DNA from: Patescibacteria group bacterium
Lineage (GTDB): Bacteria > Patescibacteriota > Minisyncoccia > Minisyncoccales > GWA2-38-27
Direction: 5' to 3'
Assembly (NCBI GenBank): GCA_018830125.1
Contig: JAHJSY010000001.1
Location: 1 to 37,148 of the forward strand
DNA length: 37,148 nt
Shown: positions 1-37,148 of the stretch, piece by piece
Numbering within the stretch: position 1 is the first letter of the stretch
Layout of the letters: each line of letters opens with the position of its first letter
Translations under genes and position numbers: made by a program
Notes under the pieces: model-generated
Seen by the model: the letters and a program-made list of their open reading frames with translations, nothing else
What the model was told of the DNA's origin: nothing
The model's database searches: none

Positions 1-4
1 AAAC

Positions 5-38
5 AAAAAGTCCTTTGTGATTAAACAAAGGGCTTTTT
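5..38 (-). terminator. Rho-independent terminator, probably bidirectional
   Basis: Two 14-base arms (5-18 and 25-38) pair around a 6-base loop with one weak pair. On the minus strand the stem ends in a T run. It lies just past the 3' end of the tRNA-like gene at 43-115 and would end that transcript. The plus strand also carries a T run, so it may also end a transcript entering from the left. Confidence 0.75.
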
Positions 39-42
39 GTTG

Positions 43-115
43 TGGACCCGGCGGGAGTTGCACCCGCTTCGCTGGGTGTCAACACCAGCTTGTTAACTAA
101 ATACAATACGGGCCC
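43..115 (-). tRNA. Atypical tRNA gene (anticodon reads TGA or GAC), possibly degenerate
   Basis: A 73-base cloverleaf can be drawn: acceptor GGGCCCG with CGGGTCC, discriminator A, spacer TA, D stem TTGT/ACAA, anticodon stem CTGGT/CCCAG with one T-C mismatch, a 4-base variable loop and T arm GCGGG/CCCGC. The CCA end is not encoded. Several features are wrong for a normal tRNA: the D loop lacks the GG pair, the T loop reads TGCAACT (G at position 55), and the 7-base anticodon loop puts TGA at 34-36 with C at 37. TGA would mean serine, but there is no long variable arm. Sliding the loop gives GAC (valine) only if the loop has 9 bases. It could be a diverged tRNA, a decayed one or another structured RNA. 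A possible -10 TATAAT lies at 132-137. Confidence 0.5.
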
Positions 116-141
116 ACGGATCCACGCATTTATTATAAAAC

Positions 142-173
142 AAAAAAGAGCTTCTTAAAAGAAGATCTTTTTT
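142..173. terminator. Hairpin with A/T flanks, terminator-like on both strands
   Basis: Arms at 142-156 and 159-173 pair almost perfectly, with poly-A on the left and poly-T on the right. It sits between the minus-strand promoter at 225-252 and the tRNA-like gene. Transcripts from that promoter would end here after about 75 bases or read through into the tRNA. Confidence 0.55.
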
Positions 174-224
174 GTGACACCCAGCTTGTAGGCTCGTATT
201 GTACGAACATACTAGTGTACTTGA

Positions 225-252
225 ATTATAGCAAACCATACTCCTTTGTCAA
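225..252 (-). promoter_or_regulatory. Strong minus-strand promoter (TTGACA-16-TATAAT)
   Basis: Consensus -35 TTGACA occupies 252-247 and consensus -10 TATAAT 230-225 on the minus strand, 16 bases apart. The predicted start is near 218. It points away from rpsL toward the tRNA-like gene, and its -35 box is only 8 bases from that of the divergent rpsL promoter. Confidence 0.7.
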
Positions 253-260
253 GAGAAGGA

Positions 261-289
261 TTGACATTGTGTTTGATTTTTGTTAAACT
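261..289 (+). promoter_or_regulatory. str operon promoter (TTGACA-17-TAAACT)
   Basis: TTGACA at 261-266 and TAAACT at 284-289 are 17 bases apart, giving a start near 296 and a leader of about 29 bases before the rpsL ATG at 325. The in-frame ATG at 280 lies inside this promoter and so is not the start codon. The infA promoter at 25281-25309 has the same -10 and a very similar spacer end. Confidence 0.7.
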
Positions 290-324
290 TCTTAGTAAGC
301 ATTTTATATGCTAACTTTTTAATT

Positions 325-738
325 ATGTCAACGATACATCAACTAGTAAAACATAAAAGAGTAAGCAAGAAAAAGAAAAGCAAAACACCTGCTTTGACTT
401 TTAGTTTCAATGTTTTAAAGAATAGACCGAAGAGATATAACTCTCCCTTTAAGAGGGGTGTTTGTCTTAGAGTTTTTACTGTTACTCCTAAAAAACCTAA
501 TTCTGCTTTGAGAAAAGTAGCTAGAGTTAGATTAACTAATGGAATGGAAGTATCGGCCTATATTCCTGGCGAAGGGCACAATCTTCAAGAGCATTCAGTT
601 ATTATGTTAAGAGGTGGAAGAGTAAGAGATTTACCAGGAGTAAGATATCATGTTGTTAGAGGAGTTTTAGATACGGGGGGGGTTGAAGGCAGAAAACAAG
701 GTAGAAGCAAATACGGAACTAAAAAAGCTAAGACATAA
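325..738 (+). CDS. rpsL: 30S ribosomal protein S12
   Basis: S12 lies at the decoding centre of the small subunit and takes part in tRNA selection. The 137 residues contain the family signatures [23 protein letters not shown] and [14 protein letters not shown]. The stretch between PAL and KRGVC is 18 residues, the long form known from Firmicutes, rather than the short proteobacterial one. The start at 325 ([10 protein letters not shown]) is chosen because the upstream in-frame ATG overlaps the promoter and adds a non-family sequence. It is the first gene of the str operon (rpsL-rpsG-fusA-tuf). There is no clear Shine-Dalgarno motif before the ATG. Confidence 0.97.
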
Positions 739-758
739 TGCAAATATACAAATGAAAT

Positions 759-839
759 GCAAATCTACAAAAATGCCAATAATACTAAATAATGCGAATT
801 CGCATTTTCGCATCATTGGCATAAGATTCGTAGATTAGC
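759..839. repeat. Large imperfect palindrome in the rpsL-rpsG spacer
   Basis: The spacer folds on itself. The left arm (759-780, containing AAATCTAC and ATGCCAAT) matches the complement of the right arm (813-839, containing ATTGGCAT and GTAGATT). A 16-base perfect palindrome, AATGCGAATTCGCATT, lies at 791-806. The right end carries ATTCGTAGATT (826-836) followed by GTTATAA just before rpsG. The same end motif recurs before rplX at 10987-10997. It could be an mRNA processing or stability element, or a small mobile palindrome. Confidence 0.6.
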
Positions 840-850
840 GTTATAAATAT

Positions 851-1312
851 ATGAAAAGTTTTAAGAAACATCCAGTATCACCCGATCCATTATATAACAA
901 CGAAACAGTTTCCAAGTTTATTAATCAGATCATGAAAGAGGGTAAAAAAACAATAGCCAGAAAGATTGTTTATGGCGCCTTTGAGATTATGAAGGAAAAA
1001 ACAAAGAAAGATCCTTTGGATGTTTTTGAAATAGCTCTAGAGAACGCTTCACCTAGAATTGAGGTAAAATCAAAAAGAGTTGGAGGGGCCACTTATCAGG
1101 TTCCAATTGAAGTAAAAGGGAACAGAAAGATGGCTTTAGCAATGAGATGGATTCTTTTAGGAGCTAAAGCTAAAAAAGGAAAAGCAATGAGAGAAAAGTT
1201 GGCCGATGAGTTAATGGACGCTGCTAACGATACTGGTTGGGCTATTAAGAAGAAATCAGATACTCATCGCATGGCCGAAGCCAACCGAGCCTTCGCCCAC
1301 TTCGCTTGGTAA
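851..1312 (+). CDS. rpsG: 30S ribosomal protein S7
   Basis: S7 nucleates assembly of the small-subunit head and borders the E site. The 153-residue length is close to the bacterial norm. Family motifs visible are [22 protein letters not shown] and, near the C terminus, [18 protein letters not shown]. The start is the first ATG after the palindromic spacer and no Shine-Dalgarno motif is evident. It is the second gene of the str operon, 11 bases from fusA. Confidence 0.97.
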
Positions 1313-1323
1313 CTTAAAATATT

Positions 1324-3432
1324 ATGCCTAGAGAATATCCAATTGAAAAAACAAGAGATATTGGGATTATTGCCCATATTGATGCTGGAAAAACAACAGT
1401 TTCCGAGCGTGTTTTATTTTATACCGGAATTTCTCATAAGATTGGTGAGGTTCATGATGGAGGAGCTATTATGGATTGGATGGAACAAGAAAGAGAAAGA
1501 GGTATTACTATTACTTCTGCAGCCACAACTTGTTTTTGGACACCAAGTCAGTTTACTGGAGATAAAACTAAGAAATATAGGATTAATATTATTGATACTC
1601 CAGGTCATATTGACTTTACTGCTGAAGTCCAAAGATCTCTAAGGGTTTTAGACGGAGCAGTTGTTGTTTTTGACGGAGTGGCCGGCGTAGAACCACAATC
1701 AGAAACTGTTTGGCGCCAAGCCGATAAGTTTAAAGTCCCAAGAATTTGCTTTATTAATAAACTAGATAGAACTGGAGCTAGTTTTGAAAAGAGTTTTCAA
1801 TCAATATTAGATAAGCTTACGCCTAATGCTATTACTATGCAGTTGCCTATTGGTTTAGAACAAGAGCATAAAGGGGTTGTTGATTTATTAAAAATGAAAG
1901 CCATTATGTTTGATGGTGATTTCGGTCAAATTATCAGAGAAGAGGAAATTCCAGAAAATATGAAAAAAGATGCTAAGAAGTGGAGAGATAAAATGATTGA
2001 AAAGATCGTTGCTGAAGATGATTCAGCAATGGAGAAATATTTAGGCGGAGAAGAAGTTCCAATGGAAAAATTAAAAGAAGTTTTGAGAAAAGCGGTTATT
2101 GATTATAAACTGGTACCAGTATTTTGTGGCTCTGCTCTTAAGAATAAGGGGGTTCAACCAATGCTAGATGCTGTTTGTGATTATCTTCCAAGCCCGATTG
2201 ATATGCCAGCTATTAAAGGAATTAATCCAAAAACAGGAGAAGAAACCGAAGAAAGGAGAGCCGATGATAGCGAAAAGTTTTCAGCTTTAGCTTTTAAGGT
2301 TGCTACAGATCCTTTCGTTGGAGCTCTTACTTATTTCCGAGTTTATTCTGGAACCTTGATTTCTGGTTCTTATCTTTTGAACCCGAGAACAGGCGATAAA
2401 GAAAGAATTGGTCGTATTTTAAGAATGCATTCAGCTGAAAGAGAAGAGGTGAAAGAGGTTTACACTGGAGATATTGCTGCCACAGTCGGTCTTAAAAATA
2501 CTAGAACAGGAGATACTTTATGTGATGAAACAGCTTCAGTTATTCTTGAGCAAATTATTTTTCCAGAACCAGTTATTGGTATTAGAATTGAGCCACAATC
2601 AAAAGCCGATCAAGAAAAAATGGGCTTGGCTCTTAAAAGGTTATCAGAAGAAGATCCTACTTTTAGAATTAAGAGTGATATAGAAACAGGTGAAACTATT
2701 ATCTCAGGAATGGGCGAGCTTCATTTAGAGGTTCTAGTTGATAGAATGAAAAGAGAGTTTAAAGTAGAGGCCTCTGTTGGCCGTCCTCAAGTTGCCTATA
2801 AAGAAACTATTAAAGAAGAAGCCCAAGCAGAAGGTAAGTTTATTAAACAATCGGGTGGTCGAGGTCAGTATGGTCATGTAATGTTAAAAGTTAAACCCTT
2901 AGAGAGAGGTAAGGGTTTTGTTTTTAACGATGAAATTAAGGGAGGATCTATTCCTAAGGAATATATCCCAGCTGTTGAAAAAGGTATTAAAGAGGCGATG
3001 AGTAAAGGTGTTGTTGCTGGATATTTAATGATGGATATTGAAGTAACTCTCTATGATGGATCTTTTCACGAAGTTGACTCTTCTGAAAATGCTTTTAAAA
3101 TTGCTGGTTCTATGGCTTTCCAAGAAGCAGCTAAAAGAGCTAAGGCTGTTATATTAGAGCCAATTATGAAATTAGAAGTTATTATTCCGTCAGATTTCTT
3201 TGGAGATGTTATTGGAGATTTATCTTCTAGAAGAGGAAAAATTGGCCAAACAGACGATAGAAATAATTTAAAGATTATTGATGCTACCATCCCATTAGCT
3301 CAAATGTTTGGTTATGCTACAACATTGAGATCATTAACAGAAGGAAGAGGAAACTTTACTATGGAATTTGATAAGTATGAAGAAGTCCCCGGAAACATCG
3401 CCCAAGAAATCATAGAAGGCAAGCGAAGATAA
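1324..3432 (+). CDS. fusA: Elongation factor G
   Basis: EF-G is the GTPase that drives translocation of tRNAs and mRNA and, with ribosome recycling factor (frr, 35027), splits post-termination ribosomes. At 702 residues it is full length. The GTPase motifs are AHIDAGKTT (P loop, about residue 17), RGITI, DTPGH and NKLD, followed by domain II and the domain IV/V region with RGQYGHV. It follows rpsG closely with no separate promoter seen. Nothing suggests a second, specialised paralogue. Confidence 0.98.
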
Positions 3433-3437
3433 AAGTG

Positions 3438-3466
3438 TTGACAAGTTTAATTTAATTGGTTAAGAT
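3438..3466 (+). promoter_or_regulatory. tuf promoter (TTGACA-17-TAAGAT)
   Basis: TTGACA at 3438-3443 and TAAGAT at 3461-3466 are 17 bases apart, right after the fusA stop. The predicted start near 3473 gives an AT-rich leader of about 43 bases. This would allow EF-Tu to be made in excess of EF-G. It also argues against the in-frame ATG at 3456 as the start. Confidence 0.65.
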
Positions 3467-3515
3467 ACTAGATATAATAAAAAAACAATTAATAACAAAT
3501 AATAATAATAAAATT

Positions 3516-4715
3516 ATGGCAGAAAAAGCAAAATTTGAAAGAGGGAAACCTCATGTAAATGTTGGTACTATTGGTCATGTTGATCATGGTAAAACTACTC
3601 TAACCGCAGCAATACTGCATGCTTTGGTTTTGAAAGGATTGATTTCAGCTGAGAAAGCTGTTGATCAAATTGATTCAGCTCCTGAAGAAAAAGCTAGGGG
3701 TCTTACAATTTCTGTTTCTCATTTAGAGTACGAATCAGAAAATAGACATTATGCCCACATTGATTGTCCAGGACATGCTGATTATATTAAAAATATGATT
3801 ACTGGAGCTGCTCAAATGGATGGGGCAATTTTAGTTGTATCAGGCCCTGACGGTCCCATGCCTCAAACAAGAGAACATATCTTACTTGCTAGACAAGTTG
3901 GTATTCCTTCAGTTATCGTTTTCTTAAACAAAACTGATCAAGTTGATGATTCAGAAATTCTTGAATTAGTAGAATCAGAAATTAGAGAATTATTAAACAA
4001 ATATGAATTCCCTGGGAATGAAACTCCAATTGTTAGAGGATCAGCTTTGAAGGCATTAGCGGCAACATCAGTTGACGACGAAGCTATTAAACCAATCTTA
4101 GAATTAGTTAAAGCATTAGATGAATTTATTCCAGAACCAGTTAGAGATATTGACAAGCCATTCTTAATGGCCGTTGAAGATGTTTTCTCAATTGAAGGAA
4201 GAGGAACTGTTGCTACTGGAAGAATTGAAAGAGGAGCTGTTAACGCCAACGAAGAAGTAGAAATAGTCGGTATTAAAGATACTACTAAAACAACTGCTGT
4301 TAGTGTTGAGATGTTTAACAAGATTCTTGATAGAGGTGAAGCTGGTGATAATGTTGGTATTCTTTTAAGAGGAACTAAGAAAGAAGATATTGAAAGAGGA
4401 CAAGTTTTAGCTAAACCATGTTCAATTACGCCGCATACTGAATTTGAGACTGAGATCTATGTTCTTACTAAAGAAGAAGGTGGAAGACACACACCATTTT
4501 TTAAGGGATATAAGCCACAGTTCTATATCAGAACTACCGATGTAACTGGAGATGTGGAATTACCAGAAGGAACAGAAATGGTTATGCCTGGTGACACAGT
4601 TACCTTAAAAGTTAAATTAATTGTTCCTGTTGCTTTAGAAGAAAAACAAAGATTTGCTATCAGAGAAGGAGGAAGAACAGTTGGTGCAGGAGTTGTAACA
4701 AAAATTATCAAGTAA
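3516..4715 (+). CDS. tuf: Elongation factor Tu
   Basis: EF-Tu is the GTPase that carries aminoacyl-tRNA to the ribosomal A site. The 399-residue product from ATG 3516 starts [18 protein letters not shown], the conserved N terminus. An upstream in-frame ATG at 3456 would add 20 unrelated residues and lies in the promoter. GTPase motifs are [17 protein letters not shown] and NKTD (usually NKCD). The C terminus ends [10 protein letters not shown] as in the family. A GC-rich hairpin follows the gene at 4732-4746. Confidence 0.98.
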
Positions 4716-4731
4716 ATAAGACAAGAACCAG

Positions 4732-4746
4732 CCCCGCTTAGCGGGG
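4732..4746 (+). terminator. Hairpin after tuf
   Basis: CCCCGC, loop TTA and GCGGGG form a compact GC stem 17 bases after the tuf stop codon. The following bases (TTGATTCATT) are only moderately T-rich, so it may attenuate rather than fully stop transcription into rpsJ. Confidence 0.55.
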
Positions 4747-4768
4747 TTGATTCATTAAAAATAGAAAG

Positions 4769-5113
4769 ATGTCAACGAAGGTCATAAAGAAAGAAAAAGA
4801 ACCAGAGCTTAAGCAAAGATTAAGAATAAAGCTTAGGGCTTATGATTATAAGGTTATTGACAATAGTGCTAAGCAAATTGTTGATACGGTTTTGAGGCAT
4901 GGTGTTGAGGTTTTAGGGCCGGTGCCTTTACCTACGGAAATAAAAAAGTACACCGTCAATCGTTCATCTTTTGTTCATAAAGACGCTAGGGAACAATTTG
5001 AGATAAGAATTCACAAAAGATTGATTGATATCTTGAATCCTAACTCGAATGTTATAGACGCTTTAATGAATTTAACCCTTCCAGCGGGTGTTGACATTGA
5101 AATCAAGATGTAG
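4769..5113 (+). CDS. rpsJ: 30S ribosomal protein S10
   Basis: S10 is a head protein of the small subunit and in bacteria is also NusE, a partner in antitermination. It is 114 residues, a little over the usual 102-105 because of a lysine-rich N-terminal tail. Conserved parts are [28 protein letters not shown] and the C-terminal [11 protein letters not shown]. It opens the S10 operon. A hairpin at 5207-5224 separates it from rplC. Confidence 0.96.
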
Positions 5114-5203
5114 TAGTATACGGGAATATATTATAATAATATATTTGCACTATATCTGTCCTTATTTATTAGGGGCGTATGATATGCAAATGCTTTAGTT
5201 TCT

Positions 5204-5232
5204 TTGACTGGGTGTTTGCCCAGTTTTATTTT
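5204..5232 (+). promoter_or_regulatory. Hairpin overlapping a possible promoter, before rplC
   Basis: ACTGGG (5207-5212) pairs with CCCAGT (5219-5224) and is followed by TTTATTTT, which fits a terminator. The same bases also read as TTGACT (5204-5209), 17 bases, TATTTT (5227-5232), which fits a promoter starting just before the rplC ATG at 5244. Sequence alone does not decide between attenuator and promoter. The rest of the 130-base spacer is AT-rich with a short palindrome near 5124-5145. Confidence 0.45.
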
Positions 5233-5243
5233 AGAAAACAGAT

Positions 5244-5825
5244 ATGAGATTTATTTTAGGTAAAAAAATAGAGATGTCACAGATTTTTGATGAAAATGGC
5301 AAGATTATCCCAGTAACTTTAGTTGAGGCTGGACCTTGTTTTGTTACTGAAATAAAAGACTTAGCTGTTCAGATTGGCTTTGAGAAATTAAGAGATAAGA
5401 AAGTGAAGATGCCACAGAAAGATAGACCATATAGATATTTGAAAGAACAAGCAACTAAAAATGCTGAAGCATTTAAGCTTGGTTCTAAGATTAGCGTTTC
5501 TGTCTTCAAAGAAGGAGATAAGGTGGTTGTATCAGGAATTACCAAAGGAAAAGGATTCCAGGGTGGAGTAAAAAAACATGGATTTCATGGAAGAAATGCC
5601 TCTCATGGTACCAAGCATGAAGAAAGAACAATTGGTTCAATTGGATCAAGGTTCCCTCAAAGAGTTATTAAGGGAAGAAAGATGCCAGGAAGAATGGGAG
5701 CTGATAGAGTTTCTGTTAAAGGATTAAAAATAATAAAAATTGATTTAAAGAATAATATCTTGGCAGTTAAGGGAGCGATTCCAGGTCATCGTGGAACATT
5801 GTTAGAAATACGTACATTAAAATAA
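5244..5825 (+). CDS. rplC: 50S ribosomal protein L3
   Basis: L3 is an early assembly protein whose loop reaches toward the peptidyl transferase centre. The 193 residues include the family core GKGFQGGVKKHGFHG, SHGTKHEERTIGSIG and GRKMPGRMGADRVSV. The N terminus MRFILGKKIEMSQIF matches the usual L3 start. It is followed not by rplD but by a 413-base interruption holding a convergent minus-strand gene. Confidence 0.96.
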   Translation: MRFILGKKIEMSQIFDENGKIIPVTLVEAGPCFVTEIKDLAVQIGFEKLRDKKVKMPQKDRPYRYLKEQATKNAEAFKLGSKISVSVFKEGDKVVVSGITKGKGFQGGVKKHGFHGRNASHGTKHEERTIGSIGSRFPQRVIKGRKMPGRMGADRVSVKGLKIIKIDLKNNILAVKGAIPGHRGTLLEIRTLK

Positions 5826-5833
5826 AAGAAAAA

Positions 5834-5851
5834 GGCGTCTTATTTGACGCC
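5834..5851 (-). terminator. Terminator of the antisense zinc-ribbon gene
   Basis: On the minus strand GGCGTC, loop AAATAA, GACGCC is followed by TTTTTCTTTT, a textbook intrinsic terminator. It lies 21 bases past the stop codon of the 58-residue gene. It begins 8 bases after the rplC stop, so the same stem could weakly affect the plus strand. Confidence 0.8.
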
Positions 5852-5871
5852 CTTCATTCCTTCGTAAAGAA

Positions 5872-6048
5872 CTATTCAGATTTTGTTTTTTCTACTGGAA
5901 ATGCCCAAGTAAAATGAGGGCCATGAGTAGAACACTTATGTTTTGAGATTGCTATCTCTTTCGCCTCATTGTAACAACTCGTTTCCGAAACCTCTATTAT
6001 GGTTCCACAGTGTTCGCAAACAAGATTCCAATCAGTCACTTCTTCCAT
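5872..6048 (-). CDS. Small zinc-ribbon-like protein inserted antisense in the S10 operon
   Basis: The 58-residue reading frame starts MEEVTDWNLVCEHCGTII. It has C11 and C14 in a CxxC knuckle, then C25, C39 and H37/H42/H45, which could supply the second half of a zinc site. There is no signal peptide or membrane segment. The start is supported by GGGGAA upstream on the minus strand (spacing about 7). A consensus promoter lies at 6105-6133 and an intrinsic terminator at 5834-5851, so this is a self-contained cassette between rplC and rplD, facing against the operon. The base composition looks slightly richer in GC than that of the ribosomal genes. I do not recognise the family; a zinc-binding regulator or accessory protein is possible but unproven. 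Confidence 0.72.
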   Translation of the reverse strand: MEEVTDWNLVCEHCGTIIEVSETSCYNEAKEIAISKHKCSTHGPHFTWAFPVEKTKSE

Positions 6049-6104
6049 AAAATTTCCCCGTTAAAAAACAACAATCCGTTAAACTTACACAACCTAGAAC
6101 TTCC

Positions 6105-6133
6105 ATTATAAACCAACCAAAGACCAATGTCAA
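6105..6133 (-). promoter_or_regulatory. Promoter of the antisense zinc-ribbon gene (TTGACA-17-TATAAT)
   Basis: Perfect -35 (6133-6128) and -10 (6110-6105) boxes stand on the minus strand, 17 bases apart, giving a start near 6098 and a leader of about 50 bases. It is among the best promoters in the window, so the antisense gene is probably expressed. Confidence 0.8.
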
Positions 6134-6164
6134 ATTAAGAAGTTTAGCCCCCGAAATTAAACGA

Positions 6165-6187
6165 TGTTAGACACCTGGTGTCTAACA
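6165..6187. repeat. Perfect palindrome upstream of rplD
   Basis: TGTTAGACACC and GGTGTCTAACA (11 bases each) flank a single T. A second short hairpin, GGAGC/GCTCC, follows at 6198-6210. The core resembles TGTTCGACACC in the dispersed repeat family at 15655, 21187 and 31891. No clear rplD promoter is visible in 6134-6238. Confidence 0.65.
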
Positions 6188-6238
6188 CTTAGTTTCAGGA
6201 GCCAAGCTCCTTAAGAGCTTAAAAGGATTAAAACAAAT

Positions 6239-6868
6239 ATGAAAGTTAAGGTATATAATCAAAATAAGGAAGAATTGAAAGAGATTGAATTGCCGAAAGA
6301 GATATTTGAAGTAGAAGTTAATTCCGATTTGATTCATCAGGTGGTTTTGGGTCAGCAATCAAACAGAAGACAAGGAACAGCTCAAGCCAAGATGAGAGGC
6401 GAAGTTAGTGGTGGTGGGAAAAAACCTTGGCGTCAGAAAGGAACAGGAAGAGCTAGGCACGGTTCTACTCGTTCTCCTTTATGGAAGGGCGGTGGAATCA
6501 CTTTTGGTCCTAGATCAGATAGAAATTATAAAAAAACTATTCCTACTAAAATGAGAAGAAAAGCTTTAATTATGGTTTTGTCAGCTAAAGCCAAAGAGAG
6601 TATGGTCATAGTTGTTGACAAGCTTGATTTTAATAAACCAGAAACGAAACAAATGAAAAAGGTTTTAAACACATTGTTTTTGAAAGATGGTTCAGGGATA
6701 TTGGTCTTATCTAAAATGGATAAGAATTTAATATTATCAATCAGAAATATTCCTAAAACCATGTCAATTCAAGCAAAAGATTTGAATGTTTTAGATCTAT
6801 TGAATTATAAGTATGTTGTAGTGTCAGAAGCGGGAATTAAAAAGATTAAAGATGTATTTGCGAAATAA
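6239..6868 (+). CDS. rplD: 50S ribosomal protein L4
   Basis: L4 lines the peptide exit tunnel and, in many bacteria, controls the S10 operon. The 209 residues show the extended-loop signature NRRQGTAQAKMRGEVSGGG, KPWRQKGTGRARHGS and LWKGGGITFGPR. The usual L4-rplC adjacency is broken here by the antisense gene, so rplD must be read by transcripts crossing that cassette or from a promoter I could not place. The next start (rplW) is 1 base past the stop. Confidence 0.95.
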   Translation: MKVKVYNQNKEELKEIELPKEIFEVEVNSDLIHQVVLGQQSNRRQGTAQAKMRGEVSGGGKKPWRQKGTGRARHGSTRSPLWKGGGITFGPRSDRNYKKTIPTKMRRKALIMVLSAKAKESMVIVVDKLDFNKPETKQMKKVLNTLFLKDGSGILVLSKMDKNLILSIRNIPKTMSIQAKDLNVLDLLNYKYVVVSEAGIKKIKDVFAK

Positions 6869-6869
6869 T

Positions 6870-7295
6870 ATGGCATTGTTTGATATATTTAAAAATAGAA
6901 GGAAAGAGAAAGAGATTATTCCGGCTAAAGCCAAGAAAGTAAAAAAGAAACCGGTAGAGCAAAAACCGGAAGTTAAGAATGTTAAAAAGCCAGTTGCCAA
7001 GAAAAGAGAGATTAAGATGGCCTTTAAAGTTTTGGAATCTCCGCATGTAACAGAAAAAGCTTCAGAATTAGCTGAGAAAAACAAGTATTCTTTCAAGGTC
7101 TCTAAGAGATCGAATAAAACTGAGGTTAAGAAGGCAGTTGAAGAACTATATGGAGTAAGCGTTGTTAATGTTGCCATCATTAATATTCATAGAAAGAAAA
7201 AAAGAGTTGGCAGAACGATGGGCTTTAAGAATGGTTATAAAAAAGCTATTGTTGAAATTAAAAAAGGCCAATCAATAGAGGTAATGCCTCGCTAA
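6870..7295 (+). CDS. rplW: 50S ribosomal protein L23 with lysine-rich N-terminal extension
   Basis: L23 sits at the exit of the peptide tunnel and docks trigger factor and SRP. The core (about residues 49-141: AFKVLESPHVTEKASELAE, then YGVSVVNVAIINI and KRVGRTMGFKNGYKKAIV) is typical. It is preceded by about 48 extra residues that begin MALFDIFKNRRKEKE and continue rich in lysine and proline. The start at 6870 is preferred to an in-frame ATG at 6852 because it follows the rplD stop by 1 base, the spacing used throughout this operon. The extension may be an rRNA-binding tail or a lineage trait. Confidence 0.93.
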   Translation: MALFDIFKNRRKEKEIIPAKAKKVKKKPVEQKPEVKNVKKPVAKKREIKMAFKVLESPHVTEKASELAEKNKYSFKVSKRSNKTEVKKAVEELYGVSVVNVAIINIHRKKKRVGRTMGFKNGYKKAIVEIKKGQSIEVMPR

Positions 7296-7306
7296 AGCTT
7301 GCTGAG

Positions 7307-7335
7307 AATCTATTGAGGTTCAACCTCAATAGATT
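7307..7335. repeat. Perfect 14-base-arm palindrome before rplB
   Basis: AATCTATTGAGGTT (7307-7320) and its exact complement (7322-7335) flank one base. As RNA this is a strong hairpin with almost no loop; it lacks a good T run, so a terminator is unlikely. It fills most of the 58-base rplW-rplB spacer. Confidence 0.75.
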
Positions 7336-7353
7336 CAATAGATTTATAAAATT

Positions 7354-8154
7354 ATGAAGAAGATAAAGATACGAGCCAAGAAAATATTAAGTAAGAAAGA
7401 ACCTGAAAAAGGATTGCTTTTGACCTTGAAATCAAGAGCTGGCAGAGGAAGATCGGGAAGAATAACTGTTCGTCATCAAGGAGGCGGAGTTAAGAAAAGA
7501 TATAGGATTACTGATTTTGATCAAAATAGAAAAGATATTCCAGCTAAGGTTCTTGCCTTAGAATATGATCCCTATAGAACAGCTTTTATAATGTTATTAG
7601 AATATGAAAATGGGGAGAAGAGATATAGATTAGCTCCAGACAAGATTAAAGTTGGCGATACTGTTATTTGTTCTGAAAAAACAGAAATGAAAATAGGCAA
7701 CAGGATGAAAGTTAGCAATATTCCGGTTGGAACATTGATATATAATATTGAATTAGTTCCTGGAGAAGGAGGCAAAATGGTTAGATCGGCCGGAGGAACA
7801 GCTAAGGTCTTGGCTAATGAGGGAAAGTATACTAATCTAGAAATGCCGTCGGGAGAGGTTAGAAGAGTTTTTCAGGATTGTTATGCTTCAATAGGAATGG
7901 TTTCTCATCCAGAATGGAGGTATACTAATGTTGGGAAGGCTGGCAGCAAAAGAAGAAAAGGCATAAGGCCAAGGGTTAGAGGAACGGCTATGAATCCAGT
8001 TGATCATCCTCACGGAGGAGGAGAAGGACGTTCAGGAATTGGAATGAAACATCCAAAAACTCCTTGGGGCAAACCAGCTCTAGGTGTTAAGACTAGGAAT
8101 AAGAAAAAATGGACAAAGAAACTAATAATCCAAAGACGTAAAAAGAAAAATTAA
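7354..8154 (+). CDS. rplB: 50S ribosomal protein L2
   Basis: L2 is required for peptidyl transferase activity and subunit joining. The 266 residues hold [20 protein letters not shown] early and the functional C-terminal motif [16 protein letters not shown], with the conserved histidine. The N-terminal part is slightly short compared with the 270-280 residue norm. It precedes rpsS by 2 bases. Confidence 0.97.
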
Positions 8155-8156
8155 TT

Positions 8157-8435
8157 ATGTCAAGAAGTGTTAAGAAAGGTCCTTATGTGGATCAAAAATT
8201 ATTGAAAAAGATCGAAAAGGCTGATCAAAATCAGGCGATAAAGACTTGGTCAAGATCTTGTACAATTATTCCAGAAATGATTGGCTATACTTTCGGAATT
8301 CATAATGGTAAAGACCATATTCCAGTAAAGATGACTGAGGAAATGGTTGGCCATAAGTTGGGTGAGTTTTCTCCAACAACTAAATTTGTTAGACATGGTG
8401 GAAAGATGCAAAAGGACATAGATAAAAAGAAATAA
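8157..8435 (+). CDS. rpsS: 30S ribosomal protein S19
   Basis: S19 is a head protein contacting S13 and the A-site finger. It is 92 residues, the normal length, with [19 protein letters not shown] at the start, then [20 protein letters not shown] and [17 protein letters not shown]. It is the fourth conserved gene in S10 operon order and 8 bases from rplV. Confidence 0.97.
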
Positions 8436-8443
8436 AATAGATT

Positions 8444-8947
8444 ATGTTAGTAAGAAGTGAATTAAAATATTTAAGAATTGCACCAAGAAAGACCAGATTG
8501 GTTATAGCTCTGATTAATGGCAAGAAAGTTGAGGAAGCTCAGACTATTTTGAAGTTTGCAATTAAAAGAGGGGTTAATCCAATATTGAAACTTTTAAATA
8601 CTGCTATCGCCGATGCTAAGAATAATTTTCAGTTAGACCCAAGTAATTTATATATTTCAAAAATAAATATTGACGGCGGACCAATGTATAAAAGATGGAG
8701 AGCTAGATCAAGAGGGATGGCCGCTCCAATCCAAAAGAGAACTTCTCATATTACGATAGTTTTAGACGAATTAAAACCTGGCAAGAAGATTGAGAAAGTT
8801 GAGAAAGTTGAGACACCGATTATTAAGAAAGAAGAAGTCAAAACAGAAAAGCCGAAATTTAAACCAGTAGCTGAAAAGCATCCGCCAGTTGGCGGACCTA
8901 AAGAGGTTAGAGGATTGAAAAGGTTTTTTAGAAGAAAATCAATATAA
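8444..8947 (+). CDS. rplV: 50S ribosomal protein L22 with C-terminal extension
   Basis: L22 lines the exit tunnel with its beta hairpin. The core (about residues 1-112) includes LRIAPRKTRLVIALINGKK and the hairpin region MYKRWRARSRGMAAPIQKR. About 50 further residues, rich in lysine, glutamate and proline, extend past the usual 110-residue end. This tail contains HPPVGG, encoded by a near-copy (8881-8896) of a 16-base palindrome also found in rpsQ and in the PEGA protein. The tail ends 2 bases before rpsC. Confidence 0.94.
   Translation: MLVRSELKYLRIAPRKTRLVIALINGKKVEEAQTILKFAIKRGVNPILKLLNTAIADAKNNFQLDPSNLYISKINIDGGPMYKRWRARSRGMAAPIQKRTSHITIVLDELKPGKKIEKVEKVETPIIKKEEVKTEKPKFKPVAEKHPPVGGPKEVRGLKRFFRRKSI
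8881..8896. repeat. In-frame copy of the TCCGCCAGYTGGCGGA palindrome (rplV)
   Basis: TCCGCCAGTTGGCGGA is one base off the perfect 16-base palindrome found at 10424-10439 and 30824-30839. It encodes PPVGG in the variable C-terminal tail of L22, where an insertion would be tolerated. Confidence 0.7.
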
Positions 8948-8949
8948 AT

Positions 8950-9603
8950 ATGTCACATAAGGTTCATCCAAAAGCATATAGAATTAGAAGAATAGGCGAC
9001 TGGGATACTCGTGGTTTTTATAAATCTCATGCAGAATATCTGGAAGAGGATTTTAAGATTAGAGAATATATTGATAAAAAGCTTAAGAGTATTGGCATAG
9101 AGAAGATTGAGATAGAAAGATTTGCTACAAAGGTTAATATTATTATTTCTAGTGCTCGCCCAGGATTGATCATTGGAAGAGGCGGAGAAGGAGTAGAGTT
9201 ATTAAAAAAAGAATTAGAAGATAAAATTATTAAATCATTAAAGAAAAGTGATAAAAAGCAAGAATTAAGAATAGAAATTAGAGAAATAAAAGATCTTTGG
9301 ACTTCAGCTAGCTTAAGTGCTCAAGCAGTTGCTCAGCAAATTGAAAAGAGGATGCCTTACAGAAGAGTTTTGAAACAGTCATTAAGTAAGATTATGACCC
9401 ACAAAGATATTAAAGGAGCCAGAATAAAAATTGCCGGGAGATTAAATGGAGTGGAAATTGCCAGAAGAGAATGGGTTGGAGAAGGACAACTTCCTCGTCA
9501 AACAATTAGAGCTGATATTGATTATGCGCAGTTTGAAGCGAATTGTTCTTATGGGGTAATTGGAGTAAAGGTTTGGATTTATAAAGGAGAGAAGTTTGAT
9601 TAA
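8950..9603 (+). CDS. rpsC: 30S ribosomal protein S3
   Basis: S3 forms part of the mRNA entry channel and has helicase activity with S4. The 217 residues include a KH domain with the RPGLIIGRGGEGVELLKKEL loop (about residues 72-91), and the C-terminal MTHKDIKGARIKIAGRLNG and EGQLPRQTIRADIDYA. Length is normal. It sits between rplV and rplP with 2- and 5-base spacers. Confidence 0.97.
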   Translation: MSHKVHPKAYRIRRIGDWDTRGFYKSHAEYLEEDFKIREYIDKKLKSIGIEKIEIERFATKVNIIISSARPGLIIGRGGEGVELLKKELEDKIIKSLKKSDKKQELRIEIREIKDLWTSASLSAQAVAQQIEKRMPYRRVLKQSLSKIMTHKDIKGARIKIAGRLNGVEIARREWVGEGQLPRQTIRADIDYAQFEANCSYGVIGVKVWIYKGEKFD

Positions 9604-9608
9604 AAATT

Positions 9609-10016
9609 ATGTTACAGCCAAAGAAAACAAAACATAGAAAACAGTTTGTCGGAACAGGCAAGAAAGGAATTGATCAGAAATCAAATACCATTGCTTTCGG
9701 TAGTTACGGTTTAAAAGCGATTGCTGAAAAATGGGTTAATTCTCGTCAAATTGAAGCATCTAGAAAAGCTATTGTTAGATATTTAAGAAAGGGAGGCAAG
9801 CTTTGGATTAGAATTTTCCCCGATAAACCGATTAGCAGAAAAGGAACAGAAGTGCCGATGGGAGGCGGAAAAGGAGCAGTTGAGTTTTATGTTTTTCCAG
9901 TAAGACCAGGCAGAATTCTATTTGAGTTAGAAGGAATTCCAGAAAGTCAAGCTAGGGAGGCTTTTAAAAAAGCTGGAGACAAGTTGCCACTTAAAACAAA
10001 ATTCATTAAAAGATAA
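9609..10016 (+). CDS. rplP: 50S ribosomal protein L16
   Basis: L16 helps shape the A-site tRNA pocket of the large subunit. The 135 residues begin MLQPKKTKHRKQFVGTGKKG and include WIRIFPDKPISRKGTEVPMG and KGAVEFYVFPVRPGRILFE. The ends match the family. It is 1 base upstream of rpmC, so translation is probably coupled. Confidence 0.97.
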   Translation: MLQPKKTKHRKQFVGTGKKGIDQKSNTIAFGSYGLKAIAEKWVNSRQIEASRKAIVRYLRKGGKLWIRIFPDKPISRKGTEVPMGGGKGAVEFYVFPVRPGRILFELEGIPESQAREAFKKAGDKLPLKTKFIKR

Positions 10017-10017
10017 T

Positions 10018-10206
10018 ATGAAAGCTAAAGAATTAAAACAAAAGAATGAAAAAGAATTGCAAAAATTACTGCAAGAAGATAGAGAAAAATTAAGACAGCT
10101 TAAATTTGACTTATCGGCTGGAAAAGTTAAAAATGTTAGAGAAATACGTAAAATAAAGAAAGACATTGCCAGAATAATGACAATACTAAACATAAAAAAT
10201 AAGTAA
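10018..10206 (+). CDS. rpmC: 50S ribosomal protein L29
   Basis: L29 is a small coiled protein next to L23 at the tunnel exit. The 62 residues start MKAKELKQKNEKELQKLL and contain LRQLKFDLSAGKVKNVREIR, the family pattern. It is followed by a spacer filled by two palindromes before rpsQ. Confidence 0.94.
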   Translation: MKAKELKQKNEKELQKLLQEDREKLRQLKFDLSAGKVKNVREIRKIKKDIARIMTILNIKNK

Positions 10207-10216
10207 TTAATAGTGT

Positions 10217-10266
10217 TTGCATAAGTCGGACTTATGCAAGCCTGACATAAGTCCGACTTATGCAGG
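10217..10266. repeat. Two tandem palindromes before rpsQ
   Basis: The first palindrome (10217-10239) has 11-base arms TTGCATAAGTC and GACTTATGCAA around one base. The second (10241-10266) has arms CCTGACATAAGTC and GACTTATGCAGG with one unpaired A. They share CATAAGTC/GACTTATG, so alternative pairing across the two units is possible. A third partial TTTATGCAAAT follows. The block fills the 74-base spacer between rpmC and rpsQ. Confidence 0.75.
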
Positions 10267-10280
10267 TTTATGCAAATAAT

Positions 10281-10526
10281 ATGCCAAAAAGACAATTAAA
10301 AGGAATAATAATATCAGATAAAATGCAGAAAACTTTGGTTGTTAGGGTTGAAAGAGTTAAGCAACATCCGAAGTATAAGAAAAGATATAAGGTGCATAAG
10401 AACTATAAAGTTCATTACGAGAATCCGCCAGCTGGCGGAGAATATAAGATTGGAGACAAGGTTGTGATAGAAGAGACAACGCCTATTAGCAAGGATAAAA
10501 AATGGAAACTAATTAAGAAAATATGA
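10281..10526 (+). CDS. rpsQ: 30S ribosomal protein S17
   Basis: S17 is a primary 16S rRNA binder of the small-subunit body. The 81 residues start [20 protein letters not shown]. An in-frame ATG at 10260 is rejected because it lies inside the palindrome and adds a non-family sequence. The usual [17 protein letters not shown] region contains PPAGG, encoded by a perfect 16-base palindrome (10424-10439). The stop overlaps the rplN start as ATGA. Confidence 0.95.
10424..10439. repeat. Perfect 16-base palindrome inside rpsQ
   Basis: TCCGCCAGCTGGCGGA is a perfect palindrome much richer in GC than its gene. It encodes NPPAGG in S17, and the same 16 bases recur at 30824-30839, read in the same coding sense on the minus strand (again NPPAGG), plus a one-base variant at 8881-8896. 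Confidence 0.85.
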
Positions 10527-10894
10527 TCCAACCAGAATCAACATTAAAAGTGGCGGATAATTCAGGAGCAAAGATGATTAAATGCATCAGGGTTTTAGGT
10601 GGTTCTGGGAAGAGATATGCTAGAATAGGTGATATTATTGTTGGTGCCGTTAAGACGGCTGAAGCGAGAAGGCCAGTTAAAAAACACGAAGTTGTTAAAG
10701 CAGTTATTATCAGACAAAGAAAAGAATTAAGAAGATCTGATGGTTCATATATTAGATTTGATGATAATGCCGTTGTTATCGTAGAAGCCACAGGTAAAAA
10801 CCCAAGAGGTGGAAGAATATTTGGCCCAGTTGCCAGAGAATTAAGAGAGAGGGGTTTTGATAAGATTATTAATTTAGCGTCAGATGTAGTCTGA
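10523..10894 (+). CDS. rplN: 50S ribosomal protein L14
   Basis: L14 takes part in an intersubunit bridge and is the site blocked by the silencing factor RsfS. The 123 residues start [17 protein letters not shown] and contain [29 protein letters not shown] and [16 protein letters not shown], all canonical. It overlaps rpsQ by 4 bases and opens the spc gene order. Confidence 0.98.
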
Positions 10895-10911
10895 TATAAT
10901 GCAAATATCAT

Positions 10912-10997
10912 GCGAATGATATGCAAATGATGCGAATAATTTTTTTAAATAATAATTATTCTGAATATTCGTTGCATTTGCATATCATTCGTAGATT
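10912..10997. repeat. Large palindrome in the rplN-rplX spacer
   Basis: The left arm 10912-10929 (GCGAATGATATGCAAATG) pairs with the right arm 10975-10992 over 18 bases with one wobble. AATAATT/AATTATT form an inner extension. The right end carries ATTCGTAGATT (10987-10997) and then TATTATAA just before the rplX ATG, the same design as the rpsL-rpsG spacer. Confidence 0.7.
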
Positions 10998-11011
10998 GGT
11001 ATTATAACACT

Positions 11012-11317
11012 ATGAAGATTAAGAAAGGTGATCAAATTTTAGTAATATCAGGAAAGGATAAAGGCAGAAAAGGCAAGGTAATAGAAGCTCTCCCAAAGCA
11101 GGGTAAGATTGTTGTTGAAAATATTAACTTGAGAAAGAAACACAGTAAAGCTAAAAAATCTGGCGAAAAAGGTCAAATCATAGAATTACCAATTGCTTTT
11201 CAAGTTTCAGATGTGAAAATTGTTTGCCCTAAATGCGACAAGGCAGTCAGGGTTGGTTATAATATTGAAGGAAAGAAGAAATACAGAATATGTAAAAAAT
11301 GTAATCAAGAAATATGA
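11012..11317 (+). CDS. rplX: 50S ribosomal protein L24 with zinc ribbon
   Basis: L24 starts large-subunit assembly. The 101 residues hold the KOW motif (KKGDQILVISGKDKGRKGKV) at the N terminus and NLRKKHSKAK in the centre. The C-terminal half has two CxxC pairs (CPKC and CKKC), which suggests a bound zinc. The stop overlaps rplE (ATGA). Confidence 0.96.
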   Translation: MKIKKGDQILVISGKDKGRKGKVIEALPKQGKIVVENINLRKKHSKAKKSGEKGQIIELPIAFQVSDVKIVCPKCDKAVRVGYNIEGKKKYRICKKCNQEI

Positions 11318-11868
11318 TCAACGTAAAAGAAAATTATAAAAAAGCAATACCGATTTTGAAAGAAAAGTTTGGCTATAAGAATGTTATGGCTCTTCCTAAG
11401 ATTGAGAAAGTGGTTGTTAATACTGGATTAGGGAGTTTGACCGTGAGTAAAACTGGTGGAGAGAGCAAAAAGATTTTTGAATCGGTCATTCAAGATTTAA
11501 GTATAATCTGCGGTCAAAAGGTTGTTTTAACGAAAGCCAGAAAATCAGTGGCTGTTTATAAAACAAGAGCTGGAATGCCGATTGGAGCCAAGGTAACCTT
11601 GCGAGGTCCAAAAATGAATGATTTTTTAAATAGAGTGATTAATATAGCTCTACCAAGATCTAGAGATTTTCAGGGTATTAATTCGAATTCTTTTGATCAA
11701 CACGGAAATTTAACTATACCGATAAAAGAACACATTATATTTCCCGAAATATCAGCCGAAAGTAGCAAGATTATTTTCGGGTTTGAAATTACTGTTGTCA
11801 CAACAGCTAAGAATAAAGAAGAGGGATTAGAATTACTAAGATTATTAGGCTTCCCAATTAAAAAATAA
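11314..11868 (+). CDS. rplE: 50S ribosomal protein L5
   Basis: L5 binds 5S rRNA and contacts P-site tRNA. The 184 residues include [27 protein letters not shown]-like [18 protein letters not shown] and [20 protein letters not shown]. Length is normal (about 180). It overlaps rplX by 4 bases and is 5 bases before rpsN. Confidence 0.97.
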
Positions 11869-11873
11869 TTAAT

Positions 11874-12059
11874 ATGGCTAAAAAATCAGATATAGCAAAA
11901 GCAAATAGAAAACCCAAATACAGTTCTCGAAAAGAAAACCGTTGTTTCAAGTGTGGCCGAAGTCACGGATTTATGAGAGATTTTGGGCTATGCAGAATTT
12001 GTTTTAGAGAAATGGCCAATAAAGGTTTAATACCCGGAGTAAAAAAATCATCTTGGTAA
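11874..12059 (+). CDS. rpsN: 30S ribosomal protein S14, zinc-binding type
   Basis: This is the short zinc-dependent form of S14. The 61 residues have [20 protein letters not shown], two CxxC pairs that form one zinc site, then [18 protein letters not shown] at the end. No zinc-free long paralogue is present here. It ends 8 bases before rpsH. Confidence 0.97.
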
Positions 12060-12067
12060 ATAACATT

Positions 12068-12448
12068 ATGACAGATCCAATAACAGACATGTTGAATAGA
12101 ATAAGAAATGCTCAAGCTGTTTCACATAAAACAGTGGTTATTCCTTATTCTAATATTAAATATTCAATTGCTAGAATACTGGAAAAGCAAGGGCTTGTTG
12201 GTGTTGTAGAAAAGAAAGGAAGAACCATTAAAAAAACTATTGACGTGACCTTAAAGTATCCTTCAGAGATATCGGGGTTAAAAAGAGTTTCAAAACCAGG
12301 ACAGAGGATATATGCTGGATCGAAAGAAATTAAAGGAACAAAAGGGAAATATGGATTAGTAATAGTTTCTACTCCTAAAGGTTTAATGACTGGTAAAGAA
12401 GCCAGAAGGAATAAAGTCGGAGGAGAAATAATTTGTGAGATTTGGTAA
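12068..12448 (+). CDS. rpsH: 30S ribosomal protein S8
   Basis: S8 is a primary 16S binder and in many bacteria represses the spc operon. From ATG 12068 it is 126 residues and begins TDPITDMLNRIRNAQA after Met, the usual start. An in-frame start at 12053 overlaps rpsN and is not needed. The C-terminal half has ISTPKG-like VIVSTPKGLMTGKEARRNKV and ends GGEIICEIW. Rather close spacing (4 bases) to rplF. Confidence 0.97.
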   Translation: MTDPITDMLNRIRNAQAVSHKTVVIPYSNIKYSIARILEKQGLVGVVEKKGRTIKKTIDVTLKYPSEISGLKRVSKPGQRIYAGSKEIKGTKGKYGLVIVSTPKGLMTGKEARRNKVGGEIICEIW

Positions 12449-12452
12449 ATAT

Positions 12453-12998
12453 ATGTCAAGAATAGGAAAAAAACAAATTATAATACCGGAGGGCGTGATT
12501 GTTGAAATTGATGACAACAATAGGGTTTCGGTTAAGGGGTCTAAGGGCGAATTAGAAATATATATTAGGCCTGAAATTAAGGTTGAAAAAAAAGAAAATG
12601 AGATTGTTGTTGCTCCTGACAAAGAAACCAAGAGAACGAGTTCTCTGTGGGGATTAAGTAGAACCTTAGTTGCCAATATGATAGAAGGAGTTACCAATGG
12701 TTACGAAAAGAAATTAGAAATACAGGGCGTGGGATACAGAGCCAATATGGAAGGAGAAGATTTAGTTCTGCTTATGGGTTTTTCTCATCCTGTTAAGATG
12801 GAAAAAGTGGAAGGCATTAAGTTTGAAGTTCAGAAGAATATAATAACTGTTTCTGGAATTAATAAAGAATTAGTTGGTCAAATCGCTGCTAAAATTAGAA
12901 AAGTTCGTCCGCCAGAACCATATAAAGGAAAAGGAATAAGATATGTCGGCGAGTACGTCAGAAGAAAATCTGGCAAAAAAGCCGCAGGAACTGAATAA
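12453..12998 (+). CDS. rplF: 50S ribosomal protein L6
   Basis: L6 lies near the factor-binding site. The 181 residues from ATG 12453 start [15 protein letters not shown]. They contain [32 protein letters not shown] and the C-terminal signature [20 protein letters not shown]. The in-frame upstream start at 12435 overlaps rpsH and is rejected. Confidence 0.97.
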
Positions 12999-13003
12999 TA
13001 ATT

Positions 13004-13324
13004 ATGTTAGAGAAAAAAATTAAAAAATTAAGAAGGCATAGAAGAGTGAGAGCTAAAATCAATGGAACTGCTGAAGTGCCTCGTCTTTGCGTGTTTAGAT
13101 CTAATAAGCATATTTATGCTCAAGTGATTGATGATGAAAAGGGCAAGACCTTAGTAAATGCCAAAGGTGTTTTAGCTAAAGCGAATGAGGTTGGCAAGGA
13201 TATTGCCAAAAAAGCTATTGAGCAGAAAATAAGCAAAATTAGTTTTGATAGAGGCGGATATAAATATCACGGTAATGTTAAAGCTCTTGCCGATGGAGCT
13301 CGTGAAGGAGGATTAAAGTTTTAA
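13004..13324 (+). CDS. rplR: 50S ribosomal protein L18
   Basis: L18 binds 5S rRNA together with L5. The 106 residues show [34 protein letters not shown] and [20 protein letters not shown], with the usual C-terminal GLKF. It is slightly shorter than the E. coli protein. It is 5 bases before rpsE. Confidence 0.96.
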
Positions 13325-13329
13325 ATATT

Positions 13330-13833
13330 ATGTTTGATAGAAAACAATCAAGAGGAAGAAAACCATTTGAGAAAAAAGATGAATTTGATTCAAAGCTTTT
13401 AGATTTAGCTAGAGTTATGAGAATGACTGGTGGTGGTCGTCGTTTTAGATTTAGAGCGGCTATAGTGGTTGGAGACAAGAAGGGAAGGATTGGGTTTGGG
13501 TTGGCTAAAGGAGCAGACGTTGCTCAAGCAGTAGAAAAAGCAACCAAAGCAGCCAAAAAGAATATTGTTCTTGTTCCGATTGTTAATGAAACGATCCCTC
13601 ATTTAGTTGAAGCCAAATTCGGAGCAGCTAGGATTATGCTTAAGCCACAGAGAAAAGGAAGAGGTCTAGTAGCCGGTGGAACGGTTAGAGTTATTTGCTC
13701 TTTAGCTGGGATCAGAAATATTTCCTCTAAAAAAATTGGCAAGACATCAAATAAAATTAATAATGCCAAAGCAACAATTAAAGCATTAAAGCAATTAAAA
13801 TATGCAACTACATCAACTGAAACCAACTCATAA
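13330..13833 (+). CDS. rpsE: 30S ribosomal protein S5
   Basis: S5 helps hold translational fidelity and lines the mRNA entry. The 167 residues contain RVMRMTGGGRRFRFRAAIVV, GFGLAKGADVAQAVEKA and the GRGLVAGGTVRVICSLAGI segment. The gene overlaps rplO by 32 bases. The gene for L30 (rpmD), which normally lies between rpsE and rplO, is absent, as is common in CPR genomes. Confidence 0.97.
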   Translation: MFDRKQSRGRKPFEKKDEFDSKLLDLARVMRMTGGGRRFRFRAAIVVGDKKGRIGFGLAKGADVAQAVEKATKAAKKNIVLVPIVNETIPHLVEAKFGAARIMLKPQRKGRGLVAGGTVRVICSLAGIRNISSKKIGKTSNKINNAKATIKALKQLKYATTSTETNS

Positions 13834-14215
13834 ATTAAAAAAGAGAAAACGTGTTGGTCGTGGAGGCAAGCGCGGGACTTATTCTGGACGTGGAATGAAA
13901 GGACAGAATTCAAGAGCCGGGACAAGATTTGCCCCTGTTATTCGTGAGCTGATTAAGAAATATCCTAAACTAAAGGGTTATAGAAACCAGAATAAAGAAA
14001 GTAAATACGCAATTGTTAATCTGGGTGATTTAGATAAGATATATAAAGAATCAGAAATCGTTAATCCAGAAACCTTGCTTAAAAAGGGATTAATTCGTAG
14101 AATGAAAGGGAGGTTGCCTAAGGTTAAGATTTTGGGTACGGGAAAATTAACTAAAAAAATAACTATTGAGAATTGTGAATTCTCAGAGAAGGCAAAAGAA
14201 AAGTATGCTAGATAA
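13802..14215 (+). CDS. rplO: 50S ribosomal protein L15
   Basis: L15 is a late-assembly protein near the tunnel. The 137 residues begin MQLHQLKPTHKLKKRKRVGR and go on with the glycine-rich GTYSGRGMKGQNSRAG motif. The start at 13802 is inside rpsE (32-base overlap); it is kept because MQLHxLKP is the conserved family N terminus. The 3' end overlaps the secY start by 11 bases. Confidence 0.95.
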   Translation: MQLHQLKPTHKLKKRKRVGRGGKRGTYSGRGMKGQNSRAGTRFAPVIRELIKKYPKLKGYRNQNKESKYAIVNLGDLDKIYKESEIVNPETLLKKGLIRRMKGRLPKVKILGTGKLTKKITIENCEFSEKAKEKYAR

Positions 14216-15497
14216 ATTAGTTCAAGTATTTAAGATAAAGGACTTAAGAAAGAAAATACTTTTTGTCTTAATGGTTTTTGTTATTTTTAGGTTAATGGCC
14301 AGTATTCCAATGCCTGGTATTAATCCCGAGAATTTACAAGAGTTTTTTGCTAGATTTAAGATGTTGGGCTTCCTTAGTGTTTTGACTGGAGGAGCTTTAA
14401 GTAGGTTCTCTATTATAATGCTTGGGATCGGACCATATATTACGTCTGTTATTATATTACAACTTTTGACAATGATTTTTCCAGGACTGGAAAGATTATA
14501 TAAAGAAGAAGGAGAGGCAGGGAAAAAGAAGTTTAATCAATATGGAAGATTGTTAACTATTCCATTGGCCTTTTTACAGGGCTATACAATGTTGGCTTGG
14601 TTGCAACGTCCACCAACGCCAGTTATTTCTCCTCCACTGGACTTCTTTGGAACGATAACAGCCCTTTTGACTATTACTGCTGGAACGGTATTTCTAATGT
14701 GGCTGGGAGAGTTAATTACTGAAAAAGGAATTGGTAATGGCGTTTCTCTTTTGATTTTTGCTGGTATTGTTGCTAGTTTACCAATGAATGTTTTTCAAGC
14801 TTTTCAAGATGTTAGTGTTGATCCAGCTAAAATAACTGGTTATGTTTTATTCTTTCTCTTGTCTTTGGTTATTATTGCGGGAGTGGTCTTGATCACCGAG
14901 GGAAGAAGAAATGTTCCGATTTCTTATGCCAAGAGAGTTAGAGGGAATAAGATGTATGGGGGTGTTTCAACATATCTTCCAATGAATATTAATCCAGCTG
15001 GAGTAATCCCAATTATATTTGCCATGTCTATTTTATTACTGCCAGAAATGGTGGCTAACTTTTTAGGTGGAGCGGGTGGAATGGTTGGGTCTGCTGCTCA
15101 AAGTGTAGCTAGTTTCATGGCCAATGCTTGGGTAAGGGGTGGTCTTTATTTTATTTTTGTTGTTTTGTTTACCTATTTCTATACAGCGGTAACTTTTAAT
15201 CCTAAATCTATTTCAGAGAATCTTCAAAAGATGGGTGGTTTTGTTCCGGGGATTAGACCAGGAGAATCAACGGCTAAATTTATTAAATATATTTTAAATA
15301 GAGTTTTACTTATTGGTGCCTTATTTCTAGCATCTATTGCTGTTATGCCTTCTGTCGTTGGAGGAATAACTGGCGTTCAAAATGTCTTTGGATTTCTTAT
15401 TGGAGGAACCTCTGTTCTAATTGTCGTTTCGGTTGTCTTAGAAACAATGAAACAAGTCAATTCTCAACTAGAGATGCGTGACTACGACACTTTTTAG
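14205..15497 (+). CDS. secY: Preprotein translocase subunit SecY
   Basis: SecY forms the membrane channel for exported and membrane proteins. From ATG 14205 it has 430 residues and about ten hydrophobic segments. The plug and first helix region shows FRLMASIPMPGI, the loop before helix 7 reads YAKRVRGNKMYGG, and the C-terminal half has NPKSISENLQKMGGFVPGIR. The in-frame start at 14166 lies deeper within rplO and is less likely. It closes the spc block; rpmJ does not follow here but lies 10 kb away with infA. Confidence 0.97.
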   Translation: MLDKLVQVFKIKDLRKKILFVLMVFVIFRLMASIPMPGINPENLQEFFARFKMLGFLSVLTGGALSRFSIIMLGIGPYITSVIILQLLTMIFPGLERLYKEEGEAGKKKFNQYGRLLTIPLAFLQGYTMLAWLQRPPTPVISPPLDFFGTITALLTITAGTVFLMWLGELITEKGIGNGVSLLIFAGIVASLPMNVFQAFQDVSVDPAKITGYVLFFLLSLVIIAGVVLITEGRRNVPISYAKRVRGNKMYGGVSTYLPMNINPAGVIPIIFAMSILLLPEMVANFLGGAGGMVGSAAQSVASFMANAWVRGGLYFIFVVLFTYFYTAVTFNPKSISENLQKMGGFVPGIRPGESTAKFIKYILNRVLLIGALFLASIAVMPSVVGGITGVQNVFGFLIGGTSVLIVVSVVLETMKQVNSQLEMRDYDTF

Positions 15498-15502
15498 TAT
15501 TT

Positions 15503-15632
15503 AAAAATCATTAAAATAGTAATTCTGAAATAACAGCTGTTCAAATTTCTGCGGAAATTTGCCAGTTTCATTCTCAAGCTTCTGAGGAAGCTTTCCGAAA
15601 CGTATTTCTGAATCACCATTTTAACGATTTTT
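15503..15632 (-). repeat. Long imperfect inverted repeat after secY, RNA-like
   Basis: 30-base arms (15503-15532 and 15603-15632) match at 26 positions. Three of the four mismatches are A-C on the plus strand and hence G-U on the minus strand, so minus-strand RNA would pair at 29 of 30 positions. Two small hairpins (CAAATTT/AAATTTG near 15542 and AAGCTTC/GAAGCTT near 15575) lie inside. It may be a structured RNA, a terminator region or a mobile palindrome. No gene is visible in 15498-15938. Confidence 0.6.
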
Positions 15633-15645
15633 ATTTTGAGACTTA

Positions 15646-15704
15646 GAATGTTCTTCACTCGGTGTCGAACACCGCAGTGTTAGTCACCGAGTGTTGAACA
15701 TTCG
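15646..15704. repeat. Dispersed stem-loop repeat, copy 1
   Basis: The 48-base core at 15655-15702 is identical to 21187-21234. It folds as CACTCGGTG with CACCGAGTG, with ACAC/GTGT inside, and is extended here by GAATGTTC with GAACATTC. A related half copy in the opposite orientation stands at 31891-31915. Confidence 0.85.
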
Positions 15705-15774
15705 ATATCCAGAAATTCAATATTCAAAAACGGACATAAACTATTACACTATATAGTACGATAGTATGTGGAAT

Positions 15775-15810
15775 TATCAAAATATGAAGGTCCAACCTTC
15801 ATATTTGATA
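15775..15810. repeat. Palindrome copy matching the terminator at 16062
   Basis: A 27-base segment with arms ATATGAAGGT and ACCTTCATAT is repeated 283 bases downstream as the terminator of the small CxxC gene. Here it is framed by TATCAAA/TTGATA and by a further imperfect inverted repeat (TATTACACTA near 15743 with TTAGTGTAATA near 15839). Confidence 0.7.
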
Positions 15811-15938
15811 CTTTACATAAAAAGCTACGATCGTGACGTTTAGTGTAATATGATGAGATAACATTTATATTGCGATCGCGATATATATTATTTTATTTTT
15901 AATTTCTTTTTATTTTTTTAATTTGGTATACTATAAAT

Positions 15939-16070
15939 ATGCGAAAAAAGTATAAAAAGAAAAAACATAGTTGCAAACTTTGTAAACCCCATAAAATGAA
16001 ATGGGCAAAACGTTGGAGCTCAAAAGATTTGAGTTTGCTTAAAGAATTTGAAAATAAGAATAAAATATGA
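15939..16070 (+). CDS. Small basic CxxC protein, 43 residues
   Basis: The frame reads MRKKYKKKKHSCKLCKPHKM at the start, then a tryptophan/lysine-rich middle (KWAKRWSSKD) and a short helix-like end (LSLLKEFENK). C12 and C15 form a CxxC knuckle with a histidine three residues later. The pattern CxLCKPHK followed by RW recalls very short conserved hypothetical proteins in several bacterial groups, a memory-based match. TATACT (15927-15932) stands 6 bases before the ATG, which predicts a nearly leaderless mRNA, and a terminator overlaps the stop codon. Function unknown; RNA binding is a guess from its charge. Confidence 0.68.
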   Translation: MRKKYKKKKHSCKLCKPHKMKWAKRWSSKDLSLLKEFENKNKI

Positions 16071-16090
16071 AGGTCCAACCTTCATATTTT
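16062..16090 (+). terminator. Terminator overlapping the stop of the 43-residue gene
   Basis: Arms AAAATATGAAGGT (16062-16074) and ACCTTCATATTTT (16078-16090) pair perfectly around CCA, and the right arm ends in Ts. The stop codon lies within the left arm. The same palindrome occurs at 15781. Confidence 0.75.
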
Positions 16091-16092
16091 GT

Positions 16093-16121
16093 TTGCTTTT
16101 GGGTTCTTGGCGTGATAATAT
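16093..16121 (+). promoter_or_regulatory. Possible adk promoter
   Basis: TTGCTT (16093-16098) and TAATAT (16116-16121) stand 17 bases apart, 50 bases ahead of the adk ATG. The boxes are not consensus, so this is a weak call. Confidence 0.4.
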
Positions 16122-16171
16122 AGATAAAAATATTAAAATAATTTGATAAAAATAAAAAACAATTAAAATAT

Positions 16172-16822
16172 ATGGCTATAAAAGTTATTATTCTTCTTGG
16201 TAAGTCTGGTTCTGGGAAAGGAACGCAGGCGGAATTATTACAAAAAAAGTTTAAGTTAGATTACATTGGAAGTGGCGATTTGCTAAGAGCAAGAACGAGA
16301 AAGAATGATTATACTGGTAAAAACCTTGATAAGGTTTTAACTGGTGGAAAGTTGGCTCCAACAGCGGTAATTCTTAAGCTTTGGCTTGACGAGGTGGAGA
16401 AACTAAAGAACAAGAAGAACCTAAATGGTTTTATTATGGATGGCAACCCAAGAAAGATTTTAGAGGCCTATTTAATAGATGATGCTCTTGATTGGTACGG
16501 ATGGGATCCAAAAGTGATCTTAGTTGATATCTCTGATAAAGAAGCAACTTGGCGTTTGACTAAAAGAAGAATTTGTAAGAAATGTAAAAACATTCTTCCT
16601 TTTATCGGCGAGTTTAGGAAAATGAAAAAGTGTCCAGATTGTGGAGGTCAATTAATGACTAGAAGTGATGATAGCATTTCGTCAGTTAAGAAAAGGTTGG
16701 ATTGGTTTAAAAAAGAGGTTCAGCCAATAATTAATTATTATAGAAAGTCTGATAGGTTGATTAAGGTCAATGGAGAGCAATCAATAGAGGGCGTTTATAA
16801 AGACATTTTAAAACATGTTTAA
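16172..16822 (+). CDS. adk: Adenylate kinase, zinc-lid form
   Basis: Adenylate kinase interconverts ATP plus AMP and two ADP. The 216 residues have the P loop GKSGSGKGTQ (about residues 10-19), the AMP site GSGDLLR and a DGNPRK motif where most members have DGFPR. The lid region carries four cysteines (CKKC and CPDC), the zinc-binding form of the lid. It often stands after secY in bacteria, as here, although 674 bases of spacer separate them. The stop overlaps the next gene by 8 bases. Confidence 0.9.
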   Translation: MAIKVIILLGKSGSGKGTQAELLQKKFKLDYIGSGDLLRARTRKNDYTGKNLDKVLTGGKLAPTAVILKLWLDEVEKLKNKKNLNGFIMDGNPRKILEAYLIDDALDWYGWDPKVILVDISDKEATWRLTKRRICKKCKNILPFIGEFRKMKKCPDCGGQLMTRSDDSISSVKKRLDWFKKEVQPIINYYRKSDRLIKVNGEQSIEGVYKDILKHV

Positions 16823-17393
16823 TAAAATAGTATTTATCGTTGGAATGACTGGATCGGGGAAAAGTGCGGTTTCCGATGAATTAGTTAAAAAGGGTTTTGA
16901 GTTTGTAAGATTCGGCCAAATCACTTTAGATAAAGCAGCTGAAGAAGGGGACGTGAGCGAAGCTAATGAAAAAAAAATAAGAGAAAGAATTAGAGCTGAG
17001 CATGGAATGGCTGCTTTCGCTACTCTAAACATTCCCAAGTTTGACAAGCTGCTAGAAGAAGGGAACGTGGTTGGAGATGGACTATACAGCTGGAGCGAGT
17101 ATAAGGTGTTGAAAGAGAAGTATGGAGATAATATGTATGTCATTGCCATTTATGCTCCGCCGAAGGTAAGATACGAAAGATTAGAGGACAGAGCCATAGA
17201 GAACGATTCTAAGAATCGTTGGCGAGCCACAACCAAAGAAGAATCCAAGTCTCGAGATTATGCAGAAATAGAAAACATAGAGAAAGGAGGTCCTATCGCC
17301 ATGGCCGATTATACAATTATTAATACAGGAACATTAGAAGAATTAAAAAAAGAACTCAATAGAATTTTATCAGAAATTGATGATCAAGATTAA
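16815..17393 (+). CDS. P-loop nucleotide kinase of the dephospho-CoA-kinase-like / UPF0200 type
   Basis: 192 residues with the P loop GMTGSGKS (about residues 10-17), then FVRFGQITLDKA, a helical stretch with IRERIRAEHGMAA, and a GDGLYSWSEYKVL motif. Next come YAPPKVRYERLEDR and RDYAEIENIEKGGPIAMADY near the end. The pattern resembles the archaeal and CPR UPF0200 family, related to CoaE and other nucleotide kinases. Substrate unknown: nucleotide or dephospho-CoA would be the first guesses. It overlaps adk by 8 bases and map by 14, so the three are probably one transcript and translationally coupled. Confidence 0.75.
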   Translation: MFNKIVFIVGMTGSGKSAVSDELVKKGFEFVRFGQITLDKAAEEGDVSEANEKKIRERIRAEHGMAAFATLNIPKFDKLLEEGNVVGDGLYSWSEYKVLKEKYGDNMYVIAIYAPPKVRYERLEDRAIENDSKNRWRATTKEESKSRDYAEIENIEKGGPIAMADYTIINTGTLEELKKELNRILSEIDDQD

Positions 17394-18129
17394 GACGGAA
17401 GAAGAAATTAAAATAATGGCTGAAGGAGGTAAGATTTTGGCTGGGATTATGAAAGAGATCATAGAAAAATCTAAGCCAGGTGTTACTACGAAGTATTTAG
17501 ACAAGGCCGCTGAAGACCTTGTTTTTAAGTATAGAGCCAAGCCATCTTTTAAGAATTTTAATAGCACTGGTTTCCCCGGCACTATTTGTGCTTCTATTAA
17601 TGAAGAGCTAGTTCATTGCGCTCCTTCAGATAGAGAATTAAAAGAAGGAGATATATTTTCTATAGACATTGGTATATTATATAAGGGATATCACTCTGAT
17701 ATGGCGGTTACTATTCCTATTGGAGAAGTTTCTCCAGAGGCCTTAAGATTAATCAGAGCTTGTAAGAAGGCCTTGAAAAGAGGGATTAAAAAAATAAGGC
17801 CAGGCCTTACTTTCGGTGATATTGGTAATACTATTCAAAGATATGTAGATGATCAGGGCTACGGAACAGTTAAAGAGCTTTGTGGACATGGAATTGGCAA
17901 AGAGCTTCATGAAGAACCACAAATAAATAATTATGGAAAAAGAAAATCAGGGCCCAAGATAACAGAAGGAATGGTTTTCTGTATTGAACCGATGATAACA
18001 ATAGGGGACTGGAATTTAAAAAAAACCAAAGATGGTTATGGTTTTCAAACAAAAGATGGCTCCCTATCAGCTCACTTTGAACATACTATAGCCGTAACCC
18101 CAAAAGGCATCAAAGTTTTAACGAAATAA
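17380..18129 (+). CDS. map: Methionine aminopeptidase, type I
   Basis: Map removes the initiator methionine from new proteins. The 249 residues from ATG 17380 show all five metal ligands of the pita-bread fold: D96 (SIDIG), D107 (HSDMA), H170 (GHGIG), E203 (CIEPM) and E234 (HFEHT). H79 in NEELVHCAP is the conserved substrate-side histidine. A TTG three bases upstream could also serve as start. In many bacteria secY-adk-map form one unit; here that order survives with an extra kinase gene inside. Confidence 0.95.
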   Translation: MIKIKTEEEIKIMAEGGKILAGIMKEIIEKSKPGVTTKYLDKAAEDLVFKYRAKPSFKNFNSTGFPGTICASINEELVHCAPSDRELKEGDIFSIDIGILYKGYHSDMAVTIPIGEVSPEALRLIRACKKALKRGIKKIRPGLTFGDIGNTIQRYVDDQGYGTVKELCGHGIGKELHEEPQINNYGKRKSGPKITEGMVFCIEPMITIGDWNLKKTKDGYGFQTKDGSLSAHFEHTIAVTPKGIKVLTK

Positions 18130-18137
18130 AAAAAAGA

Positions 18138-18166
18138 GGCCAGATTTCCCGAGGGAAACCTGGTCC
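18138..18166 (-). terminator. Terminator of the minus-strand membrane-protein gene
   Basis: On the minus strand GGACCA, TTTCCC, loop, GGGAAA, CTGGCC are followed by a long T run (complement of 18124-18137). The stem is strong and lies 10 bases past the stop. Its left edge touches the end of map. Confidence 0.85.
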
Positions 18167-18175
18167 TTATTATAG

Positions 18176-18712
18176 TTACTTTGTTGATCCTTCTTCTGTT
18201 TTTCTTTCTGGCTCTGTTGTTTTTTTGCCGTCGGCATCTTTTGGTGATCTGCCGTGTGGTTTGGCTTGAACTGGTTTCGTTTCTTTCTTTTTGTAATAGT
18301 CTGCCGAAACAAGAATTTCCCCAGTAGCGGGTATCACACATTCCGGGAGGGGCTCTTCAATCGATTTGGAGAGCATTACAGACCTTATCTCTCCGGTAGC
18401 GTATTCGATTGTAGCAATTGCTCTGCCGTCTGTGCTGAACGCCTGGCCTCTCAAATGAGATATCTCTGGTCGTAAATCGGAAACATTCAATATTTTCCCT
18501 TTTCCTGCACCGTATATACTGGTGTAGAAAATCCACATTGTTGCAAATCCTGCCATACAAAGCAGAACGCATGAAATAATGCGGACATAAGGGGGAATTG
18601 GCTCTCCGCTTTCAAGAGGACGGGAGAAAAAAACTCCTGCCGCTACAAAAAACACAATTGCCGTTGTTAGTGAAGCCACTACAATTAACCACACCCTAAA
18701 GTTCTTTTTCAT
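18176..18712 (-). CDS. Two-helix membrane protein of unknown function in an insulated cassette
   Basis: 178 residues. Two hydrophobic helices lie at about 8-30 (WLIVVASLTTAIVFFVAAGV) and 44-66 (IISCVLLCMAGFATMWIFY). A folded-looking domain follows (about 75-140, with DGRAIATIEYATGEIRSVML), then a charged, proline/lysine-rich tail to the C terminus. No family recognised. The start has AAGGAG 7 bases upstream, a consensus-like promoter (18763-18791) and a strong terminator, so it is a complete single-gene unit facing against its neighbours. Codon and base use are richer in GC than flanking genes, and the long spacer holds a Shine-Dalgarno motif that the native genes lack. Transfer from another source is likely but not shown. 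Confidence 0.75.
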   Translation of the reverse strand: MKKNFRVWLIVVASLTTAIVFFVAAGVFFSRPLESGEPIPPYVRIISCVLLCMAGFATMWIFYTSIYGAGKGKILNVSDLRPEISHLRGQAFSTDGRAIATIEYATGEIRSVMLSKSIEEPLPECVIPATGEILVSADYYKKKETKPVQAKPHGRSPKDADGKKTTEPERKTEEGSTK

Positions 18713-18762
18713 GTTCGTACTCCTTAAAAAAAGTTGTCAAAGTAACCATTTACGATAGCTAT

Positions 18763-18791
18763 ATACTAGTATAGTATCAAAATCTTGTCAA
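18763..18791 (-). promoter_or_regulatory. Promoter of the minus-strand membrane-protein gene
   Basis: On the minus strand TTGACA (18791-18786), 17 bases, TAGTAT (18768-18763). The leader before the ATG is about 45 bases and holds AAGGAG at 18725-18720. Confidence 0.65.
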
Positions 18792-18811
18792 TGCTATTAA
18801 CATCCTTAACA

Positions 18812-18840
18812 TTTACTTTTTGCTATAGATTGTTTACAAT
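18812..18840 (+). promoter_or_regulatory. tpiA promoter giving a nearly leaderless transcript
   Basis: TTTACT (18812-18817), 17 bases, TACAAT (18835-18840). A start 6-7 bases on would fall at about 18847, three bases from the tpiA ATG at 18850. Confidence 0.6.
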
Positions 18841-18849
18841 GAAGATAAT

Positions 18850-19527
18850 ATGGAAAAATTAATTGTTGCTAATTGGAAGATGAATCCGGGGACTTGGCAA
18901 GAAGCTGAAGAGCTTTTTGGTGCGGTAAAAAAGACAGGAGCTGTTATTTGCCCTCCGTTTATATATTTAAAAAGTTTGGCTCCTTATGAAAATCTTGGGG
19001 CTCAAGATTGTTTTTATAGAGAGAAGGGGCCTTATACTGGAGAAATTTCTGTGACCATGCTTAAAGATTTGGGATGTAAATATATTATAATTGGCCATTC
19101 AGAAAGAAGAAAGTATTTTAATGAAACAGATGAAGATATAAATAAGAAAGTTAAAACTGTTATAGAAGCTGGGCTCATTCCAATAGTTTGTGTTGGAGAA
19201 ACAGAAGAAGAAAGAGAGAATAATAAAACGGAAGAAATCTTAGAAAAAGAAATAAGAGATGGTTTAGATGGAATTGATTATTCTAAGATAGTTATTGCCT
19301 ATGAGCCAATTTGGGCTATTGGAACAGGTAACGCTTGTGATATAGAAGAAGCCGAGAGAATGAAAGAAGTAATTCAAAAAATGACTTCTAAAAATATTAA
19401 GATAATATATGGCGGAAGTGCTAACGCTGACAATGCCGATGGTTATTTAAATCAAGCTAACTTTGATGGCCTCCTCGTCGGCGGTGCTTCCCTAAAACCA
19501 GATGAATTCAAAAGAATTACGGAATAA
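18850..19527 (+). CDS. tpiA: Triosephosphate isomerase
   Basis: TIM interconverts dihydroxyacetone phosphate and glyceraldehyde 3-phosphate in glycolysis. The catalytic set is present: N8 and K10 in ANWKMN, H83 in IGHSERR and E152 in YEPIWAIGTG; the phosphate-binding YGGSANADNA and LLVGGASL loops follow. At 225 residues it is shorter than the usual 245-255 and resembles the compact archaeal/CPR size. It starts at a nearly leaderless promoter. Its end overlaps alaS by 26 bases. Confidence 0.96.
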   Translation: MEKLIVANWKMNPGTWQEAEELFGAVKKTGAVICPPFIYLKSLAPYENLGAQDCFYREKGPYTGEISVTMLKDLGCKYIIIGHSERRKYFNETDEDINKKVKTVIEAGLIPIVCVGETEEERENNKTEEILEKEIRDGLDGIDYSKIVIAYEPIWAIGTGNACDIEEAERMKEVIQKMTSKNIKIIYGGSANADNADGYLNQANFDGLLVGGASLKPDEFKRITE

Positions 19528-21169
19528 GTTTTTAAAGTATTTTGAAGAAAGAGGGCATAAAATTGTGCCTTCTAGTTCTTTGATCCCGAAAGATAGCACT
19601 GTTTTATTAACAACAGCTGGAATGCAACAGTTTGTGCCTTATCTTTCTGGAGACCATGATGCTCTTAAGGAACTTGGCTCCTTGCATTTGGCTTCAGCCC
19701 AGAAGTGCTTTAGGGCTGTTGATATTGATGAAGTTGGAGATGATACTCATCATACTTTTTTTGAGATGCTTGGAAATTGGTCTATTGGCGTTAATGATAA
19801 AGGAGAATATTTTAAAGAAGGAGCTATTAAGTTTGCTCTTGGTTTTTTTGTTGACGAGCTTGGTTTGGATAAAGAGGAATTACATATAACGATATTTAAG
19901 GGAGATAAAGATATTCCCAAAGATGAAGAAGCAAAAAGAATATGGTTAGAAAATGGTATTTCAGAAGATAAGATTCAGGAAATGGGAATGGAAGATAACT
20001 TTTGGGGGCCAACTGCTCAAACGGGACCTTGTGGGCCTTCATCGGAAATCTACTATAATGGTGTTGAAATATGGAACTTAGTTTTCATGGAGTATAATAA
20101 AAAAGTTAATGGAAGCTTTGAAAAATTAGCTCAAACCAATATAGATACGGGTATTGGCTTTGAGAGATTGCTTTCTCTACTTAATGGTGTTGACTCTGCT
20201 TATGAAACAGACTTGTTTAAATCGGTTATCGAAAAGATTGAATCCAAAGATATAAAAACTTCAAGAATAATAGCCGACCATATTAGAGGAGCTTGTTTTC
20301 TAATTGCTGATGGAATTATTCCAAGCAATACAGAAAAAGGATATATTTTAAGAAGAATTTTAAGAAGAGCTATCAGATTTGGGAAATCAGTCGATTTAAT
20401 CGATGTCGCTAAGGTGGTTATTAATGAGTATAAAGATATATATCCTGAATTAGAAAATAATAACATTTTAGATGTTATTAGGGAAGAACAAGAAAAGTTT
20501 GGAAAAACTTTAGAAAATGGTCTTAAGCAATTTGAAAAATTAGATAAAATAACAGGGGACGATGCTTTTAATCTTTATCAAAGTTATGGATTCCCTTTTG
20601 AGCTTACGCAGGAATTAGCTGAAGAAAAGGGGATAGACGTTGATGAAAATGCTTTTAAAAATGCTTTTGAGAAACATCAGGAGCTTTCTCGGAAAGGAAT
20701 GGAGCAGAAATTTAAAGGAGGATTGGCTGATACTTCAGAGCAAACAACAAAATATCATACAGCCACCCACCTACTTTTATCGGCTTTAAGAGAGGTTTTA
20801 GATAAAGATGTTTCACAGAAGGGAAGCAATATTACGGCTGAAAGAATAAGGTTTGATTTTAATCATGATGCTAAGCTGACCGAGGAAGAAGTTAAGCGGA
20901 TTGAAGATTTAGTTAATGAGAGGATAAAAGATGATTTGGAAGTAAAGTTTGAAGAGATGCCTCTGGATCAGGCAAGAAGCGATGGGGCAGTTGGTGTTTT
21001 TGGAGAGAAATACGGAGATGTAGTTAAGGTTTACACTATCAATTCTTTCTCAAAAGAAATTTGTGGTGGTCCTCATGTTAAAAGAACTTCAGAATTAGGC
21101 CATTTCAAAATTACCAAACAAAAATCCCCCGGAGCCGGCATACGTCGCATCCGTGCAATTTTAGAATAA
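19502..21169 (+). CDS. alaS: Alanyl-tRNA synthetase, short form without C-Ala domain
   Basis: AlaRS charges tRNA-Ala. The class II catalytic core begins with KFLKYFEERGHKIVPSSSL and holds FFEMLGNWSIG, GPCGPSSEIYY, IDTGIGFERLL and DHIRGACFLIADG. The editing domain has the zinc-site pairs HTATHLL and CGGPHV. The protein ends soon after, at 555 residues, whereas typical AlaRS has 850-880 with a C-terminal oligomerising/tRNA-binding domain. It therefore keeps editing but lacks C-Ala, a shortened form that fits CPR genomes. The ATG lies inside tpiA (26-base overlap). Confidence 0.95.
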   Translation: MNSKELRNKFLKYFEERGHKIVPSSSLIPKDSTVLLTTAGMQQFVPYLSGDHDALKELGSLHLASAQKCFRAVDIDEVGDDTHHTFFEMLGNWSIGVNDKGEYFKEGAIKFALGFFVDELGLDKEELHITIFKGDKDIPKDEEAKRIWLENGISEDKIQEMGMEDNFWGPTAQTGPCGPSSEIYYNGVEIWNLVFMEYNKKVNGSFEKLAQTNIDTGIGFERLLSLLNGVDSAYETDLFKSVIEKIESKDIKTSRIIADHIRGACFLIADGIIPSNTEKGYILRRILRRAIRFGKSVDLIDVAKVVINEYKDIYPELENNNILDVIREEQEKFGKTLENGLKQFEKLDKITGDDAFNLYQSYGFPFELTQELAEEKGIDVDENAFKNAFEKHQELSRKGMEQKFKGGLADTSEQTTKYHTATHLLLSALREVLDKDVSQKGSNITAERIRFDFNHDAKLTEEEVKRIEDLVNERIKDDLEVKFEEMPLDQARSDGAVGVFGEKYGDVVKVYTINSFSKEICGGPHVKRTSELGHFKITKQKSPGAGIRRIRAILE

Positions 21170-21173
21170 TGCT

Positions 21174-21240
21174 AAAGAAATGTTAATCACTCGGTGTCGA
21201 ACACCGCAGTGTTAGTCACCGAGTGTTGAACATTTCTGTG
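21174..21240. repeat. Dispersed stem-loop repeat, copy 2
   Basis: The 48-base core at 21187-21234 is identical to copy 1 at 15655-15702. The outer stem here is GAAATGTT with AACATTTC, different in sequence from copy 1 but still paired. It follows the alaS stop directly and could act as transcript end or stabiliser. Confidence 0.85.
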
Positions 21241-21256
21241 AAAATGTATAAATATT

Positions 21257-21436
21257 ATGAAAAAAGATTCGAAAATTAAAAAAAATGTAGAAATAGTTCA
21301 AGAGATGCAGGATGAGATATTTAGAAAAATGTCTGCAAGTAGGAAAATAGAGCTTGGTTCTGGAATGTGGAGATTAGCAAAATCTTTAACAAATAACGAT
21401 GTTTTATGGAAGAAAAAGATCCAGGGCAAGTATTAA
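21257..21436 (+). CDS. Small protein upstream of nucleotidyltransferase, 59 residues
   Basis: The frame reads MKKDSKIKKNVEIVQEMQDE first, then EIFRKMSASRKIELGSGMWR and a short basic end. It looks helical and soluble. The ending overlaps the next gene by 31 bases in another frame, so the two are likely translated together. Short proteins with a KMSAxRKIEL-like motif are often seen ahead of nucleotidyltransferase genes (from memory), so it may be its partner. Its role as an antitoxin-like or regulatory subunit is a guess. Confidence 0.62.
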   Translation: MKKDSKIKKNVEIVQEMQDEIFRKMSASRKIELGSGMWRLAKSLTNNDVLWKKKIQGKY

Positions 21437-21984
21437 TTGAAGTCACAGACATTCTTCATGAATTAAATATCCCATATATTATTACTGGCGGGATGGCTGT
21501 TTTAATTTGGGGAAGACCTAGATTTACAGCGGATGTTGATATAATAGTTGAGTTGGATTATGGGAATGTTGATAATTTAACAAAAGCCCTGTTAATGCTC
21601 GGTGAAGCAAGTTATATCGACAAAGGTATGATAAAGGAAGCTTTGGAAAGCGAAGGAGAGTTTAATTTTATTCATGGGGATTCGGGTATCAAGGTAGATT
21701 TTTGGATTTTGAAGAAAAATGATCCTTTTGACTCAAGCAGAATTAAAAGAAAGGTAGTTAAAAGTATTGCCAATAAAAAAATTTATTTCTCTTCCGCTGA
21801 AGATTTAATTTTAAGTAAATTGGATTGGTATCAACAGAGTCAGTCAACTCGTCACTTAGAAGATATCGAATCAGTTTTACATGTTTCTGGAAAAAAACTG
21901 GATATGGACTATTTAAATAAATGGACAAAGAAATTAGGATTTTCAGAGGATTTTAATAAAATCTTAAACTCCAAAAAATATTAA
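21406..21984 (+). CDS. Nucleotidyltransferase-fold protein (AbiEii/DUF6036-like)
   Basis: 192 residues with an N-terminal helix, then YIITGGMAVLIWGRPRFTAD and VDIIVE, matching the GG(x)nDxD core of the polymerase-beta nucleotidyltransferase fold (G29, G30; D49 and D51 by count near RFTADVDI). Further on, GIKVDFWIL supplies a third acidic residue, and FSSAEDLILSKLDW is a common helix in this group. Such proteins act in AbiE-type and related toxin-antitoxin pairs, where some modify tRNA or proteins. It forms a pair with the small upstream gene. The actual target is unknown. Confidence 0.75.
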   Translation: MEEKDPGQVLIEVTDILHELNIPYIITGGMAVLIWGRPRFTADVDIIVELDYGNVDNLTKALLMLGEASYIDKGMIKEALESEGEFNFIHGDSGIKVDFWILKKNDPFDSSRIKRKVVKSIANKKIYFSSAEDLILSKLDWYQQSQSTRHLEDIESVLHVSGKKLDMDYLNKWTKKLGFSEDFNKILNSKKY

Positions 21985-21991
21985 GCTTGGT

Positions 21992-22084
21992 AAAACTTCT
22001 TCTATGGGGTATAATATATTAATGAGAGATTTTTTTTGGGGAAAAAGGGAGAAACCCTTTCTTGTTTTAGTAATATTGAGTTGA
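21992..22084 (+). pseudogene. Decayed copy A of the FtsA/PilM-like gene promoter and first codons
   Basis: TTGGTA, 17 bases, TATAAT and then ATG (22022) are followed by MRDFFWGKREKPFLVL, identical for 16 residues to the start of the gene at 23284. After that the frame turns into VILS and stops (22082-22084). DNA identity to 23284 is nearly complete for about 50 bases after the ATG and a few before it. The -35 spacer matches copy B more than the true gene. It is a 5' fragment with its promoter. Confidence 0.85.
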
Positions 22085-22108
22085 CTAGCCAATATAATTT
22101 TATATAAT
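22081..22108 (+). promoter_or_regulatory. Promoter of the minimal nucleotidyltransferase gene
   Basis: TTGACT (22081-22086), 16 bases, TATAAT (22103-22108). The ATG at 22115 lies 6 bases past the -10, so the mRNA would be leaderless. Confidence 0.6.
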
Positions 22109-22114
22109 TAAAAT

Positions 22115-22417
22115 ATGACAGACACTAAACAAATTGTTAAAAATTTAAAAAAATATAAGCCAGAAAAAATTATTCTTTTTGGTAGTCATGCTTGGGGGAA
22201 ACCAAATGCATCAAGTGATGTAGATATTTTGGTTATTAAAAATTCTAAACTACCTAAACGTTTTAGAACAACTCAGGCAGAAAAATTCTTAAGTAAATTT
22301 CCTCATCCAACAGATGTTATAGTTTATACTCCACAAGAAATAGAAGAAAGGATAAAAATGGGAGATTTTTTTATTAATTTAATCTTAGAAAAAGGGCAAG
22401 TTTTATATGAAAAATAA
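22115..22417 (+). CDS. Minimal nucleotidyltransferase (MNT), antitoxin-like
   Basis: 100 residues with ILFGSHAWGKPNASSDVDIL, the GSxxxGxxxxxSDxD core of MNT proteins (D52, D54 region), followed by a C-terminal DFFINLILEKGQVLYE. MNT proteins are the antitoxin half of HEPN-MNT pairs, where they add AMP groups to and silence the HEPN RNase (general knowledge of that family). A remnant of the HEPN partner follows immediately (22418-22537), so this is an antitoxin left behind by its toxin, or one that now serves elsewhere. Confidence 0.82.
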   Translation: MTDTKQIVKNLKKYKPEKIILFGSHAWGKPNASSDVDILVIKNSKLPKRFRTTQAEKFLSKFPHPTDVIVYTPQEIEERIKMGDFFINLILEKGQVLYEK

Positions 22418-22537
22418 TCATGTGCAACTCGTTATCCTGGAGATATTGAAAAATATTCATGGGAAGAAGTAAAACAAGCATTAAAAGCAGTAGATGATGC
22501 AAGGGATAAAATTCTAAAAATTTGCAAAATTTTTTGA
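22418..22537 (+). pseudogene. C-terminal remnant of a HEPN toxin
   Basis: Directly after the MNT stop, in a frame without a start codon, 39 codons encode CATRYPGDIEKYSWEEVK, QALKAVDDARDKIL and KICKIF, then TGA. The RYPG then E-x2-A-L-x2-A pattern is typical of the last helix of HEPN proteins. The N-terminal 80-90 residues, including the RX4-6H RNase motif, are missing. The toxin is therefore dead unless the missing part lies elsewhere. Confidence 0.72.
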
Positions 22538-22541
22538 AGTA

Positions 22542-22563
22542 GGTTTTTTAACAAGAAAACCTT
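22542..22563 (+). terminator. Short A/T hairpin after the HEPN remnant
   Basis: AGGTTTT and AAAACCT flank TTAACAAG. It is short and AT-rich, followed by TTGTT. Weak terminator at best; it may be part of the -35 region of copy B. Confidence 0.35.
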
Positions 22564-22656
22564 TGTTAAATTTCTTCTACGGGGTATAATATACTAATGA
22601 GAGAATTATTTTGGAAAAAAGGGGGAAAGCCCTTTCTGGTTTTGGATAGAAAATAA
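22562..22656 (+). pseudogene. Decayed copy B of the FtsA/PilM-like gene promoter and first codons
   Basis: TATAAT at 22585-22590 and an ATG at 22597 are followed by MRELFWKKGGKPFLVLD, similar to MRDFFWGKREKPFLVLD of the gene at 23284. The frame then reads RK and stops (22654-22656). The small stem AAAGGG/CCCTTT within the fragment is kept although bases in its loop have changed. It is more diverged than copy A. The next gene starts 18 bases later, so translation might re-initiate into it. Confidence 0.8.
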
Positions 22657-22674
22657 AAAAGTATTAAGATATAA

Positions 22675-23112
22675 ATGGCTTATCAAATTGACCAATCGGG
22701 TAAAGTTGAAGACACAAATAAATTAACCATTGTTGCTTTAGCCAATGGCAGAGTTAAGAGTTTAAAAATTAGTGCTGTAGAAAAACAAAAACTAATTAAA
22801 ATAATGCGCATACATGATTATCCTAAAAAGACATTTATTTATAAAATTTTTGCTAGCTTAATATTTTTGTTACTAAAAAATGAAAGAATAGAAGGAATTA
22901 TAATCGATAATGAATACCCAGGACACCAAGCAATAATTAAAGATGTTTTACAACGTCTCTTCAAAAAGAAAAATAAACAGGCACCTGAAATAATGTTTGC
23001 TGAAATAGGTAAGAAAAGTATTGCTCACAAGGTGGCATTAGAAGTATTTAGAGGAAAAAGAAAGCCAGATATTATAATAGGGGCAGATGATGTGATAAAA
23101 CTTTTATACTAA
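22675..23112 (+). CDS. Conserved protein of unknown function, 145 residues
   Basis: Starts MAYQIDQSGKVEDTNKLTIV and continues with ALANGRVKSLKIS, a hydrophobic strand/helix region (FIYKIFASLIFLLLK), IIIDNEYPGH and IGKKSIAHKVALEVFRGKRK, ending DIIIGADDVIKLL. The pattern IDxEYPGxE...IGKKSxAH occurs in uncharacterised proteins of archaea and CPR bacteria, as far as I recall; no function is known to me. The alternating strands and acidic/histidine residues recall nuclease-like folds, but no catalytic set can be defended. It is read from promoter copy B. Confidence 0.65.
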   Translation: MAYQIDQSGKVEDTNKLTIVALANGRVKSLKISAVEKQKLIKIMRIHDYPKKTFIYKIFASLIFLLLKNERIEGIIIDNEYPGHQAIIKDVLQRLFKKKNKQAPEIMFAEIGKKSIAHKVALEVFRGKRKPDIIIGADDVIKLLY

Positions 23113-23115
23113 AAA

Positions 23116-23201
23116 AGCGAGCAAGAGCTCCTGCTCCAGGCAGGAGAATCCTTAGCTCAGACCGCCAGTTACGAACGGTGGTCACTAAGGCAATGTTCGC
23201 T
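23116..23201 (-). ncRNA. Candidate structured small RNA with own promoter and terminator
   Basis: On the minus strand, P1 AGCGA/TCGCT (23201-23197 with 23120-23116) closes a junction. P2 CCTTAG/CTAAGG (23190-23185 with 23155-23150) leads into P3 GACCACC/GGCGGTC (23183-23177 with 23166-23160, one mismatch) and loop GTTCGTAACT. P4 CTCCTGC/GCAGGAG (23146-23140 with 23134-23128) has loop CTGGA. A T run (complement of 23111-23116) ends it. The promoter TTGACA-16-TATACT lies at 23235-23208. It carries no SRP, 6S, RNase P or tRNA signature that I recognise. Length is about 86-90 bases. Confidence 0.65.
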
Positions 23202-23207
23202 ACTTTA

Positions 23208-23235
23208 AGTATAGCATAACCAGAAACCCTGTCAA
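23208..23235 (-). promoter_or_regulatory. Promoter of the minus-strand small RNA (TTGACA-16-TATACT)
   Basis: The -35 (23235-23230) is perfect and the -10 (23213-23208) is one base off consensus, 16 bases apart. The start would be near 23201, at the first base of stem P1. Confidence 0.72.
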
Positions 23236-23271
23236 GTCTTTAAAATGTTTTGTTTTATCTCTTATAAATGA

Positions 23272-23277
23272 TATAAT
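23272..23277 (+). promoter_or_regulatory. -10 box of the FtsA/PilM-like gene
   Basis: TATAAT stands 6 bases before the ATG at 23284. A TTGTTT lies 16 bases upstream as possible -35. The mRNA would be leaderless. The -35 and spacer differ from copies A and B. Confidence 0.55.
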
Positions 23278-23283
23278 ATATTA

Positions 23284-24045
23284 ATGAGAGATTTTTTTTG
23301 GGGAAAAAGGGAGAAACCCTTTCTGGTTTTGGATGTTGAAGATGATTCAATAAAGAGTTTGATTTTGAGAAAAGATAAAAATAAGCTAGTTCTTTTAGGA
23401 AATGCTTTGGAAAGATACGGTGAGAATGATTTGAAAGAGAAAATCTTAAAAGCGATTGAAGGATCATATAATAACTACATATTTTTTTCTAATAAGCAAG
23501 AAAGAAATAAATATACTTGGCAGAATATTCCTGTTTTACTTGGCTTACCCTCAAGTGTGTTGAAAGCAAGGGTTATTTCATGCAATTTTAATCGTAATAA
23601 CCGTTCAAAAATATCCAAGAAAGAAGAAGTAGAGATTTTAAAAAAAGCTCTTAGGATGGTTAAGAGCAAGATCGGGAATGAGTTTGTTAGGGATTTTGGT
23701 ATTTTGCCCGAAGATATTAGATACACAAATTTTAAGATTTTAGAGACAGATATTAATGGTTACTTGGTTTCCAATCTTTTTGGTTTCGAGGGGCAAAATT
23801 TAAACCTCAAAGTTTTAGCAACCTTTATTCCTCAAAACGATCTTATCAATATTAAATCAACGCTTGATAGTTTAGGGATTAAAGTTTCTAAAATAATGCA
23901 TATAGCAGAGGCCCTGTCAGAATCAGGTGATAAGGTTATTTATCCAAAAGATTTAAAAAATATTAAAAATTTATCAAGAAAGTTGGAGAATTCATCATAT
24001 ACTCCAACTCTATTGATGTCATACTATGCAAAAGAAATTCTTTGA
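23284..24045 (+). CDS. FtsA/PilM-like protein, SHS2-containing, lacking the second ATPase half
   Basis: 253 residues. The first part (PFLVLDVEDDSIKSLIL) matches the phosphate-1 strand of actin-fold ATPases of the FtsA/PilM group. The middle (VLLGLPSSVLKARVISCNFN, then KKALRMVKSKIG) and the SHS2-like region (DIRYTNFKILETDINGYLVS, LKVLATFIPQNDLINIKSTL) follow the family. A normal member then has a second ATPase half with a DIGG motif; here the protein ends after IMHIAEAL plus about 45 unrelated residues. It overlaps the next gene by 20 bases, so the pair acts together. A role at the membrane in cell division or pilus-like assembly is inferred from family only. Confidence 0.6.
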   Translation: MRDFFWGKREKPFLVLDVEDDSIKSLILRKDKNKLVLLGNALERYGENDLKEKILKAIEGSYNNYIFFSNKQERNKYTWQNIPVLLGLPSSVLKARVISCNFNRNNRSKISKKEEVEILKKALRMVKSKIGNEFVRDFGILPEDIRYTNFKILETDINGYLVSNLFGFEGQNLNLKVLATFIPQNDLINIKSTLDSLGIKVSKIMHIAEALSESGDKVIYPKDLKNIKNLSRKLENSSYTPTLLMSYYAKEIL

Positions 24046-25288
24046 TATTATACCACCAAAGGAGGAAGTGACCGAGTCACTTTTAACCGAAAAAAGTGAC
24101 TCGGTCACTTTGGAGCCAGTGGCGGTTGTTAAGGAGAAAAGGCACTCCCGTTTTCCAAAAGCATTGATCGGCGTAGTAACTATCGCAGTTTTAGCTTTAA
24201 TCGTAGTTTTCTTTTTGCCTAATGATGTTGAAATTAAAGTTTGGCCGGTAATGAGAGACGTAGCTTTCACAGAAACAGTCATTATTGATTTAAATACCGC
24301 AGAAGTTGATTTAGAAAATAATATTATTCCTGGTCAAATTGTTAATAGTGAAAAAACTGGATCTCAAGAGTTTAGTTCTACTGGGACAGCAATCAAAGAA
24401 TCAAAAGCCGAAGGAACAATCACGGTCTATAATGCCTATTCTTCGTCTTCTCGGTCGTTAGTTGTTTCGCGTTTTGTTTCGGCAGACGGAAAACTATTTT
24501 GGTCAACAAGGAAAATAACTATCCCAGGATATCATTATGAAGGAGGCAAGCTTATTCCTGGCGAAAAAGAAGTTGAAGTTATAGCAGCCGAGGCGGGTCC
24601 AGAATATAATATTTCAGCAACCACTTTTGCCTTACCAGCTTTAGCCGGAACAGCTTTGTATACCACTATCTATGCTAAATCATTCTCTCCGATGATGGGA
24701 GGATATGAGGGAAAAGTTGGCCAGGTTACTCAAGACGATTTAGACAATGCTGAAAATATCCTAGCAGAAAAGCTAAAATCAGAAAACGCAGATCAATTGA
24801 CAAAATCTTTAGAAGAAGATTTTATGCTACCAAGCGAAACAATAATTAATGACATTTCAAATATTAAAAGTTCTCAATTGGTTGGGGCTAAGGTTGATTC
24901 GTTTAATCTTGAAGCGGGAATAAAATCAACTGGCCTGGCTTTTAGAAAATCGGATATAGATGATTTTGTTTTGGCGAACATTAATTTGAATATTAAGCAG
25001 GATCACGTAATCAAAGAAGGAACTTTGGAAATAGAGTATGTTTTAGAAGAAGTAGATTTAGAAACCGGACAAATGATTATTCGATTAGAGGTTAGCGCTA
25101 AAAGCCATGCGGATATTGATTTGGAAACTTTAAAGAAGGCCATTATAGGTAAATCATTCAAGGAGACAGAAATATTCTTAAATAGTTTGCCAGAAATAGA
25201 TAGAATTGAGTTAAATACGGGTTTATCACTAAAGAAAACAATCCCAGAGGACATGAGTAAAGTAGAAGTGTTGTTGGGACTTGACTAA
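24026..25288 (+). CDS. Membrane-anchored baseplate-J-like protein
   Basis: 420 residues. A charged cytoplasmic tail (1-45) holding a 19-base inverted repeat precedes one helix (about 46-66, ALIGVVTIAVLALIVVFFLP). The outer part has repeating beta segments: TGTAIKESKAEGTITVYNAY, VSADGKLFWSTRKITIPGYH, and a GPEYNISATTF stretch that resembles the baseplate J/gp47 family seen in CPR surface proteins. A final KKAIIGKSFKETEIFLNSLP repeat-like part resembles an anchor domain. The FtsA/PilM-like neighbour overlaps by 20 bases. Likely an envelope protein; no phage genes surround it. Confidence 0.6.
   Translation: MQKKFFDIIPPKEEVTESLLTEKSDSVTLEPVAVVKEKRHSRFPKALIGVVTIAVLALIVVFFLPNDVEIKVWPVMRDVAFTETVIIDLNTAEVDLENNIIPGQIVNSEKTGSQEFSSTGTAIKESKAEGTITVYNAYSSSSRSLVVSRFVSADGKLFWSTRKITIPGYHYEGGKLIPGEKEVEVIAAEAGPEYNISATTFALPALAGTALYTTIYAKSFSPMMGGYEGKVGQVTQDDLDNAENILAEKLKSENADQLTKSLEEDFMLPSETIINDISNIKSSQLVGAKVDSFNLEAGIKSTGLAFRKSDIDDFVLANINLNIKQDHVIKEGTLEIEYVLEEVDLETGQMIIRLEVSAKSHADIDLETLKKAIIGKSFKETEIFLNSLPEIDRIELNTGLSLKKTIPEDMSKVEVLLGLD
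24066..24110. repeat. Inverted repeat with 19-base arms inside the baseplate-J-like gene
   Basis: AAGTGACCGAGTCACTTTT (24066-24084) and its exact complement (24092-24110) flank 7 bases. Each arm is itself nearly palindromic (GTGAC...GTCAC). It encodes part of the variable cytoplasmic tail (EVTESLLTEKSDSVTLE), so the protein tolerates it. Confidence 0.9.
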
Positions 25289-25309
25289 ATTATTAGATTT
25301 TGTTAAACT
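25281..25309 (+). promoter_or_regulatory. infA / alpha operon promoter (TTGACT-17-TAAACT)
   Basis: TTGACT (25281-25286) overlaps the end of the preceding gene. TAAACT (25304-25309) gives a start near 25316, 6 bases before the infA ATG. The box design matches the rpsL promoter (same -10, spacer end TTTTGT), which suggests co-regulation of both operons. Confidence 0.65.
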
Positions 25310-25321
25310 TATTAATCATAA

Positions 25322-25546
25322 ATGGATAATCAAAATAAAAATATATTAAGAAAACAGGGCACTGTTCTGGAGGCCTTACCGAGTACTCATTTCAAAATAG
25401 AATTGGAAGATGGGAAAGTTGTTATTGCTCATCTTGCCGGCAAAATGAGAATGTTTCGCATTAAGATTTTACCAGGAGACAATGTAACAGTTGAAATGAG
25501 TCCTTATGATGAAACCCGAGGTAGGATAGTGTATAGAGGAAGGTAA
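25322..25546 (+). CDS. infA: Translation initiation factor IF-1
   Basis: IF-1 occupies the A site during initiation. The 74 residues form an S1-like OB fold, with [37 protein letters not shown] and a C-terminal [15 protein letters not shown]. It opens the alpha operon. The transcript is nearly leaderless, which is notable for a factor that acts on initiation. Confidence 0.96.
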
Positions 25547-25553
25547 AACCTGA

Positions 25554-25612
25554 CACCAATACACTAATAATTCACCAATGTCACTAATATCCGTATATTG
25601 GTATCGTGTATT
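25554..25612. repeat. Repeat-rich palindromic spacer before rpmJ
   Basis: Two near copies of CACCAAT-CACTAATA (25554-25568 and 25573-25589) precede TATTGGTATCGTGTATT (25596-25612), which is complementary to the first one (ACCAATACAC). The right end touches the rpmJ ATG, the same arrangement as in the rpsG and rplX spacers. Confidence 0.55.
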
Positions 25613-25729
25613 ATGAAAGTAAGATCATCGGTTAAGAAAATTTGCAGAGATTGTAAAATCGTCCGAAGAAAGGGACGAGTTTATGTCATTTGTAAAAAGA
25701 ATCCAAGACATAAACAGCGCCAAGGATAA
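25613..25729 (+). CDS. rpmJ: 50S ribosomal protein L36
   Basis: 38 residues: [20 protein letters not shown] and then [19 protein letters not shown]11, C14, C27 and H33 form the family zinc site. It is the zinc-binding form. It is in the usual place between infA and rpsM and ends 4 bases before rpsM. It is too short for many automatic calls. Confidence 0.96.
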
Positions 25730-25733
25730 ACTT

Positions 25734-26123
25734 ATGCCAAGAATAGTCGGAGTAAACATTCCACAAGATAAAAAAATAGATATTGCCTTAACCTATATTT
25801 TCGGGATAGGTTCTTCTTTGAGTAAAAAGGTTTTGAAAGAATCTGGAATTAATCCTAAAACCAAAGCTTCTGAATTGACGCCAGAGGATCTTAATAAGCT
25901 CAAAGAAATTATTGAGAAGAAATATAGAATTGAAGGCGACCTTAGAAAAGATTTGATGATTAACATTAGAAGATTAAAGGATGTCGGTTCTTGGAGGGGA
26001 AGTCGTCATAGTAAAAAATTGCCAGTAAGAGGTCAAAGAACCAAAACCAACAATAGAACTGTTCGTGGTAATATTAGAAAAACTGTTGGTTCTGGAAGAA
26101 AGGCAGCTCCTGGTCCTAAATAA
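25734..26123 (+). CDS. rpsM: 30S ribosomal protein S13
   Basis: S13 joins the head to the large subunit. The 129 residues from ATG 25734 start MPRIVGVNIPQDKKIDIALT and have YIFGIG, the helix-two-turn-helix, and the C-terminal GQRTKTNNRTVRG. A longer in-frame start (25683) lies inside rpmJ and is rejected. Family length is about 118-125. Confidence 0.97.
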   Translation: MPRIVGVNIPQDKKIDIALTYIFGIGSSLSKKVLKESGINPKTKASELTPEDLNKLKEIIEKKYRIEGDLRKDLMINIRRLKDVGSWRGSRHSKKLPVRGQRTKTNNRTVRGNIRKTVGSGRKAAPGPK

Positions 26124-26128
26124 TAATT

Positions 26129-26578
26129 ATGGGTAAAAAACGTATTATTCAAAAAACTGAAGAAGAGTTGATAAAGGAAAGAGAAAAGGTTGAAGCTGGC
26201 GTCAAAGATGTAAAAACCAAAGCCGTATCTGGAACAAGAGAGGGTCGTATTTATATTTCATCTTCATATAATAATACGATAATTACTTTAACAGACGAGA
26301 AGGGAAATAAATTAACTGCTGCTAGTGCTGGGTCAATTGGATTTAAGGGGGCTAAAAAGGCTACTCCCTTTGCTGCTTCAAAGGTGGCTGAAGGAGTTTC
26401 TTTAACAGCCAAAAAATTAAGAATAGAAAGAGTAGCTATACTTGTTAAGGGAATTGGTTCTGGAAGGGATTCAGCTATTAGATCTTTAGCTGGTCATGGT
26501 TTAGAGATTATATCAGTGGAGGATGTTACGCCGGTTCCTCACAATGGTTGTCGTCCGCGTAAGGTAAGAAGGGTATAA
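26129..26578 (+). CDS. rpsK: 30S ribosomal protein S11
   Basis: S11 lines the E site and the mRNA path. The 149 residues include an N-terminal extension of about 25-30 charged residues (KKRIIQKTEEELIKEREKVE) before the core. Core motifs are YISSSYNNTIITLTD, GSIGFKGAKKATPFAA and the end VEDVTPVPHNGCRPRKVRRV. Confidence 0.96.
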   Translation: MGKKRIIQKTEEELIKEREKVEAGVKDVKTKAVSGTREGRIYISSSYNNTIITLTDEKGNKLTAASAGSIGFKGAKKATPFAASKVAEGVSLTAKKLRIERVAILVKGIGSGRDSAIRSLAGHGLEIISVEDVTPVPHNGCRPRKVRRV

Positions 26579-26582
26579 TATT

Positions 26583-27215
26583 ATGATGAAAGATAAGAAA
26601 TGTAAAATTTGCAGAAGATTAAGTATAAAGCTTTTTTTGAAAGGTGAACGTTGTTTATCGCCTAAATGCGCCATGATTAAAAGGCCTTATTCTCCAGGGC
26701 AAAAATCCAAGAAAAGAAGAGGTAATGTTTCTGAGTATGGCAAAGAATTAAAAGAAAAACAAAAATTGAAAAATTGGTATAATTTAAGCGAAAAACAATT
26801 TAGAAATTATGTAAAAGATATTCTTGAAAAAGGATCTAAAGTTGAAAATGCCGGAGATGCTCTTTTGAGAAGATTAGAAGGTCGTTTTGATAATGTAGTT
26901 TTTCAAATAGGCTTTGCCGTTTCAAGACCGAAAGCAAGACAAATTATCAGTCATGGATTTTTCCTACTTAACGGAAGAAAAGTTAATATACCATCTTGCC
27001 AGCTTAAAAAAGGAGACAAGATAAGCTTACAGGCGGAAGCACGCAAAAAGATAAGTTTTCAAAATCTTTCAACGCTTTTGAAAAAGCATAAAGCTCCTTC
27101 GTGGATTAAATTAGATGCTGATAAATTAGAAGCAGAAATAATTGGTGAGCCAAACTTAGAAGAAATGACTCCGCCAGCTGAAATTTCATCAATTTTCGAA
27201 TTTTATAGTAAATAA
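26583..27215 (+). CDS. rpsD: 30S ribosomal protein S4
   Basis: S4 starts small-subunit assembly and, with S3 and S5, surrounds the mRNA entry. 210 residues. The N terminus has a four-cysteine zinc site (CKIC and then CLSPKC); the S4 RNA-binding domain has RLEGRFDNVVFQIGFA, SRPKARQIISHGFFLLNGRK and VNIPSC. Two adjacent ATGs (26583, 26586) could start it. Followed by rpoA after 22 bases. Confidence 0.97.
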   Translation: MMKDKKCKICRRLSIKLFLKGERCLSPKCAMIKRPYSPGQKSKKRRGNVSEYGKELKEKQKLKNWYNLSEKQFRNYVKDILEKGSKVENAGDALLRRLEGRFDNVVFQIGFAVSRPKARQIISHGFFLLNGRKVNIPSCQLKKGDKISLQAEARKKISFQNLSTLLKKHKAPSWIKLDADKLEAEIIGEPNLEEMTPPAEISSIFEFYSK

Positions 27216-27237
27216 TAAAATAAATTAAATAAAAATT

Positions 27238-27972
27238 ATGATTTTATTGCCAAAAGCTCCCAAGATCGTTAATAAAGAGAATAATCAGGCTCAATTTGAA
27301 ATTGAGAGCCTTTATCCTGGTTATGGTATAACTATTGGTAATTCTCTAAGAAGAGTTTTGCTTTCCTCGTTAGAAGGATCAGCTATTACTCAAGTAAAAA
27401 TAAAAGGAGTTCAGCATGAATTCTCAACGATAGCAGGGGTTTTGGAAGATGTGGTTACTATCATAATGAACTTAAAGAATTTAAGATTTAAAAATTATTC
27501 AGATGAGTCACAGAAAGCGACTTTAAAAATAAAAGGAGAAAAAAAGGTAAAAGGTTCTGATTTCAAAGTTCCTTCTCAGTTGGAATTGATTAATAAAGAT
27601 CTTCATATTGCTACTTTGACTAGCAGTAAGACAGAATTAGAAATGGAAATTCAGATTGAAAAGGGTGTTGGTTATGAACCTGTTGAAAGAAGAAAACAAC
27701 AAAGCAAATTAGAAATTGGAATTATTCCAATCGATGCTATATTTACCCCAGTTAAGAGAGTGAATTACAAGGTGGAAAATATGAGAGTAGGAGAAAGAAC
27801 TGATTTTGATAGATTAACTTTGAATATTGAGACAGACGGAATAGTCAGCCCAGAAGAAGCATTTTATCAAGCATCAGATATTTTGGTAAAGCATTTCTCT
27901 TTACTGGTTGATGAATTTAAACCAGAGGATAAAAAAGAAATAAAAAAACAAGTTAAGAAAATAAAGAAGTAA
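27238..27972 (+). CDS. rpoA: RNA polymerase alpha subunit lacking the C-terminal domain
   Basis: Alpha starts polymerase assembly by dimerising and binding beta and beta-prime. The 244 residues cover the N-terminal domain, with the signatures YPGYGITIGNSLRRVLLSSL, VKIKGVQHEFSTIAGVLEDV and RVGERTDFDRLTLNIETDG. After VDEFKPEDKKEIKK the protein ends in a lysine tail; E. coli alpha has 329 residues with a C-terminal DNA-binding domain of about 80. Thus upstream (UP) element and many activator contacts are probably absent. There is no frameshift at the end and rplQ follows in its normal place, so this is not an obvious assembly error. Confidence 0.96.
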   Translation: MILLPKAPKIVNKENNQAQFEIESLYPGYGITIGNSLRRVLLSSLEGSAITQVKIKGVQHEFSTIAGVLEDVVTIIMNLKNLRFKNYSDESQKATLKIKGEKKVKGSDFKVPSQLELINKDLHIATLTSSKTELEMEIQIEKGVGYEPVERRKQQSKLEIGIIPIDAIFTPVKRVNYKVENMRVGERTDFDRLTLNIETDGIVSPEEAFYQASDILVKHFSLLVDEFKPEDKKEIKKQVKKIKK

Positions 27973-28010
27973 ATTCGCATGTGCCTATTCGTAGTAGGCT
28001 ATTCGCATAC

Positions 28011-28358
28011 ATGAAAAAGCTTAAACAAGGAAGAAAATTTGGGAGAACCAAGAGTCAAAGAAAGGCTCTGTTAGTTTCTTTATCAAGATCTTTGTTTTTA
28101 CATAGTAAAATTACAACGACAGAAGCTAAGGCAAAAGAGCTTTCAATGTTTGCTGAAAAGATGATAACTAGATCTAGAGAAGATAGTTTAGCCTCAAGAA
28201 GAATTTTAGCTAAATATTTTTCAGAGACTATGGTTAAGAAGTTAGTTACTGAAATTGGTCCGAGATATAAAGAAAGAAAAGGGGGCTATACAAGGATAAT
28301 TAAAAAAGGGCCAAGAAAATCAGACAGTGCCAAGATGGCTATTATTGAATTAGTATGA
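28011..28358 (+). CDS. rplQ: 50S ribosomal protein L17
   Basis: 115 residues from ATG 28011, beginning MKKLKQGRKFGRTKSQRKAL, aligned with the RHxKxxxKLgRxxxhRxAL family start. The rest (SRSLFLHSKITTTEAKAKEL, RRILAKYF, IGPRYKERKGGYTRI) is typical. An in-frame GTG at 27981 is rejected because its spacer (27973-28010) is a hairpin region with GCCTA/TAGGC and TTCGCAT repeats. The stop overlaps rplM (ATGA). Confidence 0.94.
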   Translation: MKKLKQGRKFGRTKSQRKALLVSLSRSLFLHSKITTTEAKAKELSMFAEKMITRSREDSLASRRILAKYFSETMVKKLVTEIGPRYKERKGGYTRIIKKGPRKSDSAKMAIIELV

Positions 28359-28702
28359 TTAGAGAAATACATAAAATTAATGCTGCTAATAAGGTCTTGG
28401 GAAGATTGGCTGTTGAGATAGCCGGATTATTGCGCGGTAAAAGCAAGCTTGATTTCATGCCCAATAAAGATGGGGGAGATATTGTAATTATTAAAAACGT
28501 CGATAAAATTATCGTTACTGGTAAAAAGTTTGATGATAAAATATACTATCATCACACGAGTTATATGGGTGGATTAAAAAAAACCCCTTATAAGAAGATT
28601 TTTAAGAGAGACCCAGGAGAAGTTGTTAGAAGAGCTGTTTATGGGATGCTTCCAAAAAATAAATTACGTGATGTCCAAATTAAACGTTTGAAATTTGAAT
28701 AA
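28355..28702 (+). CDS. rplM: 50S ribosomal protein L13, short
   Basis: L13 is an early assembly protein. The 115 residues show NAANKVLGRLAVEIAGLL, KVDGDIVIIKN-like DGGDIVIIKNVDKIIVTGKK, YYHHTSYMGGLK and VYGMLPKNKLR, and end at the LKFE. Family members have about 140-150, so the N terminus and C-terminal end are shortened. The start overlaps rplQ by 4 bases. Confidence 0.95.
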   Translation: MIREIHKINAANKVLGRLAVEIAGLLRGKSKLDFMPNKDGGDIVIIKNVDKIIVTGKKFDDKIYYHHTSYMGGLKKTPYKKIFKRDPGEVVRRAVYGMLPKNKLRDVQIKRLKFE

Positions 28703-28703
28703 T

Positions 28704-29183
28704 ATGGTAGAAGGAAAAAAAACAATTGAAGAAGTAACAGAAATAACAGAAGCAACAGAAGAAAAAGAATTTAATTTTGATGATCTTAAAACAGATCGCT
28801 ATTTCGAAGCGATTGGTAAAAGAAAAACAGCTGTGGCTAATGTTCGTCTTTATACTCAGGGCGACAAAACTATTTTAGTTAATGATAAAGATTATAAAGA
28901 ATATTTTCCTGATTTAGAGCTTCAGCAGATTATTGAATCAGCTTTAGAAAAAATGAATGCTGTCGGTAAGTTTAAAATTTCAGTCAAATTGAATGGAGGG
29001 GGTTTCCATGCTCAAGCCGAAGCTGTTCGTCATGGAATATCTAGGGCTTTAGTAAAACTTAATCCTGAATTTAGAAAGAAATTAAGAAGAATCGGTTATT
29101 TAACTAGAGATCCTCGAAAGCGCGAAAGAAAGAAATTCGGTCTCAAAAGAGCTCGTAAGGCTCCTCAATGGGCAAAAAGATAA
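28704..29183 (+). CDS. rpsI: 30S ribosomal protein S9 with acidic N-terminal extension
   Basis: S9 has a C-terminal tail that reaches P-site tRNA. The 159 residues start with about 32 mostly acidic residues (EGKKTIEEVTEITEATEEKE) before the core begins at YFEAIGKRKTAVANVRL. The core ends KFGLKRARKAPQWAKR, the usual basic tail. A TTG at 28695 is a less likely start. The acidic head is unusual for a ribosomal protein and its role is unknown. Confidence 0.95.
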   Translation: MVEGKKTIEEVTEITEATEEKEFNFDDLKTDRYFEAIGKRKTAVANVRLYTQGDKTILVNDKDYKEYFPDLELQQIIESALEKMNAVGKFKISVKLNGGGFHAQAEAVRHGISRALVKLNPEFRKKLRRIGYLTRDPRKRERKKFGLKRARKAPQWAKR

Positions 29184-29186
29184 TTT

Positions 29187-29897
29187 ATGTTACATGAGAT
29201 TATTGATAAATATTATCTAGATAAAGAAAAGGGCAAAAATAGAAGTAAAGTTCAGAATCATTTCTATGTTAGCCAGACGGGGAAATGTCCTCGTCATCTT
29301 TTCTTTAAGTTCAAAAATGTTCCTGAAAAAGAATTAGAGCCTCATATGTTAAGGTTGTTTGATCATGGAGATCATATGCATCAGCTTATTATGAGTGCTC
29401 TAACTAGCACCAGAGATATTCATGTTGTTGCCTCCGAAGTAAAAATACCTCCCCAAGAGTTAATCTCTGGGAGAGCTGATGCGGTTATTAGTGACGGGAA
29501 TCAGTTATATGTTTTAGATATTAAAAGCATGAACAGTATGATATTTAAATCTTTAACTGAACCGAAACCAGAAAACATTTGGCAAATTCAACTTTATCTT
29601 TATTATTTTAGGATTCCCAAAGGGATTCTTCTTTATGTTAATAAAGATAATTTACAACTAAAGGAATTTATCTTTGATTATGATCCTGATCAGGCTAAGA
29701 AGCTTTTGGCTGATCTAAAGTTTTTAAAAAATCAAATAGACACAAATATTGTGCCTAAGCGTTTAGAGAGTTATCCTAATAATTGGGAATGTCGTTATTG
29801 TCAGTATAAGTCAGTTTGCGATATAGGAGCTCAAGGAGAAATGAAATGGGATGATTTCAAAACTCAGGTTCAATGGGTTAACTCATCAGAAGAGTAG
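29187..29897 (+). CDS. PD-(D/E)XK nuclease, Cas4/RecB-like, with Fe-S type cysteines
   Basis: 236 residues. The pattern follows the Cas4/AddB nuclease fold: C34 (GKCPRHLFF), H64, then D98 in SGRADAVI, D111 and K113 in VLDIKSM, and QIQLYLYYF. C202, C205 and C211 (CRYCQYKSVC) complete the four-cysteine iron-sulfur site. The likely activity is DNA end processing. There is no CRISPR array or cas gene near it. It stands 3 bases after rpsI, so it may be translated with that operon. Its last 28 bases overlap the convergent PEGA-protein gene. Confidence 0.8.
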   Translation: MLHEIIDKYYLDKEKGKNRSKVQNHFYVSQTGKCPRHLFFKFKNVPEKELEPHMLRLFDHGDHMHQLIMSALTSTRDIHVVASEVKIPPQELISGRADAVISDGNQLYVLDIKSMNSMIFKSLTEPKPENIWQIQLYLYYFRIPKGILLYVNKDNLQLKEFIFDYDPDQAKKLLADLKFLKNQIDTNIVPKRLESYPNNWECRYCQYKSVCDIGAQGEMKWDDFKTQVQWVNSSEE

Positions 29898-31279
29898 AGG
29901 GTTTTTTCGGATAGTAGATATAGTTTTTTATTGCTGAAAAAGATTTCATTATGTTTAAAATTTACCAAGTCAACTATATTTATTTTATCTCTGTCGTCTA
30001 ACTCGGTAACTTTTATTTTATCTTCTAAGTCAAATATTAAATGATGATCCGTATACCAGAAAACATCATTTATGTTTTCTGAAAATCTTGTTATAAATAG
30101 TTTTTCGCCTTTTTCTTTTGTTGGTTGATCATATTGTTTTTCTAGAAAAAGAACCATTAGCTCGTTATTATTATAATAAACGAGTTTTTTACTATCAGGA
30201 GAAAACTTATAACCCTTCACTGAATCGGAGAGTTTTTTAAATGATTTTGCGTCTTCGTCAAGATAATATAATTCATTGTTTTCTCTTAAAAATATATTTG
30301 AATAGGAGGTAATAATTTCATAATCAGTTTCCTCTTTATATGGGAAAGCTATTACATTTAATGTTTCTATTCTATCCCCCGAAAGATCAGACCTTAAAAG
30401 AAGTCCCGAACTATTAAGATGATAGATGTTATCATTTGTGACTAAATAGGTTACAATATTTTTAAAGATAGGGGGAGATATTTCCTCCTTGTCTATATTG
30501 ACTTCACTTAGTATCATTATTATTCTTTTCTTCTCTTCTATGATTTGTGATACAAACAATTTTCGGTCACTTTTCGGGTGGAAGTATATTTTTTCAGGGG
30601 AATCAAGAAAATCAAGATTATTTATGACGATGGGCGATTTATCTATTTCTAAAGAATAATATTTAATGTCTTCTTTTAGCCCTAATTGTAATAAGATTCT
30701 TTTTGAATCGTCAGAAAATCGTAGATCAAACAACTCGACGCCTTTAATTGAAAAGTCAATTTCATTTACTATATGACTTTTAACATCGTTTTTTAATTCA
30801 TAGAGCTTTAAGCTCCATTTATTTCCGCCAGCTGGCGGATTTTCTTCTTTAACAATTATTTTATTATTATCTGGAGAAAGAAAGAATTCTTCCACATTTT
30901 CAGCCGAGACATTGAAGTTCGGGTCTTTAGGAACTAAAATAATATTATTAGCTTCAGCTACCTCCCTCTTTTTTATTTCTAATGTTTTTTCCCAAGGATG
31001 ATAGTTCTCTTTCTGGATTATTACTTTATATGTTTTGGGCATTAAATTATCAATAAGAGCTGAGCCGAAAAAGACATCAGTTTTGTTTTTTAACTCGCCA
31101 TCAATATATATTTGAGAACCCCTGGGCCATGTTTTAAAATAGAATATTCCAGTTTGAACAATTTCTTTAGTTTCCCAATCAAAACGCCACCCCAATGAAT
31201 AAAAAACAGTTAGGGGAGCGATAACTAGAAAGGAAAGAAAGAGAATTCCAAATATTATACTTCTACTTCTTCGTGTCAT
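29870..31279 (-). CDS. PEGA-domain membrane protein with beta-propeller-like repeats
   Basis: 469 residues. A positive start (MTRRSRS) and one helix (about 8-28) anchor it. Residues about 45-115 form a PEGA domain (WPRGSQIYIDGELKNKTD, then LIDNLMPKTYKVIIQKENYH). The remaining 350 residues have repeated strand patterns such as EEFFLSPDNNKIIV, LFDLRFSDDSKRILLQL, FSPDSKKLVYY, typical of WD40/TolB-like propellers. It is likely exported and anchored on the outer face. An in-frame palindrome encodes NPPAGG at about 30824-30839. AT-rich sequence with TATAAT lies just before its ATG. Confidence 0.72.
   Translation of the reverse strand: MTRRSRSIIFGILFLSFLVIAPLTVFYSLGWRFDWETKEIVQTGIFYFKTWPRGSQIYIDGELKNKTDVFFGSALIDNLMPKTYKVIIQKENYHPWEKTLEIKKREVAEANNIILVPKDPNFNVSAENVEEFFLSPDNNKIIVKEENPPAGGNKWSLKLYELKNDVKSHIVNEIDFSIKGVELFDLRFSDDSKRILLQLGLKEDIKYYSLEIDKSPIVINNLDFLDSPEKIYFHPKSDRKLFVSQIIEEKKRIIMILSEVNIDKEEISPPIFKNIVTYLVTNDNIYHLNSSGLLLRSDLSGDRIETLNVIAFPYKEETDYEIITSYSNIFLRENNELYYLDEDAKSFKKLSDSVKGYKFSPDSKKLVYYNNNELMVLFLEKQYDQPTKEKGEKLFITRFSENINDVFWYTDHHLIFDLEDKIKVTELDDRDKINIVDLVNFKHNEIFFSNKKLYLLSEKTLYSSDELTH
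30824..30839. repeat. 16-base palindrome inside the PEGA-protein gene
   Basis: TCCGCCAGCTGGCGGA, identical to 10424-10439 in rpsQ. Read on the minus strand it encodes NPPAGG between two strands of the propeller region. Confidence 0.85.
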
Positions 31280-31345
31280 AAAATTATATTATATTATAAT
31301 CTTATCATATTTCTTCCCAAACTTCTAGCGTTAACGCAGGTGTAG

Positions 31346-31364
31346 GGGCGAGGTTTTCTCGCCC
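31346..31364. repeat. GC-rich inverted repeat in the PEGA-gene upstream spacer
   Basis: GGGCGAG and CTCGCCC (7 bases each) flank GTTTT. No T run follows on the minus strand and only ATAAAAA follows on the plus strand, so a terminator is unlikely. It lies in the 31280-31596 spacer, which also holds a promoter and a short ORF. Confidence 0.5.
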
Positions 31365-31406
31365 ATAAAAATAGATGAACGTCCATTATAATTACAGCAA
31401 AATAAT

Positions 31407-31435
31407 TTGACAGGAATAAAATAGTATGCTATACT
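31407..31435 (+). promoter_or_regulatory. Strong promoter (TTGACA-17-TATACT)
   Basis: TTGACA (31407-31412) and TATACT (31430-31435) lie 17 bases apart. The predicted start at about 31442 yields a leader of about 54 bases to an 18-codon ORF with AAGGAG. Confidence 0.7.
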
Positions 31436-31495
31436 TATAGCAGTTAGTTGAACCAAAAATGTTCGTTGAAACCTATATTTTGAAGGAGAAAGAAA

Positions 31496-31552
31496 ATGAG
31501 AAAATTAACTCTACAGAAAACTTGGCCTACTTTAAGATCGGTACTTTTTTAA
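31496..31552 (+). CDS. 18-residue ORF with Shine-Dalgarno motif (leader peptide or truncated gene)
   Basis: ATG 31496 is preceded by AAGGAG (8 bases upstream) and by a consensus promoter. The product is MRKLTLQKTWPTLRSVLF then TAA. No family is recognised. It could be a truncated gene of the Shine-Dalgarno-led class, such as the two minus-strand cassettes, or a short leader for downstream RNAs. The tRNA-like gene has its own -10 downstream, so it is not required for that. Confidence 0.4.
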   Translation: MRKLTLQKTWPTLRSVLF

Positions 31553-31583
31553 TCCTTGATTTTTGTTTAGTGTTTTGAAGTGT

Positions 31584-31589
31584 TATAAT
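31584..31589 (+). promoter_or_regulatory. -10 box of the tRNA-like RNA at 31601
   Basis: TATAAT at 31584-31589. The -35 region (TTTGTT, 16 bases upstream) is weak. The start would be near 31596, right at the 5' end of the helix. Confidence 0.5.
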
Positions 31590-31600
31590 AGAAATGCTGT

Positions 31601-31668
31601 GGGGGTGGCTTGGTGCAGATCCCGGATTACCACCTGAGGATCTGGGGGTTCGATTCCCCTCACCTCCA
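31601..31668 (+). ncRNA. tRNA-like RNA without a normal D or anticodon arm
   Basis: GGGGGTG (31601-31607) pairs with CACCTCC (31661-31667), discriminator A, and the helix extends outward by CTGT/ACAG (31597-31600, 31668-31671). The T arm is canonical (GGGGG, loop TTCGATT, CCCCT at 31644-31660) and a TTGGT resembles a D loop but its stem has at most 2 pairs. In place of an anticodon arm there is AGATCC/GGATCT (31617-31622 with 31638-31643) with a 15-base loop. This recalls the tRNA-like domain of tmRNA more than any tRNA. A truncated tmRNA, a D-arm-less tRNA or a new RNA are all possible. It has no tag reading frame. Confidence 0.5.
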
Positions 31669-31696
31669 CAGTAGTTTAGTTTTCCACAGCAGGCTA

Positions 31697-31724
31697 TTGA
31701 CAATATGACTCAATTTGTTATACT
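31697..31724 (+). promoter_or_regulatory. Promoter of the small RNA at 31731 (TTGACA-16-TATACT)
   Basis: TTGACA at 31697-31702 and TATACT at 31719-31724, 16 bases apart. The same box pair and spacing as for the minus-strand RNA at 23116-23201, which suggests a shared promoter class. Confidence 0.72.
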
Positions 31725-31730
31725 AGCGGC

Positions 31731-31798
31731 AAGGTGGTAATTCGGGATTCTGTTTCAAGCTAGAAACTCCCAGAGTCGCTATTTATTGGCGACTTTTT
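31731..31798 (+). ncRNA. Candidate small RNA with terminator, before murA
   Basis: Following the promoter, an unpaired purine-rich 5' part (GCGGCAAGGTGGTAATTC) leads to a hairpin: GGGA (31744-31747) with TCCC (31768-31771), a 4-base bulge, GTTTC/GAAAC (31752-31756 with 31763-31767) and loop AAGCTA. A terminator follows: AGTCGC (31774-31779), loop, GCGACT (31789-31794), TTTTT. No reading frame of use is inside. murA has its own promoter 126 bases on, so this is a free small RNA or an attenuated leader. I recognise no known family. Confidence 0.6.
31774..31798 (+). terminator. Intrinsic terminator of the small RNA
   Basis: AGTCGC and GCGACT pair over a 9-base loop and run into TTTTT. The stem has 6 perfect pairs. 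Confidence 0.75.
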
Positions 31799-31828
31799 GG
31801 TTACTTGATTTATCTATCAATAAAATTC

Positions 31829-31864
31829 CATAAACTTTCATACTCTAGAGCGTGAAAGTTTATG
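31829..31864. repeat. Inverted repeat in the murA upstream region
   Basis: CATAAACTTTCA (31829-31840) and TGAAAGTTTATG (31853-31864) pair perfectly around a 12-base loop that contains TCTAGA. It may be an operator-like site or another stable hairpin. Half a copy of the dispersed repeat follows at 31891-31915. Confidence 0.65.
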
Positions 31865-31890
31865 TCCATTTTGGATTCTTTTTAATCAGA

Positions 31891-31915
31891 TGTTCGACAC
31901 CGAGCGATTGACATT
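31891..31915 (-). repeat. Half copy of the dispersed stem-loop repeat, opposite orientation
   Basis: TGTTCGACACCGAGCGATTGACATT differs from the complement of copy 2 at two positions. Only one half of the stem-loop is present. It overlaps the region just upstream of the murA -35. Confidence 0.65.
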
Positions 31916-31923
31916 CTTGCTTC

Positions 31924-31952
31924 TTGATTTTTGTTGGTGATTGGTTTATCAT
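31924..31952 (+). promoter_or_regulatory. murA promoter giving a leaderless transcript
   Basis: TTGATT (31924-31929), 17 bases, TATCAT (31947-31952). A start 7-8 bases on would be at the murA ATG (31960) itself. Confidence 0.5.
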
Positions 31953-31959
31953 TATACAT

Positions 31960-33231
31960 ATGGAAGAGAAATTTGTTATACAAGGAGGAATTCCTCTAAA
32001 AGGAGAAGTTGAAATAAGGGGGGCGAAGAATGCTGCCTTTCCTATATTAGCAGCTTCTCTTTTGACTAAAGAGACTTGCGTCATTGACAATTTGCCTTTA
32101 ATTGAGGATGTTTTTAAGATGATTAAAATTCTAGAAGGATTGGGAGCTAAGATTTCTTGGGTAAGTAAAAGAAAGATTGAAATAAATTGTTCTAATGTTA
32201 AACCATCAAAAATACCTTCAGATCTAATTAAATGTTTCAGAGGGTCTATTTTATTGTTGGGGAGCTTATTAGGAAGATTTAGTCGGGTGGAAACTCCTGC
32301 TCCAGGAGGGTGTGTTATTGGTTCAAGGCCAATAGACACTCACTTAGACGCTTTTAGACAAGCTGGAGTTAAAATTGAGGAAGGAAAGCTATATAGCTTT
32401 AAAAGAAATGGAGCTTTGGAAAAATCTCACGAGATTGTTTTAAGGGAAGTTAGTGTAACAGCTACTGAAAATATACTACTATTTTCAGCTGTTAATTCCA
32501 AGAAGACAATTATTAAGATAGCTGATGAGGATTACCAGGTTCAGGATTTAATTAGGGTTCTTGAAAAAATGGGAGCTGAGATTAAGCATACAGGCATCAG
32601 AGAAATAGAAATTATTGGTAAAAAGAAATTAAAAGGATTCAAGCATAGTATCGTTAATGATCCCATAGAAGCGGGAACATTTATTGTTGCTACTCTGGCT
32701 ACTGGGGGTCATGTTACAATTAAAAATGCTGAGTTAGAATATTTGGACTTATTTTTAAAAAGGTTGAATGATTTTGGAGCCAAGTTTAAAGTTTTAGATC
32801 CGAAAACAATCGAAGTTTTACCTTCCAAAAATCTTAGAATTGACAAAATTCAAAGCTTACCTTATCCTGGGATACATTCAGATCTTCAACCAGAACTAGG
32901 CGTTTTAGCTACTCAAACTAGAGGACCAACAATGATTCACGATCCTTTATTTGAAGGAAGATTGATGTATCTAAATGAATTAAATAAAATGGGAGCTGAT
33001 ATTATACAGTGTGATCCTCATAGAGCTATTGTTTATGGCTCAAGCAAACTTCAAGGAACAGAGATTCTTAGCTCAGACTTGAGAGCTGGAGCAGCCATGA
33101 TTATTGCTGGACTTATTGCTAAGGGAACAACAACAATCAATAATATTTATCAAGTTGATAGGGGCTATGAAAGAATTGAGGAGCGTCTTCAAAAATTAGG
33201 AGCCGATATGAAAAGAAGAATAAAAAGATGA
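31960..33231 (+). CDS. murA: UDP-N-acetylglucosamine 1-carboxyvinyltransferase
   Basis: MurA transfers enolpyruvate from PEP to UDP-GlcNAc, the first committed step of peptidoglycan synthesis. 423 residues from ATG 31960. RGAKNAAFPILAASLLT holds the conserved lysine, and the catalytic loop is PAPGGCVIGSRPIDTHL with the active-site cysteine at about 118 (the fosfomycin target in the family). The C-terminal part has YPGIHSDLQPE and DLRAGAAMIIAGL. A TTG at 31924 would extend the frame into the promoter and is rejected. It overlaps or abuts mreB by its last bases. Confidence 0.96.
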   Translation: MEEKFVIQGGIPLKGEVEIRGAKNAAFPILAASLLTKETCVIDNLPLIEDVFKMIKILEGLGAKISWVSKRKIEINCSNVKPSKIPSDLIKCFRGSILLLGSLLGRFSRVETPAPGGCVIGSRPIDTHLDAFRQAGVKIEEGKLYSFKRNGALEKSHEIVLREVSVTATENILLFSAVNSKKTIIKIADEDYQVQDLIRVLEKMGAEIKHTGIREIEIIGKKKLKGFKHSIVNDPIEAGTFIVATLATGGHVTIKNAELEYLDLFLKRLNDFGAKFKVLDPKTIEVLPSKNLRIDKIQSLPYPGIHSDLQPELGVLATQTRGPTMIHDPLFEGRLMYLNELNKMGADIIQCDPHRAIVYGSSKLQGTEILSSDLRAGAAMIIAGLIAKGTTTINNIYQVDRGYERIEERLQKLGADMKRRIKR

Positions 33232-33236
33232 AATAT

Positions 33237-34247
33237 ATGTTTAATAGAAAAATAGGCATAGATCTAGGAACTTGTAATTCTATTGTTTTTACTCCTCAAA
33301 AAGGGGTTGTTTTGAGTGAGCCATCGGTTGTCGCTGTTAGTTTAGCCGAGAATAAAATATTAGCTGTTGGAAAAGAAGCCAAAGAGATGACTGGTCGGAC
33401 ACCAGATACAATTAGAATATATAGACCATTAAGAGATGGAGTGATTGCCGATTACAGAGTTACTGAAGCAATGATTAGATATTTTGTTAAAAACGCTGGT
33501 CCAAGAATTAGAATATTAAAACCAGAATTGTTGATTGGTGTTCCAGCTGGAATTACTTCAACAGAAAAAAGAGCAGTTATTGAAGCGGGAATGGCGGCTG
33601 GCGCTAAAGGAGTATATGTCGCTAAAGAACCTCTTTTGGCGGCCATTGGAGCAGGTATCCCGATTAATTCTTGTTCTGGTCATATGATTGTTGATATCGG
33701 TGGAGGAACTTCAGAAGTAGCTGTTATTTCTTTAGGCGGAATAGTCACCTGTGATTCATTGAGAGTTGCTGGAGATAAAATGGATCAGGCCATAGCTGAT
33801 TATGTTAAGAAGAAATACAACTTGGCCATTGGTGAACAAACAGCGGAAGAAATAAAGATTAAGATAGGAACAGCTATTCCTGAAAAAGAAGAAAGAGAAA
33901 TAGAGATAAGAGGAAGGGATTTAATCTCTGGTTTGCCTCAAAATATTAGAATTAAGTCTAATGAGGTTTGCGAAGCAATCTCTGACCGTTTAGCCGACAT
34001 TGTTCAAACTGTTAAGATGGTTTTAAGAGAAACACCGCCAGAATTATCAGCTGATATTATGGATAAAGGAATGATTGTTTCTGGGGGTGGAGCTTTAGTT
34101 AAAAATATAGACGAGCTTATTGCTCAATCAACTGGCGTTCCTTGTTTTATCGCTGAAGATCCGTTGTTATGTGTTGCTAAAGGCACAGGTATTGTTTTAG
34201 AAAACCTAGATGCTTATAAAAAAAGTATAATGACCAAAAAGAAATAG
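33237..34247 (+). CDS. mreB: Rod-shape determining protein MreB
   Basis: MreB is a bacterial actin that directs lateral wall synthesis. The 336 residues start MFNRKIGIDLGTCNSIVF (phosphate-1 loop), with IVDIGGGTSEVAVISLGG (phosphate-2), the adenosine motif GMIVSGGGALVKNI and the connecting helices. An in-frame ATG at 33228 would add three residues and overlap murA. Its place right after murA ties wall-precursor supply to cell shape, so this lineage probably makes peptidoglycan and may be rod-shaped. Confidence 0.95.
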   Translation: MFNRKIGIDLGTCNSIVFTPQKGVVLSEPSVVAVSLAENKILAVGKEAKEMTGRTPDTIRIYRPLRDGVIADYRVTEAMIRYFVKNAGPRIRILKPELLIGVPAGITSTEKRAVIEAGMAAGAKGVYVAKEPLLAAIGAGIPINSCSGHMIVDIGGGTSEVAVISLGGIVTCDSLRVAGDKMDQAIADYVKKKYNLAIGEQTAEEIKIKIGTAIPEKEEREIEIRGRDLISGLPQNIRIKSNEVCEAISDRLADIVQTVKMVLRETPPELSADIMDKGMIVSGGGALVKNIDELIAQSTGVPCFIAEDPLLCVAKGTGIVLENLDAYKKSIMTKKK

Positions 34248-34259
34248 CATTTTATTAAT

Positions 34260-34967
34260 ATGGACCACAATAAACAATGGCAATTTTTGACAAAAGCAGC
34301 TGGGCTTGGGAAACTACCCCATGCTCTTTTATTCTACGGACAGGAAAAGCTAGGCAAGAAAGAACTGGCGGTTAAATTTGCTGAACATCTTGTTGGTTTA
34401 AACAATCGGGCAGATTTTATCTCAATTGAATCACCATCTATTGCTCAGGTAAGAGAGCTTATTCAGAAACTTTCTTTCAAGCCCTATTCAGCCGAACATA
34501 AGGTAGCGGTTATAAGTCAAGCTCATTTGATGACTCGCGAAGCTCAAAATTGTTTCTTAAAATTTCTGGAGGAGCCGACGGATAAAACATTATTGATTTT
34601 AGTAACAGAATATCCTTCAACTTTACTTCCAACTATCTTGTCTCGAGTTCAAAAGATTAGATTCTTCCCATTAAAAGGTTTTAAAATTGATGATTCGGAA
34701 GAAATTGTTTCAGACCTAGTCAAATTAAAAGAATCAGACCTGGCCTATAAGTTTCAATATGCTAAAAAGATAACCGCTAAAGATTCAACGGCAGACATTA
34801 AAGAAATATTGAACACTTGGCTTCGTTGTTTTCGCACTCAACTTATTTCCGATAATACAAGCAAGACAAAAGAAATCTTAAAACAAATTCAATCAACTCA
34901 ACAGTTACTTTCAACAACTAACACAAACCCCAAACTAGCCTTAGAAATCCTCCTCCTAAAATTCTAA
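34260..34967 (+). CDS. holB: DNA polymerase III delta-prime-like clamp-loader subunit
   Basis: 235 residues of the AAA+ clamp-loader type. LPHALLFYGQEKLGKKELA is a degenerate P loop, as in delta-prime, which does not hydrolyse ATP. Next come VRELIQKLSFKPYSAEHKVA, MTREAQNCFLKFLEEPTDKT and LPTILSRVQKIRFFPL with the conserved SRx arginine finger. It lacks the zinc cysteines of gamma/tau and the full collar length of E. coli delta-prime (334), as usual for small genomes. The symbol is by family, not by proven role. Confidence 0.82.
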   Translation: MDHNKQWQFLTKAAGLGKLPHALLFYGQEKLGKKELAVKFAEHLVGLNNRADFISIESPSIAQVRELIQKLSFKPYSAEHKVAVISQAHLMTREAQNCFLKFLEEPTDKTLLILVTEYPSTLLPTILSRVQKIRFFPLKGFKIDDSEEIVSDLVKLKESDLAYKFQYAKKITAKDSTADIKEILNTWLRCFRTQLISDNTSKTKEILKQIQSTQQLLSTTNTNPKLALEILLLKF

Positions 34968-34973
34968 TTTTAT

Positions 34974-35002
34974 TTGCTCTTATGATTTATTTTTGTTATG
35001 AT
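34974..35002 (+). promoter_or_regulatory. Possible frr promoter
   Basis: TTGCTC (34974-34979), 17 bases, TATGAT (34997-35002), 25 bases ahead of the frr ATG. Boxes are imperfect. Confidence 0.4.
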
Positions 35003-35026
35003 GAAATAAATACAAAATAAAATATT

Positions 35027-35584
35027 ATGGAATACAAAGAAATTATTAAGAAAATTAAACCAGAGATGGACAAAGTTATTGCCTTCTTGGAAAGAGAGCT
35101 TTCTAAGGTTAGAACTGGTCGATCTTCAGTTTCTTTAGTCGAAGATATAGTTGTTGATTGTTTTGGTCAAAAGTTTCCCTTAAAACAATTGGCATCAATA
35201 TCATCTCCGGAACCCAAACAAATTATTATTCAACCATGGGATAAATCATATATTGAAGGCATTGAAAAAGCCATTTCTAATTCAAGCTTAGGAACATCTC
35301 CAGTTGTTGATAAAGATATTATAAGAATATTTTTACCGCCCTTGAGTGATGAATACAGAAGAACCTTAGTCAGGGTTTTATCTGAAAAACAAGAAGAGGC
35401 GAGGAAAACAATAAGGCATTGGAGGGGGGAGGCATGGGAACAAGTCCAAAACGAAACCAAAACAGGTGAAATTAGAGAAGACGACAAGTTTAGAGCTAAA
35501 GACGAGCTTCAAAAAGTAGTTGACGAATATAATAAAAAGGTTGAGGAAATAGGCGAAAAAAAAGAAAAAGAAATTTTAGAATAA
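35027..35584 (+). CDS. frr: Ribosome recycling factor
   Basis: RRF splits post-termination ribosomes with EF-G. 185 residues, normal length. Motifs are FLERELSKVRTGRSSVSLVE, QKFPLKQLASIS, IIQPWDKSYIEGIEKAISNS and the C-terminal coil with LQKVVDEYNKKVEEIGEKKE. The three-helix-bundle hinge is kept. rseP starts 1 base after its stop. Confidence 0.97.
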   Translation: MEYKEIIKKIKPEMDKVIAFLERELSKVRTGRSSVSLVEDIVVDCFGQKFPLKQLASISSPEPKQIIIQPWDKSYIEGIEKAISNSSLGTSPVVDKDIIRIFLPPLSDEYRRTLVRVLSEKQEEARKTIRHWRGEAWEQVQNETKTGEIREDDKFRAKDELQKVVDEYNKKVEEIGEKKEKEILE

Positions 35585-35585
35585 T

Positions 35586-36653
35586 ATGACAATTTTTATC
35601 GCCATAGTATCTCTTATATTGCTTATTGTTCTACATGAATTAGGACATTTTTTGTTTGCCAAAAAATTTGGTGTTAGGGTTGATGAATTCGGGATTGGTT
35701 ATCCACCAAGGTTATTTGGTAAAAAAATAGGAGAGACAATTTATTCCTGGAATCTTTTGCCTCTCGGTGGTTTTGTTAAAATATATGGTCATGAAGAGAG
35801 AATAGAAGATCCAAGGAGTTTTACCACCAAGCCATTTTGGCAAAAGTCTATTATTATTTTAGGCGGAGTTGCTGTTTTCTGGGTTGTAGCAGCTGTTTTA
35901 TTAAGCGTTGTTTTGCTCATAGGTGCTCCATCGGTGGTAGAAGATTATGAAATTGGTAATTTTAAAAATCCTCGAGTTCAAATTATTGAAGTTTCTAATG
36001 ACTCACCAGCCTTCACTGCTGGATTAGAAATAGGAGACATAATAAAGAGCATTAATGGTGTTAGCGTTGATAAAGTGGTGGAGGTTCAAAACATGTCAGC
36101 TGTAAACAAAGGTAAAGAAATTGTTTTAACGATGCAAAGAGGTCAAAAAGTTTTTGATGTTTCTTTAACTCTTAGAGAGGATTTTCCTAATGACCAGGGT
36201 CCAATGGGTGTTGCTTTATTTAGAACGGCTTTAAAGAAAACTGTTTGGTATAAGGCACCTATCGATGGAGTAAAAGCAACAGGGAACTTAACAGTTTCAA
36301 TTGTTAAGGGTTGGGGAAAGGTTCTTAGTAGCTTGTTTCGGGGCAAGGGAGTTCCTGAGGGCGTTGAAATAAAGGGAGCTGTTGGGATATTCGAATTGTT
36401 TAACGGTATTGGTTCTTTAGGGGTTAGTTATTTCTTGCAATTAGTGGCCATAATTGCTATTTCTCTTGCTTTGCTCAATTCTTTACCCATACCGGCTTTA
36501 GATGGAGGATGGTTTGTATTTCTTCTTATTGAGAAAATAAAGGGCAAACCGTTAGACGATAAAATCGTTCAAAGGATTAGCACGGTGTTTTTTATCTTGT
36601 TGGTAATCTTGATGATCTGGATCACAGCTAAAGACATAATCGGGCTATTTTAA
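35586..36653 (+). CDS. rseP: Site-2 protease RseP, intramembrane metalloprotease
   Basis: 355 residues. The zinc-binding HELGH (about residues 17-21) lies in the first membrane helix, a PDZ domain stands in the middle (DSPAFTAGLEIGDIIKSING), and the third zinc ligand motif NSLPIPALDGGW lies near residue 302. There are four membrane segments. The family cleaves membrane-bound regulators in stress responses. A Parcubacteria-like version with one PDZ is usual. The target is not visible from this window. The next gene, proS, starts 9 bases later, and the frr-rseP-proS order agrees with a conserved CPR-like cluster. Confidence 0.92.
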   Translation: MTIFIAIVSLILLIVLHELGHFLFAKKFGVRVDEFGIGYPPRLFGKKIGETIYSWNLLPLGGFVKIYGHEERIEDPRSFTTKPFWQKSIIILGGVAVFWVVAAVLLSVVLLIGAPSVVEDYEIGNFKNPRVQIIEVSNDSPAFTAGLEIGDIIKSINGVSVDKVVEVQNMSAVNKGKEIVLTMQRGQKVFDVSLTLREDFPNDQGPMGVALFRTALKKTVWYKAPIDGVKATGNLTVSIVKGWGKVLSSLFRGKGVPEGVEIKGAVGIFELFNGIGSLGVSYFLQLVAIIAISLALLNSLPIPALDGGWFVFLLIEKIKGKPLDDKIVQRISTVFFILLVILMIWITAKDIIGLF

Positions 36654-36662
36654 GTTAAGCAT

Positions 36663-37148
36663 ATGTATCAATCAAAACTTTTCTATAAAGCGTTTAAGGA
36701 AGCACCTAAAGATGCCGAAGCAGTATCTCATATTTTATTAACAAGAGCTGGTTTTATTGATCAAACAGCGGCCGGTCTGTATTCCTTTTTGCCCTTAGGT
36801 TTTAAGGTTCTTAAGAAAATAGAAAATATTATCCGAGAAGAAATGACCAACATAGATGGTCAGGAATTTTTAATGCCAGCCTTAACACCCAAGGAGAATT
36901 GGCAGAAAACAGGTAGGTGGTCAAGCTTTGATGCCTTATTTAAATTAAAAGGCGGTGATAAAGAATATGCCTTAGCGCCGACTCACGAAGAAATTATATC
37001 CCCTCTGGTAAAAAAGATTATTCTTTCGTATAAAGATTTGCCGTTGTATTTGTTTCAGATTCAGACCAAATTTAGAAAAGAGCTTCGGGTTAAGTCAGGT
37101 CTTTTAAGAACCAGAGAGTTTATAATGAAAGATCTTTATTCGTTTCAT
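36663..37148 (+). CDS. proS: Prolyl-tRNA synthetase, N-terminal part (cut by the window end)
   Basis: ProRS charges tRNA-Pro. 162 codons are visible without a stop. The start MYQSKLFYKAFKEAPKDAEA begins the class II core; TRAGFIDQTAAGLYSFLPLG is the bacterial-type motif 1 region. TGRWSSFDALFKLKGGDKEY and LAPTHEE follow, then FRKELRVKSGLLRTREFIMK is motif 2. It is a bacterial-type (ProS) rather than eukaryote-like version by this layout. The remainder lies beyond the right edge. Confidence 0.94.
   Translation, partial: MYQSKLFYKAFKEAPKDAEAVSHILLTRAGFIDQTAAGLYSFLPLGFKVLKKIENIIREEMTNIDGQEFLMPALTPKENWQKTGRWSSFDALFKLKGGDKEYALAPTHEEIISPLVKKIILSYKDLPLYLFQIQTKFRKELRVKSGLLRTREFIMKDLYSFH

What the first reader, a model, noticed from the sequence alone, without database searches (positions are those of the whole stretch)
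5834..6133. Self-contained antisense zinc-ribbon gene inside the S10 operon
One of the most conserved operons in bacteria is split between rplC and rplD by a complete gene unit on the opposite strand, with consensus promoter, Shine-Dalgarno motif and intrinsic terminator. Transcripts from both directions must collide here. Insertion into this place is rare and raises the question of whether it regulates L4 or later genes.
Basis: partly seen in the sequence, partly recalled or inferred. Interest (0 to 1): 0.66.

Follow-up and report, generated by a model that had tools for sequence, protein, structure and literature searches.

The report
Swappable antisense gene in ribosomal operon
A complete small gene sits backwards inside the highly conserved S10 ribosomal-protein operon of an ultra-small bacterium, and related species carry different, unrelated small genes at this same place and in the same backward orientation, which suggests a reusable slot where making ribosomes and making a small protein may oppose each other.

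Summary
Between rplC and rplD lies an antisense 58-codon ORF with a 12/12 consensus promoter, a weak Shine-Dalgarno (GGGG) and an intrinsic terminator. The protein is an ORFan: no relative in 384 genomes of its class, only marginal Fur and PHROG similarity, and it is not shown to be a zinc ribbon.

The new result comes from relatives. In 157 genomes of the same order the rplC-rplD gap is usually about 6 nt, but 25 exceed 200 nt. Nine of the 35 gaps of at least 80 nt, the window included, hold a complete antisense unit (promoter, SD, ORF, terminator). None is in the sense direction, none in 350 shuffles, none in 331 gaps at 13 other junctions; outside the order 0 of 40 genomes has a gap over 200 nt. 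About ten more gaps hold near-complete units. The encoded proteins are unrelated. In several genomes the antisense -35 box lies inside rplD codons or abuts its start.

The 21 gaps of 150-700 nt analysed carry no clear sense terminator and no strong sense promoter, so S10 transcripts probably read through, as in a noncontiguous operon. Reciprocal control is inferred, not shown.

The parts
5872..6048 (-). Antisense ORF, 58 aa, MEEVTDWNLVCEHCGTIIEVSETSCYNEAKEIAISKHKCSTHGPHFTWAFPVEKTKSE; predicted beta-beta-alpha-beta, CxxCG knuckle
   Evidence: AlphaFold2 from the single sequence, mean pLDDT 78.5; no homologue
6105..6133 (-). Consensus promoter of the antisense unit: TTGACA, 17 nt, TATAAT
   Evidence: 12 of 12; 14 such sites in the genome, control 0
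6056..6059 (-). Weak Shine-Dalgarno-like GGGG, 7 nt before the ATG
   Evidence: read from the sequence
5830..5855 (-). Intrinsic terminator of the antisense unit; next to the rplC stop; T-tract only in the antisense direction
   Evidence: folds as a stem at the 3' end of the antisense RNA
6135..6214 (+). About 80-nt imperfect foldback between the antisense promoter and rplD; would be a long hairpin in sense mRNA before rplD
   Evidence: fold of 6112-6260: -33.7 kcal/mol, z -4.2
6165..6187 (.). Perfect palindrome TGTTAGACACC-T-GGTGTCTAACA, a dispersed repeat of this genome
   Evidence: 5 exact 19-nt core copies, plus near copies, in the genome; 0 in 59 relatives
5244..5825 (+). rplC (L3), upstream neighbour
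   Evidence: tblastn to relatives
6239..6868 (+). rplD (L4), downstream neighbour

Best explanation
The window carries one instance of a recurrent antisense gene slot at the rplC-rplD junction of the S10 operon in one order of ultra-small bacteria (CPR/Patescibacteria-like). A minimal transcription unit (promoter next to or inside the rplD start, SD, small ORF, one-way terminator at the rplC stop) fills the gap, and the ORF can be exchanged for an unrelated one. Because the unit is antisense and its terminator works in one direction only, the S10 mRNA can read through from rplC to rplD. The operon then becomes what is called noncontiguous: S10 mRNA is antisense to the small gene's mRNA over its whole length, and the polymerases run head-on. 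The most likely effect is reciprocal: strong S10 transcription in growing cells silences the small gene, and the small gene is made when ribosomal-protein transcription falls. Shown by sequence: position, orientation, promoter, terminator, recurrence, lack of relatedness of the products. Inferred: read-through, interference, growth-dependent expression.
For: Strict scan: 9 of 35 rplC-rplD gaps of 80 nt or more hold promoter + SD + ORF + terminator on the antisense strand, 0 on the sense strand, 0 of 350 shuffles, 0 of 331 gaps at 13 other junctions. In 21 gaps of 150-700 nt, antisense promoter score >=12 in 48% against 1% of shuffles and 0% sense; antisense terminators 8 of 21, sense 0 of 21. 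A sequence reading TGTCAA (antisense -35) lies at -12..+14 of rplD in 7 of 29 long-gap genomes and 0 of 90 short-gap genomes, Fisher p 2.8e-5. Cassettes are scattered at the tips: 12 carriers need 12 changes on the tree, and same-genus sisters lack them (L054, L065, L058, L141). In genus g62 four species (L048, L221, L223, L224) share the promoter core but carry four different ORFs, one a Pfam zinc ribbon above cut-off and one DUF4177-like below cut-off. Outside the order 0 of 40 genomes have a gap over 200 nt (Fisher p 0.002). Noncontiguous operons with reciprocal regulation are described in S. aureus (PMC7154746).
Against: No RNA data exist here: read-through and interference are untested. 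Some gaps hold a sense -10 close to rplD (TATAAT in L043, L099, L117), so rplD may have its own weak promoter in some species; in the window a 9/12 sense match overlaps the antisense -10 (read). The SD of the window ORF is weak, its codon score is not decisive, and it has no homologue. The strict criterion was written after seeing the data, and related species are not independent. Gaps at other junctions are mostly shorter, so the fair comparison is about 9 of 25 gaps over 200 nt against 0 of about 60.
Confidence: 0.55

Rival explanations
1. Neutral cargo slot: the junction tolerates insertions, and only antisense genes with one-way terminators survive because they do not stop S10 transcription. 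The small genes have their own unrelated uses and there is no regulatory link.
For: Products are unrelated and differ between sister species. Terminators are one-way. Other inserts use the same junction: foldback elements without ORFs (L060, L104, L112, L113, L134) and sense genes that look like toxin-antitoxin genes in L102.
Against: Other junctions also have gaps of 80 nt or more (331 cases) yet no antisense unit. The -35 box written into rplD codons or beside its start only in long-gap genomes suggests selection on the antisense promoter.
Confidence: 0.27
2. The S10 operon is split into two transcription units here: it ends after rplC, rplD starts from its own promoter, and the antisense gene merely lies between them, sharing a divergent promoter region with rplD.
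For: In several genomes a sense TATAAT lies 0-16 nt before the rplD ATG (L043, L069, L099, L117, L050), and many inserted genomes have no SD before rplD, which would fit short-leader mRNA. In the window a 9/12 sense match (CTTACA-17-TATAAA, 6084-6112) overlaps the antisense -10 (read).
Against: 0 of 21 gaps have a strong sense promoter (score >=12) and 0 of 21 a sense terminator after rplC. Mean sense promoter scores upstream of rplD equal shuffles.
Confidence: 0.2
3. The 58-codon ORF is not translated: the unit makes an antisense RNA that regulates S10, or the ORF is chance.
For: No homologue, weak SD, ORF length reached by 5.5% of shuffles. L050 has a perfect promoter, SD and terminator but no closed ORF in 104 nt.
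Against: Third-position composition matches real genes; the single-sequence model is compact, pLDDT 78.5; other cassettes have strong SDs, transmembrane segments or recognisable domains.
Confidence: 0.12
4. Site-specific mobile cassettes insert at this junction and are exchanged by a recombinase.
For: Same site and orientation, shared promoter cores with swapped ORFs in genus g62.
Against: No recombinase gene, no consistent target duplication or attachment repeat at the edges. The edges differ between families.
Confidence: 0.08

Closest known systems
Noncontiguous operon (menE-menC-MW1733-ytkD-MW1731 of Staphylococcus aureus; reviewed in PMC7154746)
   Same: A gene on the opposite strand lies between genes of one operon, with its own promoter; the operon mRNA would be antisense to the whole opposite mRNA.
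   Different: Here the operon encodes ribosomal proteins; the opposite gene is different in different species at the same junction; co-transcription across it and reciprocal regulation are not shown.
Excludon (Listeria; reviewed in PMC7154746)
   Same: Overlapping opposite transcripts could exclude each other.
   Different: No long 5' or 3' UTR of a neighbour is known here; the whole antisense unit is nested inside an operon.
E. coli S10 operon with L4 autoregulation (own knowledge)
   Same: Same gene order rpsJ-rplC-rplD-rplW-rplB.
   Different: In E. coli rplC and rplD are adjacent in one mRNA; here an antisense gene separates rplD, the L4 gene, from rplC.
Fur family, C-terminal half (Pfam PF01475)
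   Same: CxxCG on a beta hairpin followed by a helix and a strand, about 30 residues aligned.
   Different: No DNA-binding domain; below Pfam cut-off (16.5 against 23.1 bits); the genome itself has no Fur match.
PHROG 7014 / Arthrobacter phage JaNo gp62 C-terminus
   Same: CxxCG near the start and C-x-T-x-GP-x-F-x-WA-x-P at the end.
   Different: Marginal E-values (0.0088 and 0.8); phage protein is longer and of unknown function.

Membership tests
Noncontiguous operon | gene(s) on the opposite strand interspersed between genes of one operon | tested here: met
   ORF 5872-6048 (-) between rplC and rplD; 9 strict cases in the order
Noncontiguous operon | operon genes on both sides are co-transcribed across the opposite gene | not testable with these tools
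   only indirect: 0 of 21 gaps with a sense terminator or a strong sense promoter
Noncontiguous operon | opposite gene has its own transcript with own promoter | tested here: inconclusive
   sequence signals only: consensus promoter and terminator, no RNA data
Noncontiguous operon | the two transcripts regulate each other (collision, RNase III) | not testable with these tools
   needs RNA experiments
Fur family (PF01475) | score over the curated cut-off | tested here: not met
   16.5 bits against 23.1; PDB Fur 2xig E 0.13
Fur family (PF01475) | N-terminal winged-helix DNA-binding domain | tested here: not met
   58 aa, model beta-beta-alpha-beta only
Zinc-ribbon families (Pfam) | match to a zinc-ribbon model over cut-off, two metal-binding knuckles | tested here: not met
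   only Desulfoferrod_N and Zn_ribbon_DUF2089 below cut-off; one CxxC knuckle only
PHROG 7014 | significant profile match | tested here: inconclusive
   E 0.0088 over residues 8-51; no function known

The most novel reading that the evidence does not exclude
The S10 operon of this order has a dedicated, evolutionarily exchangeable antisense slot: any small gene placed there is switched on when ribosomal-protein transcription falls, so lineages plug in different small proteins as growth-arrest effectors, and selection keeps the antisense -35 box inside the rplD coding sequence.
Probability: 0.25. Interest if true: 0.85.

Novelty: new variant of a known kind. Interest (0 to 1): 0.64.

Why it matters
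The S10 operon is among the most conserved gene strings in bacteria. Finding that one order repeatedly places unrelated small genes backwards at a single junction in it, and apparently at no other S10 junction, points to a rule of operon architecture that can be tested. If S10 transcription silences the nested gene, the cell has a simple sensor of ribosome production built from position alone. It also gives a natural series of young ORFan genes with known promoters, useful for asking how new genes gain expression.

Tried and rejected
Homologue searches of the 58 aa: own genome and 60 relatives (one chance hit E 0.34), 384 class genomes, genome contigs (the only hit is a 13-residue CEHCG match in an actinobacterial Fur), viral contigs, phages and plasmids. 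Fur origin: some family members have Fur but this genome does not, and the Cys spacing differs, so derivation from a local Fur gene was dropped. Fold search against the PDB gave nothing (best E 1.3). Rfam gave only eukaryotic or sub-threshold chance matches. PADLOC: none. Homology among cassette proteins: none. Two other cassette proteins searched in 246 genomes each were ORFans as well apart from weak hits. A sense promoter before rplD as a general feature was tested and not found. A target-site duplication or attachment site was looked for by eye and not found as a general rule. Literature searches for an antisense gene in a ribosomal-protein operon or for S10 insertions in these bacteria found nothing matching.

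Full report
What is there. The 37,148-base window is contig C8 of a 617,556-base genome. It reads rpsL, rpsG, fusA, tuf, rpsJ, rplC, rplD, rplW, rplB and on through the S10 and spc genes, nearly all on the + strand. Between rplC (ends 5825) and rplD (starts 6239) lie 413 bases. On the - strand they hold TTGACA-17-TATAAT at 6133-6105, GGGG at 6059-6056, an ORF at 6048-5872 of 58 codons and a terminator at 5855-5830.

Is it more than chance? The promoter is perfect; only 14 perfect sites with spacers of 16-18 nt exist in the genome, 0 with the pattern reversed. The terminator class appears in 2.4% of shuffled gaps. The ORF length is reached in 5.5% of shuffles and the codon score is intermediate. 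So the unit as a whole is unlikely by chance, but the coding claim alone is moderate. The single-sequence AlphaFold2 model is a beta-beta-alpha-beta fold with mean pLDDT 78.5.

What is the protein? It is an ORFan. Nothing in 60 relatives, 384 genomes of the class, genome contigs other than a Fur knuckle, viral contigs, plasmids. Marginal leads: Fur C-terminal half (Pfam E 0.0096, below cut-off; PDB 2xig E 0.13) and PHROG 7014 (E 0.0088), which resembles the C-terminus of an Arthrobacter phage protein (E 0.8). It is probably metal-binding; I do not file it in any family.

The same place in relatives. I fetched S10 regions from 120 genomes of the same order, 40 outside it and 40 more in the order. 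In the order, 157 genomes could be measured: median gap 6 nt, 35 over 80 nt, 25 over 200 nt, 18 over 300 nt. Outside the order 0 of 40 exceed 107 nt. Within the first 119 genomes, later S10 junctions from rplW on have at most one gap over 300 nt each; rpsJ-rplC is often long, and rplD-rplW gaps partly reflect variable rplW N-termini.

What fills the gap. A uniform scan asked for promoter (score at least 11), then ATG with SD, ORF of 25 aa or more and a terminator. It found 9 complete antisense units in 35 rplC-rplD gaps of 80 nt or more: the window, L047, L083, L086, L099, L110, L117, L142 and L223. It found none in the sense direction, none in 350 shuffles and none in 331 gaps at the other 13 junctions. 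About ten others look the same by eye but fail one criterion: L043, L048, L050, L053, L062, L069, L112, L121, L221, L224. Caveats: the criterion was set after seeing examples, species are related, and gaps elsewhere are mostly shorter; restricted to gaps over 200 nt the contrast is 9 of 25 against 0 of about 60.

Unrelated cargo. The proteins share no detectable similarity. Ten of the 16 compared have a strongly hydrophobic stretch, the window's does not. L221 encodes a zinc-ribbon protein over Pfam cut-off, L224 a DUF4177-like one under it. The L110 and L117 proteins were ORFans in 246 genomes each, apart from weak partial hits. On a tree of ten S10 proteins, 12 carriers need 12 changes; sisters in the same genus lack the unit (L142 against L065, L086 against L054, L121 against L058 and L141). 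In genus g62, L048, L221, L223 and L224 share a promoter core (TTGACAAAT...) and similar terminators but hold four different ORFs, while five or more sister species have gaps of about 10-16 nt. There the frame looks inherited and the ORF swapped, so not every case is an independent insertion.

How it is built. The terminator usually abuts the rplC stop and the antisense promoter sits next to rplD. In L142, L062, L053 and L050 the -35 box TTGACA is written in rplD codons 2-4 (ATG-NNT-GTC-AAG); in L086 and L121 it touches the ATG. TGTCAA occurs at -12..+14 of rplD in 7 of 29 long-gap and 0 of 90 short-gap genomes (p 2.8e-5). This suggests that selection keeps the antisense promoter.

How it works, most likely. 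Among 21 gaps of 150-700 nt there are antisense promoters (48%, shuffles 1%) and antisense terminators (8 of 21), but no strong sense promoter and no sense terminator. The terminators work one way only, so S10 mRNA can run through to rplD. This is the layout of a noncontiguous operon, described in S. aureus, where opposite transcripts regulate each other by collision and RNase III (PMC7154746). By analogy, S10 transcription should silence the small gene during growth and release it when ribosomal-protein synthesis stops; conversely strong antisense transcription could lower L4 and later genes relative to L3. In the window a strong hairpin (6135-6214; z -4.2) precedes rplD and could protect the 5' end of a processed rplD mRNA. 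All of this paragraph beyond the sequence counts is inference.

Rivals. A neutral slot is the main alternative: antisense orientation may simply be the only one that does not stop S10 transcription. A split operon with its own rplD promoter is possible in some species (sense TATAAT near rplD in L043, L099, L117, L050). A non-coding antisense RNA remains possible for the window and for L050.

Verdict. Observation confirmed; interpretation partly right. The element is a new variant of a known architecture: a noncontiguous-operon-like arrangement in the S10 operon, recurrent at one junction in one order with exchangeable ORFan genes. I found no publication describing it in the library searched, which does not hold most subscription journals.

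Noticed in passing
window 6165-6187; G000 C27:11528, C35:423, C36:62923, C43:11604, C11:6786 (L003-L007): Dispersed perfect palindrome (A)TGTTAGACACC-W-GGTGTCTAACA(T): 5 exact 19-nt core copies plus near copies in this genome and none in 59 relatives; some copies are followed by T-runs and look like intrinsic terminators near gene ends, others sit in clusters of related palindromes.
   Followed up: partly
L060, L104, L112, L113, L134 (rplC-rplD gaps); L087 (rplW-rplB): A roughly 130-nt foldback element with ends like AAGTAATTTTTAGGAG / CTCCTAAAAATTACTT recurs in S10 gaps of several families; looks like a short non-autonomous repeat.
   Followed up: no
window 5091-5119 and 5206-5225 (+); rpsJ-rplC gaps of the order: rpsJ-rplC gaps are long (median 137 nt) and enriched for sense promoters (18% against 1% of shuffles) and sense terminators (16% against 2%): a candidate S10 leader or attenuator before rplC rather than before rpsJ.
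   Followed up: no
L102, rplC-rplD gap of 1430 nt: The one clear sense-strand insertion at the junction: by eye the ORFs resemble HicA/HicB and MNT/HEPN toxin-antitoxin genes; not run through family libraries.
   Followed up: no
L099 and L238, upstream of rplD: A palindromic element (CCCCGATAGTA...TACGGGGCA) lies between two copies of the rplD start-like sequence ATGCTTGTYRATACTTA, as if it had inserted into the rplD start and left a second start behind.
   Followed up: no
order genomes with long rplC-rplD gaps, e.g. L086, L121, L117, L053: rplD has no Shine-Dalgarno in nearly all gap-bearing genomes, because its SD in short-gap genomes lies in the rplC stop region (AGAGGATAA); a leaderless or coupled-free start of L4 is suggested.
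   Followed up: no
window 225-252 (-): A second perfect consensus promoter reads leftward upstream of rpsL.
   Followed up: no
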